Below, piece after piece: positions 1 to 64,000 of a stretch of DNA of 64,000 nucleotides. The stretch's first letter is position 1; the number at the start of each line of letters is the position of its first letter. Made by a program: the position numbers and the translations under genes. The notes below the pieces were generated by a model. That model was not told where the DNA came from. It saw nothing but the letters and a program-made list of their open reading frames with translations, and made no database searches. Where the stretch lies: the NCBI GenBank assembly GCA_015056795.1, contig SVFO01000014.1, positions 1 through 64,000 of the forward strand, given 5' to 3'. The stretch is from Lachnospiraceae bacterium (GTDB lineage: Bacteria > Bacillota > Clostridia > Lachnospirales > Lachnospiraceae).

Positions 1-135
1 ATTGTTGCATTCTCTGGTTGAGCAAACCCCATAATGCAACATAGGTGAAGTAAACAGGAAATATTGTTGCATTCTCTGGTTGAGCAAACCCCATAATGCA
101 ACAAAGGTGAAGTAAACAGGGAATATTGTTGCATT
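1..135. repeat. 62-bp tandem repeat (two full units plus an 11-bp start of a third), each unit containing an inverted repeat
   Basis: Units 1-62 and 63-124 differ at only a few bases; 125-135 repeats attgttgcatt. Each has GTTGCATT-ctct-GGTT-gagca-AACC-ccat-AATGCAAC. Confidence 0.9.
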
Positions 136-321
136 TGAAGAGTTTGGCAGCTTGAGCTTGTTGTGGGAAGAAAGAAATTGGCAACTTCAAGTTTTCCGGG
201 CGAACATACAGTGGTTTATAACTGTTCGTTTTCGATAATCTGCATTCAGACAATGAAAATCTGTAATAAATTATTGCCTGATAGGAATTTTTATAAACGA
301 TGCAGTAACTTTGAGACAGCT

Positions 322-670
322 GTAACTGCCTAAAAAGGAAAATCGAGCTGTTAGGCAAGCAAGAAAGTCAGGAAATGCTTGCCTGAGAGGCAAAATGATA
401 GCTAGGCAAGAAAAAAAGAGAGAGGATGCTTGCTTGAGAAGCGAAAATGAATGGCAGGCAAGCGAAAAAGAGAGAGGATGCTTGCTTGAGAAGCGAAAAT
501 GAATGGCAGGCAAGCATGAGAGTAAATAAATGCTTGCCCAAGAGGCGGAAAGAGGAATCTGGGCAAGCGAAAAGGAAGAAAAATGCTTGCTCAAGAGGCT
601 AAAATAATTGATAGGCAAGCAAATGGGAAGAGGATGCTTGCCCAGGAAGCAAAAATGGAATCCGGGCAAG
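322..670. repeat. Array of ~7 imperfect 51-53-bp hairpin units
   Basis: Units start near 322, 375, 426, 478, 530, 583 and 634; six have GCTTGC(C/T)...(A/G)GGCAAG(C) stems with compensatory substitutions, the first is degenerate. Confidence 0.85.
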
Positions 671-672
671 CA

Positions 673-702
673 TAAAAGCCTCCGGCGATTGCCGAAGGCT
701 AT
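673..702 (-). terminator. Rho-independent terminator of the methyltransferase gene
   Basis: Minus strand AGCCTTCGGCAATCGCCGGAGGCTTTTATG. Confidence 0.65.
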
Positions 703-722
703 GGCTATGTGCATAAAATTAT

Positions 723-798
723 GCTATTCCTTTGAAATCATGCTATCTCTTTTTCATCACGCTATCTCTTTTTCATCACGCTATCTCTTTTCAATCAC
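723..798. repeat. 19-bp tandem repeat (3 clear units plus 1 degenerate) at the 3' end of the methyltransferase gene
   Basis: gctatctctttttcatcac at 742, 761 and 780; degenerate copy at 723. Confidence 0.85.
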
Positions 799-2865
799 TA
801 CAATGCAATTAGAATCCGGAAAAACCGGGACAGACAGCTCTACCTTGGGTGATAGATGCGTAACATACCCTGGCTCGAGGAAGGCGTCACAGCGAAGGAT
901 CTTCGCGCCGAGTTCCGTAAAGAACTCTCGGAACTCCTCAATGGTAAAATATCCAAATTGCTCCTGTACCTCATGGGCATAGCTCTGCTTTCCCCAGGTA
1001 TAGGTATATAAGAATTCCCGGGCGTAATTCGTGCAGGCGCGAACCTTGTTTTCCCCTTCCATGATCTCGATTTTCTTATCCTCTATATCCTTAAGTCCCT
1101 CAAAATCCCGCACAAAATTTTTGAAAAATTCCATGCCATCAGGATCCTTGAAGGTAATCTCTATCACAGAATCATCCACCTTGGATTTCACGCCGTCACG
1201 TATGATGATCCGCCCGCCCAGCTTTAAGGAGCCATAAGCATTTCGGAGCGCCGTCTTCACCGTTTCAATTTCGAATCTGCCATTTTCCGTCTCCGTATAG
1301 GAAAAGACCTCATGCAGAATGGAGGAAAAGAGAATCGCGTCAACCTTCTCTGGAAAAGCCTCCTCGGCAAAGTTGTGACGCCTTACCGTCCAATGATGCC
1401 CCTCTTCCTTCTTTTTCTTCTCCAATACCTGAAGTACATTATCCGAAATGTCCGTGCCAATAATCTGCTTCTCAGGATACCGTTCCTCCAGCAAATTAAG
1501 AAGCACGCCACCACCGCTTCCGACGTCAACCACCATCTGTCCCGTCACATAATCAATGATGGAATTCTTTGTGCTCTCCTCACTGTCATTCATGATGGAG
1601 AGATACTTGTCCTCATTGTTCAGGCGGTCAAAGGCATCCCGCCGAAACCCAAACATGTCATACAGGACCGTGATACTCTTTTCAAAGGTCAGAAGACCCG
1701 AGCGCTCCGCCTCCACGCAAAAATCAATCAGCTTTTCGCAGACCGGCGTAAACTGGAAATCCACAAGCATGGCCCTGCCAATGCGTTTTACCACCAACTC
1801 CACGTTCGAGGTCGAATTGTCTCGAACGTACTTTTCAACAATGCGCTCCTTATAGACATTCAGATGCTTTTTCCCTTGATAGTCGTAATAAAGCCCGTCG
1901 GCGAGAGGCTTAAACAATAGGTAGGTCACACCCTCCTCCATCTTCTCCAGCATCTTTCGAAGAAGCCAAATCACCTGATCGATTCCCAAATCCGCAAAGG
2001 CCGCCTGATAATACCATAGCTCATACTTCGGGAAAATCTGTGTTTCGAATAAAGTGGCAACTTCCTCAGAAGCCCCCTCCAAGCGCTCGTCCAAGCGTTT
2101 CATTCGTTCCCTTGTTGAAAATTCGGTAAGCTCCCTAACCAAGCTCGCGCGAATCATGGCCATCGCCTCATCCTTTACCTGCTCCCAAAGCTCGATCCTG
2201 ACTCCCCCAATAATGCAATGATTCAAAACGGAAAGCACTCGGTACGCCGATTCCGTCCCCAGCAGGTTTGCGACTTCGACAAGTGGTGCGTTTGCTTTCA
2301 CCAAAACTTCCCCGCGAAGCGCCTGCCCGATCAAACCATGCGTCCGGATGAGCAAAGCAACCAATTGCCTTTTTTCCTCCGAATGAAGGATCTCACGTTC
2401 CATAACATTTTTGACGGGATCTTGCCCCCAGATTCCATCTGTTTCCATATTGTCAGGTTTCAAATCATCCTGCGAATTTTCTTCCTCCGTCGCAAGCTTC
2501 TCACAATATTCAAGAAAGATCTCTGCCGACGCCAGGTTATGGACGTCCAAGGCATAGCCTTTCTTTCTCCATGCCTCGCGCTCCTTAGTGCTTCCCCCCT
2601 TCGACACTTCACTCCACTCCAAAACGGTCTTTACGATTTCATACTCTTCTACGGAAAGCTTTCCAGCCTTCCCGTCCATAGAAAGGATCGCAAGCGTCCG
2701 AAACACATAAGAAAGCGTCTCGCGACCACTCACCTGTTCAACCGCCTCCACGCGCTCCATGTTCACGGCGTAATTTTCTGTATAGTATAAGTACGAAAGC
2801 CAAGGCTTCGACTCCAAGAGCTCCGCGCCAAAACTGATTCCACTCTCTAAAGTAATCTTCATCAT
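781..2865 (-). CDS. Class I SAM-dependent methyltransferase domain protein (694 aa)
   Basis: VDVGSGGGVLLNLLEERYP...IIGTDIS motif I region; the long N-terminal region is unassigned. Confidence 0.8.
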   Translation of the reverse strand: MMKITLESGISFGAELLESKPWLSYLYYTENYAVNMERVEAVEQVSGRETLSYVFRTLAILSMDGKAGKLSVEEYEIVKTVLEWSEVSKGGSTKEREAWRKKGYALDVHNLASAEIFLEYCEKLATEEENSQDDLKPDNMETDGIWGQDPVKNVMEREILHSEEKRQLVALLIRTHGLIGQALRGEVLVKANAPLVEVANLLGTESAYRVLSVLNHCIIGGVRIELWEQVKDEAMAMIRASLVRELTEFSTRERMKRLDERLEGASEEVATLFETQIFPKYELWYYQAAFADLGIDQVIWLLRKMLEKMEEGVTYLLFKPLADGLYYDYQGKKHLNVYKERIVEKYVRDNSTSNVELVVKRIGRAMLVDFQFTPVCEKLIDFCVEAERSGLLTFEKSITVLYDMFGFRRDAFDRLNNEDKYLSIMNDSEESTKNSIIDYVTGQMVVDVGSGGGVLLNLLEERYPEKQIIGTDISDNVLQVLEKKKKEEGHHWTVRRHNFAEEAFPEKVDAILFSSILHEVFSYTETENGRFEIETVKTALRNAYGSLKLGGRIIIRDGVKSKVDDSVIEITFKDPDGMEFFKNFVRDFEGLKDIEDKKIEIMEGENKVRACTNYAREFLYTYTWGKQSYAHEVQEQFGYFTIEEFREFFTELGAKILRCDAFLEPGYVTHLSPKVELSVPVFPDSNCIVVIEKR

Positions 2866-2902
2866 GCACCTCGTAACACAAGTTTTCTATGGAGTAGGTT
2901 AA

Positions 2903-3829
2903 CTAAGAATAGAACTTTTCGGAATTTCTTCTGTAAAGCTTTGCCGGTCTGTGTCCAACACCTGCGATTTCCTCATCTGTCTCCACCACGAGCGGCGCCA
3001 TCTTTCTGCGGAAATTTGCCGTAAGCAGCTCTCGCCCCAGCACCAGTTCAAATGCTCTCTGCAAGCGATTGAGCGTAAACTTCTCCGGCATCAGGTCAAA
3101 GACAATGCGCCCGGTATTCTCCGCCTCACTGCGCAGATATAAAAAGGCGTTCAAAATAATTTTTGCGTGATCAAACGCAAGGCCGCCCGCATCTAAAATC
3201 TCATATTCCAAATACCCATGCAGCTTTGAAAACCTCTTCTTCTCCAGAACGCAAACCTTAAGTTCTAAGTCACGCTCCCTCTGATAGAGCCGCAGATCAT
3301 GCCGAATCTCAAGTATGGCATTTGCTCCGTCATCACTTCGAGAAACCTCTTTGCTCGTCACGTCCACGCGAAACCAAGCTGCTTCCCATGCATCCGTCCC
3401 CGCATGTATGCGATACTTTCCGCCATCGATCAAAGCAAGATAACCATGCGAAATGATCCACCCGCGCGGGTCTCTCTCTGGTTGACTATACACGCCAAAG
3501 GGGCGCAGGTATGCATCCACAACGCCTGTCTCCTCGCGCAGTTCACGAAGCGCCGTCTCGTCGCAGCTCTCACCCTTTACGGAAAAGCCTCCCGGAAGCG
3601 CCCAGCAATTCTGGAAGGGATGCGTCGCTCGCTTCACCAAAAGGATTTGCAATTCCCTTACGGGATCCTTTCGATAATTCGCCTTCTCCTTTCCGAATGC
3701 CCCCTCCAGGGTCTCGTCCATCACTGCAAACACCGCCATGTCCGCCGTCACGGAAGGCCTGTCAAAATTCGCTATGTCATAGGTCTTCAAATACTCTTTT
3801 TCTTCTTTTGTCAAAGTATACTTTGCCAT
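2903..3829 (-). CDS. NUDIX hydrolase with C-terminal extension (NrtR-like architecture)
   Basis: Nudix box GGFSVKGESCDETALRELREETGV. Confidence 0.85.
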   Translation of the reverse strand: MAKYTLTKEEKEYLKTYDIANFDRPSVTADMAVFAVMDETLEGAFGKEKANYRKDPVRELQILLVKRATHPFQNCWALPGGFSVKGESCDETALRELREETGVVDAYLRPFGVYSQPERDPRGWIISHGYLALIDGGKYRIHAGTDAWEAAWFRVDVTSKEVSRSDDGANAILEIRHDLRLYQRERDLELKVCVLEKKRFSKLHGYLEYEILDAGGLAFDHAKIILNAFLYLRSEAENTGRIVFDLMPEKFTLNRLQRAFELVLGRELLTANFRRKMAPLVVETDEEIAGVGHRPAKLYRRNSEKFYS

Positions 3830-3972
3830 ACCCTAACCATCCTGTCTCTTCGGCCAAACCAACCAATGCCATTTTTTCTAAAGGAATATTCCAAAAAGCT
3901 ACTGCAGCTTTTCACCGTCAATTCCTTTTCTATATAAGTTACTATCGTTATGATAATATGTCAAGGAGTTTC

Positions 3973-4003
3973 AAAAAAACCGCGGACGTTCATCCACGGT
4001 TTT
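3973..4003 (-). terminator. Rho-independent terminator after the Dabb gene
   Basis: Minus strand AACCGTGGATGAACGTCCGCGGTTTTTTT. Confidence 0.75.
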
Positions 4004-4010
4004 ATCAATC

Positions 4011-4313
4011 TTACGCCTCGCAGTCCATTACAACTCTGCTGGATACGAACGGACGAACCTTTGTCGTTGCAACCTCAACATGGTCAGGATGTACGGCATA
4101 TCCATTCAGTGCAGCCTCATTCTCAAACTTCGAATCCAGCATCAAGTCGCAGTTTGCCGTCCTCAGAGGCTCCGTATAGACCTTGATCTCCAAAAGTCCG
4201 GGAATCTTCCCCTGCAGGTCTTCCAGCCCCTTCTTAATCCCTTGCTTGATTTGCGCCTTTTGCGCCTCATCATATTCCTCTTTCAGCTGCCACAAAATTA
4301 CGTGCTTTACCAT
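4011..4313 (-). CDS. Dabb (stress-responsive A/B barrel) family protein
   Basis: MVKHVILWQLKEE...; start placed at the internal MVKH Met. Confidence 0.8.
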   Translation of the reverse strand: MVKHVILWQLKEEYDEAQKAQIKQGIKKGLEDLQGKIPGLLEIKVYTEPLRTANCDLMLDSKFENEAALNGYAVHPDHVEVATTKVRPFVSSRVVMDCEA

Positions 4314-4396
4314 GTTTCCATGCCCTCCTAAACGTGTCATTTTTCTTTCCTATGGATTTTTATAATGGATTTACCGATCCTTTCCATGCTTCATGC

Positions 4397-4894
4397 TCAT
4401 GCCTCTTCAGTGGCATCATGGAATGCGACGTCTGCCAGCTTCAGGTTCGCCGTCCTGATCAGGTCCTGCGGTGACAACTCCACCTGCATCCCCACTTTTC
4501 CGGCACTCACATAAATATGTTGAAATGTTGCTGCCGTCTCATGAATAAAGGCAGGAAATTGCTTCTTCATGCCAATCGGAGAACAGCCTCCGTGCACATA
4601 ACCCGTGAGCGGCAAAAGCTCCTTTTGTTTGATCATGGCGATGGACTTTTCGCCTGCCGCCTTTGCCGCCTTTTTCAGATCAAGTCCTGCATTCACGGGA
4701 ACAACAAATACAAAATACTGACCCGACTTTCCCTGCGTCACCAAGGTCTTAAACACGCACGCCGCATCCTCGCCAAGGATCCCGGCAATCTCCTCTCCCG
4801 TCAGGGTGGCATCCGGCTCATAAGCATGGCTCTCATAAGCGATCTTCTTTCCGTCTAGCACGCGAAGTACGTTTGTCTTTTCTTCTTTTTTCAT
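4397..4894 (-). CDS. ybaK: YbaK/EbsC-type aminoacyl-tRNA (Cys-tRNA Pro) deacylase
   Basis: VFKTLVT...FVFVVPVNAGLDLKKAAKAAGEK...GYVHGGCSPIGMKK. Confidence 0.85.
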   Translation of the reverse strand: MKKEEKTNVLRVLDGKKIAYESHAYEPDATLTGEEIAGILGEDAACVFKTLVTQGKSGQYFVFVVPVNAGLDLKKAAKAAGEKSIAMIKQKELLPLTGYVHGGCSPIGMKKQFPAFIHETAATFQHIYVSAGKVGMQVELSPQDLIRTANLKLADVAFHDATEEA

Positions 4895-5208
4895 GATCCG
4901 TCTTCCTTTCCCAAGAGGCCTCTTCGCCTCATGGCATAATATCTGGCGCTGGCCTCCTGACTTTCCTTCCGCTCACGCCAGTCATCGATCTCGCTCTTTA
5001 TGGCCAGCATTTCATCTACGACGATCTCTGGCTTTTTCGGTTTTTCGTACCATAAATAGGCGGTCATCCTCTCCATGGCCTTGGGACTTCCAAGGTTCTT
5101 TGCAAGCTCATTTCCAAGGCTCTCCGGAAATCCCAGGGCCGTCACCGCATCGACCAGCGCCTCCCTGGCTCCCCTCCACTCCCTTTGTTCCTCCGTCACC
5201 ACGCCCAC
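4891..5208 (-). CDS. Conserved-looking hypothetical protein
   Basis: 105-aa ORF; its stop overlaps the ybaK start (ATGA). Confidence 0.6.
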   Translation of the reverse strand: MGVVTEEQREWRGAREALVDAVTALGFPESLGNELAKNLGSPKAMERMTAYLWYEKPKKPEIVVDEMLAIKSEIDDWRERKESQEASARYYAMRRRGLLGKEDGS

Positions 5209-5264
5209 CTCTCTTTACGTTACCTCCGGCACAAGGCATCCTCCCAATTTCCCTCGACTTGCTC

Positions 5265-5460
5265 GGGATCGCTAGCATCGCTTGCGACTGCGTGCCCTTC
5301 GGCACGTCCCTCTCTTCGTTCGGGATCGCAAGCATAGCTTGCAACTGCGTGCCCTTCGGCACGTCCCTCTCTTCGTTCGGGATCGCAAGCATAGCTTGCG
5401 ACTGCGTGCCCTTCGGCACGTCCCTCTCTTCGTTCGGGATCGCAAGCATAGCTTGCGACT
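5265..5460. repeat. 57-bp tandem repeats, 3 full units plus a partial, two hairpins per unit
   Basis: gggatcgc at 5265, 5322, 5379 and 5436; hairpins GCAAGC-ATA-GCTTGC and CGTGCC-CTTC-GGCACG. Confidence 0.9.
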
Positions 5461-5535
5461 ATTATCCCACGTTTTGGGGCGTAGGACAAGAAATTTTAAA
5501 ACACATATTGACAAGTTGTATTCCATATGTTACTA

Positions 5536-5558
5536 ATGTATATATCGTATATATACAT
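5536..5558. promoter_or_regulatory. 23-bp inverted repeat upstream of the ABC operon (candidate operator)
   Basis: ATGTATATAT-CGT-ATATATACAT; 10-bp perfect arms, ~40 bp before the ATG. Confidence 0.6.
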
Positions 5559-5600
5559 TTGATTCATTTTTCGTAAGAAATTCTTTTGGGAGGCTGTGCA

Positions 5601-6482
5601 ATGGAATATGAAAATGCCATAGAGATCAAGGATCTCACCAAGCGTTATGACGGTTTTACCCTGAATCACGTTTCCTTTAATGTCCCCCGGGGCAGCATTA
5701 TGGGCTTTATCGGTCAAAACGGTGCCGGAAAGACCACTACCATCAACTCCATCCTGAACATTATTAAAAAGGACGAGGGCGAGATCAGGATCTTTGGTCT
5801 GGATCACGAGGCCCACGAAATCGAGGTGAAGGAACAGATGGCGGCGGTTTTTGACGAGCTTCCCTTTGCGGAGGATTTGAATGCCAAAACACTGTCAAGC
5901 GTACTTTCGGGGATCTACAAAAACTGGGACGCGCAGCTCTTTCAGCGCTATCTGGACCGTTTCCAGCTTCCAGGCAGAAAGAAATTCAGTAAATTCTCCA
6001 AGGGCATGAAGATGAAGCTGCAGCTGGCTTCCGCCCTCTCCCATGGCGCCAAGCTCCTTGTCATGGACGAGGCCACTACGGGCCTTGATCCCGTGGTGCG
6101 AAACGAATTTCTGGATCTCTTTCTGGAATTCATCCAGGAGGAGGACCACAGCATCCTCATGTCCTCTCACATTACCACGGATCTGGAAAAAGTAGCAGAC
6201 TACGTGACCTTTATCGACCGTGGCAGGATTCTTCTTACCGGCATGAAGGATGAGATTTTGGACCGGCACGGCGTCCTGAAATGCACTAAGGCAGATTATG
6301 AACAGATTGATCCCAAAGATTACGTCTCCGCAAGGCTGACGGACTTTGGTGCAGAGCTCATGGTAGATGACCGCGCAAGGGCTGCGAAGAAATATGGCGG
6401 GCTTGTCCTGGACAAGACCACCCTGGAAGAGATCATGCTTTTCTACGTAAGCGCCAAGGGAGCATCCAAAGTCTTTTCGTGA
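5601..6482 (+). CDS. ABC transporter ATP-binding protein
   Basis: GQNGAGKTTT Walker A, FSKGMKMKLQLA signature, LLVMDEATTGLD; RBS gggagg before ATG 5601. Confidence 0.9.
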   Translation: MEYENAIEIKDLTKRYDGFTLNHVSFNVPRGSIMGFIGQNGAGKTTTINSILNIIKKDEGEIRIFGLDHEAHEIEVKEQMAAVFDELPFAEDLNAKTLSSVLSGIYKNWDAQLFQRYLDRFQLPGRKKFSKFSKGMKMKLQLASALSHGAKLLVMDEATTGLDPVVRNEFLDLFLEFIQEEDHSILMSSHITTDLEKVADYVTFIDRGRILLTGMKDEILDRHGVLKCTKADYEQIDPKDYVSARLTDFGAELMVDDRARAAKKYGGLVLDKTTLEEIMLFYVSAKGASKVFS

Positions 6483-6577
6483 GGCCCGCTTTACTTTTAA
6501 GACTTTTTTAACTGCCCTGCAAAAAGCGAAATGTTTACGTGCCATCCAATTTATGATCAAACACGGAGGTATCTATC

Positions 6578-7429
6578 GTGAAAGGACATATTTTCAGGGA
6601 ACTCTATCTGGCAAGAAAGAACCTTCTGTCTTGCTCGGCCATATTCCTTTTGTTTTACGGCATATCCTGCCTGACGGGGCTGAGTCTTCGCTTTGGGAAC
6701 ATAGCAAAATACGCCTCTCCCGAGATACGGGATACGTTACGCGCCATGCTTCCCGGATGCCTTTTGGCCTGCGTTGCCATCCTGATCGTCACGGCGGGGG
6801 AAGCCACGTTTCAGGTATGCACAAAGGATCTGGAAACGCCCTGGCTTCGCTATGCCATTGCTTCTCCCATGGGGATCCGCAGGTACATCGGCGCAAAGTA
6901 TCTGTCTTATCTCCTTCTGACGGGGGCCGCGCTCCTTATCAGCGCCCTTTCCCACCTGGCCTGCCTGGCACTTTGGGGCTTTTCCGTTTCCACGCGTTTT
7001 CTGCTCTTTTATCTGTTCCTAAGCTGTTTCTCCCTGTTATTTATGGCGGTCCTGCTGCCACTGATTTTTTTGTTTCAAAACGGGATCGTCATTAACTTGC
7101 TGGCAGCCGTCCCTCTATTTGGCGGTGTCATCCTGTTTTGCATTTACGCGATAAAAATAGGCTCCAAAAATGATATCCCTGATTTTATCAGCTATCTGAA
7201 CGTGGTCTGGTATCCGCTGTTTGCAAGGCTATCGGGAGGCTTATCAAAGCCCGCCGTTTGGATTCTGCTTTGCACTCTGATCACTGCCCTTTTTACCGGA
7301 AGTTACTTCCTGTCCGTTAAAATCCTGGACAAATTGCGCGTGAAAAAGGGCGGATTTCCTAAAGCAAAGCTTTCCGATACTTCGAAAAACGATGTGATGA
7401 AAGATCCCCGAAAGGAGGCTGCAAAATGA
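6578..7429 (+). CDS. ABC-2 type transporter permease
   Basis: Multiple hydrophobic TM segments downstream of the ATPase; GTG start after ggaggt. Confidence 0.75.
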   Translation: MKGHIFRELYLARKNLLSCSAIFLLFYGISCLTGLSLRFGNIAKYASPEIRDTLRAMLPGCLLACVAILIVTAGEATFQVCTKDLETPWLRYAIASPMGIRRYIGAKYLSYLLLTGAALLISALSHLACLALWGFSVSTRFLLFYLFLSCFSLLFMAVLLPLIFLFQNGIVINLLAAVPLFGGVILFCIYAIKIGSKNDIPDFISYLNVVWYPLFARLSGGLSKPAVWILLCTLITALFTGSYFLSVKILDKLRVKKGGFPKAKLSDTSKNDVMKDPRKEAAK

Positions 7430-8217
7430 TCGGAATTCTTCGTAAGGATTTTTATCTGGTGCGCACGCAGCTTTGGATTTCCCTGGGAACCGTCTTTTTA
7501 TTTACAGTGGGCATGACACTTAGCATTAAGATTAGCGTGACGTTTCCCTCCGATTTTCAGATCCTTGGTGATTCCATCGCCCCCTCGCAGAATTGGTTTG
7601 CAAATTTTTGCACGGCTTTGGTCGCATTTATGGTCTTTCTTGGTTGCGAGGCCTTAAAAGGAAATTTACTTCTGGCTGACCAAAACAGAAAGAGCAGGCA
7701 TTACCTCATGGCAACGCCGCTTAGCATCAAAGGATGCGTAGCCGCAAAATATTATGAATGCGCCATTGTCTCCCTCTTTGGCTTCCTATATCTGACGATA
7801 TTTGAACTCGTCACCGTGGCACTGACGGGACAGGTTTCGAACCATAGCCTTTTGTTTATATGCCTGGTTTTCCTCGGCCTGTTCCTCAGCGCCCTGGCAA
7901 CCCCCTTTTACGTGCTGCTGGGAAGAAACGGAATGCACGTAAAGACCGCGCTCATCCTACTGCTTTTATTCCTGGTTTTTCTCTACGGACTATTTGGCGA
8001 TATTTCGCCCTTTCTGGGAAAGGAAACCTTTGCGGACAGAATGCAGAAGGCAGTTCTTTCCTCGGACAACGAAGCCTTCCTTTCCTGGATCCTCGGAGTG
8101 GATTACCCAAAGCTTTTGCTCCTTACGCTGGCGCCGCACCTGATCCTTTTGCTTTATTACGTCTCCTATCGCATAACCTGCATGCTTTACAGAAGGGGGG
8201 TGGAACTTGGTGAGTAA
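7426..8217 (+). CDS. ABC-2 type transporter permease
   Basis: Multi-TM protein overlapping the preceding stop. Confidence 0.75.
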   Translation: MIGILRKDFYLVRTQLWISLGTVFLFTVGMTLSIKISVTFPSDFQILGDSIAPSQNWFANFCTALVAFMVFLGCEALKGNLLLADQNRKSRHYLMATPLSIKGCVAAKYYECAIVSLFGFLYLTIFELVTVALTGQVSNHSLLFICLVFLGLFLSALATPFYVLLGRNGMHVKTALILLLLFLVFLYGLFGDISPFLGKETFADRMQKAVLSSDNEAFLSWILGVDYPKLLLLTLAPHLILLLYYVSYRITCMLYRRGVELGE

Positions 8218-9121
8218 TCATTCCTTTCAAAATACAGACAAAATAAATATTTCCAGTGTTAATGATAAAGAGAATGAAAAGACTTATAAACCCGCGGCGC
8301 TCAAGTCCATCGGAATATTCCTCATCGTCATCTTTTGGTTCGATCTTTTGGAATGCTTTGCAAGTGCAAGGCTAAAGGATCAGGAAGCGGCCGCCTACGT
8401 GATCTACCATGTCTTTTTATTCAGTCCGCTCATTGGTTGCGTTGTCGCAAGGCTTGTGACAAGGGAAGGCTTTCGGGACGGCATTCTCTGGCCAAGGTTT
8501 TCCGGAAATGTCAGAGCCTACATGCTCGCCATTATCCTCCCCCTTCTCGCGGGACTTTTGGGCGCCGCAACGTGCGCCATGGCACTTCACGCAGGACTGA
8601 CCATTAAGCCGGAGGGTGGCCTTCGCATGGCCTGCTTAAGTCTCCTGCTCCTCTTTGCCCAGGTATATTACGTTGCCTTTATCACGGCCGGCGAGGAGCT
8701 GGGCTGGAGAGCCCTGCTTTACGACAAGCTGGAGATCCTCCTTGGCACAAACGGCTCCGTCATCGTCGGCGGCATCATTTGGGGATTATGGCATTTCCCC
8801 GCACTCTACTATGACGGACTTAATTTTGGCAAGGAGTATCCGGGCTTTCCCTTTGTAGGGATCCTGTTAATGTGTATCTCCACCATTTTTATGGGCGCCG
8901 CCCTGCAGCTGGTGAGAAAAATGAGCGGCTCCGTCATTCCCGCCTGCATTTTCCATGGAGTCGTGGACAGCGTTTACGGCGGACTCCTGTCACTGTTTTT
9001 GGACGCGGAACTGGTACGGAGACACCAATTTATCATTGGCATCTGCGGACTTCTTGTGCCAGCCGTCATCATCGGGCTCCCCTGCTGGATCCTGCTGGTG
9101 CGGCGCGGGAAAAAATGCTGA
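8207..9121 (+). CDS. CPBP family intramembrane metalloprotease
   Basis: EELGWRALLYDKLE, IWGLWHFPALYY and FHGVVDSVYGG motifs. Confidence 0.88.
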   Translation: MVSNHSFQNTDKINISSVNDKENEKTYKPAALKSIGIFLIVIFWFDLLECFASARLKDQEAAAYVIYHVFLFSPLIGCVVARLVTREGFRDGILWPRFSGNVRAYMLAIILPLLAGLLGAATCAMALHAGLTIKPEGGLRMACLSLLLLFAQVYYVAFITAGEELGWRALLYDKLEILLGTNGSVIVGGIIWGLWHFPALYYDGLNFGKEYPGFPFVGILLMCISTIFMGAALQLVRKMSGSVIPACIFHGVVDSVYGGLLSLFLDAELVRRHQFIIGICGLLVPAVIIGLPCWILLVRRGKKC

Positions 9122-9157
9122 CGCCGCGTGCATTGCCTTGCTCGGATCGCATAATTA

Positions 9158-9175
9158 CTTTGCAATTATGCAAAG
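9158..9175. promoter_or_regulatory. Inverted repeat upstream of the GntR gene (candidate operator)
   Basis: CTTTGCA-ATTA-TGCAAAG, perfect 7-bp arms. Confidence 0.5.
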
Positions 9176-9244
9176 GGCATGATAAACTAGGCTTGGAGTG
9201 ATTCGCGAATTGCGCGGGAAATCACCGCCGGGCCGGGAGGAACC

Positions 9245-9625
9245 ATGGACATTATCCTTTCAAATGCATCAAATGATCCGATCTACCTGCAGATCGTCAA
9301 TCAGATCAAAGCCTTGATCATCAGCGGAGAGCTTGCCGAAGGGGAAGCTCTTCCTTCCATGCGCAATCTTGCCCTGCAGCTTCGCATCAGCGTCATCACC
9401 ACAAAGCGTGCCTACGAGGAACTGGAGCGGGAAGGCTTTATTGAATCCTACACGGGAAAGGGCAGCTTTGTCAAAGGGCAAAACGCGGAACTCCTGCGCG
9501 AAACGAATCTAAAACAGATCGAGGCGCATCTTTCGGAAGCTGCAGAGATTGCCAAACGCAGCGGCATCGAGCTGTCGGAGATCAAATCCATTCTGGAGCT
9601 GTTTTATCAAGGCGATGAAGCATAA
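9245..9625 (+). CDS. GntR family regulator (YtrA-like, short)
   Basis: DPIYLQIVNQIKALIISGELAEGEALPSMRNLALQLRISVITTKRAYEELEREGFIESYTGKGSFV. Confidence 0.92.
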   Translation: MDIILSNASNDPIYLQIVNQIKALIISGELAEGEALPSMRNLALQLRISVITTKRAYEELEREGFIESYTGKGSFVKGQNAELLRETNLKQIEAHLSEAAEIAKRSGIELSEIKSILELFYQGDEA

Positions 9626-9700
9626 TATGGCATCACAAGACTTTCAGGCGCTCTGCGGGAATAAAGCTTATAACAGTGCATTCAGGCGCTCCGCACAAGT

Positions 9701-10135
9701 ATGATTATGAATAGAATTCTGAAGTATTTGAAAAAAAATCAAAAACAGCTGCTGGATGCCGCCGGTGCCGTACTGGCGGTTGCTTTGCTTTACCTTTTTT
9801 TCCACCTTACCGGCATCGGGTGCCCCATTAAGTTCCTGACAGGCATCTCCTGCCCCGGCTGCGGCATGACCAGAGCCTGCATCAGCGTTGCCACGTTTCA
9901 TTTCCGCCAGGCCTGGCATTTCCATCCCTTGGTCTATCTCCTTCCTGTTGCCCTGCTCGTTTATCTTTTTCGGCGCCGCATTTCTAGCAAAATTTATAAA
10001 ATTTTAATATTTACATTCCTCTTGCTATTTGTTACTATATATCTAGTCCGAATGTTTGGTCCTGCAAATGACGTCGTAGTGTTTCATCCAGAGCAAGGCT
10101 TCCTCTTTCGGGCAATCAAATTTATATTTACCTAA
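9701..10135 (+). CDS. DUF2752 family membrane protein
   Basis: GIGCPIKFLTGISCPGCGMTRAC motif. Confidence 0.8.
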   Translation: MIMNRILKYLKKNQKQLLDAAGAVLAVALLYLFFHLTGIGCPIKFLTGISCPGCGMTRACISVATFHFRQAWHFHPLVYLLPVALLVYLFRRRISSKIYKILIFTFLLLFVTIYLVRMFGPANDVVVFHPEQGFLFRAIKFIFT

Positions 10136-10147
10136 GGAGGATTTAAA

Positions 10148-10765
10148 ATGTTCTGTAGTAATTGTGGTACGGAAGTACCGGAAGGCAGCAATAATTGCCC
10201 CAATTGTGGCGCTCCGATTTCTACCAGCGCAAAAATGAATAATGCAATGAATAACGCAGCTGACATGGCGAAGAATGCCTTTGGTGCAGCTGAAAAATCC
10301 CTTGGCAGTGCCTTTAATGACATCCGCAATGACATTAACAATGGCGGGAACTATCCTACTGGCGGCGCTCTGAAGACCGACCGTAGCTTGGTTGCTTACA
10401 TCCTGCTGACCATCATCACCTGCGGAATTTATGGTTATTATTTTGTTTACTCCATGGCAAGAGATGTCAATATTGCCTGTGAAGGCGATGGCGAGCAGAC
10501 CTCCGGCCTGATTGCCTTTATCCTGCTCTCCATGATCACCTGTGGTTTCTATGCTTATTGGTGGTACTACAAGCTGGGCAATCGTCTGAATGCTAACGCT
10601 CCCCGCTATGGTCTGACCTTCCAGGAAAACGGTACAACGGTCCTGATGTGGTGTGTCATCGGTATGATCGCCTGCGGTATCGGCCCCTTTGTTGCAATGC
10701 ACATTCTGATCAAGAACACCAATACGATCTGCGCTGCATACAACCGTGTCAATGGTCTTGCATAA
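10148..10765 (+). CDS. Zinc-ribbon plus DUF4234-like membrane protein
   Basis: MFCSNCGTEVPEGSNNCPNCGAPI, then AYILLTIITCGIYGYYFVY repeats. Confidence 0.82.
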   Translation: MFCSNCGTEVPEGSNNCPNCGAPISTSAKMNNAMNNAADMAKNAFGAAEKSLGSAFNDIRNDINNGGNYPTGGALKTDRSLVAYILLTIITCGIYGYYFVYSMARDVNIACEGDGEQTSGLIAFILLSMITCGFYAYWWYYKLGNRLNANAPRYGLTFQENGTTVLMWCVIGMIACGIGPFVAMHILIKNTNTICAAYNRVNGLA

Positions 10766-10805
10766 TTCCTAATGCAGACGGCACAGATGGAATACGATTG
10801 ATAAA

Positions 10806-10847
10806 CAAAACGGCATCGTCGCCTGAAAGCGACAATGCCGTTTTTTA
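10806..10847. terminator. Bidirectional terminator
   Basis: aaaACGGCATcGTCGC..GCGACaATGCCGTtttttt. Confidence 0.75.
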
Positions 10848-13190
10848 TGAATGCAAAATCGTCACGGTTCCCGCTGCCCCGTCAACCGTCACATAATCTC
10901 CCGTCTTCAATACGGTGGTTGCATTTCCGCAGCCTACGACCGCAGGGATACCGAATTCCCTTGCCACAATGGCTGCATGGGACAAAGGTGCACCGATGTC
11001 CGTTATCACCGCCAAAACCTTTGGGAACGCCAGCGTCCAGCCGATGTTCGTCGCACTCGTCACGAGAATGTCTCCCTTTTGAAGCTCCGAAATGTGACTG
11101 ACGTCCTCCACGACACGAACGATGCCCGTCACCTTCCCGACGGCGCCGGGAAAGCCCTTGATCACTTCTTCTGAAATCTCCTTCCCATCGTTTGAGAGCT
11201 CTTCCATTCCGTCTGAAAAGAAGTCCCTTCTCGCGTGCGGATCACTTTTCCACTTTTCCGGATCAAAACGACCCAAAATCAGATTCGGGAAGCATGGATT
11301 TGCGGCATAGCCTTCATAGGTCGCACGCCGTTTTTCCAGATATTGCAGCGCTTCGTCCTTTCCTTTTAGGACGTCAAACACTTCGTCAAAGGTCAGCATG
11401 AAGACATTCTCACCAATGCCGCAAAGGCTACCCGTTTTCAGCAAATATTCCCGAAAAACGCAGAAGATATAGACGCCCTTGCTCCGAATGTCCTCACGGA
11501 ATTCATTTGCATGAATAAAGGCCGCCATGCGCTTGTCAATCCACTTGCTCTTGGAAGGATACTTTTTCTTAAATTCCTTAAGGTTCGCCTCGTAAACCTT
11601 CCTTTCGCGCTCCTGCATGGCGCGTATGTCAGAGCCATTCTTTTCATAATCTTCCAAAAGCTCGTCCAGATATGCCGGATTCTCATAAGGCCTCGGCGAC
11701 ATCAGTTCCATTTCTGAGGCACTTCTGTGACCACAGATCTTCAGGTACTCTTCCCTGCTCATCCTTCCCCGTGCCACGTCCTCGAGATATAAAAGCGGCT
11801 TCATGGAATCAATGACGCCCGTGCATCCGCCGCATAAGCTCCGTGCCATCTCTTCCCCTGCGATCTTCGCGATCTTCCCCCGCGTGGTGAAAAGCGCGAG
11901 CATGGAGGTTCCACATTCCGCAAGAATGGAGGCCAGACAGTCATTAAGTGTAGGAATCAGCACGGTATTCCAATACCCTAAAAGCTCTTCCTTGTCATCC
12001 ATCTCCTTGATTTTCCTGATCAGCTCTCTTGAAATATCTGGCAGTTCTGCAACCATACGATGCTTTTCCTTCCGCGAAAGCTTTGATTTGTTTTTTGGAA
12101 AGAACAGCTGAAAGATTTTTCGTAAAAAAGCCTTTTTATCAAAATAGGTCAGGGGAATCTGTACTCCCTCGGGAATGTTTCCCGCAAGATCTCCCAAGGC
12201 TTCAAAGGCTTTTTCCTTCGACTTTCCAAAGCTCACCATGGCGGAGCACATGATGGAAATATTCATGTAAGGCTGTCCACAGACATTGTCGAGCCAATCC
12301 GGAAGTCCTAACAGCCCATTGATCTTTTCCAGGACGCTAAAGGTCATGGGGGATACGCTATTTAAGAAAATCTCGCCCACGTTCGTTCTGGTCAGGAGCT
12401 TTCGCCCCGACAGACTTCCGTTGACCTCATAGGTGTCCATGTTTAGCCTTCGCAGCGTCGTGATGGGGCGCGCCTGCAAGATATAGACCTTCCCCCGTGA
12501 CACTGCCCACTCAATGTCCATCGGCATGCCATAATGACTTCGAATGCTGCGACAATACTTTCCGAGAGTCTTACCATACCGCGCCATGGGCGAAGCATTT
12601 CCCTCTTCATAGACAAGCGTATCCGTCCGAATGGTAAACTCGGTCGCATTCTCCTGTCCTGAAACTAGCTTTTCACCCTCACCCGCCACAAAGTTACCGA
12701 TCATGACGTCATCCCGTCCGCTGATGGGATCACTCGTAAAGACCACGCCGGCATATTCCGGTTTCACAAATCGCTGGATGACCACGGCCATGCCAAGCCT
12801 CTCTAAAGAAAAGCTTTCTCCATAACCCGTAACGCGCCCATTCCCTGCGGAAGCAACGACCTGCTCCAGCGCATTCATGATCTCTTCTTTCTTAACGTCC
12901 GTAACTGTCTCATATTGCCCCGCAAAGGAGGCACTGCGCCCATCCTCTCCAATCGCAGAGGAGCGCACCGCATAGGTATGTCCCGAAGGAAAACGTTCGA
13001 TCAGCTCCTCAAGCTCCTCCCGCGCCTTAGGACTAATCTCGCCCGCGCAAAAGGCATCCTCAGAGATGGCATAGCCCTCAGGAATCGGCAGTTTTAGATA
13101 TTTGATCATGCGGTCCAGCGATAGTGCTTTTCCGCCAATCTTCCCCTCTATTTCAGAAGGAACCCTTCCAAGTGAATATATGTAGCTCAT
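10845..13190 (-). CDS. PEP/pyruvate-dikinase-type phosphotransferase, rifampicin-phosphotransferase (Rph)-like architecture
   Basis: YAVRSSAIGEDGRSASFAGQYET ATP-grasp, VVFTSDPISGR, C-terminal LSHAAIVAREFGIPAVVGCGNAT phospho-His domain. Confidence 0.8.
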   Translation of the reverse strand: MSYIYSLGRVPSEIEGKIGGKALSLDRMIKYLKLPIPEGYAISEDAFCAGEISPKAREELEELIERFPSGHTYAVRSSAIGEDGRSASFAGQYETVTDVKKEEIMNALEQVVASAGNGRVTGYGESFSLERLGMAVVIQRFVKPEYAGVVFTSDPISGRDDVMIGNFVAGEGEKLVSGQENATEFTIRTDTLVYEEGNASPMARYGKTLGKYCRSIRSHYGMPMDIEWAVSRGKVYILQARPITTLRRLNMDTYEVNGSLSGRKLLTRTNVGEIFLNSVSPMTFSVLEKINGLLGLPDWLDNVCGQPYMNISIMCSAMVSFGKSKEKAFEALGDLAGNIPEGVQIPLTYFDKKAFLRKIFQLFFPKNKSKLSRKEKHRMVAELPDISRELIRKIKEMDDKEELLGYWNTVLIPTLNDCLASILAECGTSMLALFTTRGKIAKIAGEEMARSLCGGCTGVIDSMKPLLYLEDVARGRMSREEYLKICGHRSASEMELMSPRPYENPAYLDELLEDYEKNGSDIRAMQERERKVYEANLKEFKKKYPSKSKWIDKRMAAFIHANEFREDIRSKGVYIFCVFREYLLKTGSLCGIGENVFMLTFDEVFDVLKGKDEALQYLEKRRATYEGYAANPCFPNLILGRFDPEKWKSDPHARRDFFSDGMEELSNDGKEISEEVIKGFPGAVGKVTGIVRVVEDVSHISELQKGDILVTSATNIGWTLAFPKVLAVITDIGAPLSHAAIVAREFGIPAVVGCGNATTVLKTGDYVTVDGAAGTVTILHS

Positions 13191-13768
13191 GTTTCCCTCA
13201 TCAATAAATCAAATCTCATGTCTAAAAACTTTTGCAGCTCCTCATCATTCTCGAGATCTAATCCAAAATCTCTTTTGATATCGTCCTTCCGATAGACGAT
13301 CAGTTGCATCATGGTCGACAGCTCATAGGCAATCAGCCTGCATTCCATGTCGCTTTTCCTTCCGCCATAATGCCTGACCACAAAAGGATAACTAAAGGAT
13401 TCCTCGCCCAGATCCCTTCGAAAAAGCACGTGACTTGTGATCGCTTTCGTCAGCTTATAATTGCTCAGCAGAGATTTAATCACAATAAAATGAAGTCTTT
13501 TTAAGGTCTCCTTCGGAGACAGGTCTGCTGCCAGAATCTCTTCAACTCCCTGTTCCTTCAAAAACGCCTCATATTTTCGATGAAAAACCTGATGCAACAG
13601 GCTTTCTCTAGACCCAAAGCAGTAATTGATCATGGATGGCTTTACGTCCGTTCGGGATGCGATCTGCCTTGAAGTCACCTCCATGGGATCCTTCGCCTCC
13701 TCCATCAGTTCTGCCGTTGCCTGAAGAAGCTTTTCCTTTGTAATCTCTAGTTTTTTATCCTTTTGCAT
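13187..13768 (-). CDS. TetR/AcrR family regulator
   Basis: ITKEKLLQATAELMEE...VTSRQIASRTDVKPSMINYCFGSRESLL; start at MQKDK with GAGGTG RBS. Confidence 0.88.
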   Translation of the reverse strand: MQKDKKLEITKEKLLQATAELMEEAKDPMEVTSRQIASRTDVKPSMINYCFGSRESLLHQVFHRKYEAFLKEQGVEEILAADLSPKETLKRLHFIVIKSLLSNYKLTKAITSHVLFRRDLGEESFSYPFVVRHYGGRKSDMECRLIAYELSTMMQLIVYRKDDIKRDFGLDLENDEELQKFLDMRFDLLMRET

Positions 13769-13781
13769 AAGCACCTCGCGC

Positions 13782-13803
13782 ATTATTGAACATGTTCAAT
13801 AAT
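13782..13803. promoter_or_regulatory. 22-bp perfect palindrome, candidate TetR operator
   Basis: ATTATTGAACATGTTCAATAAT, immediately upstream of the TetR RBS. Confidence 0.75.
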
Positions 13804-13864
13804 ATACTAACAAAATTGCAGGTGGCTGTCAATATTCAAATTTACAGCTACCTGCATAATGTTA

Positions 13865-15061
13865 CTAACCATGCATGGCTTTCAGCCAAATCCTTCGTAT
13901 TGCCAATACGCATAGCACAAGACCAATCGGAAATACGATTCCGGCAAGGATGCCTGCCTTCAAATTATCCCCTGCCATTTGAGATATGTTACCTACTAAG
14001 GTCGGAGCTACGGTTCCTCCCAAGTCCCCAGCTAATGCAAGAAGCGCAAACATTGCCGTTCCGCCCTTTGGAATGGTTTTTGAAGCGACACTGATAGATC
14101 CCGGCCACATAATGCCGACGGAGAATCCACAGAGCGCGCAGCCTATCAACCCCAGGGCAGGAGCATTCCCTAGCCCCGCAAGCAAATAGCAACCAACGCA
14201 AAGGATTCCCGAGAAAATCATAAAGGCTGACAGATCAACCTTCTCACCAAATTTACCATAAAGAATTCTGCTGATCCCCATACATATGGCAAACCCGCAT
14301 GGCCCTGCCAGATCACCTACCGTCTTTGACACTTGGAGTGCAGACTCCGCGAAGGCAGATGCCCACTGAGTCATAGCTATTTCAGAAGAACCCGCGCAGA
14401 CCATCAGCACAATAAATATCCAAAAAAACTTTGTTTTCAAGAGCTGTCCCATGGTCAGGCCTTCCCCGTCCTCCACAAGCTTCTCTATGGGACAGGTGAC
14501 AAAATTGTAAATGTTGTAAATTGGGATCAATGCCCAAATGCAGGCAAGAATTCTCCAATTCTCCAATCCAAAGATCGTGAAGAACAATGTCGAAAGCAAA
14601 ATAACCCCCAAAAAGCCCCAGCAATAAAATGAATGTAACAGGCTCATCATGGACTCTTTGTTATCAAATGGGCATGCCTCGATTATAGGGCTTGCCAGCA
14701 CCTCGATCAAACCACTTCCAATGGCATAAACAATGACGCAAATCAGGATTCCAAGGAAGGGCGTCGGAGTCACGTCGGGAAGAATGGAAAGCCCGGCAAG
14801 TCCCACGCCACATGCAATTTCTGAAGTAATAATACAGGGGCGATACCCTATTTTATCCACCGCCTTTGCACAGATAAAATCGACTACCAGCTGCGTCAAA
14901 AAAAATACGGCGGATATAACCGCCAAATTGCCAAAAGAAAGCCCATAATCTTCATGAAAGGTCATGTATAACAACGGGAGAAAATTAGCGCAAATAGCCT
15001 GCGTCACAAAGCTTAAATAACAGGCAAGCAAGGTTTTTTTATATTTCCGACGTGTGTGCAT
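13865..15061 (-). CDS. MFS transporter
   Basis: 12-TM-like hydrophobic protein with MFS-type loops (DKIGYRP). Confidence 0.85.
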   Translation of the reverse strand: MHTRRKYKKTLLACYLSFVTQAICANFLPLLYMTFHEDYGLSFGNLAVISAVFFLTQLVVDFICAKAVDKIGYRPCIITSEIACGVGLAGLSILPDVTPTPFLGILICVIVYAIGSGLIEVLASPIIEACPFDNKESMMSLLHSFYCWGFLGVILLSTLFFTIFGLENWRILACIWALIPIYNIYNFVTCPIEKLVEDGEGLTMGQLLKTKFFWIFIVLMVCAGSSEIAMTQWASAFAESALQVSKTVGDLAGPCGFAICMGISRILYGKFGEKVDLSAFMIFSGILCVGCYLLAGLGNAPALGLIGCALCGFSVGIMWPGSISVASKTIPKGGTAMFALLALAGDLGGTVAPTLVGNISQMAGDNLKAGILAGIVFPIGLVLCVLAIRRIWLKAMHG

Positions 15062-15147
15062 AACATACTCCTAAGACTGAAATGATTCCAGGATCGTTCG
15101 GACAGATGCAAACCGTATCCCTGCAAAGTCATCCCAACAGGGTGGGC

Positions 15148-15954
15148 TTACAGCTGCGCCGACATTTCAAAAAGCTCCTCCGGCACGTATTTCTTTTCCG
15201 ACATTTTGGTGCGATAGAACTCAATATATTTTTCCATGTAGGTAAAATTATAGGTTTTTCCGATGAGTTCCTCGGTATAATACTCTGCAAGCCCCTCAAG
15301 TCGGTCATAAGCTTCTATCGAATAAGGAATTTTCTTTCCTAGCAGCATAATGATATATTCATGCAGAAACATGTTCCTAGCCGAATGGTAGTCCCTGTCG
15401 ACGCTAAAAAGATCATAGACATTCCCATCCTCCGATTCATACAGGATTGCCTCGACTCCGTGCTCAATAGAGCTGATTAGTGACGCGCAAAAAAGCTTTT
15501 CACTTTTGATTCCTACAAGCGCTTCAGCCTTTTCCTCAAGTCCTTCTTCATCAAATCTCCTTTGCCATTCCTGCGCGGCTTTGGCAAGGCGTTTTTCCTC
15601 TTCCGGCCATATCCTTGTGCAATAATCCTCATGATACTTTACGAAAATGCCAAGGATCTCCAAAAGCGCATCCGTATAAACTTCGAAGCCCTGAAAGCCC
15701 CCCTCACCTTTGATCTTATTTATGGCATCCTGCGCATTTCCGGCATACATCCCTATCCAGAAGAGCTTACCATCATATTCGCCGCCCTTCATCGTCAGCT
15801 CCTTCTCATACTTTTTTAAGGTCGCAATGTCCTCCGGTGAAACGCTGTCATGATGCTTGTTTCCGTATGCATTATCATAGCCTACCTTGGCCACGGACAT
15901 CAAATGAAAGAAAAAATTATTGTCCTTGTCATAAACACATTGAATCTTCCCCAT
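15148..15954 (-). CDS. Hypothetical protein
   Basis: 268-aa ORF, no recognisable domain. Confidence 0.6.
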   Translation of the reverse strand: MGKIQCVYDKDNNFFFHLMSVAKVGYDNAYGNKHHDSVSPEDIATLKKYEKELTMKGGEYDGKLFWIGMYAGNAQDAINKIKGEGGFQGFEVYTDALLEILGIFVKYHEDYCTRIWPEEEKRLAKAAQEWQRRFDEEGLEEKAEALVGIKSEKLFCASLISSIEHGVEAILYESEDGNVYDLFSVDRDYHSARNMFLHEYIIMLLGKKIPYSIEAYDRLEGLAEYYTEELIGKTYNFTYMEKYIEFYRTKMSEKKYVPEELFEMSAQL

Positions 15955-16047
15955 GATTCACCCCCATAACAAAAATATACTTTTCCCAGTTCATTCTGAA
16001 ACCCTTATCATAATATCATCTTTGAAAATAGCTTTCAAGGATACAAA

Positions 16048-19000
16048 TCAAGCAATTGGCAGCCTTAAATTTTCCGACCAGATCATTTGGCCATCCTCCC
16101 ACAATTCCAACCGCTGACCCATGCCTTCACCAAACGTTACCAGCCGTGGGCTCTCGGGTATGCCGTTGCGGTCAAGGTCATATTCCCAACTCGCCATAGA
16201 GAAAGAGGAGGCATCTCGAAGTTTTAAGTCCAATATTCTGATCTTTCCGTTAGCATCATAGTCAAAGCAGATTTCCACCTCCTCCCAGACATCCTCCTTA
16301 GAATAACCTTCAATGCCCTGCAAAGCCATTAGACAAGGTCGTCCTTCCAACTCGGTCAAATGAATTTCCCAAATGCCCCAATCCATGATGCCGCCAATTT
16401 CAGCTCCGGCCTTCGTCTTTGCGACCTCATACTCATAGTAGCGCTTCATTTCTTCGCAAAAAGAATCCCCCGTTTGCTCTGCCAGCGTCTTCCACTCATC
16501 GTAGCGATCCTTTACGCTAAAGGAGATCGTCCGTCCATATCCGTCACAGCCTAGAATGATCTCATAAGGATCCGTTCCGTGCGTTAACTTAAGCGGCAGG
16601 GATTTGCAGGTCTCCAGTTCCTTCCAACCGTCACCTGCCTTCTTAAGTACGGCGAATTCTTCCAGCGGCATGGAATTGACGTGAGGTTCTATCATGAGCA
16701 AAATCTCCTTCTCCCCGTCGCCATCCAAATCCACAAAATAACGATCTCCAAAGCCTACGCCGACGTCCTCCTCATGATCATAAACAATCCCTTGCCTCAT
16801 AAGATACAAAGACAGGTGCCGGCAAACGCCATCCCGGTAAAAACTAATCAAATAATCTTTCAGCCCATCTTCATTAAGGTCCTCGACCTTTGACCACCAA
16901 GGCCCCATAGCACTAAAATCCGGATGAACGTAAACATACTTGTCCCTAATGGCTTTTTGTGCTTTTTCCGTGATTTCTTCCGTGCCATTCGGGGTGGTAT
17001 GACTATAGATTCTCTTGTTATCATTTTGTAATACCATCTCCACCTTCTCAACGAATTCAAGCCCATGCCCGTCATAACGTAAGAATTCCCAATACCCTTC
17101 AAAGGCAGTTGAAATAATCTCATGCGCAATCATGCCATTTTCGGTAAGATAGTATTCGTTTTTAGTCCAGCCGGAAAGCAAATGCACTAACTGATGATCT
17201 CTGTAGGTATACATGTCATATATGACGCCGTTAAAAGATCCCTTCGGATCAGGATCATTCTCTCCGAAAAGGAGTTCGTCAACTCCATCCCCGTCTATGT
17301 CTTTGATCAGATATCCCACGTTTTGCCATGCAATGGCGTGGTCATTTACAATTCCGTCAAAAAGATGCGATAGCTCCCAACTAAACAAATCCTTTCCTTC
17401 CGAATCTTGATATAACTTGTGGTTGTCTCCCCACGCCTGCGGATCGTAAATCACCCCTTCCGCAAGGTGGATCAATTCGTAATATGCATTAAGTACTTCC
17501 GAACGGTCAGGAATGGTGTTTCCCATGCTCAGCGTCTGTACGTTTTGCACCTTCCCCGTCCGCAGTGTTTCAATGCTATCCGGCGTCAATATCGTGGTGT
17601 CTGGCATGATCACCTTATACCCACCAAGCTCTCCTGACAAAATTGCCTCATACTCCTCCTTGGAAATAATCTGATCTGCATGAGGCAGCTTGCGATAATA
17701 TACTTCCTTCTCGTTTTCTCCAGATCTTAATATCGTGCCTGTCAGCCATTCTTCCACTTCCATGGCAGTACCATTCTTCGGAAGCCGCCAAAATCTTGCA
17801 TTTGTGCCCTCCGACCCAATCCATGCCGTGCAATCCCTGATCGCACCGTTTTCACATACCTCCCTCGATCCTCCCCGATATCCCACGTGCTGTTCCGTCA
17901 GAAGATAGGCTACGCCGTCCTTCCAAGTATAAACATCATTAAAAACCAGATAGGGATCATGCTTGCAGCCAATCAGAAATTCCTCCGTTCCGTCACCATT
18001 GAGGTCAATCAGGGAATAGACGGGTGTCTCAACTTCATTCCGCGCGGTATCCAAAAACCATGTATTGACATATGCATCCCCTAGTTCATCCAATACCTCA
18101 TCACTTACTTTTTCGCCCTTTCGCACCTCCAGCAGCGCGTCATAATATGTCTTTGCAATCTCCGCATAGGCTTCCCGCGCAGTAGCTCCTATGTAATTCT
18201 TATACTCCCTGTCAGAATAAAGAACTAATTCCTGATAACCCCATCCGCCTTCGCCTACTGGCAGAGACATGATGGAATCAAACAACATCATCAGCACCTG
18301 GGTCTTGCCATCCTTGTCATAGCGAAACCAAAGTTTGATTCTGCCCCAATCGTCCTGTTCGTCCATTCCAATGATTCCATATGTTGCCATGAGGCATGGC
18401 AAGCCGTCGTAATAATCGGGAACAACCTCCTTAAGTCCCCAGCGGTTCACGCTGCCGCATTCTTTCCCAGCAAGCTCTTCCCAAGGCGTCTGCAGGATCT
18501 TTTTATACTCAGCAAGATACTTTTGTAAGGTCCTTTTTTCGTCCACCGTACATTCATTGGAGGCAATCCTTTTTTCCATGCCCTTGCAGTAATCTTCTAA
18601 AGAAAAATCACAGTAGGATCTGAATCCCTTTAGGGTAATCTCTGCAATGCCTTGATTCTTTTTATAGGTTACCTGAATGGGAAAAAAATTCTCGCTCTCC
18701 GGATAGGCATGTCTTTCCTCCAACGCCTTCCATTCTCCTATGTTTGTCTTCTTAAGAACCATGTAGACGTTTTCAACATCTTTAGCATCTCCATTCCACA
18801 GGGAAAGGAACAATTCCTGAACGCCATCCCCGTCAAAGTCCGAATAACGCCAGCTTAAAACGTCAATAATATCCTTGCGTAACTCATAAATGCATTCCCC
18901 GTTCCAATAGACCTTTAATATGTTTTGAAGAGTTGAGTCGTAGGAATAACGGCACGCCACATATTCATAGATGCCATTTTCATCCAAATCACCTAAGCCA

Positions 19001-21063
19001 AAATTCCACCCTGTCACACCGACACCGATTTTTCTCCCAACGCCAAAATCCCATGTCGTTTTCCACTCTCCCTGATCATAATAAACATACGCCTGAACTG
19101 CGAGAGTCGAGTTTTCGCCGTCATGATAGGAATTCATCACCATTACGCAGACGGCATCTCTTTCAGCCGTTGGCATAAGTCGCACCAGCTCGCTTTGCCC
19201 CGTCATTGAAATCGTTGTATTCATCAGCTCTGCAGACAACATGGTATCCCGGTACTTCTCGTAATCTCGGGAATTCTTCCCTCCATCAAGTATGGTAAAG
19301 ATTTCCTTTAGTTCTTTCCCGTTCGGCGTTTCCGCAAGCTCAATCACATGAATGTCGGAGGATCCATAATTTCCCTTGCCGTCAGTGATTTGCAGCACAA
19401 TGTCCGTTTTTTCCTTCTTCGTAATTCTTCCGGTACTCACCGTCAGGAAATCCATTGCCCCGTCCGTACGGCCTGAATACCTTAAGGAATAGGTTTCCCT
19501 ATTTCCTAGATGAACAATGACTTCATCAAAATACTGCCCATCTTCCTGAACCACCTGAACTTGAACCTCATCCGCTTTTCCGTCCCCGTCAAAATCAATC
19601 AATGCAAGCTTCTGATCATCCTCGTTTGCGCTGCTTAGGTTTTCTTCCAAGTCCTCTTCTGCACCTAAAGAGCTTTCCTTAGAAGCAGAATCCCCGTCCT
19701 CTGCTTCAGGTGTCTTTTCAGCGGTGTCTAATCCGGCAGCATATCCGCCCTGGCTGGTCATAAAGAAAATCCCCAGAGAAAGGCAAGCCAACACTCCAGC
19801 CAGAATGACCCGAAACGATGGTTTCTTGTAATCCAGCACTGCCTTTACCCTGGACTTGGTTCCGTTCTCACCAAAGGCCACCGTTCCGATCAGAGAATTC
19901 TTTTTCCCTTGCCCCAGGTTTAGCAGGGCTTGGCAGTAGCGTTTACGCTCCTCCATGCCAAACCCCTTCGTTGCTTTTTCGTCACACGCCATCTCCACAT
20001 CCCTGCAAAACAAAAAGTACGAGATCCAGCAAAGCGGATGAAACCAATAGACGCAAAGGATCAGGAAACCTAGCGGTTTCCAAAGGTAGTCCCCCCGCTT
20101 TACATGCGCCCGCTCATGGCAGAGGACGCACTTCAAATCTCCCTCCTCAATGGCGGAAGGAACATAGATGCTCGGTCTTATAATTCCAAGGACAAACGGT
20201 TCAGTAATGGCGTCGCTCATCCAAACCTTCACATCCGCGCCCTCTTCAAGACGCACTGCCGTCCTTAGCCTAATGCGAAGTCTCACAAAACTGACAACCA
20301 CATACGCCAGCATGGCAAGGATGCCTGTAAGCCAGATGCCACTGCCAATGATCAGCAGCACTCCCCGAAACATCTTCCTGAGAATGCCCTCGCCCGTTAA
20401 AGCAATGCCCTCATCCGTTGCAATGATGTCCTCACCCGCTGAAATGATGCTTTCATCCTTCCTTGCTTTGGCGGGTGTCACTTCGCTTGGTTCTTCTGTC
20501 TGCCATTCCGTCACTGCCGCCGTCTCGTTACCCGAAGTGTTTTCTGAACCATGCTCCATCGTTTCGGAAGTCGCCATGTTCCACTGATCATTCTGACTTG
20601 ATGCCCCGCCATTAGCCGTGGTTCCTTCTGTATGAGGTACGCCTTCACCGATGTTCTCGCGACCTAATCCCTGCCAATCATTTGCCTCCGAAGGATTCCC
20701 TAAGCCTTTCTCAGTGCTTATGCCGCTGGCGTGTCCCACGTCATGATCTTCTGACGAGTTTTTTGTTGCCGTCTCACCCTGCCAGTCTTCCGCCTCGGAA
20801 ATCCCTGGTTGATTTCCATTGTTTACCGCTTTTCCTACCTTCTCGTGTGATACGGATACCTTCCACGCGGGAACCAGACTCCATCTGCTTTCCAGCGAAA
20901 ATGGAACCATGAGACGCAACGCCACCATGCCCCACAAGACGCATGTTAACCACTTCGGGACTCTCTTTAGAAAAGGACGCAACAAGATCACCGCTAGAAT
21001 CAGAAAGCTCGCCGCAATGCTCAAGTTTATCACGTTAATAAACGCTGTTTGTAATGTCGTCAT
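16048..21063 (-). CDS. M56/BlaR1-like metalloprotease with very large C-terminal DxDxDG (FG-GAP/VCBS-like) repeat region, 1671 aa
   Basis: N-terminal TM helices, HERAHVKRGDYLW (HExxH) and VEMACDEKA; eight DxDxDG-like motifs in the C-terminal part. Confidence 0.85.
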   Translation of the reverse strand: MTTLQTAFINVINLSIAASFLILAVILLRPFLKRVPKWLTCVLWGMVALRLMVPFSLESRWSLVPAWKVSVSHEKVGKAVNNGNQPGISEAEDWQGETATKNSSEDHDVGHASGISTEKGLGNPSEANDWQGLGRENIGEGVPHTEGTTANGGASSQNDQWNMATSETMEHGSENTSGNETAAVTEWQTEEPSEVTPAKARKDESIISAGEDIIATDEGIALTGEGILRKMFRGVLLIIGSGIWLTGILAMLAYVVVSFVRLRIRLRTAVRLEEGADVKVWMSDAITEPFVLGIIRPSIYVPSAIEEGDLKCVLCHERAHVKRGDYLWKPLGFLILCVYWFHPLCWISYFLFCRDVEMACDEKATKGFGMEERKRYCQALLNLGQGKKNSLIGTVAFGENGTKSRVKAVLDYKKPSFRVILAGVLACLSLGIFFMTSQGGYAAGLDTAEKTPEAEDGDSASKESSLGAEEDLEENLSSANEDDQKLALIDFDGDGKADEVQVQVVQEDGQYFDEVIVHLGNRETYSLRYSGRTDGAMDFLTVSTGRITKKEKTDIVLQITDGKGNYGSSDIHVIELAETPNGKELKEIFTILDGGKNSRDYEKYRDTMLSAELMNTTISMTGQSELVRLMPTAERDAVCVMVMNSYHDGENSTLAVQAYVYYDQGEWKTTWDFGVGRKIGVGVTGWNFGLGDLDENGIYEYVACRYSYDSTLQNILKVYWNGECIYELRKDIIDVLSWRYSDFDGDGVQELFLSLWNGDAKDVENVYMVLKKTNIGEWKALEERHAYPESENFFPIQVTYKKNQGIAEITLKGFRSYCDFSLEDYCKGMEKRIASNECTVDEKRTLQKYLAEYKKILQTPWEELAGKECGSVNRWGLKEVVPDYYDGLPCLMATYGIIGMDEQDDWGRIKLWFRYDKDGKTQVLMMLFDSIMSLPVGEGGWGYQELVLYSDREYKNYIGATAREAYAEIAKTYYDALLEVRKGEKVSDEVLDELGDAYVNTWFLDTARNEVETPVYSLIDLNGDGTEEFLIGCKHDPYLVFNDVYTWKDGVAYLLTEQHVGYRGGSREVCENGAIRDCTAWIGSEGTNARFWRLPKNGTAMEVEEWLTGTILRSGENEKEVYYRKLPHADQIISKEEYEAILSGELGGYKVIMPDTTILTPDSIETLRTGKVQNVQTLSMGNTIPDRSEVLNAYYELIHLAEGVIYDPQAWGDNHKLYQDSEGKDLFSWELSHLFDGIVNDHAIAWQNVGYLIKDIDGDGVDELLFGENDPDPKGSFNGVIYDMYTYRDHQLVHLLSGWTKNEYYLTENGMIAHEIISTAFEGYWEFLRYDGHGLEFVEKVEMVLQNDNKRIYSHTTPNGTEEITEKAQKAIRDKYVYVHPDFSAMGPWWSKVEDLNEDGLKDYLISFYRDGVCRHLSLYLMRQGIVYDHEEDVGVGFGDRYFVDLDGDGEKEILLMIEPHVNSMPLEEFAVLKKAGDGWKELETCKSLPLKLTHGTDPYEIILGCDGYGRTISFSVKDRYDEWKTLAEQTGDSFCEEMKRYYEYEVAKTKAGAEIGGIMDWGIWEIHLTELEGRPCLMALQGIEGYSKEDVWEEVEICFDYDANGKIRILDLKLRDASSFSMASWEYDLDRNGIPESPRLVTFGEGMGQRLELWEDGQMIWSENLRLPIA

Positions 21064-21425
21064 TTTTTCTCCCCCACATAGGAATCAATCATTCTCTGAA
21101 TCTCATCTGCTTCCTTTTTGGTCAGCTTCTTTCCGGAATAAAAAGCTGCAATGAATGCAGGAAGTGACCCGTTAAAAGATTCTTCCACAAATTGCCTGCT
21201 TTTCTTTGCATAGAATTTTTCCCTGCTGATCAGCGTCGAAACAATGCCATCCTCATTTTTCAGGATCCCTTTATCGCAGAGCTTTTTAATCACGGTATAG
21301 GTCGTAGATTTTTTCCAGCCCAGCTCCTTAGCGCTGACCTTGACCAGTTCCCCCGAACCGACCGGCTCCCGGTCCCATACCAGCCCCATAAACTTCGTCT
21401 GAACGTCACCCAACTCCAGATTCAT
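21060..21425 (-). CDS. blaI: BlaI/MecI/CopY family repressor
   Basis: FMGLVWDREPVGSGELVKVSAKELGWKKSTTYTVIKKLCDKGILKNE. Confidence 0.9.
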   Translation of the reverse strand: MNLELGDVQTKFMGLVWDREPVGSGELVKVSAKELGWKKSTTYTVIKKLCDKGILKNEDGIVSTLISREKFYAKKSRQFVEESFNGSLPAFIAAFYSGKKLTKKEADEIQRMIDSYVGEKK

Positions 21426-21470
21426 TTTTTCTCCCCTTTTCCATTCGTGTTAGGATATTAAGCAAAATGG

Positions 21471-21527
21471 TCTATCGCGATAGATCTTTATATTTTTAGT
21501 CTATCGCACTAGACCATTTTTGTCAAT
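21471..21527 (-). promoter_or_regulatory. blaI-blaR promoter with two operator-like inverted repeats
   Basis: -35 TTGACA 21522-21527, -10 TAGACT 21500-21505 (minus); TCTATCGCGATAGA 21472-21485; GTCTATCGCACTAGAC 21500-21515. Confidence 0.75.
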
Positions 21528-21560
21528 GAATCATTTCTATTATTTGTGATGGTTTCAATT

Positions 21561-21670
21561 TACTTCTCCTGCATATACGGCGTAGCCCTGTCCTGAATGA
21601 CGTCAATTACCTCGTCGAGGCTCTTTTCTCCGGAGAAGTAGGTCCTTGCTTCCGTAAAGCCACAGTTCAT
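21561..21670 (-). pseudogene. C-terminal remnant of an ABC extracellular solute-binding protein
   Basis: MNCGFTEARTYFSGEKSLDEVIDVIQDRATPYMQEK* resembles sugar-binding lipoprotein C-termini; no upstream body. Confidence 0.5.
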
Positions 21671-21859
21671 GACAAGATGTGACTAAATAAATGCGCTGAT
21701 TATGTTTTCATTTGCATCTAAACACGCGCCCACCCTTCCAGAAGCCTTAATATGGTCTCTTCCATCATGATCTCCATAATCGCGACAAACCACTTCAAAA
21801 TCACGAGAAACAAAAACCCCGAAAATTCTTGAATCTTCGGGGTTTGTAAGCATTATTAT

Positions 21860-22307
21860 CTTGCATATTTTTACCGCCTGTAAATAGGCGCTTTCAAGGC
21901 AGTTTGGGTGCTGTACGGGTGCTACGCAAAAAGACTTACGTGCACTCTCATCGACCTGTTTATTCTCCATCTCACTAGAATTATGTGCGTATGTACGCAA
22001 AATATTCTAGTCCCAATTCACTGTTGTTTATAAACTATTCATTGTAAAGGGATAAAAAACATCGGCCCTTATTCCAGACCCGATATTGTCCAAATATAAA
22101 AAGCAAGCCTCCGAAAGAACAGAAAGGCTCAGAGAGCATACCCTGAGCCTTATCCTAATGAACTCAATCATTTTTCTGTATATCCTGCCAATTGGAATTA
22201 TGCAATATCTCTGCATCATCACCGACAAATACCTTTGCAGCTTCCTCATCACCGCAAAGCTGATACAGCATCCAGGCGGTCATATAACCGTCGGAACGAA
22301 CAAGCAT
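21860..22307. repeat. Left flanking repeat of the rhamnose island (copy of 38897-39005 joined to 40395-40734)
   Basis: Near-identical by eye: 21860-21968 with 38897-39005, and 21969-22307 with 40395-40734. Confidence 0.92.
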
Positions 22308-22698
22308 GCATTCCATAAGCCAGCCTCAAGAGACACTCAGGTGCTTTTCAAGATTGATTATACACTGAAACGGCATGTTGACGCTGTTTGACGTCAAGTC
22401 AATGCTTTTCCCTCTTTTCACTACTTGGCAAGCAGGGTCTGGAACGCTATTTTCGTTCAGACGCTTGCATGTTGGGAATTCCCAAACCCTTTGAATCACA
22501 CTTCGTGTGAGCTGCGCGTTTTTGCAGAAAGCGCTTTATCTCTTCCGCTCTGTCTCCATCTCGATATATATGGACTGTTTTTCGATCTGCGACGGGCTGA
22601 CCTCGAGGCAGTTTCTGCAGTGCAGACAATGCTCCTGTTTGATTACATGCAGCATGCTGTCACCGGATACGGTAGAAAAAGAATGGTGAGTACAAAGC

Positions 22699-23511
22699 TC
22701 ATGACAGATATGAATCCCGCGCCTTGACACCAAAGCGCTGCTCCAGTTGGTGCATCATGTCGTCGGTGATAGTGTTGACCCTGGGCAGATGGGCGATCTT
22801 CATGTATATTTCAGCAGCTTTCTCTGCCGTCTCAATGAGCCCGAACGTCTCATCCAGATCCTTGCCAGCGCCGTAGATGCCGTGGAGGGACCAGACCACA
22901 AGGCGGGCGGTGAGCATCTTCTCGGCGGTTGCTTCGCCTATCTCGTTTGTGCCGCAGAGCATCCAGGGCAGCACGTTTACGCCGTCGGGGAAGACCACGA
23001 TGCACTCGGTGCACATCTGCCAGAGCGTGCGGGTAAACTCACGTTCATCCAGCGTATGGACATAGGTCATGGCCAGCAGATTTGCCGGGTGGCAGTGCAT
23101 GACCACACGGTTTTCCGGATTGACCTTCAGTCGTGCCACATGGCTCATCATGTGAGCCGGGAACTCGGATGTGAACTTGCCGCCGTCGGTATAGCCCCAG
23201 AGGAGTTCCGCCGTCTCGCCGCCGTCAGTCAGGCGGACAAGGCCCAGGTTCACATCCGGCGCGTACTGGACGTTCTTGAAATACTTGCCGGTGCCGGTGA
23301 CAAGGAAGTACTTGCCTTCCAGCTCCGGGGCGGAAAAGCCTGTGGGAATACTGCGCAGAATCTTATCGATGTCCAGGTATTCCTTCACCTGGCACTCATC
23401 CAGCAGCAGACTGATGTTGCCTCCGTTGCGCTCGTCCCAGCCGTGGTTGTACATGTTCGTAGTGGTGCGGATCATCTCCACCATGAAGGGGGCTTCGAGG
23501 ATGTTCTTCAT
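22699..23511 (-). CDS. rhaD: L-rhamnulose-1-phosphate aldolase
   Basis: NMYNHGWDERNGGNISL; class II aldolase HCHPANLLAMTYV. Confidence 0.9.
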   Translation of the reverse strand: MKNILEAPFMVEMIRTTTNMYNHGWDERNGGNISLLLDECQVKEYLDIDKILRSIPTGFSAPELEGKYFLVTGTGKYFKNVQYAPDVNLGLVRLTDGGETAELLWGYTDGGKFTSEFPAHMMSHVARLKVNPENRVVMHCHPANLLAMTYVHTLDEREFTRTLWQMCTECIVVFPDGVNVLPWMLCGTNEIGEATAEKMLTARLVVWSLHGIYGAGKDLDETFGLIETAEKAAEIYMKIAHLPRVNTITDDMMHQLEQRFGVKARDSYLS

Positions 23512-23541
23512 TTCAAATCTCCTTTTCCTTTATGAATACGG

Positions 23542-23577
23542 ATTGCCACACCAGTGACTCGGTCACTGGTTCGCAAT
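23542..23577. repeat. REP-like hairpin between rhaD and the isomerase gene
   Basis: ATTGCcacaCCAGTGAC-tcg-GTCACTGGttcGCAAT. Confidence 0.75.
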
Positions 23578-23584
23578 GACAGCA

Positions 23585-25006
23585 TTAGCGTGTGATCACA
23601 TCCACGGGGACATTGAAGATCTTGGCGACCTTGAGAATCGTGTCGATGTGGCGGCCGGAGGCGGCGGCCATGTGGTGAGTAGGGCCGGCTTCACTCCAGC
23701 GATTGCAGAAGTCTCTGGAACCACAGGTGAAACGGGTGCGCATATTCGTATCGCCAAAAGTGAAGATGGGGCCCGCTTCGTTGACGCCCTCCGCCGCCAC
23801 AAACTTGAAATGACCGTCCCGGTCCTGAGTGATCCCGAGATAGGTCACGGGACCCTCTGCGGGATAGAACTGGGTCAGGTAGCCGCCGCCGGTCTTGCCA
23901 TGGAACACGGGGACGATCTTCATCGTCGGCTTTTTTGCCAGCGAAATGTCCGCGTCGCCGCTGCCGGAGTGGCCGATGATGCAGATATCCTCGTCAAAGT
24001 CGATGGAGTACATCTCGGAAAGCTGTCCCATGCCAGAGATCGTTTTCAGGATGCTCATCGCCATGGCAACCTTGATATCCCCCTCTACGGCGCAGGCGGT
24101 GCCCTGCTTTATGAGCATGGAGAAGGCGGGGATAAGCATGGAATCGAGCTTGCCCGCTATACCCTGGGCAAAGCCATCATAGTGGGAGGCCACGAAACCG
24201 AGCTGCTCATCCTTGACCCACTGCTCAAAGGCCACCACGTACTTTGCCATGTCCCAGACCTTTTCGATGCTGCCGCCGCCCTCAATGTCGAAGGTGTCCA
24301 GGATGTCCTGAGCCTTGGCGCGGATGGCGTCCTCATCGGTGACGTTGTCGGCAATGGCCCACATCTTCTCCCAGTCGAATTGCTTGGTGTAGAGCCACAT
24401 GCGGTGGTAAAGGTTGGTCTCATCAATGTAGAGATCCATCATGCCGGGATAAGGCCGGCCGATCTGGGCGAGGTTCGTGTCGCGGAAACGTCTGCGCACC
24501 TGGGCAGCTTTGCACCAGTCGGCAATCTCAGCGTCAACCTCGGGGTCACCGCCTTCGACGACGCCGGTGATGACCGCATGGCGCTTTCCGGCGCGCTCAA
24601 GGTCCGCCACCATCTCGCCTACCGCGCCGCAGGCATAGAGGGTGCCGAGCCATGTGGCGGTGTCGGTGTTGGCATAGTCCGGGGCTTTCTTTTTCTGGAG
24701 GTTCACCAGCACCACGGGCACGTCCAGATCCCGCACGGCAGGCAGCATATTGTATGAGGTGGCGTAGGTCAGCAGCTGGAGGATCACCAGATCCACGTCG
24801 GCTGCGCGGAACTTGTCGCCGGCGGCCATGGCGAGCTCCTTGGTGGTAACGATGCCGCCGTCTATCATCTCAACCGATTCGGGGATGCGCTTCTTGAAGT
24901 CCGCATACTGGCCCTCAAACTCGGGGACAAGAGACGGGAATTGGGGCAGATAAGCCCCTAAGGCTATGGCAAACACGCCGACGCGCGCTTTGGTGTTGAC
25001 TAACAT
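23585..25006 (-). CDS. L-fucose/L-arabinose isomerase family protein
   Basis: VDLVILQLLTYATSYNMLPAVRDLDVPVVLVNLQ; AMSILKTISG; FGDTNMRTRF; sits between rhaB and rhaD. Confidence 0.85.
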   Translation of the reverse strand: MLVNTKARVGVFAIALGAYLPQFPSLVPEFEGQYADFKKRIPESVEMIDGGIVTTKELAMAAGDKFRAADVDLVILQLLTYATSYNMLPAVRDLDVPVVLVNLQKKKAPDYANTDTATWLGTLYACGAVGEMVADLERAGKRHAVITGVVEGGDPEVDAEIADWCKAAQVRRRFRDTNLAQIGRPYPGMMDLYIDETNLYHRMWLYTKQFDWEKMWAIADNVTDEDAIRAKAQDILDTFDIEGGGSIEKVWDMAKYVVAFEQWVKDEQLGFVASHYDGFAQGIAGKLDSMLIPAFSMLIKQGTACAVEGDIKVAMAMSILKTISGMGQLSEMYSIDFDEDICIIGHSGSGDADISLAKKPTMKIVPVFHGKTGGGYLTQFYPAEGPVTYLGITQDRDGHFKFVAAEGVNEAGPIFTFGDTNMRTRFTCGSRDFCNRWSEAGPTHHMAAASGRHIDTILKVAKIFNVPVDVITR

Positions 25007-25021
25007 GATTCGACCTCCTTT

Positions 25022-26299
25022 TTATGTTTGATCCGTCCGGATTTGTATTTTCAGGTTTCCGATCGCCGTTGCCTCGATGGGCAGGGCGATGACTTTCTTG
25101 CCGCTGGCTTCCTCAGTCAGACGGTTTAGAAAGGTGTTCTTCGCGCCGCCGCCCACGATGTAAATGCTGTCATAGTGTTCGCCAGTGTTGTGCTGCAGCT
25201 CCTGGATGGCGTTCATGTAGCTCAGCGCCAGGCTCCGGTAGGCACAGCGGAAATAGTCGCCCACCGTCTGCGGCTTCATGCGCAGTGCCGCGTCAAAGGC
25301 GGCCTTCATACTCTGTGGCGCGAGGAAAGCGGATGCGTTGGCGTCAACTGTCTCCTCAAAGCGACTAGCCTCGGCCTCGCAGATTATCTCCCCGAAGGGC
25401 TTGTCCGGGCACAGCTCGTCCCGCAGGCGGTTGATGAGCCACATGCCCATGATGTTCTTCTGATAGCGGTTGCAGCCTACACCGCCCTCGTTTGACCAGT
25501 TAGCAAGCTCGCTGGCCGCATTTGTGATGGGCTTTGGAGTCTTGACGCCGAGAAGCGACCAGGTGCCGGAGGAGACGTAAGGAGCGTTTCCTTCCATGGG
25601 GATGCCCTCAACTGCACTGCCGGTGTCGTGGGTCGCGCAGAGGACGACCTTGACGCCCTCATATGCGCCGATCACCGTGCCGGGCTGCTGGAGCTTGTGG
25701 AACAAATGTTCCGGCAGACCCAGCGTTTTGATGATCTCGGGGTCGTACTCCCCGGTCTCCGCGTTCACCATGCCGCCGGTGGTGGCGTTGGTGTACTCGT
25801 GGGCCTTGATGCCGCAGAGCTTATACATGAGATACTCCGGGATCATCAGGAAATCCGTCACGCCATCCAGCCGCCCGGTGAGCTTGTCCGCATAGAGCTG
25901 ATAGACAGTGTTGAAGGGTTGAAACTGGATACCGGTATGCCGGTAAAGCCTTGTAAAGCTGATCTTCTCATGCACCTGTGGGATCGCTGCCTCCGTGCGG
26001 CTGTCCCGGTAGGCGTAGCAGGGAAGAACCTCCTCATCACCGCGCAGCAGCACATAGTCCACGCCCCAGGTGTCGATGGACAAACTCTCGATTTTCTCAA
26101 AGTGCTCCTTCGCCTTTTCAATGCCTGTTTTCACATGGGCTGTCAGAGCGTCGATGTCCCAGGTCAGATGGCCGTCCAGCTCGGTTACCCCATTGGGAAA
26201 GCGGTAAATCTCTTCGGTTTTCAGTTCGCCGTTCTCCGTCCAGCCTACGATATGCCGGCCGGAGGAGGCTCCGATGTCGATAGCAAGATATTTTTTCAT
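25022..26299 (-). CDS. rhaB: Rhamnulokinase (FGGY), possibly short at the C-terminus
   Basis: LAIDIGASSGRHIVGW, SLSIDTWGVDYVLL, CATHDTGSAVEGIP, YIVGGGAKNTFLN. Confidence 0.9.
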   Translation of the reverse strand: MKKYLAIDIGASSGRHIVGWTENGELKTEEIYRFPNGVTELDGHLTWDIDALTAHVKTGIEKAKEHFEKIESLSIDTWGVDYVLLRGDEEVLPCYAYRDSRTEAAIPQVHEKISFTRLYRHTGIQFQPFNTVYQLYADKLTGRLDGVTDFLMIPEYLMYKLCGIKAHEYTNATTGGMVNAETGEYDPEIIKTLGLPEHLFHKLQQPGTVIGAYEGVKVVLCATHDTGSAVEGIPMEGNAPYVSSGTWSLLGVKTPKPITNAASELANWSNEGGVGCNRYQKNIMGMWLINRLRDELCPDKPFGEIICEAEASRFEETVDANASAFLAPQSMKAAFDAALRMKPQTVGDYFRCAYRSLALSYMNAIQELQHNTGEHYDSIYIVGGGAKNTFLNRLTEEASGKKVIALPIEATAIGNLKIQIRTDQT

Positions 26300-26442
26300 G
26301 GTGTTACCCCTGCACGTAATGTGCGTTTGCCTGGTGTATACGGAGGCCGCACGAGGACGGCCTTGATGCCAGAAACTGCCTTTTCGATCTCCTCCGGCTG
26401 CCAGACCTCGCCGGGCATTTTTATCATGCAGCGCCCAGACGA

Positions 26443-28017
26443 TTATGGCGCGAGCTCCGAGACCTCGCGGCGCAGGCCGTCATATTCGGCGAAGCCGAAG
26501 CTCTTCGGCTGTCCGTTTTCGTCTGCGGAAAAGTCCGGATAGATCTGGAAGCGTTCGTCCGAATACATCTCGAGGCGCAGCTTCATCTGTCCCTGATGCG
26601 CGCCGGTAACCGTCAGATCGCTCTCGATCGTCGTCTTTCCGGGACGAAACATGTTCGTCGGGGCCTTCACGCGGATAAACCCGTCGTAAAAGGTCTCGCC
26701 ATCCTCACTGTAGTGTTCATAGCGGGTCTCCCAGGCTCCGCCCTCCACGGGAGCGTTCTGCACAAGGCCGGATTCTCCCCTGATCTTCAGCGGGAAAACC
26801 GGCATTTCCTGTTTCAGTGCATCGGTGATCGGGCGGGCATAGGGAACATCCCGGCTGTCCGGCGTCTCAGCCGCGCTAACCGGTTCGGACGGCGCTGCAT
26901 CCAGCAGCCGGCAGATCTGCAGCCGGCACTGCACGGGTCCGACATTCAGTCTTGTGCGCTCGTTCCAAAGAGCACGGGTGCTGTCCGGGTGCCAGCTCAT
27001 CGGGGAGTAATAGACCCATTTGTCCTCCGGATCACTGAGATCAACGCCCATATATCCGCGGCCCTCCTTCATGGAGCGCTCCACGTTGATAAGGGCCGGC
27101 CCGATATTGCCGGAGCGGTGAGAACGCACGCCTGCAATAGCGTACTGATACAGCACGTTCAGGTATTTGCCGCGGGTCGCGAGATCGCCGCTGAGCGGAA
27201 CAACGCCGAGCACGCCAGCATCCGTCCCGGGCGAAAAGCGCGGAGACATGCACACAGCATAGACCTCGTTGGGCGAAAGGATCGCCGTTTCCTCATAACC
27301 CAGCGTATCGGTAATGAAGGAGACCTCCTCACTGTCGAGCATCTGCAGGCAGCTTTCGCTGATGCTCCGGCCTCCTCCCGCAAGGGTGATGCCCCGACCT
27401 CCGCGAACGAACTGCTTGACCTCGCCGCCGCGCTGGATCTGCGGCAGATAATAGCCGGGATCCTGCGGATCGGGGATCAGACTGTCGATCGTGCTGATGA
27501 CAGAGACATCCTCCATCACATAAGCGTTCTCCCTGCGCACCAAACGCCCCAGGAAATTGAAGGCGTTCCCGGCGGTCAGAGAGGAAAAGCAGACATGCAC
27601 ATTGTCCGGTGCAATGATCGGCTCGGACCAGCGCATGAAGAGCCTGGGGATCCGGCTGATCTCCGGCGGAAAAACCACGTCGATCAGCTCGCTGCTCTCG
27701 CAGTGATCCAGATCGGGGCAGCACTCCAGCACATAATCGCCCAGCAAAACGCGGCGGTTATCCGCATAGCACATCCAGCGGATACCGTTGGCCCCCGGCT
27801 TCTGCGGGATCTCGCCGGAAAACAGCTCGCAGATCCCGGTGCCATCATCCTCGACGGTGAAAACGCGATACCAGTCTTTGCCCTTTTCCGGTTCACGTAC
27901 CGCGACCAGCACTCTTCCGGAATATGTATAGGTTCCGATCACATCCGATCCGAGACCCTCCGGCAGGTGTAGCGTTCTGACCTCTACGCGGCCGAATTCC
28001 GTGTTATCAATGATCAT
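26443..28017 (-). CDS. Uncharacterised protein, possibly beta-propeller-like
   Basis: Long ORF in the sugar operon; start at MIIDNTEFGR; no recognised catalytic motif. Confidence 0.7.
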   Translation of the reverse strand: MIIDNTEFGRVEVRTLHLPEGLGSDVIGTYTYSGRVLVAVREPEKGKDWYRVFTVEDDGTGICELFSGEIPQKPGANGIRWMCYADNRRVLLGDYVLECCPDLDHCESSELIDVVFPPEISRIPRLFMRWSEPIIAPDNVHVCFSSLTAGNAFNFLGRLVRRENAYVMEDVSVISTIDSLIPDPQDPGYYLPQIQRGGEVKQFVRGGRGITLAGGGRSISESCLQMLDSEEVSFITDTLGYEETAILSPNEVYAVCMSPRFSPGTDAGVLGVVPLSGDLATRGKYLNVLYQYAIAGVRSHRSGNIGPALINVERSMKEGRGYMGVDLSDPEDKWVYYSPMSWHPDSTRALWNERTRLNVGPVQCRLQICRLLDAAPSEPVSAAETPDSRDVPYARPITDALKQEMPVFPLKIRGESGLVQNAPVEGGAWETRYEHYSEDGETFYDGFIRVKAPTNMFRPGKTTIESDLTVTGAHQGQMKLRLEMYSDERFQIYPDFSADENGQPKSFGFAEYDGLRREVSELAP

Positions 28018-28112
28018 AAAGTTCTCCTTCCTGTCAAAACCAAATTGCGTTAAAGCATATTTCCGTTTGTCCGAATGATATCCCGGTATACCCACGCAGA
28101 ATCCTTAACGGC

Positions 28113-28397
28113 TCATTTTTGCGTCAGATAATCCACATACACCAGACCGAAGTGCATGTCATATCCACTGCACCACTCGAAGTTATCCAGGATCGACCAA
28201 TACTGATAGCCCAGCACAGGGATCCCCTCGTCTGCGGCTTTTTTCAGACTCCTCAGATAGCGCCGGAGAATTTGACCTGATCGGACAGCGCGTCCACCAC
28301 GACCTGTACAAATTCGGCGAACCAGTCCACGATCTGCCCGTTTTCCCAGCTGCCGGCCTCGTGGGCCCACAGCGGAAGATCCCATTTTTTCAATTCT
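28113..28397 (-). pseudogene. GH1 (beta-glucosidase-type) remnant with internal deletion and frameshift
   Basis: Frame A: ELKKWDLPLWAHEAGSWENGQIVDWFAEFVQVVVDALSDQVKF; frame B: GIPVLGYQYWSILDNFEWCSGYDMHFGLVYVDYLTQK. Confidence 0.85.
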
Positions 28398-28401
28398 CCT
28401 A

Positions 28402-30201
28402 TTACAGTTTCACACAGGAGCCTTCCGTAATCCCGCTTTCATTGAAGGCGTCTACGCGGACATAATACTCCCGACCCTCGATCAGTGCGCCGACGCGGGT
28501 CTCCCCTGAGCCAAAGACCATATAGCTGTGATAGAGCTTCTCCGGGCTGCTGCCAAAGAGGATGTTATAGCCCAGGGTATTTTCCTGCGGGGCGATGCTG
28601 ACCAGCATATCAAGACCGCTGACGCGCTCGGCTGTAAAGGTGGGAACAGCAGACTTTTCTCCGTCGCTCAGGCCGAACACGCGCAGACCGGAGACGCAGG
28701 GATTCTGCCCATAGGGCACTGCCATATTGCTCAGACGCAGATACCGGGCGGAAAAACCGTCTTCCCGGACGATGAGATCGTGGCTGAGGTCGGTGACCGC
28801 TTCGGACTTGTCCTCGATCACGAACCAGGTTTCACCGTCCAGGGAGCCCTCCAGCTTCCACTGGGTGACATAGTCCTTTTCCTCAATATACCGCGCCTGG
28901 GAGCCAGGGTGGATCTCGCCAGGGCAGGGAATATCGAGCTTGTCGTCGGCAAAATTGATCTGCACGGCGCGGACGTCGAAGGCTTTGCCCAGATCCACGC
29001 ACAGCCACTCATCCCGGCTGTTGGAGGTGGCGCGCCACCAGGTCTGCACGTTTTCTTCCGTGGCCTTGTCCGCCTCGTGACCGGGCAGAGCAGAGGAAGC
29101 ACAGGCGGCCTTGCCAACGCTCAGCAGCATCCAGGCCGGATCACGCCAGGGATCGTCCTTTCCCTCGGAGACAGCCATGGGCCAGTCACCGTAGCGCTGG
29201 TTGCAGAAGAGTTCCCCGTCTTTGTCGAAGCCCGCGGGGAAGATGCCCACGCGGCGCTCGAAGTCGTGATTCCTGCTGATGCGCATCGTGGCCGTGTGCC
29301 ACCAGTTTCCCTGCTCATCCTCCATGGTGGAGCCATGGCCCGCGCCGGGCAGGAAGCCGCCGGGCTTATAGGAATAAGGGTTATTCTCCGCCAGTTTGAA
29401 GGGGCCGAGGGGGCCGTCGGACACATACACGCCGTCGGAATACGTATTATACTGCGTGCCGGGGGCGGCATATTGGAGATAATACTTCCCATTGTGCTTA
29501 TCCATCCACGCGCCCTCGATATATGGCTTGTTGGAGAACATGCCGCGGATCAGCGGCTTCACATCGGCCGGGAGATATTCCTCCGGCACACCCTGCGCCT
29601 TGACAAAGGCCTGATATTTGGCCTCGATCTCCTCCTCGGAGGCGGGAAGACGGCTGTTGCCCTCTCCCACACGCTCATAGCCGATCTCGAAGGGGTGGCC
29701 CTCGACCAGGGCCTTCGGCTCGGTCTTGGGCAGCATGGTCTCCGGGTCGAGCTCCACGCCGTAAATAGGCGTCACATTGGAACAGCCCCAGTAGAAATAC
29801 ACGCGCTTGTCATCGTCCACAAACAGATTGGGATCCCAATAGGGGAAAGTTCCCTCGATCCGCTCATAGGGCCCGTTCAGGATGTCCTTCGTGCGCCAGC
29901 GGTCGCAGTTATGCTCCCGGTTGGAAGCACAGAAATACACCCAATCGCCCAGGACACGCACGTCCGGCGCATAGTCGTACAGCGGCAGCTCCTCCGGCAA
30001 ACGGTGGTTTTCCCAGTTCGCCAGATCGTCCGACACCCAGACACCCAGTGTCATGGAGGCGAAGATGTAATAGCGCCCCTTGAACAGAATCATCGAGGGG
30101 TCGGCCGCCTCGCGGCAGATCTGCAGCTTGCCTTGCAGGCGGGGGTCTGCGTTGAACTGGTAACGGTAGTTGATGTTGATCGGATTGCAGAAGTAGTTCA
30201 C
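28402..30201 (-). CDS. GH43-like glycosidase with C-terminal F5/8-type (discoidin-like) domain
   Basis: EAADPSMILFKGRYYIFASMTLGVWVSDDLANWE; WDPNLFVDDDKRVYFYWG; FDVRAVQINFAD C-terminal region. Confidence 0.8.
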   Translation of the reverse strand: MNYFCNPININYRYQFNADPRLQGKLQICREAADPSMILFKGRYYIFASMTLGVWVSDDLANWENHRLPEELPLYDYAPDVRVLGDWVYFCASNREHNCDRWRTKDILNGPYERIEGTFPYWDPNLFVDDDKRVYFYWGCSNVTPIYGVELDPETMLPKTEPKALVEGHPFEIGYERVGEGNSRLPASEEEIEAKYQAFVKAQGVPEEYLPADVKPLIRGMFSNKPYIEGAWMDKHNGKYYLQYAAPGTQYNTYSDGVYVSDGPLGPFKLAENNPYSYKPGGFLPGAGHGSTMEDEQGNWWHTATMRISRNHDFERRVGIFPAGFDKDGELFCNQRYGDWPMAVSEGKDDPWRDPAWMLLSVGKAACASSALPGHEADKATEENVQTWWRATSNSRDEWLCVDLGKAFDVRAVQINFADDKLDIPCPGEIHPGSQARYIEEKDYVTQWKLEGSLDGETWFVIEDKSEAVTDLSHDLIVREDGFSARYLRLSNMAVPYGQNPCVSGLRVFGLSDGEKSAVPTFTAERVSGLDMLVSIAPQENTLGYNILFGSSPEKLYHSYMVFGSGETRVGALIEGREYYVRVDAFNESGITEGSCVKL

Positions 30202-30205
30202 ACTA

Positions 30206-31054
30206 TCACTCCTTTCTTGCGTTCAGCCATTTGGCGCTCAGCTCCAGACTCTTCACCGGATCCTTGTCGATCCAGTTTTTATGACTTTCAAGCACTACGG
30301 ACTCGACGCCGTTTTCCGCGGCGATCTCCCAGAGCCCGTCCAGATCCATGTTCCCGGTGCCCAGCTCCATGCTGTCGACCTTCAAAATCGGCGTCATGGC
30401 CGGGCCTGCCTGGCGGCTGCCCCGGTCGTTGATATGCCAGAGTTTCATTCGGCTGCCGAGCTTTTTAATCCAAAGCTTCGCGTCCGCGCCGCCGTCGGTG
30501 AACCAGTAGCTGTCAAACTCAAAGTTCACACAAGTCGGATCGGTATCCGCGATCAGAATGTCATAAGCGCGAAGGCCGGGCTTTATCGGCAGCAGCTCCA
30601 CATTATGATTGTGGTAAAGCAGGTCGATCCCTTTGGCTTTCAGTGTCTCGCCGACCTTGTTCAGGCGCTGCGCCAGCTCGCGGACAGTGGCCTCGTCGGA
30701 ATAGTCAAAGCGGTACATCCCAGTGATGACCACCTTATTTGTGCCGTAGCTTTTCGCTTCCTCCGCTACCATGTCCGCCTCGCGCTCGAGAGAGCCGAGG
30801 TCGGCGTGAAGGCTCACGACCGAAAGGCCGGCCTCTGTGAGAAGGACGTGCCAATCCATTCCTCCGCCCTTGCCGGTAGGCATCCCGGCAGCCCGGGTCA
30901 TGAGCCGCACCATCATGGACGAGGGATGGATCATAAAGCGATTGAGCTCAAGGCCGTCGTATCCGGTGCCCTTGATCCTCTGTAAGGTTTCACGGGCCTG
31001 TGACTCGCTTCCCGTCACCGTGCCCAGCATGATCTGTTGAACGTATGTTTTCAT
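30206..31054 (-). CDS. Sugar phosphate isomerase/epimerase (xylose isomerase-like TIM barrel)
   Basis: GTGYDGLELN...DLLYHNHNVEL...KLWHINDRG...VLESHKNW. Confidence 0.85.
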   Translation of the reverse strand: MKTYVQQIMLGTVTGSESQARETLQRIKGTGYDGLELNRFMIHPSSMMVRLMTRAAGMPTGKGGGMDWHVLLTEAGLSVVSLHADLGSLEREADMVAEEAKSYGTNKVVITGMYRFDYSDEATVRELAQRLNKVGETLKAKGIDLLYHNHNVELLPIKPGLRAYDILIADTDPTCVNFEFDSYWFTDGGADAKLWIKKLGSRMKLWHINDRGSRQAGPAMTPILKVDSMELGTGNMDLDGLWEIAAENGVESVVLESHKNWIDKDPVKSLELSAKWLNARKE

Positions 31055-33225
31055 TTCTTGATCCCCTGCAAAATGCGATTGAGCTGGCGGATAGATTCCT
31101 CGTCGGCGCCGCCCTGCTTCAGAAGGCTCAACATGGTCATGCGGCCCATCATGCGCTGCAGCGCGGGGTTATCCTTTACCGCGTCGGCCACGTCGCCCCG
31201 CTCGGAGGCGCCCTTGGCCATCATCTGGTTGACAATCGCCCCGGCCTGCGGGTGGGAGCGGATCTCGCCGAGCGTATCGTTGATGGAGAAGCATTCCGGG
31301 TTGATCTCGTCCGCGTCGAACCAGTTGGTGACGGAGGCGGCAGCCTTGTTGAAGATGTAGCTCTCGTCGGGTTCGCTGACATGGCGGATCACCATCGAAT
31401 CGCCGCAGCCCTCCGCCTCGGCACGGATCAGATGCTCGCCCAAAAGCGGCAGTTCGAAGCGGAATACGGTTTTGCCGCTCTGCGTGCCGATGAGCATGCC
31501 GTCCACATATAGTTTTACTTCGGGCTGATTGGAGTATACTTTGATCTCGGTCCTGTCCTCACAGCGATTGATGTAGCGCTTGCCGCAGAGATGGACGAAG
31601 GGCTCCGTTTTGTTCCACGCGGCCTTGTAGAGATAGAAGGCGTCCTTGCGCAGAGCGCGGTCAAATGTCACAAGACCCTTCTGGTTCTCACCGTGCTTGC
31701 CGCCCTCGTCGCGCCCGTCGGCCGCAAAGTCGAAGAGATTCCACACGTGCGTCGCCCAGAGGTAAGGCCGCGCCTCGATCATTTTGAGCATGTGCTCGTG
31801 ATAAAGCGCCTGGTACTCCTCGGTATAGTCGCCCTTTTCGGGGCAGCTGCTGTGAAAGGCGGGGTTGGCGTCCGCGCCGTACTCGGAAAAGCCGATCACG
31901 CGGTCGGGATATTTCGCGTGGTATTCGTCAAAGAACTCGTCCGTCTGCTCCAGCTCCCCTAGGTACCAGCCGAAGTAGAGGTTATAGCTGTTGATATCCG
32001 GAATCTCAAGGATCGGGCTCTCGATCTCCAGCATAAAGACGTCCGCCATGGTGGTCAGGCGCGTCGGATCCATGCGGTGGCAGAGTTCGTTGAGCAGGCG
32101 ATGGTTTTCCAGCAGGTCTTCGTTGACCGCGCTCGCCGCAGTGATCTCGTTGGAGAGGCCCCAAACCGCGATGCAGGGGTGATTATAGCATTGGGTGATG
32201 AGCTCCCGCATCTGGGAGAGCGTGTTTTCCCGGCCGTTCGGCATGTGCATGGTGATATACGGGATCTCCGCCCAGACGACGATACCGTTTTCGTCGCAGA
32301 GGTCGTAAAACTCCTGCGCGTGCTGATAGTGTGCCAGGCGCAGCGTGTTCGCTCCGAGCTCCCGGATGATGGCCATGTCGGCGGCATGATCTTCATAAGA
32401 CAAAGCATTGCCCTTGCCCTTGAGATCCTGGTGGCGGCTGACGCCCCGGAGGGGATAGCTGCGGCCGTTGAGAAAGAAGCCCTTCTCGGGGTCGCAGGCA
32501 AATGCGCGGCAGCCGAAACGGGTCGACACCTCGTCGCCGCTGTCCAACCGGGCAGTGGCCGTGTAGAGGTAGGGGTCGTCGAGACCATCCCAGAGATGGA
32601 CGTTTTCGATCACAAATTCCGCCGTGCGCTCCACGGTTTTCGTTTCGCCATTCACCGTGATGTCAACCGATTCGCCGTTGTGCCAGGTTTCCACGGTAAC
32701 GGTCGCCGTTTTCTTTTCGAGATCCACGACCGGTGTGGCCTTGATGCCGGTCGTACCGTCCTTCAGCAGCTCGAAATGCTTGTCGGGTACAGAAATCAGC
32801 TTCACGTCCCGGTACAGACCGCCATAGAAAGTGAAGTCCGCCTTCTGCGGGTACACACGGTCGCTGTCCTCATTGCTGACGGAAACTTCGAGCATGTTTT
32901 TTTCTTTAAGCTTGCCGGTCAGTTCCACACGGAAGGCGGAGTAGCCGCCCTCGTGACAGCAGAGCTTCTCCCCATTCAGAAAGACCTCACAGGTGTGCGC
33001 CGCGCCGTTTATTTCCAGAAACAGGCGCTCTCCGGCGGTTTCCTCCGTGCTCAGCTCTCTGCGATACCAGCAGGTTCCGCGATAATAGTCGTTGCCTCCA
33101 TCCTGGCCGTCAAGGGAGTTCCAGGTGTGCGGAAGCGTTACCGCTTCTGCCGCACCCTCAAGTTTTTTCCCGAAAAGCCAGTTGTCGTTCAAGTCTATGA
33201 TTTTACGCATGTGTGTCCTCCTCAA
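31051..33225 (-). CDS. Glycoside hydrolase family 2 protein
   Basis: TLPHTWNSLDGQDGGNDYYRGTCWYRR; GVSRHQDLKGKGNALS; WGLSNEI; IGFSEYGADA. Confidence 0.92.
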   Translation of the reverse strand: MRRTHMRKIIDLNDNWLFGKKLEGAAEAVTLPHTWNSLDGQDGGNDYYRGTCWYRRELSTEETAGERLFLEINGAAHTCEVFLNGEKLCCHEGGYSAFRVELTGKLKEKNMLEVSVSNEDSDRVYPQKADFTFYGGLYRDVKLISVPDKHFELLKDGTTGIKATPVVDLEKKTATVTVETWHNGESVDITVNGETKTVERTAEFVIENVHLWDGLDDPYLYTATARLDSGDEVSTRFGCRAFACDPEKGFFLNGRSYPLRGVSRHQDLKGKGNALSYEDHAADMAIIRELGANTLRLAHYQHAQEFYDLCDENGIVVWAEIPYITMHMPNGRENTLSQMRELITQCYNHPCIAVWGLSNEITAASAVNEDLLENHRLLNELCHRMDPTRLTTMADVFMLEIESPILEIPDINSYNLYFGWYLGELEQTDEFFDEYHAKYPDRVIGFSEYGADANPAFHSSCPEKGDYTEEYQALYHEHMLKMIEARPYLWATHVWNLFDFAADGRDEGGKHGENQKGLVTFDRALRKDAFYLYKAAWNKTEPFVHLCGKRYINRCEDRTEIKVYSNQPEVKLYVDGMLIGTQSGKTVFRFELPLLGEHLIRAEAEGCGDSMVIRHVSEPDESYIFNKAAASVTNWFDADEINPECFSINDTLGEIRSHPQAGAIVNQMMAKGASERGDVADAVKDNPALQRMMGRMTMLSLLKQGGADEESIRQLNRILQGIKK

Positions 33226-34774
33226 TAGCGACCGTTTCTTCCACGAGAATCTCTTCCGTTACGGGTTCAGCATGGAGCGCTGCCTTCTTATCAGCAATAC
33301 GCTTCTGCACCTCGACCATCTCGGCCTTGCCCAGCTTGCACTTGCGCATGGCCCACAGGGTGCACAGCCAGCCCAGGATGGCCAGACCGTAGCGCAGGAA
33401 CATGGTGACCCAGAAAATGGGGCCGGAGGGGCTGTCGCCGGGCTGGGGCATGGTGGTGGTGTAGCCGATCATGGCCACACAGCCGGTGGCGATCAGGGCC
33501 GAGAAGGAGGAGACGATCTTGTCGATCAGGCTGTAGGTGCCGGAGACGACGGCGGGGATGTACTTGCCGCTGCGGTCCAGCTCGTAGTCGATGATGTCCG
33601 CCATGAAGGCCGTGTTGGCGGTGGTGCCGGCCATCATAAAGCCGTTGCAGACCAGCGTGAGCAGAATGTAGAGGATCATCGTGATCCCGAAATGTGCGAT
33701 TGTGGTGGTGCCGCAGGTAAACCATACCACAGTAAAGAAAGCAATGATGCCGAGGTTGGCATAGATGCAGTATTTCGCCCAGTTGACAATGGATTCCTTG
33801 TTGCCGTGCTTGCCACAGTAACGGGCGCCGAGGATGGCAAAGAGGATGGAGGGCAGCATGCCGCCGACGGAGAGATAGGTGGCGATGGTCATGTTGCCAA
33901 TCAGGATGCCGGAGAGCATGGTGCCCACAATGGCGGCGGAGCCGGCCTGCTGGGCGATCTTGTCAGAGGAGGCGGAGATGATGTAGGCCTGCAGGGGCTT
34001 GTTCTTGCTCAGCACCGCCCACATATCCTTCCAGTTCAGGCGTTCCTGCGCCTTGTTGGTGCCCTTGAAGTTTTCCGGCTTGTCATAGGCGGAAACACCG
34101 ATGCAGCAGAGGATCACGCCAACGAGGGAAACGAGCACGGTAAAGATGGCCGCGGCGGTCAGATAGGCCTGGCTGTAGTTGACGGCGTAGCCGCCCGCTT
34201 CGGTCATGGTGATCGAGCCGTACTTGGGCAGAAGCTTGGTGTTGAGGATGATGGTGAAGGCCATGGGAACCAGGTAGTTGAATACGGTGTTCCACACGCC
34301 GACCGTGGGACGCTGCTTGGGATCGTTGGTGATCAGCGGGCCGATGGTCTGGGCCGTCATGTTGACGATGGTATAACCGATGACGTAGAGCATATAGGTG
34401 GCGAGGAACATGCCCACGCCGAAGCCTTTGCTGGCTGCCCATGAGAACATGGCCATCACTCCCATAGACTGCACGGCCCAGCCCAGCAGCATCAGGGGAC
34501 GGATCTTGCCCCATTTGGTATTGACCCGATCATACAGGAAGGCCAGCAGCGGGTCGGTAACAGCGTCGAAGATACGGGTGAAGGTCAGCAGACCGCCTAC
34601 CAGCAGCGTGGAGATGCCGAAGCCGATGCTTGCGGCATAGGAGGCCTGGCCGATGAGGGTGTAAATGGCCATGCCGTTGAGGGCGTTGCAGGCCACGAGG
34701 ATGATCTGCCAGAGCTTGGCACGGCGGTACTGTACGCCGTCGATCTGGCTTGCGGTGAGTTTTTCCTTTGCCAT
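33203..34774 (-). CDS. GPH family sugar:cation symporter (MFS)
   Basis: FTRIFDAVTDPLLAFLYDRVNTKWGKIRPLML; start at MAKEKLT. Confidence 0.9.
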   Translation of the reverse strand: MAKEKLTASQIDGVQYRRAKLWQIILVACNALNGMAIYTLIGQASYAASIGFGISTLLVGGLLTFTRIFDAVTDPLLAFLYDRVNTKWGKIRPLMLLGWAVQSMGVMAMFSWAASKGFGVGMFLATYMLYVIGYTIVNMTAQTIGPLITNDPKQRPTVGVWNTVFNYLVPMAFTIILNTKLLPKYGSITMTEAGGYAVNYSQAYLTAAAIFTVLVSLVGVILCCIGVSAYDKPENFKGTNKAQERLNWKDMWAVLSKNKPLQAYIISASSDKIAQQAGSAAIVGTMLSGILIGNMTIATYLSVGGMLPSILFAILGARYCGKHGNKESIVNWAKYCIYANLGIIAFFTVVWFTCGTTTIAHFGITMILYILLTLVCNGFMMAGTTANTAFMADIIDYELDRSGKYIPAVVSGTYSLIDKIVSSFSALIATGCVAMIGYTTTMPQPGDSPSGPIFWVTMFLRYGLAILGWLCTLWAMRKCKLGKAEMVEVQKRIADKKAALHAEPVTEEILVEETVAIEEDTHA

Positions 34775-34820
34775 GATGATGTCTCCTTTCGTTTTTGTTT
34801 TATATAGCATGGGTTTTTGC

Positions 34821-37448
34821 TTACAAATGATATTCACCAGGGCCGAGCGTACAGGTACGCCCGCCCGGCAGCATGACCTCTGCCGATGCGTTGGCGGGAA
34901 TGACAAGGTGATATCTGATCGTCCCGTCCGCCTCATAGCGCCAGCCGCTCACGATCTCGCCCAGCGGGGAGCGGTAGCGGGCCTCGGCGCGGCCAAGCAG
35001 CGGATGCGGCTGCGGGTCGATGCTGATTGCGCCTCTCTCTACACGGATGCCGCACACGCCAGAGAAGAGCCAGCCGCAGATTGCGCCCTTGGAATAGTGG
35101 TTGAGCGAGGCCTTGACTTCCCCCTTTTCATTGACGCCGTCCCACTCTTCCCAGATCGAGGTAGCACCGTGACGAATCTCATACAGCCAGCTCGGCAGTG
35201 TGTCCTGCAGTAGCAGCCGGTAGGCGGTCTCGGTATAGCCGTACTCGGCCAGCACCGGGCAGAGGGCGGGCGTGGAAAGGAAGCCCGTGTTCAGATGATA
35301 GCCGCAGCGGATCACCAGCTCATTGAGGTCGGCGACAGCCTGCCGCTTTTCCTCTTCATCCAGCAGGTCAAAGTCAATGGCGCGGACGTATTCGGCCTGC
35401 CGGTCAGAGGTGATCCTGCCCTCCGGCGCTGACAGAAAATGAAAGGCCTTTTTCGCGCCCTCGGCTATGGCGGCATATTTCTCCGCCTGTTCCTCTTCAC
35501 CCAGAAGCCGGGAGATCTCACTCAGAAGCCGGCCTGACAGCGCGTAATAGGCCGTTGCAACCTTGCTCTGAGGCTTGCCCATCTGACCGATTGCGTCCAC
35601 GTCCGGCTCGCACCATTCGCCGTAGTCCGTACCGGTTTCGATGGCATAGTCAGAGTAGGGGTTTTCCGGCCCCTTGGGCGGGGCAAATTTTTCCATCATC
35701 TCCTGGAGCGCTTCCGGCGGAAGGTTTTTCAGCATCGCCCGGTATTGCTCGGGGATCGCGTCCATATTCGGTGCAGCCTGCTTCTGTCCGGCGCGGCTCT
35801 CGAGATAGGCATACCAGCGGCGCATCATGTCCGCGTTCTCTTCCAGGATCCGCTTGTCGCCGGAGCGGCGGTACAGCGCCCAAGGGACGAGGATCGAGGC
35901 GTCGCCCCAGCCTACGGAGCCGGCCAGCAGCTCGGTGGTGAAGGTGGGGCGGTTGTTCTTCGGCGCAATGTTGGCCACCTTGCCGTCTGGATACTGGCTC
36001 AGCCGGCATTCGCCCAGCCATTTGCGCACCACCGGCGCGCAGTCCATCAGGTACAGACCTGTGTCGATGAACACGCCCATGTCGCCCGTCCAGGCCGCCC
36101 GCTCCCGGGTGGGGCAGTCGGTGGGCACGTCGCAGAAGTTGGACTTCATGCTCCACAGCGTGTTCTCCACCAGTTGATTGACCAGAGCGTTGTCACAGTC
36201 AAACCAGCCCAGGCGATCCATGTCGGAATAGACGGCAATAGCCGTGAATCGGGCGTCGCTCAGATCGATGGCGGACTCCACTCTGGCATAGCGGAAGCCC
36301 CAGATGGAGAATCTGGTCTTGTATTCATTTTTGCCCTCTTTGCAGGTGTAGATCAGCTGCTGGCGAGTGCCGCCCTCCTTGTGGCGCTTACGGTCCTGGA
36401 AGTTTTCCTGCGTGAAGTTGCCGTTTTCATCCAGCGTCTCGCCGTGGGTCAGGATGAGCGTGTCGCCCTCGTGGGCCGTAAGCGTGAATTCCACATAGCC
36501 CGCAAGATTCTGGCCGAAGTCGATCACCGTCTGGCCGTTCGGCGTGGTGAAGAGTCTGCCGGGGAAGCGCTCGTGCTCGGTGATGGGCACGCAGTTGGAG
36601 GCGCAGAGATTCTCTTTCGAGAAGTCTTCGACCCTCACACCGTGCCAGCCGGTCAGTTTCTCCCGCCGCGCATCGTACTCCTCGCCCTGCTGCATGTCGT
36701 TCATACGGATGGGGCCTTCCTGGGTGGCCTCCCAATTTTCATCCGAGACGCATACGGGTTTGCCGTCGGCCTCCAGCTGGAAGTACAGCGCCACGTCCTC
36801 GCCATACAGGTTTCGGTCGCCATCCACGCCGGAACAGGAGCGAAACCAGCCATCACCCAGGATTACAAGGGCCTCATTCTCACCCTCCTGCAGCAGCGGC
36901 GTGACGTCATAGGTCTGGACATGCAGACACTTGTCGTAGCTGGATGCGCCGGGCGCGAGGATAAAATCTCCCACGCGCTGACCGTTGATCCAGGCTTCAT
37001 AAAGCCCGTGTGCCGTGATATACAGCCGCGCGGATTGCACTTGTTTGCCAAGGGTGAAGCGCCTGCGCAGGGTGCTGGCCGGCTTATGGGCCTCGGGTTC
37101 GCACTCCGGTTCGGGATTGATCCACTTTGCAGCGTAGTCGCTCTGCTCCAGAAGCCCCATTTCAAAAAAGGCTTCCTCGCTCCAGGGGCCAAGGTCGCCA
37201 TTTTCGTCCCAGAGGCGTACCTGCCAGCCGATCCGATCCCGGCTTTTTAACTGCGCGTCATAAAACGAGAACATTTCTGAACTCTCGATGCGTCCGCTGT
37301 TCCAAAGCTCCGCTTCGCCGCAGAAGGCACGGACTTCATAAGCTGTCTGACGCTGCCCGTCGGCGCAGAGCCAGGATAGGCGGGGCCGCAGCCTGTCGAT
37401 CCCCACTGGATCCTTCATAGCTTCTGTCTTCAAAGAATTCGCTTTCAC
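34821..37448 (-). CDS. GH78 alpha-L-rhamnosidase
   Basis: N-terminal PRLSW..., YITAHGLYEAWINGQRVGD, VIDFGQNLAGY, DVPTDCPTRERAAWTGDMGVF. Confidence 0.95.
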   Translation of the reverse strand: MKANSLKTEAMKDPVGIDRLRPRLSWLCADGQRQTAYEVRAFCGEAELWNSGRIESSEMFSFYDAQLKSRDRIGWQVRLWDENGDLGPWSEEAFFEMGLLEQSDYAAKWINPEPECEPEAHKPASTLRRRFTLGKQVQSARLYITAHGLYEAWINGQRVGDFILAPGASSYDKCLHVQTYDVTPLLQEGENEALVILGDGWFRSCSGVDGDRNLYGEDVALYFQLEADGKPVCVSDENWEATQEGPIRMNDMQQGEEYDARREKLTGWHGVRVEDFSKENLCASNCVPITEHERFPGRLFTTPNGQTVIDFGQNLAGYVEFTLTAHEGDTLILTHGETLDENGNFTQENFQDRKRHKEGGTRQQLIYTCKEGKNEYKTRFSIWGFRYARVESAIDLSDARFTAIAVYSDMDRLGWFDCDNALVNQLVENTLWSMKSNFCDVPTDCPTRERAAWTGDMGVFIDTGLYLMDCAPVVRKWLGECRLSQYPDGKVANIAPKNNRPTFTTELLAGSVGWGDASILVPWALYRRSGDKRILEENADMMRRWYAYLESRAGQKQAAPNMDAIPEQYRAMLKNLPPEALQEMMEKFAPPKGPENPYSDYAIETGTDYGEWCEPDVDAIGQMGKPQSKVATAYYALSGRLLSEISRLLGEEEQAEKYAAIAEGAKKAFHFLSAPEGRITSDRQAEYVRAIDFDLLDEEEKRQAVADLNELVIRCGYHLNTGFLSTPALCPVLAEYGYTETAYRLLLQDTLPSWLYEIRHGATSIWEEWDGVNEKGEVKASLNHYSKGAICGWLFSGVCGIRVERGAISIDPQPHPLLGRAEARYRSPLGEIVSGWRYEADGTIRYHLVIPANASAEVMLPGGRTCTLGPGEYHL

Positions 37449-37598
37449 AGTTCGTCCTCCTCATATATTCTGATTATATTATAAGAGAAAACTGCGATCG
37501 CCGTAAAGCCAGCCATTCCGGAAAAGTTACACTCATTCAGGAACTTTCTTGCTTTTTTTTGTCAAGATTGTTATACTAAGATTGGAAGGAGTGATTCC

Positions 37599-38834
37599 AT
37601 GGACGAGCAAATGACGCGCAGCGAGCAAAACCTTCTGCTGTTGGAGGCATCGCTTCCGCCTAATGAAAAGTTTTATGTCTGGAGCTATGCCTCGGACGGC
37701 AGCTATATCGCCACCTCCTGTCCGGAGGAAGATCGGGAACTTCTGGAAAGAAGCTTCCGTATGTTCGGCGGTATCGAAAAGGCCATCTCTTATCTTGGTG
37801 CGCAGGAGAGCGTCCCGCTCCTGATCGGTTCCCCTATTGGGATGCAATGGGCGGTCACGCTGGAAACGGAGCGCGGACAGAGCCTGATTTTCGTGATGGG
37901 CCCAGTGTTTTACACGCCGCCTGTGGAAACGCAGCTTCGCGCCTCCCTTCGCCCCTATACGAGCTCACGCCAGGGTGCACACCTGGTCAGTGAGCTGATC
38001 GCCCGTCTGCCGAATATGCCGGTGATCCCGCATGCGATCTTTATCCGCTATGTCACGATGGTGCACAACATCCTGACCGGCCAGCAGATGGATGTATCGG
38101 CACTCTCGGCTGTACAAGCTGTTGGCAATGTAGGCACAGTATCTGCGACGGAAAAGCGTGACCGTTCGAAGGTCTATCTGGCAGAGCGGGCTATGCTGAA
38201 AATGGTGCGCAACGGAGATATCAACTACCTGCATGCGCTGAATATCAGTAGCAGTATGAGCCCCGGCGTGCCGGTTCGGGGGCGGGATCCGCTGCAGCAA
38301 AACCGCATCAACATCATCGTCTTCACCACACTCGTCAGCCGCGCCGCCATGGAGGGCGGGCTGAGTCCGGAGGTCGCTTACGCGCTGGGAGACTCCTACA
38401 TCCAAGCCGCCGTCAACAGCAATGACACCGGGGAGCTGAACGCGCTGGCTCTGACCATGTATCACGACTTTATCTACCATGTGCATCATCTGCACTCCAA
38501 CCCCAACTACTCGCCGGCCGTTCAAAAATGCTGTGACTATATTGAACTGAGTCTGGACAAGAAGATCCAGATCCAAGATCTGGCCGCCCTGACCGGCTAT
38601 ACGGATTACTATATAACGGAGAAGTTCAAAAAGGAGACCGGCGTCCCTCTTTTTCTGTATATCCGCTATGCGAAAATCGAGCGCGCCAAGGTGTATCTGG
38701 AATCCTCCGATCTCTCTGTGAAGGAGATCGCAGAGCAGCTGGCCTTCAACACGCCCAATTACTTCATCAAATGCTTTCATGAGGTGACAGGCTATTCCCC
38801 TGCCCAGTACCGCAAGCAGTTCAAAAAACGGTGA
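37599..38834 (+). CDS. AraC family transcriptional regulator
   Basis: C-terminal IQDLAALTGYTDYYITEKFKKETGV...EIAEQLAFNTPNYFIKCFHEVTGYSPAQYRKQ. Confidence 0.93.
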   Translation: MDEQMTRSEQNLLLLEASLPPNEKFYVWSYASDGSYIATSCPEEDRELLERSFRMFGGIEKAISYLGAQESVPLLIGSPIGMQWAVTLETERGQSLIFVMGPVFYTPPVETQLRASLRPYTSSRQGAHLVSELIARLPNMPVIPHAIFIRYVTMVHNILTGQQMDVSALSAVQAVGNVGTVSATEKRDRSKVYLAERAMLKMVRNGDINYLHALNISSSMSPGVPVRGRDPLQQNRINIIVFTTLVSRAAMEGGLSPEVAYALGDSYIQAAVNSNDTGELNALALTMYHDFIYHVHHLHSNPNYSPAVQKCCDYIELSLDKKIQIQDLAALTGYTDYYITEKFKKETGVPLFLYIRYAKIERAKVYLESSDLSVKEIAEQLAFNTPNYFIKCFHEVTGYSPAQYRKQFKKR

Positions 38835-38839
38835 AAAAG

Positions 38840-38870
38840 AGCCCGGAAATGGTGTATTTCCGGGCTTTTT
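38840..38870 (+). terminator. Rho-independent terminator of the araC-type gene
   Basis: AGCCCGGAAATggtgtATTTCCGGGCTTTTT. Confidence 0.85.
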
Positions 38871-38896
38871 CGCATCTCACTTGTCCTCGATTATCT

Positions 38897-39005
38897 CTTG
38901 CATATTTTTGCCGTCTGTAAATAAACGCTTTCAAGGCAGTTTGGGTGCTGTACGGGTGCTGCGCAACAAGACTTATGTGCACTCTCAGCGACCTGTTTCT
39001 TCTCC
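38897..39005. repeat. Right flanking repeat, part 1
   Basis: Near-identical to 21860-21968. Confidence 0.92.
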
Positions 39006-40280
39006 AAGCAGGAACTTTTCAATGCCTATATAGTATATTCCATCATCATCGTGCCATGGTATGATATTATCCTTAATGACAACTATCTTGCGAAAGGAGT
39101 CATTAATGCGCTTCAAGGAATTGACCTCCTGCCTACGTTTTTCCTCGTCTGATACATTGAGTGCCGACTGGATATAAAGCTTGTCACTTCCGTTGTTTGC
39201 AACAAAGTCTATTTCAAGCTGTGAACGGACACTTTTTCGTTCTGCATTCTTGTGATTATACTCAACAATTCCGACATCTACACTATAATCACGATAACGA
39301 AGTTCGTTGTAAATAATATTCTCCATTATGTGGTTTTCTTCCTGCTGTCGGAAGTTGAGTCTTGCATTACGCAGTCCGATGTCTGAGAAGTAGTATTTGA
39401 GCGGCGAACCGATATACTTTCTGCCCTTTACGTCAAACCTCTGTGCCTTGTATAGTAAAAAAGCATCTATGAAGTAATCGAGATATTTTGCAATGGTATC
39501 GTCGGTGATACTCATCTTTTTTACGCTCGCAAAGGTGTTTGACAACTTTAAAGGATTGGTAAGAGAACCGACAGACGATGAGATCACGTCCAAAAGGTCT
39601 TCAAGAACGCTTTTGGCATGACCTATACTTTTTCTCGTGATGATGTCATCAAGGTATATCTTATCGAAAAGATCGCGGAGATACGCAGCCTTGTCTTCAT
39701 GTGTCTTTTGCAGCATCACAAGAGGCATTCCGCCGTACGTAAAGTATTCCTGCCAAGCGTCGTGTTTATCGCCGGTGTAGGCGTTATAAAACTCTGAGAA
39801 TGAAAGCGGGTTTACCCGTATCTCGTCACCTCTGCCACGAAATTCGGTCAGGATATCAGAGGACAGCATCTTTGAATTGCTTCCGGTTACATAAACATCG
39901 GCATTCTTTATTTTCATCAAACCCAGCACAACATCAACAAAGCCGACCGTTTCATCGGTTCCCGGAAGATACGGATTCGGTATTTCGGCGACCTTCTGTA
40001 TCTCGTCAAGGAAGATATAGTACATTCTTTCCTTATCTGTCATGAGCTCACGAATATGCTTTCCGAGTTCTATAGGGTTACGCCAACGGATATTTTCGTC
40101 GTCATCAAGAGCCAGCTCGATAATATGCGAATCATCGACTCCTACAGAGTTAAGATATTTATGGTAAATGTCGAACAGGAGATAAGACTTGCCGCAGCGC
40201 CGGATACCCGTTATCACCTTGACCATACCGTTTTCTTTCTTGCGGATAAGCATATCAAGGTATTTTTTTCTTTCTATCAT
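38985..40280 (-). CDS. AAA_14/DUF4143 family ATP-binding protein
   Basis: GIRRCGKSYLLFDIY Walker A, YYIFLDEIQKV, VYVTGSNSKML; C-terminal LEIDFVAN..KLYIQSALNV resembles the PD-(D/E)xK-like region. Confidence 0.9.
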   Translation of the reverse strand: MIERKKYLDMLIRKKENGMVKVITGIRRCGKSYLLFDIYHKYLNSVGVDDSHIIELALDDDENIRWRNPIELGKHIRELMTDKERMYYIFLDEIQKVAEIPNPYLPGTDETVGFVDVVLGLMKIKNADVYVTGSNSKMLSSDILTEFRGRGDEIRVNPLSFSEFYNAYTGDKHDAWQEYFTYGGMPLVMLQKTHEDKAAYLRDLFDKIYLDDIITRKSIGHAKSVLEDLLDVISSSVGSLTNPLKLSNTFASVKKMSITDDTIAKYLDYFIDAFLLYKAQRFDVKGRKYIGSPLKYYFSDIGLRNARLNFRQQEENHIMENIIYNELRYRDYSVDVGIVEYNHKNAERKSVRSQLEIDFVANNGSDKLYIQSALNVSDEEKRRQEVNSLKRINDSFRKIVVIKDNIIPWHDDDGIYYIGIEKFLLGEETGR

Positions 40281-40394
40281 AACGCACCTCACTAGAAGTA
40301 AATGCGTGCATACGCATTTTTTTCTATTCATTATAAGATTTTTACAAATGTAAGTCAACAGTTATTTATGAGAAGACTGATATTTACATTATGC

Positions 40395-40734
40395 ATCTCA
40401 TTAGAATTATGTGCGTATGTACGCAAATTATTCTAGTCTCAATTCACTGTTGTTATATAAACTATTCATTGTAAAGGGATATAAAACATCGGCCCTTATT
40501 CCAGACCCGATATTGTCCAAATATAAAAAGCAAGCCTCCAAAAGAACAGAAAGGCTCAGAGAGCATACCCTGAGCCTTATCCTAATGAACTCAATCATTT
40601 TTCTGTATATCCTGCCAATTGGAATTATGCAATATCTCTGCATCATCACCGACAAATACCTTTGCAGCTTCCTCATCACCGCAAAGCTGATACAGCATCC
40701 AGGCGGTCATATAACCATCGGAACGAACAAGCAT
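40395..40734. repeat. Right flanking repeat, part 2 (includes the 3' end of the esterase gene)
   Basis: Near-identical to 21969-22307. Confidence 0.92.
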
Positions 40735-41772
40735 ATCCTCATGCTCTGCAAACACATTTGTAGAGATGATCGTATGCTGTGTATTGTGGGTGTCTGCATC
40801 TTCTCCGCAGCACCAGATATAAATGCCCACATCGGGGATATTCGTCCGTAAACCGTTTACCATTTCTTTCAGATCACGCTGGAAGCGATCGCCAAGCTCT
40901 TTGGTCTTATCCATTTTTCCGCTGTCGATATAGGACTGATACTGCATCAGCGTATCATCACGATATGAACAGTCAAAGAGAATCTTCACGCTGTCACCGC
41001 GCTTTTCATGAAGTGCAGTCAGACTGTCAAGGACAAGGTTGTTTGTGGTCAGTCGGTCCGAGATCTGAGTCGGAGCTTTCCACAGATCCACTGCCGTATC
41101 ATGCCAGCCGTCATAAAGCAGAAGCGAACTGTCAACGCATACGGTCACATTTTCTGCATTAGGAAAACGGTCAATCACATCGTCAGCCAGAAGGGAAGTT
41201 GCAAAACCGCCTGCTGAAAAGCCTGTTACAAGCAGAGTGTCAGACTCTCCGATATACTGCTTGACCTGTTCCACATAAGCGGAATAATTACTATATCCTG
41301 TGTGATACATCGTTTTGTTTCCCTCGTAAGTTCCCGTTCCTGCATGAAAATCGCCGGTTGCATAAGGGATCACAATAAAGCTCCAGTCTTTAAATGGATT
41401 ATCTTCCGCAGTACTGCCGATACCGCCCTGTGCAACAAAGTCCTGTGCTGTCATATTCGTTGCATAGAATTTATTACCTCCCTCGGAGGTCTCAGGAGTG
41501 ATGCTCACTCCGCCTCCGAAGAAATACACAACCACCTTGTTTTCCATACCCTTACGGAAGATACCGTGCCATTCGCTGCCGTCAGAGGATTTTGCACCGT
41601 CCACCTTGACCTCATACCACTTGCCGATCTCAGGTTCACCCTTAAGCTCCGGAAATGTTTTGAGGAACGTCAGCTTCAGGAGAAGAAATATACCTATTAG
41701 TATCAATAAAATGATAATGGCAATGATAATAAGCATCTTTTTCCGTTTGCTTTTCGTTTTTTTGTTTTCCAT
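40591..41772 (-). CDS. Membrane-anchored pectinacetylesterase-like alpha/beta hydrolase
   Basis: N-terminal TM; VVVYFFGGGV; LLVTGFSAGGFATSLLADDV. Confidence 0.8.
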   Translation of the reverse strand: MENKKTKSKRKKMLIIIAIIILLILIGIFLLLKLTFLKTFPELKGEPEIGKWYEVKVDGAKSSDGSEWHGIFRKGMENKVVVYFFGGGVSITPETSEGGNKFYATNMTAQDFVAQGGIGSTAEDNPFKDWSFIVIPYATGDFHAGTGTYEGNKTMYHTGYSNYSAYVEQVKQYIGESDTLLVTGFSAGGFATSLLADDVIDRFPNAENVTVCVDSSLLLYDGWHDTAVDLWKAPTQISDRLTTNNLVLDSLTALHEKRGDSVKILFDCSYRDDTLMQYQSYIDSGKMDKTKELGDRFQRDLKEMVNGLRTNIPDVGIYIWCCGEDADTHNTQHTIISTNVFAEHEDMLVRSDGYMTAWMLYQLCGDEEAAKVFVGDDAEILHNSNWQDIQKND

Positions 41773-41806
41773 AATATCGCCTCCTTGCTTGACAAAACAG
41801 TTATTT

Positions 41807-41884
41807 ATGATACTATAGTATCATGCAATGACTGCATAGTCAATAAAACCAAGAAAATGATACTATTTGGTGAAATCGTATCAT
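41807..41884. promoter_or_regulatory. Operator cluster: 18-bp perfect palindrome plus a second ATGATAC/GTATCAT inverted repeat
   Basis: ATGATACTATAGTATCAT 41807-41824; ATGATAC 41857-41863 and GTATCAT 41878-41884. Confidence 0.7.
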
Positions 41885-41909
41885 CGGGCAGGGGCACCAA
41901 GGAGCGATC

Positions 41910-42110
41910 TTGTCAGCTTATGAGGTCATCATGACCGACAGTGACACCGAGCAGAGCTCGGATACCTATGAAAGCTACTATCTCGCCTATGGGCTTTTCG
42001 GCATATTTATGAAGTGGGCAAGGAACGGTTATGCCGAGTCGGTGCAGGAGATGACACAGATCGTTGCAGAGAGGATATTTGCAGGCACTTCGTGTCTTGC
42101 ATTCCAATAA
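41910..42110 (+). pseudogene. Probable TetR-family C-terminal remnant
   Basis: YYLAYGLFGIFMKWARNGYAESVQEMTQIVAERIF resembles TetR C-terminal domains; no HTH upstream. Confidence 0.6.
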
Positions 42111-42120
42111 ATTGCAGACG

Positions 42121-42156
42121 AAAAAAAGAGTTCCTCGAGTAAACTCGGGAACTCTT
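42121..42156 (-). terminator. Terminator-like hairpin
   Basis: Minus GAGTTCCCGAGtttaCTCGAGGAACTCTTTTTTT. Confidence 0.65.
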
Positions 42157-42212
42157 CGCGATGCGATTCGCAGGCACTTCGTGCCTTGCTCATCTCGCGC
42201 TGGCGCGCTATA

Positions 42213-42274
42213 AATTGGATAAAAAAAGCGCACCCTTGCAAGTAAACTTGCGGGTGCGTTTTTTATCCAATTTG
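42213..42274. terminator. Extended bidirectional terminator downstream of rpsI
   Basis: AAATTGGATAAAAAAaGCGCACCC..GCAAG-taaa-CTTGC..GGTGCGTTTTTTATCCAATTT. Confidence 0.85.
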
Positions 42275-42295
42275 CATCGCTTGTAGAAACGCGGA

Positions 42296-42691
42296 TTATC
42301 TCTTTGAGAACTGAGGTGCACGTCTTGCAGCCTTTAAGCCGTACTTCTTTCTTTCCTTCATACGAGGGTCTCTGGTGAGGAAACCTGCCTTCTTCAGGGT
42401 AGGTCTGAACTCAGCGTCTACCTGAAGCAGAGCTCTTGCGATACCATGTCTGATGGCACCAGCCTGACCGGTATATCCGCCGCCCTTTACGTTAACCAGA
42501 ACATCGTACTTATCAGCGGTCTCGGTTGCAACCAGGGGCTGACGAACGATAACCTTCAGGGTCTCAAGACCAAAATACTCATCCATGCTTCTCTTATTAA
42601 TTACAACATCGCCCTTACCAGGTACCAGGTAAACTCTTGCGATGGACTTCTTTCTTCTGCCAGTTCCGTAGTACTTTTCAGATTTAGCCAT
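42296..42691 (-). CDS. rpsI: 30S ribosomal protein S9
   Basis: [16 protein letters not shown]...[25 protein letters not shown]. Confidence 0.98.
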
Positions 42692-42712
42692 GATTTATTC
42701 TCCTCCTATCCC

Positions 42713-43141
42713 TTAGAAAGTCAATACTTCAGGCTTCTGAGCTGCATGCTTGTGCTCAGGTCCTGCGTATACAAACAGCTTGGTGTACATCTGTCTTCCC
42801 AAAGGTCCCTTGGGAAGCATGCCCTTAACTGCCATCTCGATAACAGATTCAGGCTTCTTTGCCAGCTGCTCTTTCAGGGTTGTCTCTTTCATTCCGCCAA
42901 CATAATCACTGTGTCTGTAATAGATCTTCTGATCCATCTTCTTACCAGTCACCTTGATCTTCTCAGCGTTGATTACGATTACATAATCACCAGTATCAAG
43001 GAAAGGAGTAAAAATAGGCTTATTCTTGCCTCTCAAAACCTTAGCAACTTCTGAAGCCAGACGGCCCAGAGTCATATTGGTAGCATCTACCACGTACCAT
43101 TTTCTGTCAATGGTAGCAGGACTTGCCATAAAAGTCTTCAT
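42713..43141 (-). CDS. rplM: 50S ribosomal protein L13
   Basis: [50 protein letters not shown]. Confidence 0.98.
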
Positions 43142-43306
43142 TGCGATTTCCTCCGTTATTTTGTTAAGAACTTGTTTGCTTTCTCACATTACTTTTCCGC
43201 AGATGTCCGGCCACAAAAAAGTATGCTCCAAAAGCGGTCGATTTCTATCGTAAAATGCTTTGCCGGGGCTTTGGCTAGGCATTCTGATACATCGTCACAT
43301 TGGGAT

Positions 43307-43335
43307 ATTATAGGATATGAACCGTCTTCTGTCAA
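43307..43335 (-). promoter_or_regulatory. Consensus sigma-70 promoter for rplM-rpsI
   Basis: Minus TTGACA (43330-43335), 17 bp, TATAAT (43307-43312). Confidence 0.9.
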
Positions 43336-43499
43336 GACATTTTCTTCTACATTTGAAAGATTTCTTCACGTTTTTTTGCAAAAACTTCACGTAATGCCAT
43401 CTTTTTTCATGTTTTCTATTGGCGAATGCTCATTCATGTTATAAAATAGAAGTGACGCCTTTTTGTATCATACTATGTTTCAGCCCAAAGTGCAAGACT

Positions 43500-43634
43500 C
43501 TATCGCGCAGCGATTTAATCAGCGAAATGAAGCGAGGCGACCGAAGAATATTGCGATGCTGAACTTGCAGCGAAATATTCTTCGCCGCAATGGAGCCGAG
43601 TGGAATGGAGCAAGCTATCGCGCAGCGATTTAAT
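43500..43634. repeat. Intergenic element bounded by 20-bp direct repeats with internal inverted repeat
   Basis: ctatcgcgcagcgatttaat at 43500 and 43615; CGAAGAATATT 43542-43552 with AATATTCTTCG 43574-43584. Confidence 0.8.
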
Positions 43635-43649
43635 TAAGAAAGGGAAACC

Positions 43650-45227
43650 ATGGCAGAGAAAAAAATAACTTGTCCCGTTTGCTTTACAAAAATGAATATG
43701 ATCGGGCACGACCTAGTCTGCCCCGTATGTGGATATAAGTATTGTGAGGGTCATGCTCCCTATACCTACGATGACCATAATCACAATGACTATAAGAGCT
43801 ATAATGAAAAGACAACCTATTCCACGGGTTACACAACGGCTGGCCGCGGCCAGTCCACCTCGCAGAGCAGCTCCCAGAGTACCTCTTACGCGCAAAGTGG
43901 TTATAAGACAAGCTTCCAAAATACCTCTTACGCGCAAAGTGGAAATGCCGCAAGACAGGCAGCGCAGACAAGCGCCCAGCGTCAGACATCCCGCAAGCCC
44001 AAGAAGCCGAAGGGCGTGCGCCTGATCTTTTTCATTGTATTTCTTTACTTTGCGCTTACGATCTTCAGCATCTTCTGGCGTTCCATCAGTGAGAACTTCA
44101 CCCCGGAGGAAATCATCAACTTTCTTGAGGAACACTTCTCTTCCGATACGGGCAATCAAAAAAAGGAGGAAGCTAAAAATACCAAAAGCTCGGCCAGCGC
44201 TGACTCCGAAGACCTTACCATGGAGAAGATTTTGGATAATATCCATACCCTGGAGGCACCGGAAACCCTCTTTCAGGATCTGCTGTGTACGGTTTCTCAT
44301 AAGCCGGTCAATCAGATCACCCAGGAAGACTGTGAGGCCATCACTGACATTCAGGTCTATTTTGATGACAACGACCAGGTCTGCCTCTATTATCGACTGA
44401 CGGATGGCACGGGCGAAGACTATCGTCCCGCAAATACGACCTTTGACACCTCAGAGCTTCGCCTCTTTACAAATTTGGAACAATTCCGTGCTCTCTATAT
44501 TACAAACATGATCTTTCAACCCGGAGATTTTCGCGGTTTGAATCATCTCAACTGTCTGGAGTGCTCCAATACTCCCGCGCAGCTTTGCGAACTTCTTGAG
44601 GATCCAGAGCAGCTCCAATATCTTATTCTGAATTCCAAGGAGCTGGCTTTCGACCTTACTGACATTGAGAAGTTCCAAAATCTGTATGTTTTGGAAGTTT
44701 ATTCCATTGGCGTTGACAATGCGGAGGGCATTGGTCAAATCACCAGTTTAAGCGACTTTTGCATCGAGACGACTACAAAGCCAAGCAACTATGCCTTTCT
44801 GAATTCCCTCGTCAACATGGAATATTTGGAAATTAAAACAAGACACCTTACGGATGTTTCTTTCTTAAATTACATGCCAAACCTGCTCCACTTATCCATC
44901 AGCGGAGCAATCGACCTGACCGATATTTCCGCCATCCGCAGCTGTCCAAACATGACGGAGCTCAGCTTAAGAAGCGTGACCTCACTTCAGGATTACTCTC
45001 CCATTGCTGCCCTTGGCGATCTTGACTCACTCAGCATTGACGAATGTGGTTTAAAGGACATATCCTTTCTGTCTTCCCTCAAGAATCTCATTTATGTTTC
45101 TTTGACATACAACGAGATTACCGATTTATCACCGCTAGAGAATCTGCCTCTCCTGAGTGACGTTTATGTTTATGGTAATTCCATTGAGAATTACGGAACT
45201 CTCGATCGATCCATTCTTTACGAATGA
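43650..45227 (+). CDS. Zinc-ribbon, TM, leucine-rich-repeat protein
   Basis: CPVCFTKM...CPVCGYKYC; TM RLIFFIVFLYFALTIF; LRR SLKNLIYVSLTYNEITDLSPLENLPLLSDVYVYGN. Confidence 0.8.
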   Translation: MAEKKITCPVCFTKMNMIGHDLVCPVCGYKYCEGHAPYTYDDHNHNDYKSYNEKTTYSTGYTTAGRGQSTSQSSSQSTSYAQSGYKTSFQNTSYAQSGNAARQAAQTSAQRQTSRKPKKPKGVRLIFFIVFLYFALTIFSIFWRSISENFTPEEIINFLEEHFSSDTGNQKKEEAKNTKSSASADSEDLTMEKILDNIHTLEAPETLFQDLLCTVSHKPVNQITQEDCEAITDIQVYFDDNDQVCLYYRLTDGTGEDYRPANTTFDTSELRLFTNLEQFRALYITNMIFQPGDFRGLNHLNCLECSNTPAQLCELLEDPEQLQYLILNSKELAFDLTDIEKFQNLYVLEVYSIGVDNAEGIGQITSLSDFCIETTTKPSNYAFLNSLVNMEYLEIKTRHLTDVSFLNYMPNLLHLSISGAIDLTDISAIRSCPNMTELSLRSVTSLQDYSPIAALGDLDSLSIDECGLKDISFLSSLKNLIYVSLTYNEITDLSPLENLPLLSDVYVYGNSIENYGTLDRSILYE

Positions 45228-45240
45228 TCATCATAAATAA

Positions 45241-46638
45241 ATGAACAAAGGATTTGATTTAGAAATGTACACAAAAAGACACGCACTTCGTTTCCTGCCC
45301 CTTATTTTACCATTTCTTCTGCTCTGCGCAGGCTGCAGCACTCCCGCTGATCATCATTCCTCGTCAGACTTGGATGCTTCGCTTGCCTCAGCCATTCAGG
45401 GTGATCCCATCATTACACCGGTTCCCATTGAGACGCAAGAGCTTACTTCCGAATCCACGCCAGAGCCTACTCCAGAGCCCACGCCCGATCCTGAGCTGAC
45501 CTTGATGGCCCTCGGAGACAATCTGATGCATATGGGAATTGTTGGATCGGGAAAGCAAAAGGATGGTACCAGAAATTATGATTTTCTGTTCGAAGACATT
45601 CATGACTTTATTGATTTGGCAGATGTCAGCGTGATCAATCAGGAGACAATCTTTGGCGGCAACGACCTTGGCTTCTCCGGTTATCCCTATTTCAACTCTC
45701 CCACAGAGGTTGGCGATGCCATCGTAAACGCCGGTTTTGACGTTGTCCTTCAGGCGACGAATCACACGCTGGATCAAAAGCAGGAAGGTATTGAGCACTG
45801 CATGAACTATTGGAAGACGCATCCTGAAATCCTTATGGTCGGTTTGCATGACCGCTATGAGGATGAGGACGGAAATCTTCTGCCTGCGCAGGAACGCATT
45901 CCCTTGATTACCAAAAATGGCATTACACTCGCCATTCTCAACTATACCTACGGTCCCAACGCCGAGATTCTTCCCAAATATGCTCGTGGCAGAATGGACG
46001 TGCTCTGCAAATGGGAGGAAAAGAATGGTGCCCTTGACTTTACGACGATCAATCCTCAGGTTTTGGAGGAGATCGCGGCTGCTGAAGAAATTGCCGATGC
46101 CGTTGTCGTCTTCCCTCACTGGGGCGCAGAATATGTCACGACGCCAAGTAAATACCAGAAGACCTTCGCAAAACAGATGGCAGAGGCCGGCGCTGACCTC
46201 ATCATTGGCGCACATCCCCATGTGACGCAGCCCGTGGAATGGGTTACGGCAGATAACGGCAACGAATGTCTTTGCTACTACTCGCTTGGAAATTATGTTT
46301 CCACGCAGCAGGATCCCATCTCCATGTTAGAGAATATGGCTTGGGTAACCTTCCGCAAGACCAATGGCGTTACTTACATCGTTGACGAAATGTCAGGAAG
46401 CATTCCTCTCGTCTTCCAGTATTATTCTGGCCCTCTCCGTTTCGGCGGCGTTTATCTGCTGGAGGAATATACGCAGGACATCGCTAACAAACACGGCATC
46501 CGCAACTGGGGCAAGAAGAACCTTTACGTGGACGACCTTTGGCAATGGAGTGCCGAGATCCTCGGTGACAGCGTCAAGTCCGCCTACGAGCTCACAGGCC
46601 TGCGCGCTCCCGCCCAATCCGAAGAACCCGCCGGATAA
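45241..46638 (+). CDS. CapA family lipoprotein (metallophosphatase-like)
   Basis: Lipobox LLCAGC; LMALGDNLMHMGIV; VVFPHWGAEY; IIGAHPHVTQPVEWV. Confidence 0.88.
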   Translation: MNKGFDLEMYTKRHALRFLPLILPFLLLCAGCSTPADHHSSSDLDASLASAIQGDPIITPVPIETQELTSESTPEPTPEPTPDPELTLMALGDNLMHMGIVGSGKQKDGTRNYDFLFEDIHDFIDLADVSVINQETIFGGNDLGFSGYPYFNSPTEVGDAIVNAGFDVVLQATNHTLDQKQEGIEHCMNYWKTHPEILMVGLHDRYEDEDGNLLPAQERIPLITKNGITLAILNYTYGPNAEILPKYARGRMDVLCKWEEKNGALDFTTINPQVLEEIAAAEEIADAVVVFPHWGAEYVTTPSKYQKTFAKQMAEAGADLIIGAHPHVTQPVEWVTADNGNECLCYYSLGNYVSTQQDPISMLENMAWVTFRKTNGVTYIVDEMSGSIPLVFQYYSGPLRFGGVYLLEEYTQDIANKHGIRNWGKKNLYVDDLWQWSAEILGDSVKSAYELTGLRAPAQSEEPAG

Positions 46639-46654
46639 TAACGATTGTTTCCCT

Positions 46655-46690
46655 AAGTATCAGGGGTTCGATTCCCCTACTTCTGAACGG
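46655..46690 (+). other. tRNA 3'-end-like remnant (T-arm only)
   Basis: AGGGG-TTCGATT-CCCCT then ACTTCTGA; no D-arm or matching 5' acceptor upstream. Confidence 0.35.
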
Positions 46691-46793
46691 CTCGTCCAGT
46701 TCTTAATGAATTGGAGTCCTTTGGCGACGCCATCATTTATAAGCGTCGCCGACAAAGGACGAACAATGAATTTAGAACCGTCCGAGCCGTTCA
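46684..46793. repeat. 110-bp imperfect inverted repeat (MITE-like hairpin)
   Basis: TGAACGGCTCG/CGAGCCGTTCA termini; inner GTCCTTTGGCGACGC pairs with GCGTCGCC..AAAGGAC. Confidence 0.8.
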
Positions 46794-46839
46794 CAAACAA
46801 CACCCGCGCCCAATCCCCCGTAACAATGTAACCACACAA

Positions 46840-46871
46840 AAATCCTTCCCACAAGCGGGGAAGGATTCTTA
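46840..46871 (-). terminator. tex terminator
   Basis: Minus AATCCTTCCCcgcttgtGGGAAGGATTTTT. Confidence 0.75.
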
Positions 46872-46874
46872 AGT

Positions 46875-49334
46875 TTATTGTGGCTTAATTTTCATGGTGA
46901 GGCCGATGCGCTTCTTGGGTACGTCCACGGTGAGAACCTGCACGTCCACAATGTCGCCAACGCTGACTGCCTCCAGCGGATGCTTAATATAGCGATCCGT
47001 GATCTGCGAAATATGTACCAGGCCATCCTGATGAACGCCAATGTCTACAAAGACGCCAAAGTCAATGACGTTTCTCACGGTTCCCTTTAAGATCATGCCG
47101 GGCTTTAAGTCCTTCATGTCAAGCACGTCGCTTCGAAGGATGGGCTTCGGCATATCCTCTCTTGGGTCTCTTGCGGGCTTCTCTAGCTCCTTCAAAATAT
47201 CCGTCAGCGTAATCTCGCCGATGCCAAGCTCACTTGCCAGCGCTGCCTTATCCTTCACACGCTTTTCGAGTCCAGAAACATTCTGAGCATTTCCTGCACT
47301 TTGGGAAGGCTTTGCTACATCCACAACAGCCTTTCCAGCATTTTTCCCGTTATCCTTCTCCTCAGGAGCCGCAATGACAAGGTTCCCCATGGCAGCGGCA
47401 AGTGCCTTGCCCATGGAAGTGTTGGTGTTCTTTACCACCAGCCGCTTACCCTTTCCATTTGCGTTCTGACCACTATGTCCATTCGACTTTGCATCGTTTG
47501 CACGCGCTCCCTGGGAATTCCCGCCCTCTGCCTTAGCCGTACGCCCTAGCTTTTTGTCCTCTGCAGCCTTTTTCTGCATCGCCCTGACGTCATCCATGGT
47601 CAGGCCAAGCTTATCCAGCAGCTTCTCTGCCGCCTCATAGCTCTCGGGATGCACGCTGGTTGCATCCAAGGGATTCTCTCCGTCCAAAATTCTCATAAAG
47701 CCTGCGCACTGTTCAAATGCCTTGGGACCGAGCTTCGGAACCTTTAGAAGCTGTCTGCGGTTCGTGAACTTACCGTTCTGCTCACGATAATCTACGATGT
47801 TCTTTGCAATGGTCTTATTGATACCAGAAATATACTCTAAAAGCGGTGCGGAAGCCGTGTTAACGTCAACGCCAACCTTATTTACGCTGCTCTCAACGAC
47901 ACCGCCCAACGCCTCATCCAGCTTCTTCTGATTCATGTCGTGCTGGTACTGTCCGACGCCGATGGACTTCGGATCAATCTTTACCAGCTCTGCCAGCGGA
48001 TCCTGCAGTCTTCTCGCGATGGAAGCCGCGCTACGCTGTCCCACGTCAAACTGCGGAAACTCCTCCGTTGCCAGCTTACTAGCGGAATAAACAGATGCAC
48101 CCGCCTCATTTACGATCACATACTGTACGGGACGATCCAGCTCCTTTAAGAGCTCAACAATCACCTGCTCAGACTCGCGGGAGGCCGTTCCGTTACCTAC
48201 GGAAATCAGATCCACGTTATATTTCTTAATCAACTTCTTCAGCTCGAATTTCGCCTCATCCACCTTGTTTTGCGGTGCGGTGGGATAAATGACCTTGGTA
48301 TCCAAAACCTTGCCCGTAGCGTCAACGATGGCAAGCTTACAGCCCGTTCTGAATGCGGGATCCCAGCCAAGCACAACCTTTCCTGCAATGGGAGGCTGCA
48401 TCAAAAGCTGCTCCAGATTCTTTCCAAAGACATCGATGGCGCCATCCTCAGCCTTTTCCGTAAGATCGCTGCGAATTTCACGCTCAATTGCAGGCGCAAT
48501 CAGACGCTCATAGCTGTCCTGACAAACCTCCTTTAAGGCAGGCGTCGTAAACTCGTTTTCCGAGGTGATGATCTTCTTCTCAAGATAGCGCAAGATACGC
48601 TCCGTAGGAGCCTCAATCTTTACGGTCAGAATCTTCTCTGCCTCACCACGGTTCAGTGCAAGCACGCGATGTCCTGCAAGCTTCTTCACAGGCTCACTGA
48701 AATGATAATACATCTCATAAACGCTCTCTTGCTTCTCGTCCTTGGCAACGCTGGTGACAATGCCCTCCTCGTAGGTTGCGTTACGAATATACAGACGATG
48801 CTCCGCATCATCGGAAATGGACTCAGCAATAATGTCCTTCGCGCCCTGCAGGGCCTCGGCAACATTCTTTACCTGCTTCTCCTCAGGTACGTCCGTACCC
48901 GTCACGTACTTCTCCGCTTCCTTCTCCAACGGCTCCGTCGCATTCTGGGCAAGCAGATATTCAGCAAGACCATCAAGTCCCTTTTCCTTCGCAACGCTGG
49001 CTCTGGTCTTTCTCTTGGGACGAAAAGGGCGATACAGATCTTCAACCGTAACCATGGTCTCTGCGGCCTTAATCTTTGCTTCCAGCTCAGGCGTCAGCTT
49101 TCCCTGCTCGCTGATGCTGCTCAGCACCTGCTCCTTCTTCTCCTCCAGATTTCTCAAATACACCAGTCTCTCATGGAGATTACGCAGCTGCTCATCATTT
49201 AAGGAGCCCGTCACCTCCTTACGATAACGGGAAATAAAGGGAATCGTGTTTCCCTCATCAATCAGCTTCACGGCAGCTTCCACCTGCCACTTTTGTACCT
49301 TCAGTTCTTCCGTGATTTTTGCAATTACGTCCAT
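46875..49334 (-). CDS. tex: Tex family S1 RNA-binding protein
   Basis: IPFISRYRKEVTGSLNDEQL; VLGWDPAFRTGCKLAIVD; C-terminal S1 GTVRNVIDFGVFVDIGVHQDGLVHISQ. Confidence 0.95.
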   Translation of the reverse strand: MDVIAKITEELKVQKWQVEAAVKLIDEGNTIPFISRYRKEVTGSLNDEQLRNLHERLVYLRNLEEKKEQVLSSISEQGKLTPELEAKIKAAETMVTVEDLYRPFRPKRKTRASVAKEKGLDGLAEYLLAQNATEPLEKEAEKYVTGTDVPEEKQVKNVAEALQGAKDIIAESISDDAEHRLYIRNATYEEGIVTSVAKDEKQESVYEMYYHFSEPVKKLAGHRVLALNRGEAEKILTVKIEAPTERILRYLEKKIITSENEFTTPALKEVCQDSYERLIAPAIEREIRSDLTEKAEDGAIDVFGKNLEQLLMQPPIAGKVVLGWDPAFRTGCKLAIVDATGKVLDTKVIYPTAPQNKVDEAKFELKKLIKKYNVDLISVGNGTASRESEQVIVELLKELDRPVQYVIVNEAGASVYSASKLATEEFPQFDVGQRSAASIARRLQDPLAELVKIDPKSIGVGQYQHDMNQKKLDEALGGVVESSVNKVGVDVNTASAPLLEYISGINKTIAKNIVDYREQNGKFTNRRQLLKVPKLGPKAFEQCAGFMRILDGENPLDATSVHPESYEAAEKLLDKLGLTMDDVRAMQKKAAEDKKLGRTAKAEGGNSQGARANDAKSNGHSGQNANGKGKRLVVKNTNTSMGKALAAAMGNLVIAAPEEKDNGKNAGKAVVDVAKPSQSAGNAQNVSGLEKRVKDKAALASELGIGEITLTDILKELEKPARDPREDMPKPILRSDVLDMKDLKPGMILKGTVRNVIDFGVFVDIGVHQDGLVHISQITDRYIKHPLEAVSVGDIVDVQVLTVDVPKKRIGLTMKIKPQ

Positions 49335-49511
49335 CTGTCTTAACCTCTCTGCGAATGCACTGACCTAATCATTTTTCTTGCTTCTGCGGCTTTTCCGCAC
49401 ACGATTATATTATATCAAACCAAATGCCAAAAATCAATTTTATAATTATTTCATTTACTAGTATTTGCTTTCCACGGAAAATCGTGTTAGAGTAGAAGGG
49501 AAAAGGGAGAT

Positions 49512-49880
49512 ATGCATATGAATTTAACTCAAAACGAAATCAATACGAATAGTATCCGTTCCTTTGCGCTTGCCTCCATCATTTGTGGCATCCTCGCGCT
49601 AATGACATTTTTCACGGGCTTCTTTCCCTTAATTACGGGAGGCTTGGGAATTATGTTTGCCGTGCTTTCCCGCAGGGAGGACAGACCCTTCCCCTCCTTA
49701 AGTTGGTGGGGCGTCGTACTATCCTGTATCGGCATCTTTATGGGAGCACTCGTCCTGATTTATGCCATTATGACCATACTCATACCCTTAATGACTGACC
49801 CCAATTATTATCAGGAAATGAATACCATGTATCAGAACCTTTATGGTGTCAGCCTGGATGAGATCTTCCGCGCACAGTAA
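49512..49880 (+). CDS. Small membrane protein (DUF4190-like)
   Basis: Two TM segments; LASIICGILALMTFF. Confidence 0.6.
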   Translation: MHMNLTQNEINTNSIRSFALASIICGILALMTFFTGFFPLITGGLGIMFAVLSRREDRPFPSLSWWGVVLSCIGIFMGALVLIYAIMTILIPLMTDPNYYQEMNTMYQNLYGVSLDEIFRAQ

Positions 49881-49901
49881 ACCCTGGATGGAGAAAAAAT
49901 T

Positions 49902-50669
49902 GTGAAAACATCTGCTAAATGTATCATCTTAAAAAATACGGCAAAAACTCTCATGGCCGGGAAATATTATTTCGCCATCATGACGCTTATTTTTTCCGGC
50001 ATGATCACATTGCTGTTTAACCGCTTTACCTATAACCTAAACAGCCGCATCTGCCTAACGCTCATGGAGGCGTTCAACATATCGGAGAACAGTCTGATGA
50101 TCATGGCCCTCTCCTATGTGTTGCCGCTGATTATGTCAGTCATTCTTGGCATACTGCAGATCGGTATGTGCCTGTTTTTCTTGAATGTCGTGACCGGTCG
50201 TCCCTTCTATACCTTTGACCTATTGTATGGCTACCTGCATGAGTTTGGTAAGTCCTTCCGCCTTTCTGGCGTACTGACGTTACTTAGCTTTATTTGTTTT
50301 CTACCCTCTGACATTTTTCTTGACATTTATCAAAGCAACTACCGCATGAATGTCTTAGTTCTTCTGATTTTGGCCGGACTACAGCTTGTGTTGTTACTCA
50401 TTTACATTCCCGTATCCCTTGCACTGTCTCAGGCCCTCTATGTTTATTTGGATTATCCCGATCTTTCAACTACGGAAATCCTAAAGATGAGCATCAAAAT
50501 CATGAACGGGAAAAAGCGTCAGTTGTTTTATATCCGCCTAAGCTTCCTCCCCCTGTTCCTCTTGGTTTTTGTTACCTTTGGCATTGGGCTGTTCTGGTTC
50601 CTGCCTTATTACCACGTTACCATGGCACTGTATTATTTGGACCTGATGAAGCCACAGAATCCATCCTAA
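49902..50669 (+). CDS. DUF975-like membrane protein
   Basis: Multi-TM; LNVVTGRPFYTFDLLYG, LFWFLPYYHVTMALYY. Confidence 0.65.
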   Translation: MKTSAKCIILKNTAKTLMAGKYYFAIMTLIFSGMITLLFNRFTYNLNSRICLTLMEAFNISENSLMIMALSYVLPLIMSVILGILQIGMCLFFLNVVTGRPFYTFDLLYGYLHEFGKSFRLSGVLTLLSFICFLPSDIFLDIYQSNYRMNVLVLLILAGLQLVLLLIYIPVSLALSQALYVYLDYPDLSTTEILKMSIKIMNGKKRQLFYIRLSFLPLFLLVFVTFGIGLFWFLPYYHVTMALYYLDLMKPQNPS

Positions 50670-50727
50670 GGAATGATAAAACATGAGGTTTTTCCTTCCT
50701 CAAAAGCTCAAGTGTATTGAAAAAATA

Positions 50728-50760
50728 AAGCGCGTCAGCATATCGCCTGACGCGCTTTTC
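50728..50760. terminator. Bidirectional terminator between prfB and the DUF975-like gene
   Basis: AAGCGCGTCAGcatatcgcCTGACGCGCTTttc. Confidence 0.8.
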
Positions 50761-50809
50761 TTATGCACTTATTTTATTACTTCTTTTACTTTCCATGCAT
50801 CGCTTCTCT

Positions 50810-51949
50810 TTACTCGTCCTGAGACTGAGACTTCGGCTGTCCCATGCTCAGCCATTTCAAATACCCATTCATGAAGGGATCCAGAGCTCCATCCAGTACG
50901 GCATCAACATTTCCCGTCTCCACGTCCGTTCGAAGATCCTTCACCAGCTTATAGGGCTGGAGCACATAGGAACGAATCTGATTACCAAAGCCAATCTCCT
51001 TCACCTCTCCGCGGATGTCCGAAAGCTTTTCTACGTTCGCCTCCTGCTTTAACAGGAACAGCTTCGCCTTCAACATCTGCATGGCCTTGTCCTTGTTCTG
51101 GAACTGGCTTCGCTCGTTCTGACAGGTAACAACCGTACCCGTGGGAATGTGCGTGATACGGATTGCAGAGGAGGTCTTATTGATGTGCTGACCGCCTGCG
51201 CCGCTGCTTCGATAGGTATCAATTCTCAGATCCTTATCATCAATTTCTACGTCGAGATCCTCTTCAATCTCTGGCATAACGTCGAGGGAAACAAAGGATG
51301 TCTGACGCTTTCCCTGCGCATTAAACGGGGAAATACGAACCAGTCTGTGTACGCCCTTCTCAGACTTCAAATAGCCATAGGCATTGATGCCATTCACCTG
51401 AAAGGTAACGGATTTGATGCCTGCCTCATCACCGTCCAGGAAATCCAGCACCTCGACGGTAAAGCCCTTACGCTCTGCCCAACGCGTGTACATGCGGTAA
51501 AGCATGCTACACCAGTCACAGCTCTCCGTACCGCCCGCGCCTGCATTTAATTTCAAAATCGCGTTATTCTTATCATATTCTCCTGAAAGAAGCGTACTGA
51601 TGCGAAGCTCCTCATACTCAGAGATAAACTCATCCAGCTCTGCCCGAATCTCGGGAATCATGGCCTCGTCGTTCTCCTCATAGCCCATTTCAATCAGCGT
51701 GAGAATATCCTCATACTGCGTGGAAAGCTTATGGCATTCCTCCACGACGTCCTTTAAGTTTTTCAGCTCCTTCATCTTCAGATTGGAACGATCAGGATCG
51801 TCCCAAAAGCCAGGAGCCTCCATATCCATCTGAAGCTCTTCGATTCTCTTTTCCTTACTGTCCAAGTCCAGCGAAGCCTTTACCTCCGCCAGAGGCTTTT
51901 CGTAGGTTAGAATCTCCGATTTCATCTGATCCAATTCTACAACTGCCAC
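50810..51949 (-). CDS. prfB: Peptide chain release factor 2
   Basis: AGAGGTESCDWCSMLYRMY; RSSGAGGQHINKTSSAIRITHIPTG; GTG start proposed at 51949. Confidence 0.95.
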   Translation of the reverse strand: MAVVELDQMKSEILTYEKPLAEVKASLDLDSKEKRIEELQMDMEAPGFWDDPDRSNLKMKELKNLKDVVEECHKLSTQYEDILTLIEMGYEENDEAMIPEIRAELDEFISEYEELRISTLLSGEYDKNNAILKLNAGAGGTESCDWCSMLYRMYTRWAERKGFTVEVLDFLDGDEAGIKSVTFQVNGINAYGYLKSEKGVHRLVRISPFNAQGKRQTSFVSLDVMPEIEEDLDVEIDDKDLRIDTYRSSGAGGQHINKTSSAIRITHIPTGTVVTCQNERSQFQNKDKAMQMLKAKLFLLKQEANVEKLSDIRGEVKEIGFGNQIRSYVLQPYKLVKDLRTDVETGNVDAVLDGALDPFMNGYLKWLSMGQPKSQSQDE

Positions 51950-52126
51950 TTTGATTTTCCTACCTTTTCTCGTCACTTCACTCATAAAAGCCGTCCGCGT
52001 CGCAGTCGCTTCGCGACTTTTATTTCGTTCCTCGCTACCAAACAACGCAGGCTATACGCTTTCGCATCCAGCCTGCGCCTTGCATCCTTCTTTATCTGTC
52101 CACTTCAAGCTGTTTGGCTAAATTAC

Positions 52127-54694
52127 TCAAGCCTTACGTCCGCAGCACTGCTTATACTTCTTGCCGGATCCACAAGGGCAGGGATCGTTCGGATATACCT
52201 TCGCTGCCTGACGCATCTTCGGTGCCTTCGTCACGGATTCATCCTTATTGGTTCCCGTAACCTTCGCCACCTGCTCACGCTCTACCTTCTGCTCTACCTT
52301 TGCGTGGAACAGAATTCTTACGGTCTCCTCGCGAATGTTCTGCGTCATCTCATCGAACATCTCATAGCCCGCCATCTTGTACTCCACAAGGGGATCCTTC
52401 TGACCAAGTGCCTGCAGGCCAATGCCCTGACGCATCTGCTCCATGTCATCAATGTGATCCATCCACTTTCTGTCGATCACCTTCAGCAGTATTACGCGCT
52501 CCAGCTCACGAATGGCCTCGGGCTCGGGGAATTCAGCCTCCTTGCTCTCATAGAGCTTGACTGCCTCTTCCTTCAGCTGCTGCTTGAGGTCATTCTTCTT
52601 GCGCTTCTTTAATCTCTCAAGACTCACGGGCTCCAAGGGAATGGTCGGAAGCAGGAGTGAATTCAGCTCCGTGTAATTCCAATCCTCCGCACCCATGTCA
52701 TCGTTGATGCAGATGTCTACGGAATTCTCAACGATGTCCGTAATCATCTTATAGATAACGCCGCGCATGCTCTCGCCGTCCAATACTCTGCGGCGCTCAT
52801 CATAAATGATCTGCCTCTGCTCACTCATGACGCGGTCATATTCCAGCAAATTCTTTCTAACACCAAAGTTATTGCTCTCAATTCTCTTCTGCGCTGACTC
52901 GATGGAAGCCGTGAGCGACTTATGTGCGATCTCCTGTCCCTCGGGCACGCCCAATGCATTAAAGATCTTGATCAGACGCTCAGAACCAAACAATCTCATC
53001 AGATCATCTTCCAAGGAGATATAGAACTTGGATTCACCAGGGTCTCCCTGACGACCGGAACGACCACGCAGCTGATTATCAATACGGCGGGATTCATGGC
53101 GCTCCGTACCAACGATCTTCAGACCGCCTGCTGCCTTTGCTTCGTCGTCCAGCTTAATATCCGTACCACGACCAGCCATGTTGGTTGCGATGGTTACCGC
53201 ACCGTGGAGACCAGCATCTGCAACGATTTCAGCCTCCATCTCATGGAACTTTGCGTTCAAAACCTTATGCGGAATGCCACGCTTGGAAAGGCGGCGGCTC
53301 AGCTCCTCACTGGCATCAATGTTAATCGTGCCGACCAGAACGGGCTGTCCCTTTGCATGTGCCTCTTCCACGGCATCACAGATGGCATGAAGCTTCTCTG
53401 CCTTTGTCTTATATACTGCATCCTGCAGGTCCTGACGAATGACAGGCTTATTGGTCGGGATTTCGATAACGTCCATGCCATAAATGTCACGGAACTCGTT
53501 CTCCTCGGTCAAAGCCGTACCGGTCATGCCGCACTTCTTTTCGAATAAGTTAAAGAAATTCTGGAAGGTAATGGTTGCAAGCGTCTTGGACTCGCGCTTT
53601 ACCTTTACCTTTTCCTTTGCCTCAATTGCCTGATGCAAGCCGTCGGAATAACGTCTGCCGGGCATAATACGTCCCGTAAATTCATCGACGATCAATACCT
53701 GATCATCCTTTACCACGTAATCCTGATCACGGAACATCAGGTTGTGCGCGCGCAGTGCAAGGATAATGTTATGCTGAATTTCAAGATTCTCAGGATCCGC
53801 AAAGTTCTCAATGTGGAAGAACCGCTCCACCTTTTTCACGCCGTCAGCGGTCAAATTAATGACCTTGTCCTTCTCGTTTACGATGAAGTCTCCCGTCTCC
53901 TGCTGCTCAATTCCCATGATGGCATCCAGCTTTGAGAGATCCTTCATGTCCGCACCACGCTTCATCTGGCGTGCAAGAATGTCACACATCTCATAAAGGG
54001 AGGTTGACTTTCCACTCTCACCGGAAATAATCAGGGGCGTTCTCGCTTCATCGATGAGTACGGAGTCCACCTCGTCGATGATGGCGTAATGGAGTCCACG
54101 GAGCACCAGCTGCTCCTTATAAATTACCATATTATCCCTTAAGTAGTCGAAACCAAGCTCATTGTTGGTTACATAGGTAATGTCGCAGTTGTAAGCCTTC
54201 TGGCGCTCCTCCTGCGTCATGGAGTTCAGAACGACACCAACCTTCAGGCCAAGGAATTCATGTACCTGTCCCATCCACTCCGCGTCACGCTTTGCCAAAT
54301 AGTCATTGACGGTAACGATATGGACGCCCTTGCCCTCCAAGGCATTCAAATATGCTGGGGCCGTGGAAACAAGCGTCTTACCTTCACCAGTCTTCATCTC
54401 GGCGATACGACCCTGATGCAGGATCACGCCGCCGATGAGCTGCACGCGGTAATGCTCAATGCCAAGAACACGTCTTGCTGCCTCACGAACCGTCGCAAAT
54501 GCTTCAGGAAGAATGTCATCCAGCGTCTCGCCGTCTGCAAGTCTCTTCTTGAACTCCTGCGTCTTCTCGCGAAGCCTTTCATCGGACAGCTCCATCATCT
54601 CAGGACGAAGTGCCTCAATCTTGTCAACAATGGGATAAACTCTCTTTAATTCCCTCTCGCTGTGCGTTCCAAAAATCTTTTCAACGATCTTCAT
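52127..54694 (-). CDS. secA: Preprotein translocase ATPase SecA
   Basis: [33 protein letters not shown]-terminal [13 protein letters not shown]. Confidence 0.98.
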
Positions 54695-54813
54695 TTCTTT
54701 TCCTTATCTGCTTCGCGGCCATAAGCCGCGTTATTTTATCCACAACATAAACGATATTTTAACAGATTTTCTAATTTGTTTCAATAAAAATCATGTTAAA
54801 TAAATATGAACAA

Positions 54814-56412
54814 TTATTTTTTGAACAATGTGTTCAAAAGGCCACGCTTCAAAATCTGTCCGCCAGCGCTGATGAGCTGCGTCTCAATCTTTGCTTTTCT
54901 GCGCTCTGCGGCAGCATCCTTCTTTTTCTTCTTTGCTTCCTCTTCGCGCTCCTTCTTCTTTTTCGCTGCCTCTTCCTCTTTTTCCTTCTTCTTGCGGGCA
55001 GCCTCTTCTTCCTTCTCGCGCTTCTTTCTGGCCTCTTCCTCTTCCTTCGCCTTCTGCTTCTCCCACTCCTCGCGTTCCTTCTGAAGCTGTGCGCGCTCTG
55101 CCTCGAGCTTTGCTTCCTCCTCAGCCTTTTCCTTTTCCTTCGCAAGCATTTCATAAGCAGAATCATTGTCCACCATCTGATCATACTTGCTCATGCCGTC
55201 AGCGCGCATCATGGTGCGTCTTACGCTGTCGTCACAGGGTGCCATCAGGCTCTGCGGGCAAATGATCTTGGTGTATTGTACAATCGTAGGAATACCCTTC
55301 TCATCCAGGAAGGAGGTCAGCGCTTCGCCAACGCCGAGCTCCATGATGACCTCCTCCGTCTTGAAGGCGGGATTTGCGCGGAAGGAGGTTGCCGCAGCGC
55401 GAACGGCCTTCTGCTCTGCGGGAGTATAGGCACGGAGTGCATGCTGTACCCTATTGGAGAGCTGAGCCAAAACGGAATCAGGAATGTCGCTGGGGCTCTG
55501 GGTTACGAAGTAGATGCCCACGCCCTTGGAGCGAATCAGCTTCACCAGCTGCTCAATCTTTTGTACCAAGACCTTCGGTGCATCCGTAAATAGCATGTGC
55601 GCCTCATCAAAGAAAAATACAAGCTTCGGCTTCTCCGCATCTCCTGCCTCGGGAAGTCTCTCAAACAGCTCTGCCATCAGCCAAAGCATAAAGCTTGCAT
55701 AGAGCTTGGGATTATGAACCAGCTTCACGCAGTCCAGCATGTTGATCATGCCCTTGCCATACATGTCGGTTCTGATCCAATCAAAGATGTCCAGGTCTGG
55801 TTCGCCAAAGAACAGGTCACCTCCCTGCGTCTCCAAAGGCAGGATGGCACGAATGATGCCGCCGATGGACTGTGCGGAAATATTTCCATAGGTCGTCAGG
55901 AACTCCTCGCGATGCTCGCTCAAATAGTTTAAGAGTGCCTTCAAATCCTTCAAATCGATCAAAAGCAGACCATTGTCATCTGCAATCTTAAAGGCAATGT
56001 TTAATACGCCCTCCTGCGCCTCGGAAAGGCCCAACAGACGGCTTAAAAGGTCAGGACCCATGTCAGAGATCGTTACGCGGATCGGATGACCGTTTTCCCC
56101 GTAAACATCCCAGAAGCAGGTGGAATAGGGCTTGTACTGAAACTGCCCGCGAATGCCAAACTTATCAATTCGCTTTTCCATGCCCTCATTCTGCGCACCA
56201 GCCATCGCCATGCCGGAAACGTCACCCTTGACGTCACAAAGGAACACGGGAACACCTGCGTCGGCAAAGGACTCAGCCATTACCTTCATCGTGATCGTCT
56301 TACCAGTTCCGCTCGCACCTGCAATCAGGCCATGCCTGTTACACATATTTAAGGGCAGATAAACACGCTCACCATTCGCAAGTCCCATATAAATCTTTCC
56401 ATCTGAAAACAT
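54814..56412 (-). CDS. DUF853/YjgR-type HerA-like ATPase with long charged helix
   Basis: HGLIAGASGTGKTITMKVMAESFADAGVPVFLCDVKGD; C-terminal E/K/R-rich repeat. Confidence 0.88.
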   Translation of the reverse strand: MFSDGKIYMGLANGERVYLPLNMCNRHGLIAGASGTGKTITMKVMAESFADAGVPVFLCDVKGDVSGMAMAGAQNEGMEKRIDKFGIRGQFQYKPYSTCFWDVYGENGHPIRVTISDMGPDLLSRLLGLSEAQEGVLNIAFKIADDNGLLLIDLKDLKALLNYLSEHREEFLTTYGNISAQSIGGIIRAILPLETQGGDLFFGEPDLDIFDWIRTDMYGKGMINMLDCVKLVHNPKLYASFMLWLMAELFERLPEAGDAEKPKLVFFFDEAHMLFTDAPKVLVQKIEQLVKLIRSKGVGIYFVTQSPSDIPDSVLAQLSNRVQHALRAYTPAEQKAVRAAATSFRANPAFKTEEVIMELGVGEALTSFLDEKGIPTIVQYTKIICPQSLMAPCDDSVRRTMMRADGMSKYDQMVDNDSAYEMLAKEKEKAEEEAKLEAERAQLQKEREEWEKQKAKEEEEARKKREKEEEAARKKKEKEEEAAKKKKEREEEAKKKKKDAAAERRKAKIETQLISAGGQILKRGLLNTLFKK

Positions 56413-56571
56413 AATCCAAACCCTCCAATCTTCCATGTTCGAAGAAAAAACCACTAACTTATATTGTATCAGAAAACTGCGATTCTGTCACCTTTTTTAT
56501 GCTCTTTCCACTCGCTTTTGCGCAAAGAAAATGCCCCGCATAAGCGAGGCATTTTGTAACCACTATGGGAA

Positions 56572-57639
56572 TTAGTACTGCTTTGCTTCCTCTTCGCCGC
56601 GAAGCACGCGAAGACCGCCCTGTGCAAGTGCCAGAAGCTCATCCTCACCAGGATATACGGTGAAGGGTGCGATAAATCCACATCTCTCCTGAATGGCTGC
56701 GCAAACGTCAGCACCGTATGCGATACCACCAGTCAGAATGATCTGATCAACCTTGCCGTACAGAACTGCTGCCATGGAGCCGATGTTCTTGGAAACCTGA
56801 TACAGGAAGGCTTCCTTCGCTGCCTTTGCTGCCTCATCACCAGCATTTGCACGCTTGGTAACCTCACGCATGTCGTTGGTTCCAAGGTAAGCATTGAAGC
56901 CGCCCTTACCAACGATTTTGCTGTATACTTCCTTCTCAGTATACTTACCAGAGAAGCACATCTTAATCAGTGCACCACTGGGAACTGCACCTGCTCTCTC
57001 AGGAGAGAATGCGCCGTCGCCGTCCAGTGCGTTAAACACGTCAACAACCTTGCCATTTAAGTGTGCGCCAACGGATACGCCGCCGCCCATGTGAACAACG
57101 ATCAGACGAAGGCTGTCATAAGGCTTACCGATTTCCTTTGCATATCTCTTTGCAACTGCCTTCTGATTCAGCGCATGGAACACGCTGGTACGAGGAAGCT
57201 CAGGAACGCCAGAGAAACGTGCAACGGGTGCCAGCTCATCTACTACCACGGGATCTACGATGAAGGAAGGAATTCCAAGGGAATCACCGATCTCTCTCGC
57301 AAGGATACCGCCAAGGTTCGATGCATGCTGACCCTGCTTACCAATCACCAGATCATGAAGCAGATCATCCGTTACGGCATAGGTACCGCCAGGGATGGGC
57401 TTTAACATACCGCCGCGGCCAACTACCATGCCAAGGCTCTTCATGTCAAAATTCTTACTTGCCAACAGATCGGTAATGATCTTCTTTCTAAAATCCTTCT
57501 GATCTACGATCGTTGCGAACTGAGAAATCTCCTCCGTCGAATGACGAAGCGTCTCCTCAAACAACAGGTTTTCGTCCTCAAACACGCCGATCTTCGTGGA
57601 CGTAGAACCCGGATTGATAATCAAACTCTTGATACCCAT
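56572..57639 (-). CDS. buk: Butyrate kinase
   Basis: [40 protein letters not shown]; acetate-kinase fold motifs. Confidence 0.95.
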
Positions 57640-57679
57640 GTTTATATTTCCTCCTAACTATTTTGTTAACTGAATGGCT

Positions 57680-57871
57680 GCGCCTTCCGATGAGATCCTC
57701 TGGGAACGGCTCGGACTGCACTAAGCTCATCGATCGTCCTCATAGATTGGTTGATTTCTGCGGAACTCGGAGCTTCGCTCCTCAAACAGTCCTCGAAATC
57801 AACCATTCGGCCAATCGATTTGCTAAGTGCTGCCGGCTAATTGTTCCCAGAGGATCCCATTCGGCAGGCGC
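57680..57871. repeat. 192-bp long inverted repeat inside the ptb-buk intergenic region
   Basis: GCGCCTTCCGATGAGATCCTCTGGGAAC (57680-57707) pairs with GTTCCCAGAGGATCCCATTCGGCAGGCGC (57843-57871); central GGAGC-ttc-GCTCC. Confidence 0.88.
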
Positions 57872-57959
57872 TTATCACCGACTGTCCATCATAAATATTG
57901 AGTTATCCTTTACTCATCGAATGTTGTAAACAAATAACATTATTGCAATCTATCATGAT

Positions 57960-58877
57960 TTACTTATTTAATTCGTGTGCTACAACTGCTGCAAGGGCAA
58001 TGGAGTTTACCTTGGTCTCGAAGGTATCGGAACGGCTGGTCAGGATTACGGGAACCTTGGTTCCAGTCAGGATGCATCCGTTCTTTACGCCAGGTACGGT
58101 ATGAACCAGTGCCTTGTAAACAAGGTTGCCTGCATGAATGTCAGGGAAGAGCAGGATGTCTGCATCACCCTGGATCTTGCGGTTCGTAGCACCCTTGTGC
58201 TTTGCAGCCTCAGGATCGATGGCAAGGTCGAGGGACAGAGGTCCGTCAACGATGCAATCCTTGATTTCGCCGTTTTCGCACATCTCGGTGAGCTGCTGTG
58301 CCTCAACGGTTGCAGGCATCTTAGGATTTACAACCTCAACTGCTGCCAAAGGAGCAACCTTGGGATTCTCGATGCCGCATGCCTTACATACGGGAACGGT
58401 ATTCTTAATGATGTTTGCCTTGTCCTCCAGCGTGGGATAGGTCATGAATGCCACGTCGGTCAGGAACAACAGCTTATCTAACATAGGAATGTCAAACACT
58501 GCAACATGGGAAAGAGGTCCACCGGTACGAAGGCCAACTTCCTTGTCAAGCACGCTCTTTAAGAAATTCTTGGTGTCGATCAGACCCTTCATGTACATGT
58601 CAACCTTGCCATCATGTGCAAGCTTAACAGCTACCAGGGAGGCCTGAATCATGTCCGGCTCGTTGATAATTTCGAAATCATCAATCTTTACGTGAATTTC
58701 AGCTGCGATCTCCTTGATCTTTGCTTCATCGCCTACCAATACTGCATCAGCAATGCCGCGATCCTTTGCCGCGCGGACTGCCTCAAGAACTGCGCTATCC
58801 TGTGCTACGGAAACGGCAACCTTCTTCATGCCGCACTCCTTCACCTTTGCTACAATGTCATCAAAACCTTTCTTCAT
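57960..58877 (-). CDS. ptb: Phosphate butyryltransferase
   Basis: AAKDRGIADAVLVGDEAKIKEIA; upstream of buk; GVKNGCILTGTKVPVILTSRSDT. Confidence 0.93.
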   Translation of the reverse strand: MKKGFDDIVAKVKECGMKKVAVSVAQDSAVLEAVRAAKDRGIADAVLVGDEAKIKEIAAEIHVKIDDFEIINEPDMIQASLVAVKLAHDGKVDMYMKGLIDTKNFLKSVLDKEVGLRTGGPLSHVAVFDIPMLDKLLFLTDVAFMTYPTLEDKANIIKNTVPVCKACGIENPKVAPLAAVEVVNPKMPATVEAQQLTEMCENGEIKDCIVDGPLSLDLAIDPEAAKHKGATNRKIQGDADILLFPDIHAGNLVYKALVHTVPGVKNGCILTGTKVPVILTSRSDTFETKVNSIALAAVVAHELNK

Positions 58878-59007
58878 TTCTCTTGTTCCTTTCACGTTCT
58901 TCTTTTATTCGTCTGCCGCCACTCTAGCGGCACGCTATTTAAAATCATAACATTCCCCGTCAGAAAAGTCAACATTCACGGGCAGATATTGACATCTGGC
59001 AAGTTTC

Positions 59008-59652
59008 TCACTCCAAACATGTCGTCAGCTGATCCAGTCGGTCCACGGCTTTGTACAGATATTTCCGATCTTCCTCGCTCGGTGGTGTCTGATCGGGAAC
59101 CATGACCACCCGAAGTCCTGCACGGTATGCTGCAAGAATTCCGTTCGGCGCATCCTCCACTGCCATGCAATCCTTGGGATCTAACCCCAGCTGTTCACAG
59201 GCATAGAGATAAATGTCAGGCGAGGGCTTTCCCTCCTTCACCTGTGTCGCGCTGATGAGCTTGCTAAAATATGGGCGAATTCCCGTGAGATTCAAATACT
59301 TCTCCGTTCTCTCCAAGGGCGATGCCGTAGCAACGGCGGCCGGAATTCCCCGCCGCCGCAGCTCTTCCAATATTTCCACCGCTCCCGGTTTTAACTGGAT
59401 GCCTTCTTGACCAAGGCACTCCTCCATCATTTCCGTTCTGCGGGCACGAATGGCATAGTAATCTAAGTCATCTCCAAACCATTCCTTTAATCTTGCCGGT
59501 GCAAAAGGACGCCCCAAGCTCCTCATGGAAAGCACCTGTTCGTCCGTCAAATGATAACCAAACTCCGCCATGGCAATGGGCCAGAACCTTCGGTAATACT
59601 TTTCCGTGTCTACCAGCGTCCCGTCCATGTCAAATAAAACTGCTTTTATCAT
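59008..59652 (-). CDS. HAD family hydrolase (beta-phosphoglucomutase-like)
   Basis: AVLFDMDGTLVDTEKYY; VKEGKPSPDIYLYACEQLGLDPKDCMAVEDAPNGI. Confidence 0.93.
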   Translation of the reverse strand: MIKAVLFDMDGTLVDTEKYYRRFWPIAMAEFGYHLTDEQVLSMRSLGRPFAPARLKEWFGDDLDYYAIRARRTEMMEECLGQEGIQLKPGAVEILEELRRRGIPAAVATASPLERTEKYLNLTGIRPYFSKLISATQVKEGKPSPDIYLYACEQLGLDPKDCMAVEDAPNGILAAYRAGLRVVMVPDQTPPSEEDRKYLYKAVDRLDQLTTCLE

Positions 59653-59694
59653 TTCACTCTTCTCCTGTCTGTCTTAAAGAGAAAGCCTTCCATC

Positions 59695-61161
59695 CTATAA
59701 GCGCTTTTCAATCTCTTCAATCAAAATCTTCAATGCCTTGATTCGCGCGTATTTTTTGTCATTGGATTCGAGGACGTACCAAGGTGCCGTCGTGGTGTTG
59801 GTCTTCTGGAGCATCTCATTGATGGCCTCCTCATATTGGTCCCACTTCTCACGGTTTCTCCAATCCTCGTCCGTAATCTTCCACTGCTTCTCAGGCGTAT
59901 TCTGACGATCCGTAAAGCGTGCCAGCTGCGTGTCCTTGTCGATCTGTACCCAGAACTTGATGACAATGGCACCCCAGTCCGTCAGCTCCTTCTCGAATTC
60001 GTTAATTTCATTATAGGCACGCTGCCAATCGTTCTCTGAGCAAAAGCCCTCCAGACGCTCTACCATGACACGGCCATACCAAGTGCGGTCAAAGATTGCA
60101 ACATGTCCCGAGCGGGGAAGCCTCGTCCAGAATCTCCAGAGATAATGTCTCGCCTTCTCGTGAGGCTCAGGACTCGCAATGGGATGTACCTCAAAGCCTC
60201 TGGGATCCAGGGCGCCCGTGATGCGCTTAATGTTACCGCCCTTTCCTGCCGCATCCCAGCCCTCATAGGCGATGATCACGGGAATGCGCTTGCGATACAG
60301 TTCATTATGCAGCTTCGAGAGCTTCTTCTGAAGCTGATCCAGCTCCTTCTTGTAATCCTCCTCCGGAACCGTCTTTTTCAACGAAATTTCTGAGAGCTTT
60401 TTCGTCTTGCGAAGCGGGAAGACATTTTGCAAAATCGGTACGGCCTGTGCCCCTCTTGAGAGCGCCATGTCAATGCCGTTCACCATAATTTCCAGCACCT
60501 GCAACTCCGCCCACTTTTTATTCTTTGCATCGATCACGTACCAGGGTGCCTGAGACTGATTTGTCTCACGTAAGTATTCTTCGAATGCGTCCATGCATTT
60601 CTCGTAATGCTTGTTCTGCCACTGATCCCAGTCGCTTACGCGCCACTTGGTGTTCTTGTCATCCAGGAGTCCTTCAATACGCTTTTTTTGCTCCTTCTCA
60701 TCAATGTGGAAGAAGAATTTCAGCACAAGATATCCATTGTCGGTCAGCTGACGTTCGAACTTCTTGATACTGTCCATGCGCTTTTGGTATTCCTCTTTCG
60801 ACAGCTTACCCTGAAGATATTCTCCGGTTACCTCATCCATCCAGCTGCCGTCCAGAAATTGGAACTTTCCAGCCTCTGGGATTTTCGCAAAATGGCGATA
60901 CAGGAAGGGCTTCCTTTGCTCGTCCTCGCTTTTTGCATGCATGGTTGCCGTCTTAAAAAACCTGGGATCAATGTTTCTGATCACCTTTCCGAGAACGCTG
61001 CCCTTTCCGGCCGCACCCCAACCTTCAAAAATCACAAGCACAGGAAGCTTATGATCCCTGATCTCCATTTGCTTTGCAAAAAGCTTTGCACGAAATTCTT
61101 CCAGGCGTTGTTCCACTTCTTCATCTGATGGTCTCTCTGATCTCTGATAGTCTTTTAACAT
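59695..61161 (-). CDS. pap: Two-domain PPK2-type polyphosphate:AMP phosphotransferase
   Basis: Duplicated PPK2 core: VIFEGWGAAGKGSVLGK and IAYEGWDAAGKGGNIKR. Confidence 0.92.
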   Translation of the reverse strand: MLKDYQRSERPSDEEVEQRLEEFRAKLFAKQMEIRDHKLPVLVIFEGWGAAGKGSVLGKVIRNIDPRFFKTATMHAKSEDEQRKPFLYRHFAKIPEAGKFQFLDGSWMDEVTGEYLQGKLSKEEYQKRMDSIKKFERQLTDNGYLVLKFFFHIDEKEQKKRIEGLLDDKNTKWRVSDWDQWQNKHYEKCMDAFEEYLRETNQSQAPWYVIDAKNKKWAELQVLEIMVNGIDMALSRGAQAVPILQNVFPLRKTKKLSEISLKKTVPEEDYKKELDQLQKKLSKLHNELYRKRIPVIIAYEGWDAAGKGGNIKRITGALDPRGFEVHPIASPEPHEKARHYLWRFWTRLPRSGHVAIFDRTWYGRVMVERLEGFCSENDWQRAYNEINEFEKELTDWGAIVIKFWVQIDKDTQLARFTDRQNTPEKQWKITDEDWRNREKWDQYEEAINEMLQKTNTTTAPWYVLESNDKKYARIKALKILIEEIEKRL

Positions 61162-61427
61162 GGCTTATCCTCCTTTTTTGGCTCTTTTTCCGTCTCCTGT
61201 TTTTCCGTCTCCTGTTTTTCCGTCTCCCGTTTTTCCGACTCCCGTTTTTCTGTTTCTTTCTTGATTTCGTTATTCAAAACTAGGAGGGAAAATGCAATCA
61301 CGATCACGCCCGCGATCGCCAGACAAATGATCGCTATGCGAACGAGTTCTCCTCCACCTGAAAATGCATCTAATGCTAAAACAACCATAGTATCCTCCCA
61401 TTCTCTCATGTTTATGATCTCTAACAA
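61155..61427 (-). CDS. Small single-TM protein with charged ETEKQ repeats
   Basis: TM IAIICLAIAGVIVIAFSLLVL; overlaps the pap start. Confidence 0.7.
   Translation of the reverse strand: MLEIINMREWEDTMVVLALDAFSGGGELVRIAIICLAIAGVIVIAFSLLVLNNEIKKETEKRESEKRETEKQETEKQETEKEPKKEDKPC
61187..61261. repeat. 15-bp in-frame tandem repeats (~5 units)
   Basis: tttttccgtctcctg repeated with minor variants. Confidence 0.85.
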
Positions 61428-61438
61428 TGCGCCATTAT

Positions 61439-61813
61439 CTAGTAAAAGAGTTCAGCAATAAGACCAACAACCATGCTGACGTAATATTTGCAAGATACGT
61501 GAGCAAAAAACCCCGACATCCGCCAAGAATAATTATCCAGGACGAAGTAACTAATTCCGACAAAGCAAGCTAAAAATAAGGTTGTCTTAAGTATTTTTAA
61601 AGCAAACGTCAGCCTTACGTTGCATGACACATTCCCCACATAGAGAATCATCACATCTGGGATCTCAACGATCATGATAAACGGAACACACAAAAACAAG
61701 ACGAGTAATACAAGACCTGGCACTACGCGCCCCCCTTTTCTTGTTATTTTATCATAGTTCCAAGGAAACTGCAATTGCGCGGATCGCATAAATACCACAT
61801 AAAAAAACGCCAC
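61439..61813 (-). CDS. Hypothetical membrane protein
   Basis: Three or more hydrophobic segments. Confidence 0.5.
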   Translation of the reverse strand: MAFFYVVFMRSAQLQFPWNYDKITRKGGRVVPGLVLLVLFLCVPFIMIVEIPDVMILYVGNVSCNVRLTFALKILKTTLFLACFVGISYFVLDNYSWRMSGFFAHVSCKYYVSMVVGLIAELFY

Positions 61814-61846
61814 GTTGAAACCAGCGTAGCGTTCAAAATCCTAATC

Positions 61847-62350
61847 TTATTGCTTTTCCTCATATTGTACGTGAGGTGCGTATTTGATGATCACGTCGCG
61901 AAGTTTTTCCGCTTCCGCCTGCTTCATGGCCGGCATGCTGCCCCCGTACAGTTTCTGGGCTGCCTTTGTACCACCGATCACCTGCGCGGGCTTCACTGCT
62001 TTCTTGTCCGCATCCGTCATGTAAAGCACGTTCAGGCTCTGCGTTGCATCCCAGCGGATCCCGATATAACGAAGGTCGCTCAGGCGATATGCCGCAAACA
62101 CTGCGTTATACTTTTGAACGAGAAACTCGTCCTTTGTCAAGTAATAATGCATGGACTTTAAGAAGGTCCCTTCCTCCAAAATCTTATCTCCGTATGTCTG
62201 CTTGATCTTTTTTGCGCCGCCATTGCCGGCATTCTTAACGGCCGTCATGGAGAGCCAGATGATTCCTCCAAAAATTACGATCAAAGTAATAATGCCGACC
62301 ACGGGATTTCCTTTTCCAGAAGATAATGTCATTGTGACAAATTCGTTCAT
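61847..62350 (-). CDS. Hypothetical membrane-anchored protein
   Basis: N-terminal TM VVGIITLIVIFGGIIWLSM, conserved-looking soluble part. Confidence 0.65.
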   Translation of the reverse strand: MNEFVTMTLSSGKGNPVVGIITLIVIFGGIIWLSMTAVKNAGNGGAKKIKQTYGDKILEEGTFLKSMHYYLTKDEFLVQKYNAVFAAYRLSDLRYIGIRWDATQSLNVLYMTDADKKAVKPAQVIGGTKAAQKLYGGSMPAMKQAEAEKLRDVIIKYAPHVQYEEKQ

Positions 62351-62535
62351 TTGATTCCCTCCTCATCCTTTGTTTTAGAACACTTTAGTTCCATAAATCG
62401 TTTTAAAAAGCATATCTCATTTCTCCCCAAATGTCAACCGCAAGACGAAGTCCTCCGTCTCCCTGCCGTCCTTGTCTTTGCTGGAAAAAAATGTTATAAT
62501 AGGACAAAATTTTTTTATTTTCATGAGGTATTGTT

Positions 62536-63099
62536 ATGTCTGATTTTATGAAAAAAGCGATTAAAACCACCTTTCTCGAGCTGTTGGAACAAAAGCCCCT
62601 GAGCCAGATTACCGTAAAGATGATCGTGGAGGAATGCGGCATCAACCGAAATTCCTTTTATTATCATTATCAGGATCTTCCTACCCTGATCGAGGAAATC
62701 TTTCAGGAAGAAGCCGACGCCATCATTGAAAGTCACCCTTCCATCGACTCCATTGAAGCCGCCCTGAAGGCCACCGCAGATTTTGCTTCGAAGCAGCGCC
62801 GCGCCATCCTTCACGTGTACAATTCCGTCAACCGTGACATTTTTGAAAAATATCTTTGGAAGGTATGTGATCACGTTGTAGACAAGTACGGCGATGCCGT
62901 CATGGCGGGGCGCAGCATCTCCGCAGAGGACAGGGATCTCATCGGGCGCTTCTACAAATGCGAGTGTTTTGGTCTAATCACCTTATGGCTCAATGAAAAT
63001 ATGTCCAGAGACGTGGGCAAAGACATTGAGCGCTTCTGTCAACTCCACCGCGGTATGGTGGAAGAAATGATTGAACGTTGCGCCCCGAGACTTTCTTAA
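62536..63099 (+). CDS. TetR/AcrR family regulator
   Basis: AIKTTFLELLEQKPLSQITVKMIVEECGINRNSFYYHYQDLPTLIEEIF. Confidence 0.92.
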   Translation: MSDFMKKAIKTTFLELLEQKPLSQITVKMIVEECGINRNSFYYHYQDLPTLIEEIFQEEADAIIESHPSIDSIEAALKATADFASKQRRAILHVYNSVNRDIFEKYLWKVCDHVVDKYGDAVMAGRSISAEDRDLIGRFYKCECFGLITLWLNENMSRDVGKDIERFCQLHRGMVEEMIERCAPRLS

Positions 63100-63147
63100 A
63101 CCCTACCTTAAGACATTGCTCATGCACTCGTTTTAGACAATTTACCC

Positions 63148-63182
63148 TCCCGTGCCTAAATTTTGGGCACGGGATTTTTTTT
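63148..63182 (+). terminator. Rho-independent terminator after TetR
   Basis: TCCCGTGCCtaaattttGGGCACGGGATTTTTTTT. Confidence 0.9.
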
Positions 63183-63229
63183 GCCCGTTTCCTTTTCTGT
63201 TTTTTCGCGATATCTTATGAATCAAGGAG

Positions 63230-63832
63230 GTGGCAATTATGAAAATGCGTTCCATTCTGCCAATGAAAATTGCAAAAAGCGGTTATGTCATCATGTCCCT
63301 TGCGTTTTGTCTGATCGGTATTTTGTTTATGACAAGGCCCCAGGCCTCCGCAGTCCTGATCGGAAGGGCCCTTGGGATTGTGATGATTGTCTTCGGCGTC
63401 ATCAAACTGATTGGTTACTTTTCAAAGGATCTGTTTCGGCTGGCCTTTCAATATGACCTGGAGATCGGCATCTTACTTCTGCTACTCGGCGTCATCGCCG
63501 TAACGGAGACCATCGACGTTATGAACTTTATCTTCATCGCCGTTGGCGTGGTCATCATGGTCGATGCCCTGTTTAAGACAAGGATCGCCTTTGATTCCAA
63601 AGCCTTCGGGATCGGTACTTGGTGGACCATCCTGGTGCTGGCGGTCATGACAGGCCTCATTGGACTGGTACTTGTCTTTCGCCCCTGGGAAAGCGCTTCG
63701 CTTCTCACCATACTGCTTGGCGTTGCTTTATTTGCGGAAGGTATCCTGAACCTTTGCGTGGCCGTCTGTACGGTCAAGATCGTAAAGAATCAGTATCCTG
63801 ACGTCATTGATACAAGTTATAAGGAGGAATGA
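63230..63832 (+). CDS. HdeD/DUF308 family membrane protein
   Basis: Repeated TM pairs, IGRALGIVMIVFGVIKLIGY, SLLTILLGVALFAEGILNL. Confidence 0.8.
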   Translation: MAIMKMRSILPMKIAKSGYVIMSLAFCLIGILFMTRPQASAVLIGRALGIVMIVFGVIKLIGYFSKDLFRLAFQYDLEIGILLLLLGVIAVTETIDVMNFIFIAVGVVIMVDALFKTRIAFDSKAFGIGTWWTILVLAVMTGLIGLVLVFRPWESASLLTILLGVALFAEGILNLCVAVCTVKIVKNQYPDVIDTSYKEE

Positions 63833-63836
63833 TCTT

Positions 63837-64000
63837 ATGAAATTCGCAAACGCGGTGGTGAAGCACCGCATCCCCATTTTAATCATCACGTTACTTCTGA
63901 TGATTCCCGCAGGCCTGGGTTATGTCGGAACCAGAGTCAATTATGACATGCTGGACTATCTGCCAACAACCATGGACACGGTCACAGGTCAAAGGGAACT
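63837..64000 (+). CDS. MMPL/RND-type transporter, 5' end only
   Basis: MKFANAVVKHRIPILIITLLLMIPAGLGYVGTRVNYDMLDYLP; runs off the window. Confidence 0.75.
   Translation, partial: MKFANAVVKHRIPILIITLLLMIPAGLGYVGTRVNYDMLDYLPTTMDTVTGQRE

Follow-up and report, generated by a model that had tools for sequence, protein, structure and literature searches.

A Probable BOX/BrickBuilt-Like Intergenic Repeat Built of Tandem Palindromic Units in a Few Rumen Lachnospiraceae

Known Modular Intergenic Repeats

The pneumococcal BOX element is a modular intergenic repeat with the arrangement boxA-boxB(n)-boxC. BOX elements are transcribed and have been proposed to affect the genes co-transcribed with them (PMC3049150). 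BrickBuilt of Porphyromonas gingivalis consists of a leader, a tandem block and a tail, is always intergenic and multicopy, and carries defined terminal inverted repeats and bidirectional promoters (PMC4596501). The array described here lies in a window of 64,000 nucleotides, the whole stretch of DNA that was analysed, the start of which is the first base of a Lachnospiraceae contig (G000:C36). It resembles BOX in having outer modules around internal tandem modules that vary in number; a leader and a tail are common to arrays, and copy number differs between orthologous sites. The two also share a capacity for stem-loop RNA, a location near many unrelated genes, a narrow taxonomic range and, at some sites, apparent co-transcription (PMC3049150). 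No sequence likeness to BOX was recognised, the two being set apart without alignment to the BOX modules. BOX is over-represented between convergent genes (PMC3049150), whereas of the roughly 23 independent sites flanked by genes on both sides here, one is convergent, which matches the genome background of 9%. A strong sense bias is a further difference.

The leader, tandem block and tail of BrickBuilt, and its intergenic, multicopy nature, recur in the present family, but the units there are of 23 nt (PMC4596501) and here are palindromes of ~52 nt. The dispersed copies, and their presence or absence at the orthologous carA, gmk, rsmI and S4 loci, recall MITEs. With REP/BIME elements and their RAYT the family shares intergenic palindromes that are able to cluster in tandem. 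The TAACTGA direct repeats of the Beggiatoaceae are likewise intergenic tandem repeats with a preferred orientation toward the downstream start codon, but their units are of 7 nt and unstructured (PMC4679880).

Anatomy and Surroundings of the Array

The array extends from 325 to 672 and comprises one hybrid and six complete units of ~52 nt (Table 1), in agreement with the seven units reported in the first-pass annotation. A tandem-repeat call covers 353-678, with a period of 52 and 6.3 copies. The complete units start at 376, 427, 479, 531, 584 and 635, which reproduces exactly the spacings of 51, 52, 52, 53 and 51 given earlier; these do not run in multiples of three. The period of 52 is out of codon phase, so that protein coding was rejected and the earlier reading of the array as non-coding holds. 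An open reading frame on the minus strand (271-714) overlaps the array because this strand is pyrimidine-rich and hence has few stop codons.

Complete units follow the consensus TGCTTGCYYRAGARGC...YYRGGCAAGCR, succeeded by a purine-rich linker. Each consists of a 10-nt arm (TGCTTGCYYR), a loop of 17-19 nt that opens with RAGARGC, the complementary arm YRGGCAAGCR and a linker of 14-15 nt. The loop motif GAGRRGC noted previously does recur across the units of the window; in other arrays it has drifted. In the hybrid unit, a leader-type 5′ arm (ACTGCCT) is combined with an array-type 3′ arm (TTAGGCAAGC) within 325-360, and a linker comes after. A CRISPR array, which would have identical repeats and unique spacers, was rejected, as variation affects either half of the unit, each half is common to several arrays, and the linkers recur.

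Table 1. Positions of the array modules and neighbouring features in the window.
Feature	Position	Strand	Basis
Leader module; related hairpins with CAGT/ACTG arms at ~52-nt spacing	200..324 (boundaries approximate)	+	Similar leaders 5′ of arrays L082, L084, L070, L071, L068, L062 and L075
Hybrid first unit	325..375	+	Sequence; weak covariance model (CM) hit at 327-375, 16 bits
Unit 1; 5′ arm TGCTTGCCTG, 3′ arm TAGGCAAGA, linker	376..426	+	CM hit, 59 bits
Unit 2; arms TGCTTGCTTG / CAGGCAAGCG	427..478	+	CM hit, 65 bits
Unit 3; arms TGCTTGCTTG / CAGGCAAGCA	479..530	+	CM hit, 57 bits
Unit 4, double-change unit; arms TGCTTGCCCA / TGGGCAAGCG	531..583	+	CM hit, 68 bits
Unit 5; arms TGCTTGCTCA / TAGGCAAGCA, one C.A mismatch	584..634	+	CM hit, 45 bits
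Unit 6, last; arms TGCTTGCCCA / CGGGCAAGCA, one A.C mismatch	635..672	+	CM hit, 55 bits at 635-686
Probable terminator of the 781-2865 gene, between gene and array; palindrome AGCCTTCGGCAATCGCCGGAGGCT, then TTTTAT	677..700	-	Read from the sequence by eye, without a terminator-model score
Neighbour gene, 694 aa, C-terminal methyltransferase-like	781..2865	-	ORF with strong coding score; methyltransferase by VDVGSGGG motif only

The left neighbour of the array lies off the contig. The array is situated 95 nt past the 3′ end of the one neighbour gene that is known, in antisense orientation to it and apparently behind its terminator.

Family and Distribution

A DNA search of the same genome (G000) identified nine places, namely the window array and eight related arrays, and a covariance model built from 21 units found 33 units there. 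About 30 related arrays are present in four related species, with 61 model hits in G011, 32 in G018, 35 in G046 and 42 strong hits in G110. The other arrays for which the first-pass annotation had proposed a search were found, by covariance model and related-genome search, in the genome itself and in four other species. Among 138 genomes of the genus, five carry the family in strength, G058 and G071 have one hit each and the rest have none. When 85,462 species representatives were scanned for an exact pattern, the only matches were in four MAGs named Acetatifactor or uncultured Lachnospiraceae, besides a single Methanolobus match, which was taken as chance. The carriers bear these same names and come from the rumen wherever the record states a source.

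At the gathering threshold there was no Rfam match, in keeping with the earlier failure to recognise a named family; the one match at E<=1, to mir-981, was judged to be chance. The phage, plasmid and E. coli collections searched gave no match, and an element from these sources was rejected on that ground. Contigs often end in or beside arrays (C36, C59 and C55 of G000, C13 and C62 of G018 and many contigs of G110), so both the length and the number of arrays are underestimated in short-read assemblies.

Composite Structure and Turnover

The array forms the middle of a composite intergenic repeat, which often has a leader, then units, then a tail. Many arrays are preceded by a leader of other hairpins, with GACAGTG/CACTGTC arms that keep the ~52-nt spacing, and a hybrid unit like that of the window links this leader to the array. 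Several arrays have tails in common, e.g., GAAATAGGTGTGCGGT or GAAGAGTTAGTGCC, and a leader without units is present at G000:C59:29056.

Orthologous sites, for which gene names were assigned by eye from protein sequences, differ in occupancy and length. Four species have an array at the pycB-like site, where 5, 10, 26 and 18 arms were recognised, and it stays near the next gene. The ftsY, DUF1934-type, response-regulator and rfbD-like sites hold arrays common to pairs of species, with arm counts of 16 and 5 at ftsY. At the carA, gmk, rsmI and S4 loci the array occurs in one species and is missing from the others, some of which have a different ~75-nt palindrome in its place. Filled and non-filled sites differ by several unrelated insertions, which obscure the ends of the element and any target duplications; terminal inverted repeats such as those of BOX or MITEs were not recognised at these obscured ends. 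Loops and linkers are alike inside an array and differ between arrays, a pattern that reads as the mark of local amplification.

The ~75-nt palindrome, CTCGAGGGGAAGGTTTGG...CCAAACCTAGCCCCGAG, recurs intergenically (L141, L134, L144 and L087; G000 and G018), sometimes at the site of a relative's array. In G006, a non-carrier of the same genus, an unrelated unit of 52 nt that forms a hairpin (GCCCCG...CGGGGC) is present in eight copies at L180:16500-17420, nested in a long palindromic, MITE-like element.

Orientation Relative to Genes

At independent sites where the two flanking genes run in one direction (co-directional sites), the array is sense in 17 of 20 and antisense in three (p = 0.0026). 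For this count, genes were called by a simple codon-usage method, ambiguous calls were given little weight and sites were collapsed by orthology. Co-directional, divergent and convergent sites occur in proportions that match the genome background, which places the bias in the strand and not in the location. Many arrays stop 10-50 nt short of the next start codon, the interval having no promoter match, and at some sites the terminator of the upstream gene comes before the array. In the antisense array L095 the terminator of the neighbour lies between gene and array, and the same is seen by eye in the window. The plus strand averages 69% purine, and a Rho gene is present. The sense bias favours a consequence of the array at the RNA level; that the arrays are transcribed is suggested by their position.

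Folding and Pairing

The array is structured, as had been claimed. The fold of 322-690 lies far below that of shuffled sequence on both strands (z of -5.56 on the plus and -4.95 on the minus strand, with 0/100 shuffles as good), and the optimal fold is a mixture of within-unit and across-linker hairpins. The first-pass annotation also described compensatory changes in the stems. The alternatives that it quoted (T.G, T:A, C:G, G:C and A:T) do occur, but unit-by-unit compensation fails within arrays. The claimed pairs are broken in two of six units, by C.A at 584-620 and A.C at 635-671. Within the units of the window 57 of 60 arm positions are paired, against 55.5 when arms are shuffled inside the array (P = 0.15). 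Pairing of partner arms across 37 arrays shows no excess, with 1851 pairs observed and 1855 after shuffling within the array (P = 0.94).

An alignment of 150 units contains 49 double-change cells against 31 in shuffles, mostly at the outer pair, which is G:C in 78 units and A:U in 36. This pair is G:C in most genomes and A:T in G011, the arrays of which carry the switch as a group. Arm covariation exists only between arrays, as this lineage-wide change from G:C to A:T, and covariation at the array level also arises when a palindromic repeat undergoes gene conversion and amplification. Tandem palindromes are a trap in this respect, as they imitate RNA covariation without any pairing constraint on the unit.

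Arms are 83-84% Watson-Crick paired whether they are matched within the unit, across the linker or with the second unit along, so that no one hairpin stands out; the comparison of within-unit and linker hairpins yielded no preference. The ends of G011 arrays hint at the linker hairpin, but the ends of minisatellites escape homogenisation anyway. Mispairs of the G.U type exceed A.C (24 v 6 arrays, all pairs counted), a marginal excess that loses significance (p about 0.06-0.10) once the outermost pair, adjacent to a purine-rich linker, is left out. As pairing within arrays equals that of shuffled arms and all pairing modes are equal, the data support palindromy maintained across the family rather than a hairpin conserved unit by unit. 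The sense bias and the marginal G.U excess lend some independent support to a consequence in RNA.

Nature and Possible Role of the Repeat

The arrays probably belong to a small interspersed intergenic repeat of the BOX/BrickBuilt kind, restricted to a few rumen Acetatifactor-type Lachnospiraceae, in which a sense-strand string of hairpins is tolerated or used in untranslated mRNA. Copies are dispersed, differ in occupancy and number at orthologous sites, are homogenised within arrays and lie in sense orientation to co-directional neighbours. This is a new sequence family of an already known sort of repeat and not a new kind of RNA. Few modular intergenic repeats made of tandem hairpins are known, and the present family adds to them one that clearly prefers one strand. 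Against this reading count the antisense position of the window array behind the apparent terminator of its only known neighbour, the obscured ends of the element and the lack of any transposase tied to the repeat.

Recombination or slippage, favoured by the palindromes, would add and remove units, and this turnover would homogenise each array. Read-through RNA would form a string of ~10-bp hairpins with purine-rich loops between them and alternative partners for each arm. An array before a start codon or between co-transcribed genes would probably tune mRNA stability or translation modestly. Modest tuning of this type is on record for BOX, ERIC and comparable repeats. The rarity of antisense copies may be due to their pyrimidine-rich transcript, which would impede read-through, e.g., by Rho, or would have no useful structure. 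The most economical account would be that sense transcripts are harmless or mildly useful and that antisense, pyrimidine-rich transcripts are selected against. The copy-number differences at orthologous sites make the repeat a candidate device for expression variation in rumen bacteria. A bolder version seems distinctly unlikely. In it, the lineage would have converted a palindromic minisatellite into a sense-oriented string of hairpins of adjustable length within untranslated leaders, each arm having several alternative partners, and copy number would determine how strongly many unrelated genes are expressed; unrelated 52-nt arrays such as that of G006 would extend the device to the genus in general.

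There is some chance, though not a large one, that the arrays are a neutral or selfish minisatellite within a MITE-like repeat, with no host function. Palindromes would then owe their persistence to driving amplification, and the strand bias would reflect the purging of harmful antisense insertions. The narrow distribution, turnover of sites, array-level homogenisation and absence of a favoured hairpin all fit such an origin, as does the different, nested array of the non-carrier G006, and BrickBuilt is itself described as a minisatellite inside a MITE (PMC4596501). Retention of the pycB-like array in four species, close to the next gene, is harder to reconcile with neutrality, and purging alone would require strong selection to yield 17:3.

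The supposition of the first-pass annotation, a selected structured RNA in which a specific hairpin is the protein-binding unit (e.g., of a sponge or a cis-regulatory string), is quite improbable. The sense bias, the preponderance of G.U over A.C mispairs when all pairs are counted and the overall covariation among the 150 units would suit it; against these stand the absence of unit-level covariation in the window and over the 37 arrays, the loss of significance of the G.U excess once the outermost pair is removed, the free drift of loops and linkers between arrays and the lack of an Rfam match. The absence of csrA from all four carriers tested also speaks against it, and a CsrA/RsmA sponge was rejected on this count. 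Mobilisation of the units as REP elements by a resident RAYT (Y1 transposase) is hardly credible. One Y1_Tnp gene is present in each of G000, G011 and G046, but the single copy of G000 (L009, G000:C9:171124-171456) is flanked by a different palindrome of its own, GGGGACGGTTCTTTTTGAC, no array unit lies near any of the three genes, and the carrier G018, which is 99% complete, has no Y1_Tnp.

Other Repeats in the Window

At the extreme end of the contig (1-135) there is a second hairpin minisatellite, a 62-bp repeat in two and a fifth copies with the hairpin TTGTTGCATT...AATGCAACA. Between the array and the methyltransferase-like gene, a 19-bp tandem repeat, CACGCTATCTCTTTTTCAT, is present in 3.6 copies (730-798). 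A 57-bp repeat at 5263-5460 (3.5 copies, 97% identical) contains two short hairpins, GCAAGC-ATA-GCTTGC and GTGCC-CTTC-GGCAC, and pieces of it also occur in L135 of G018.
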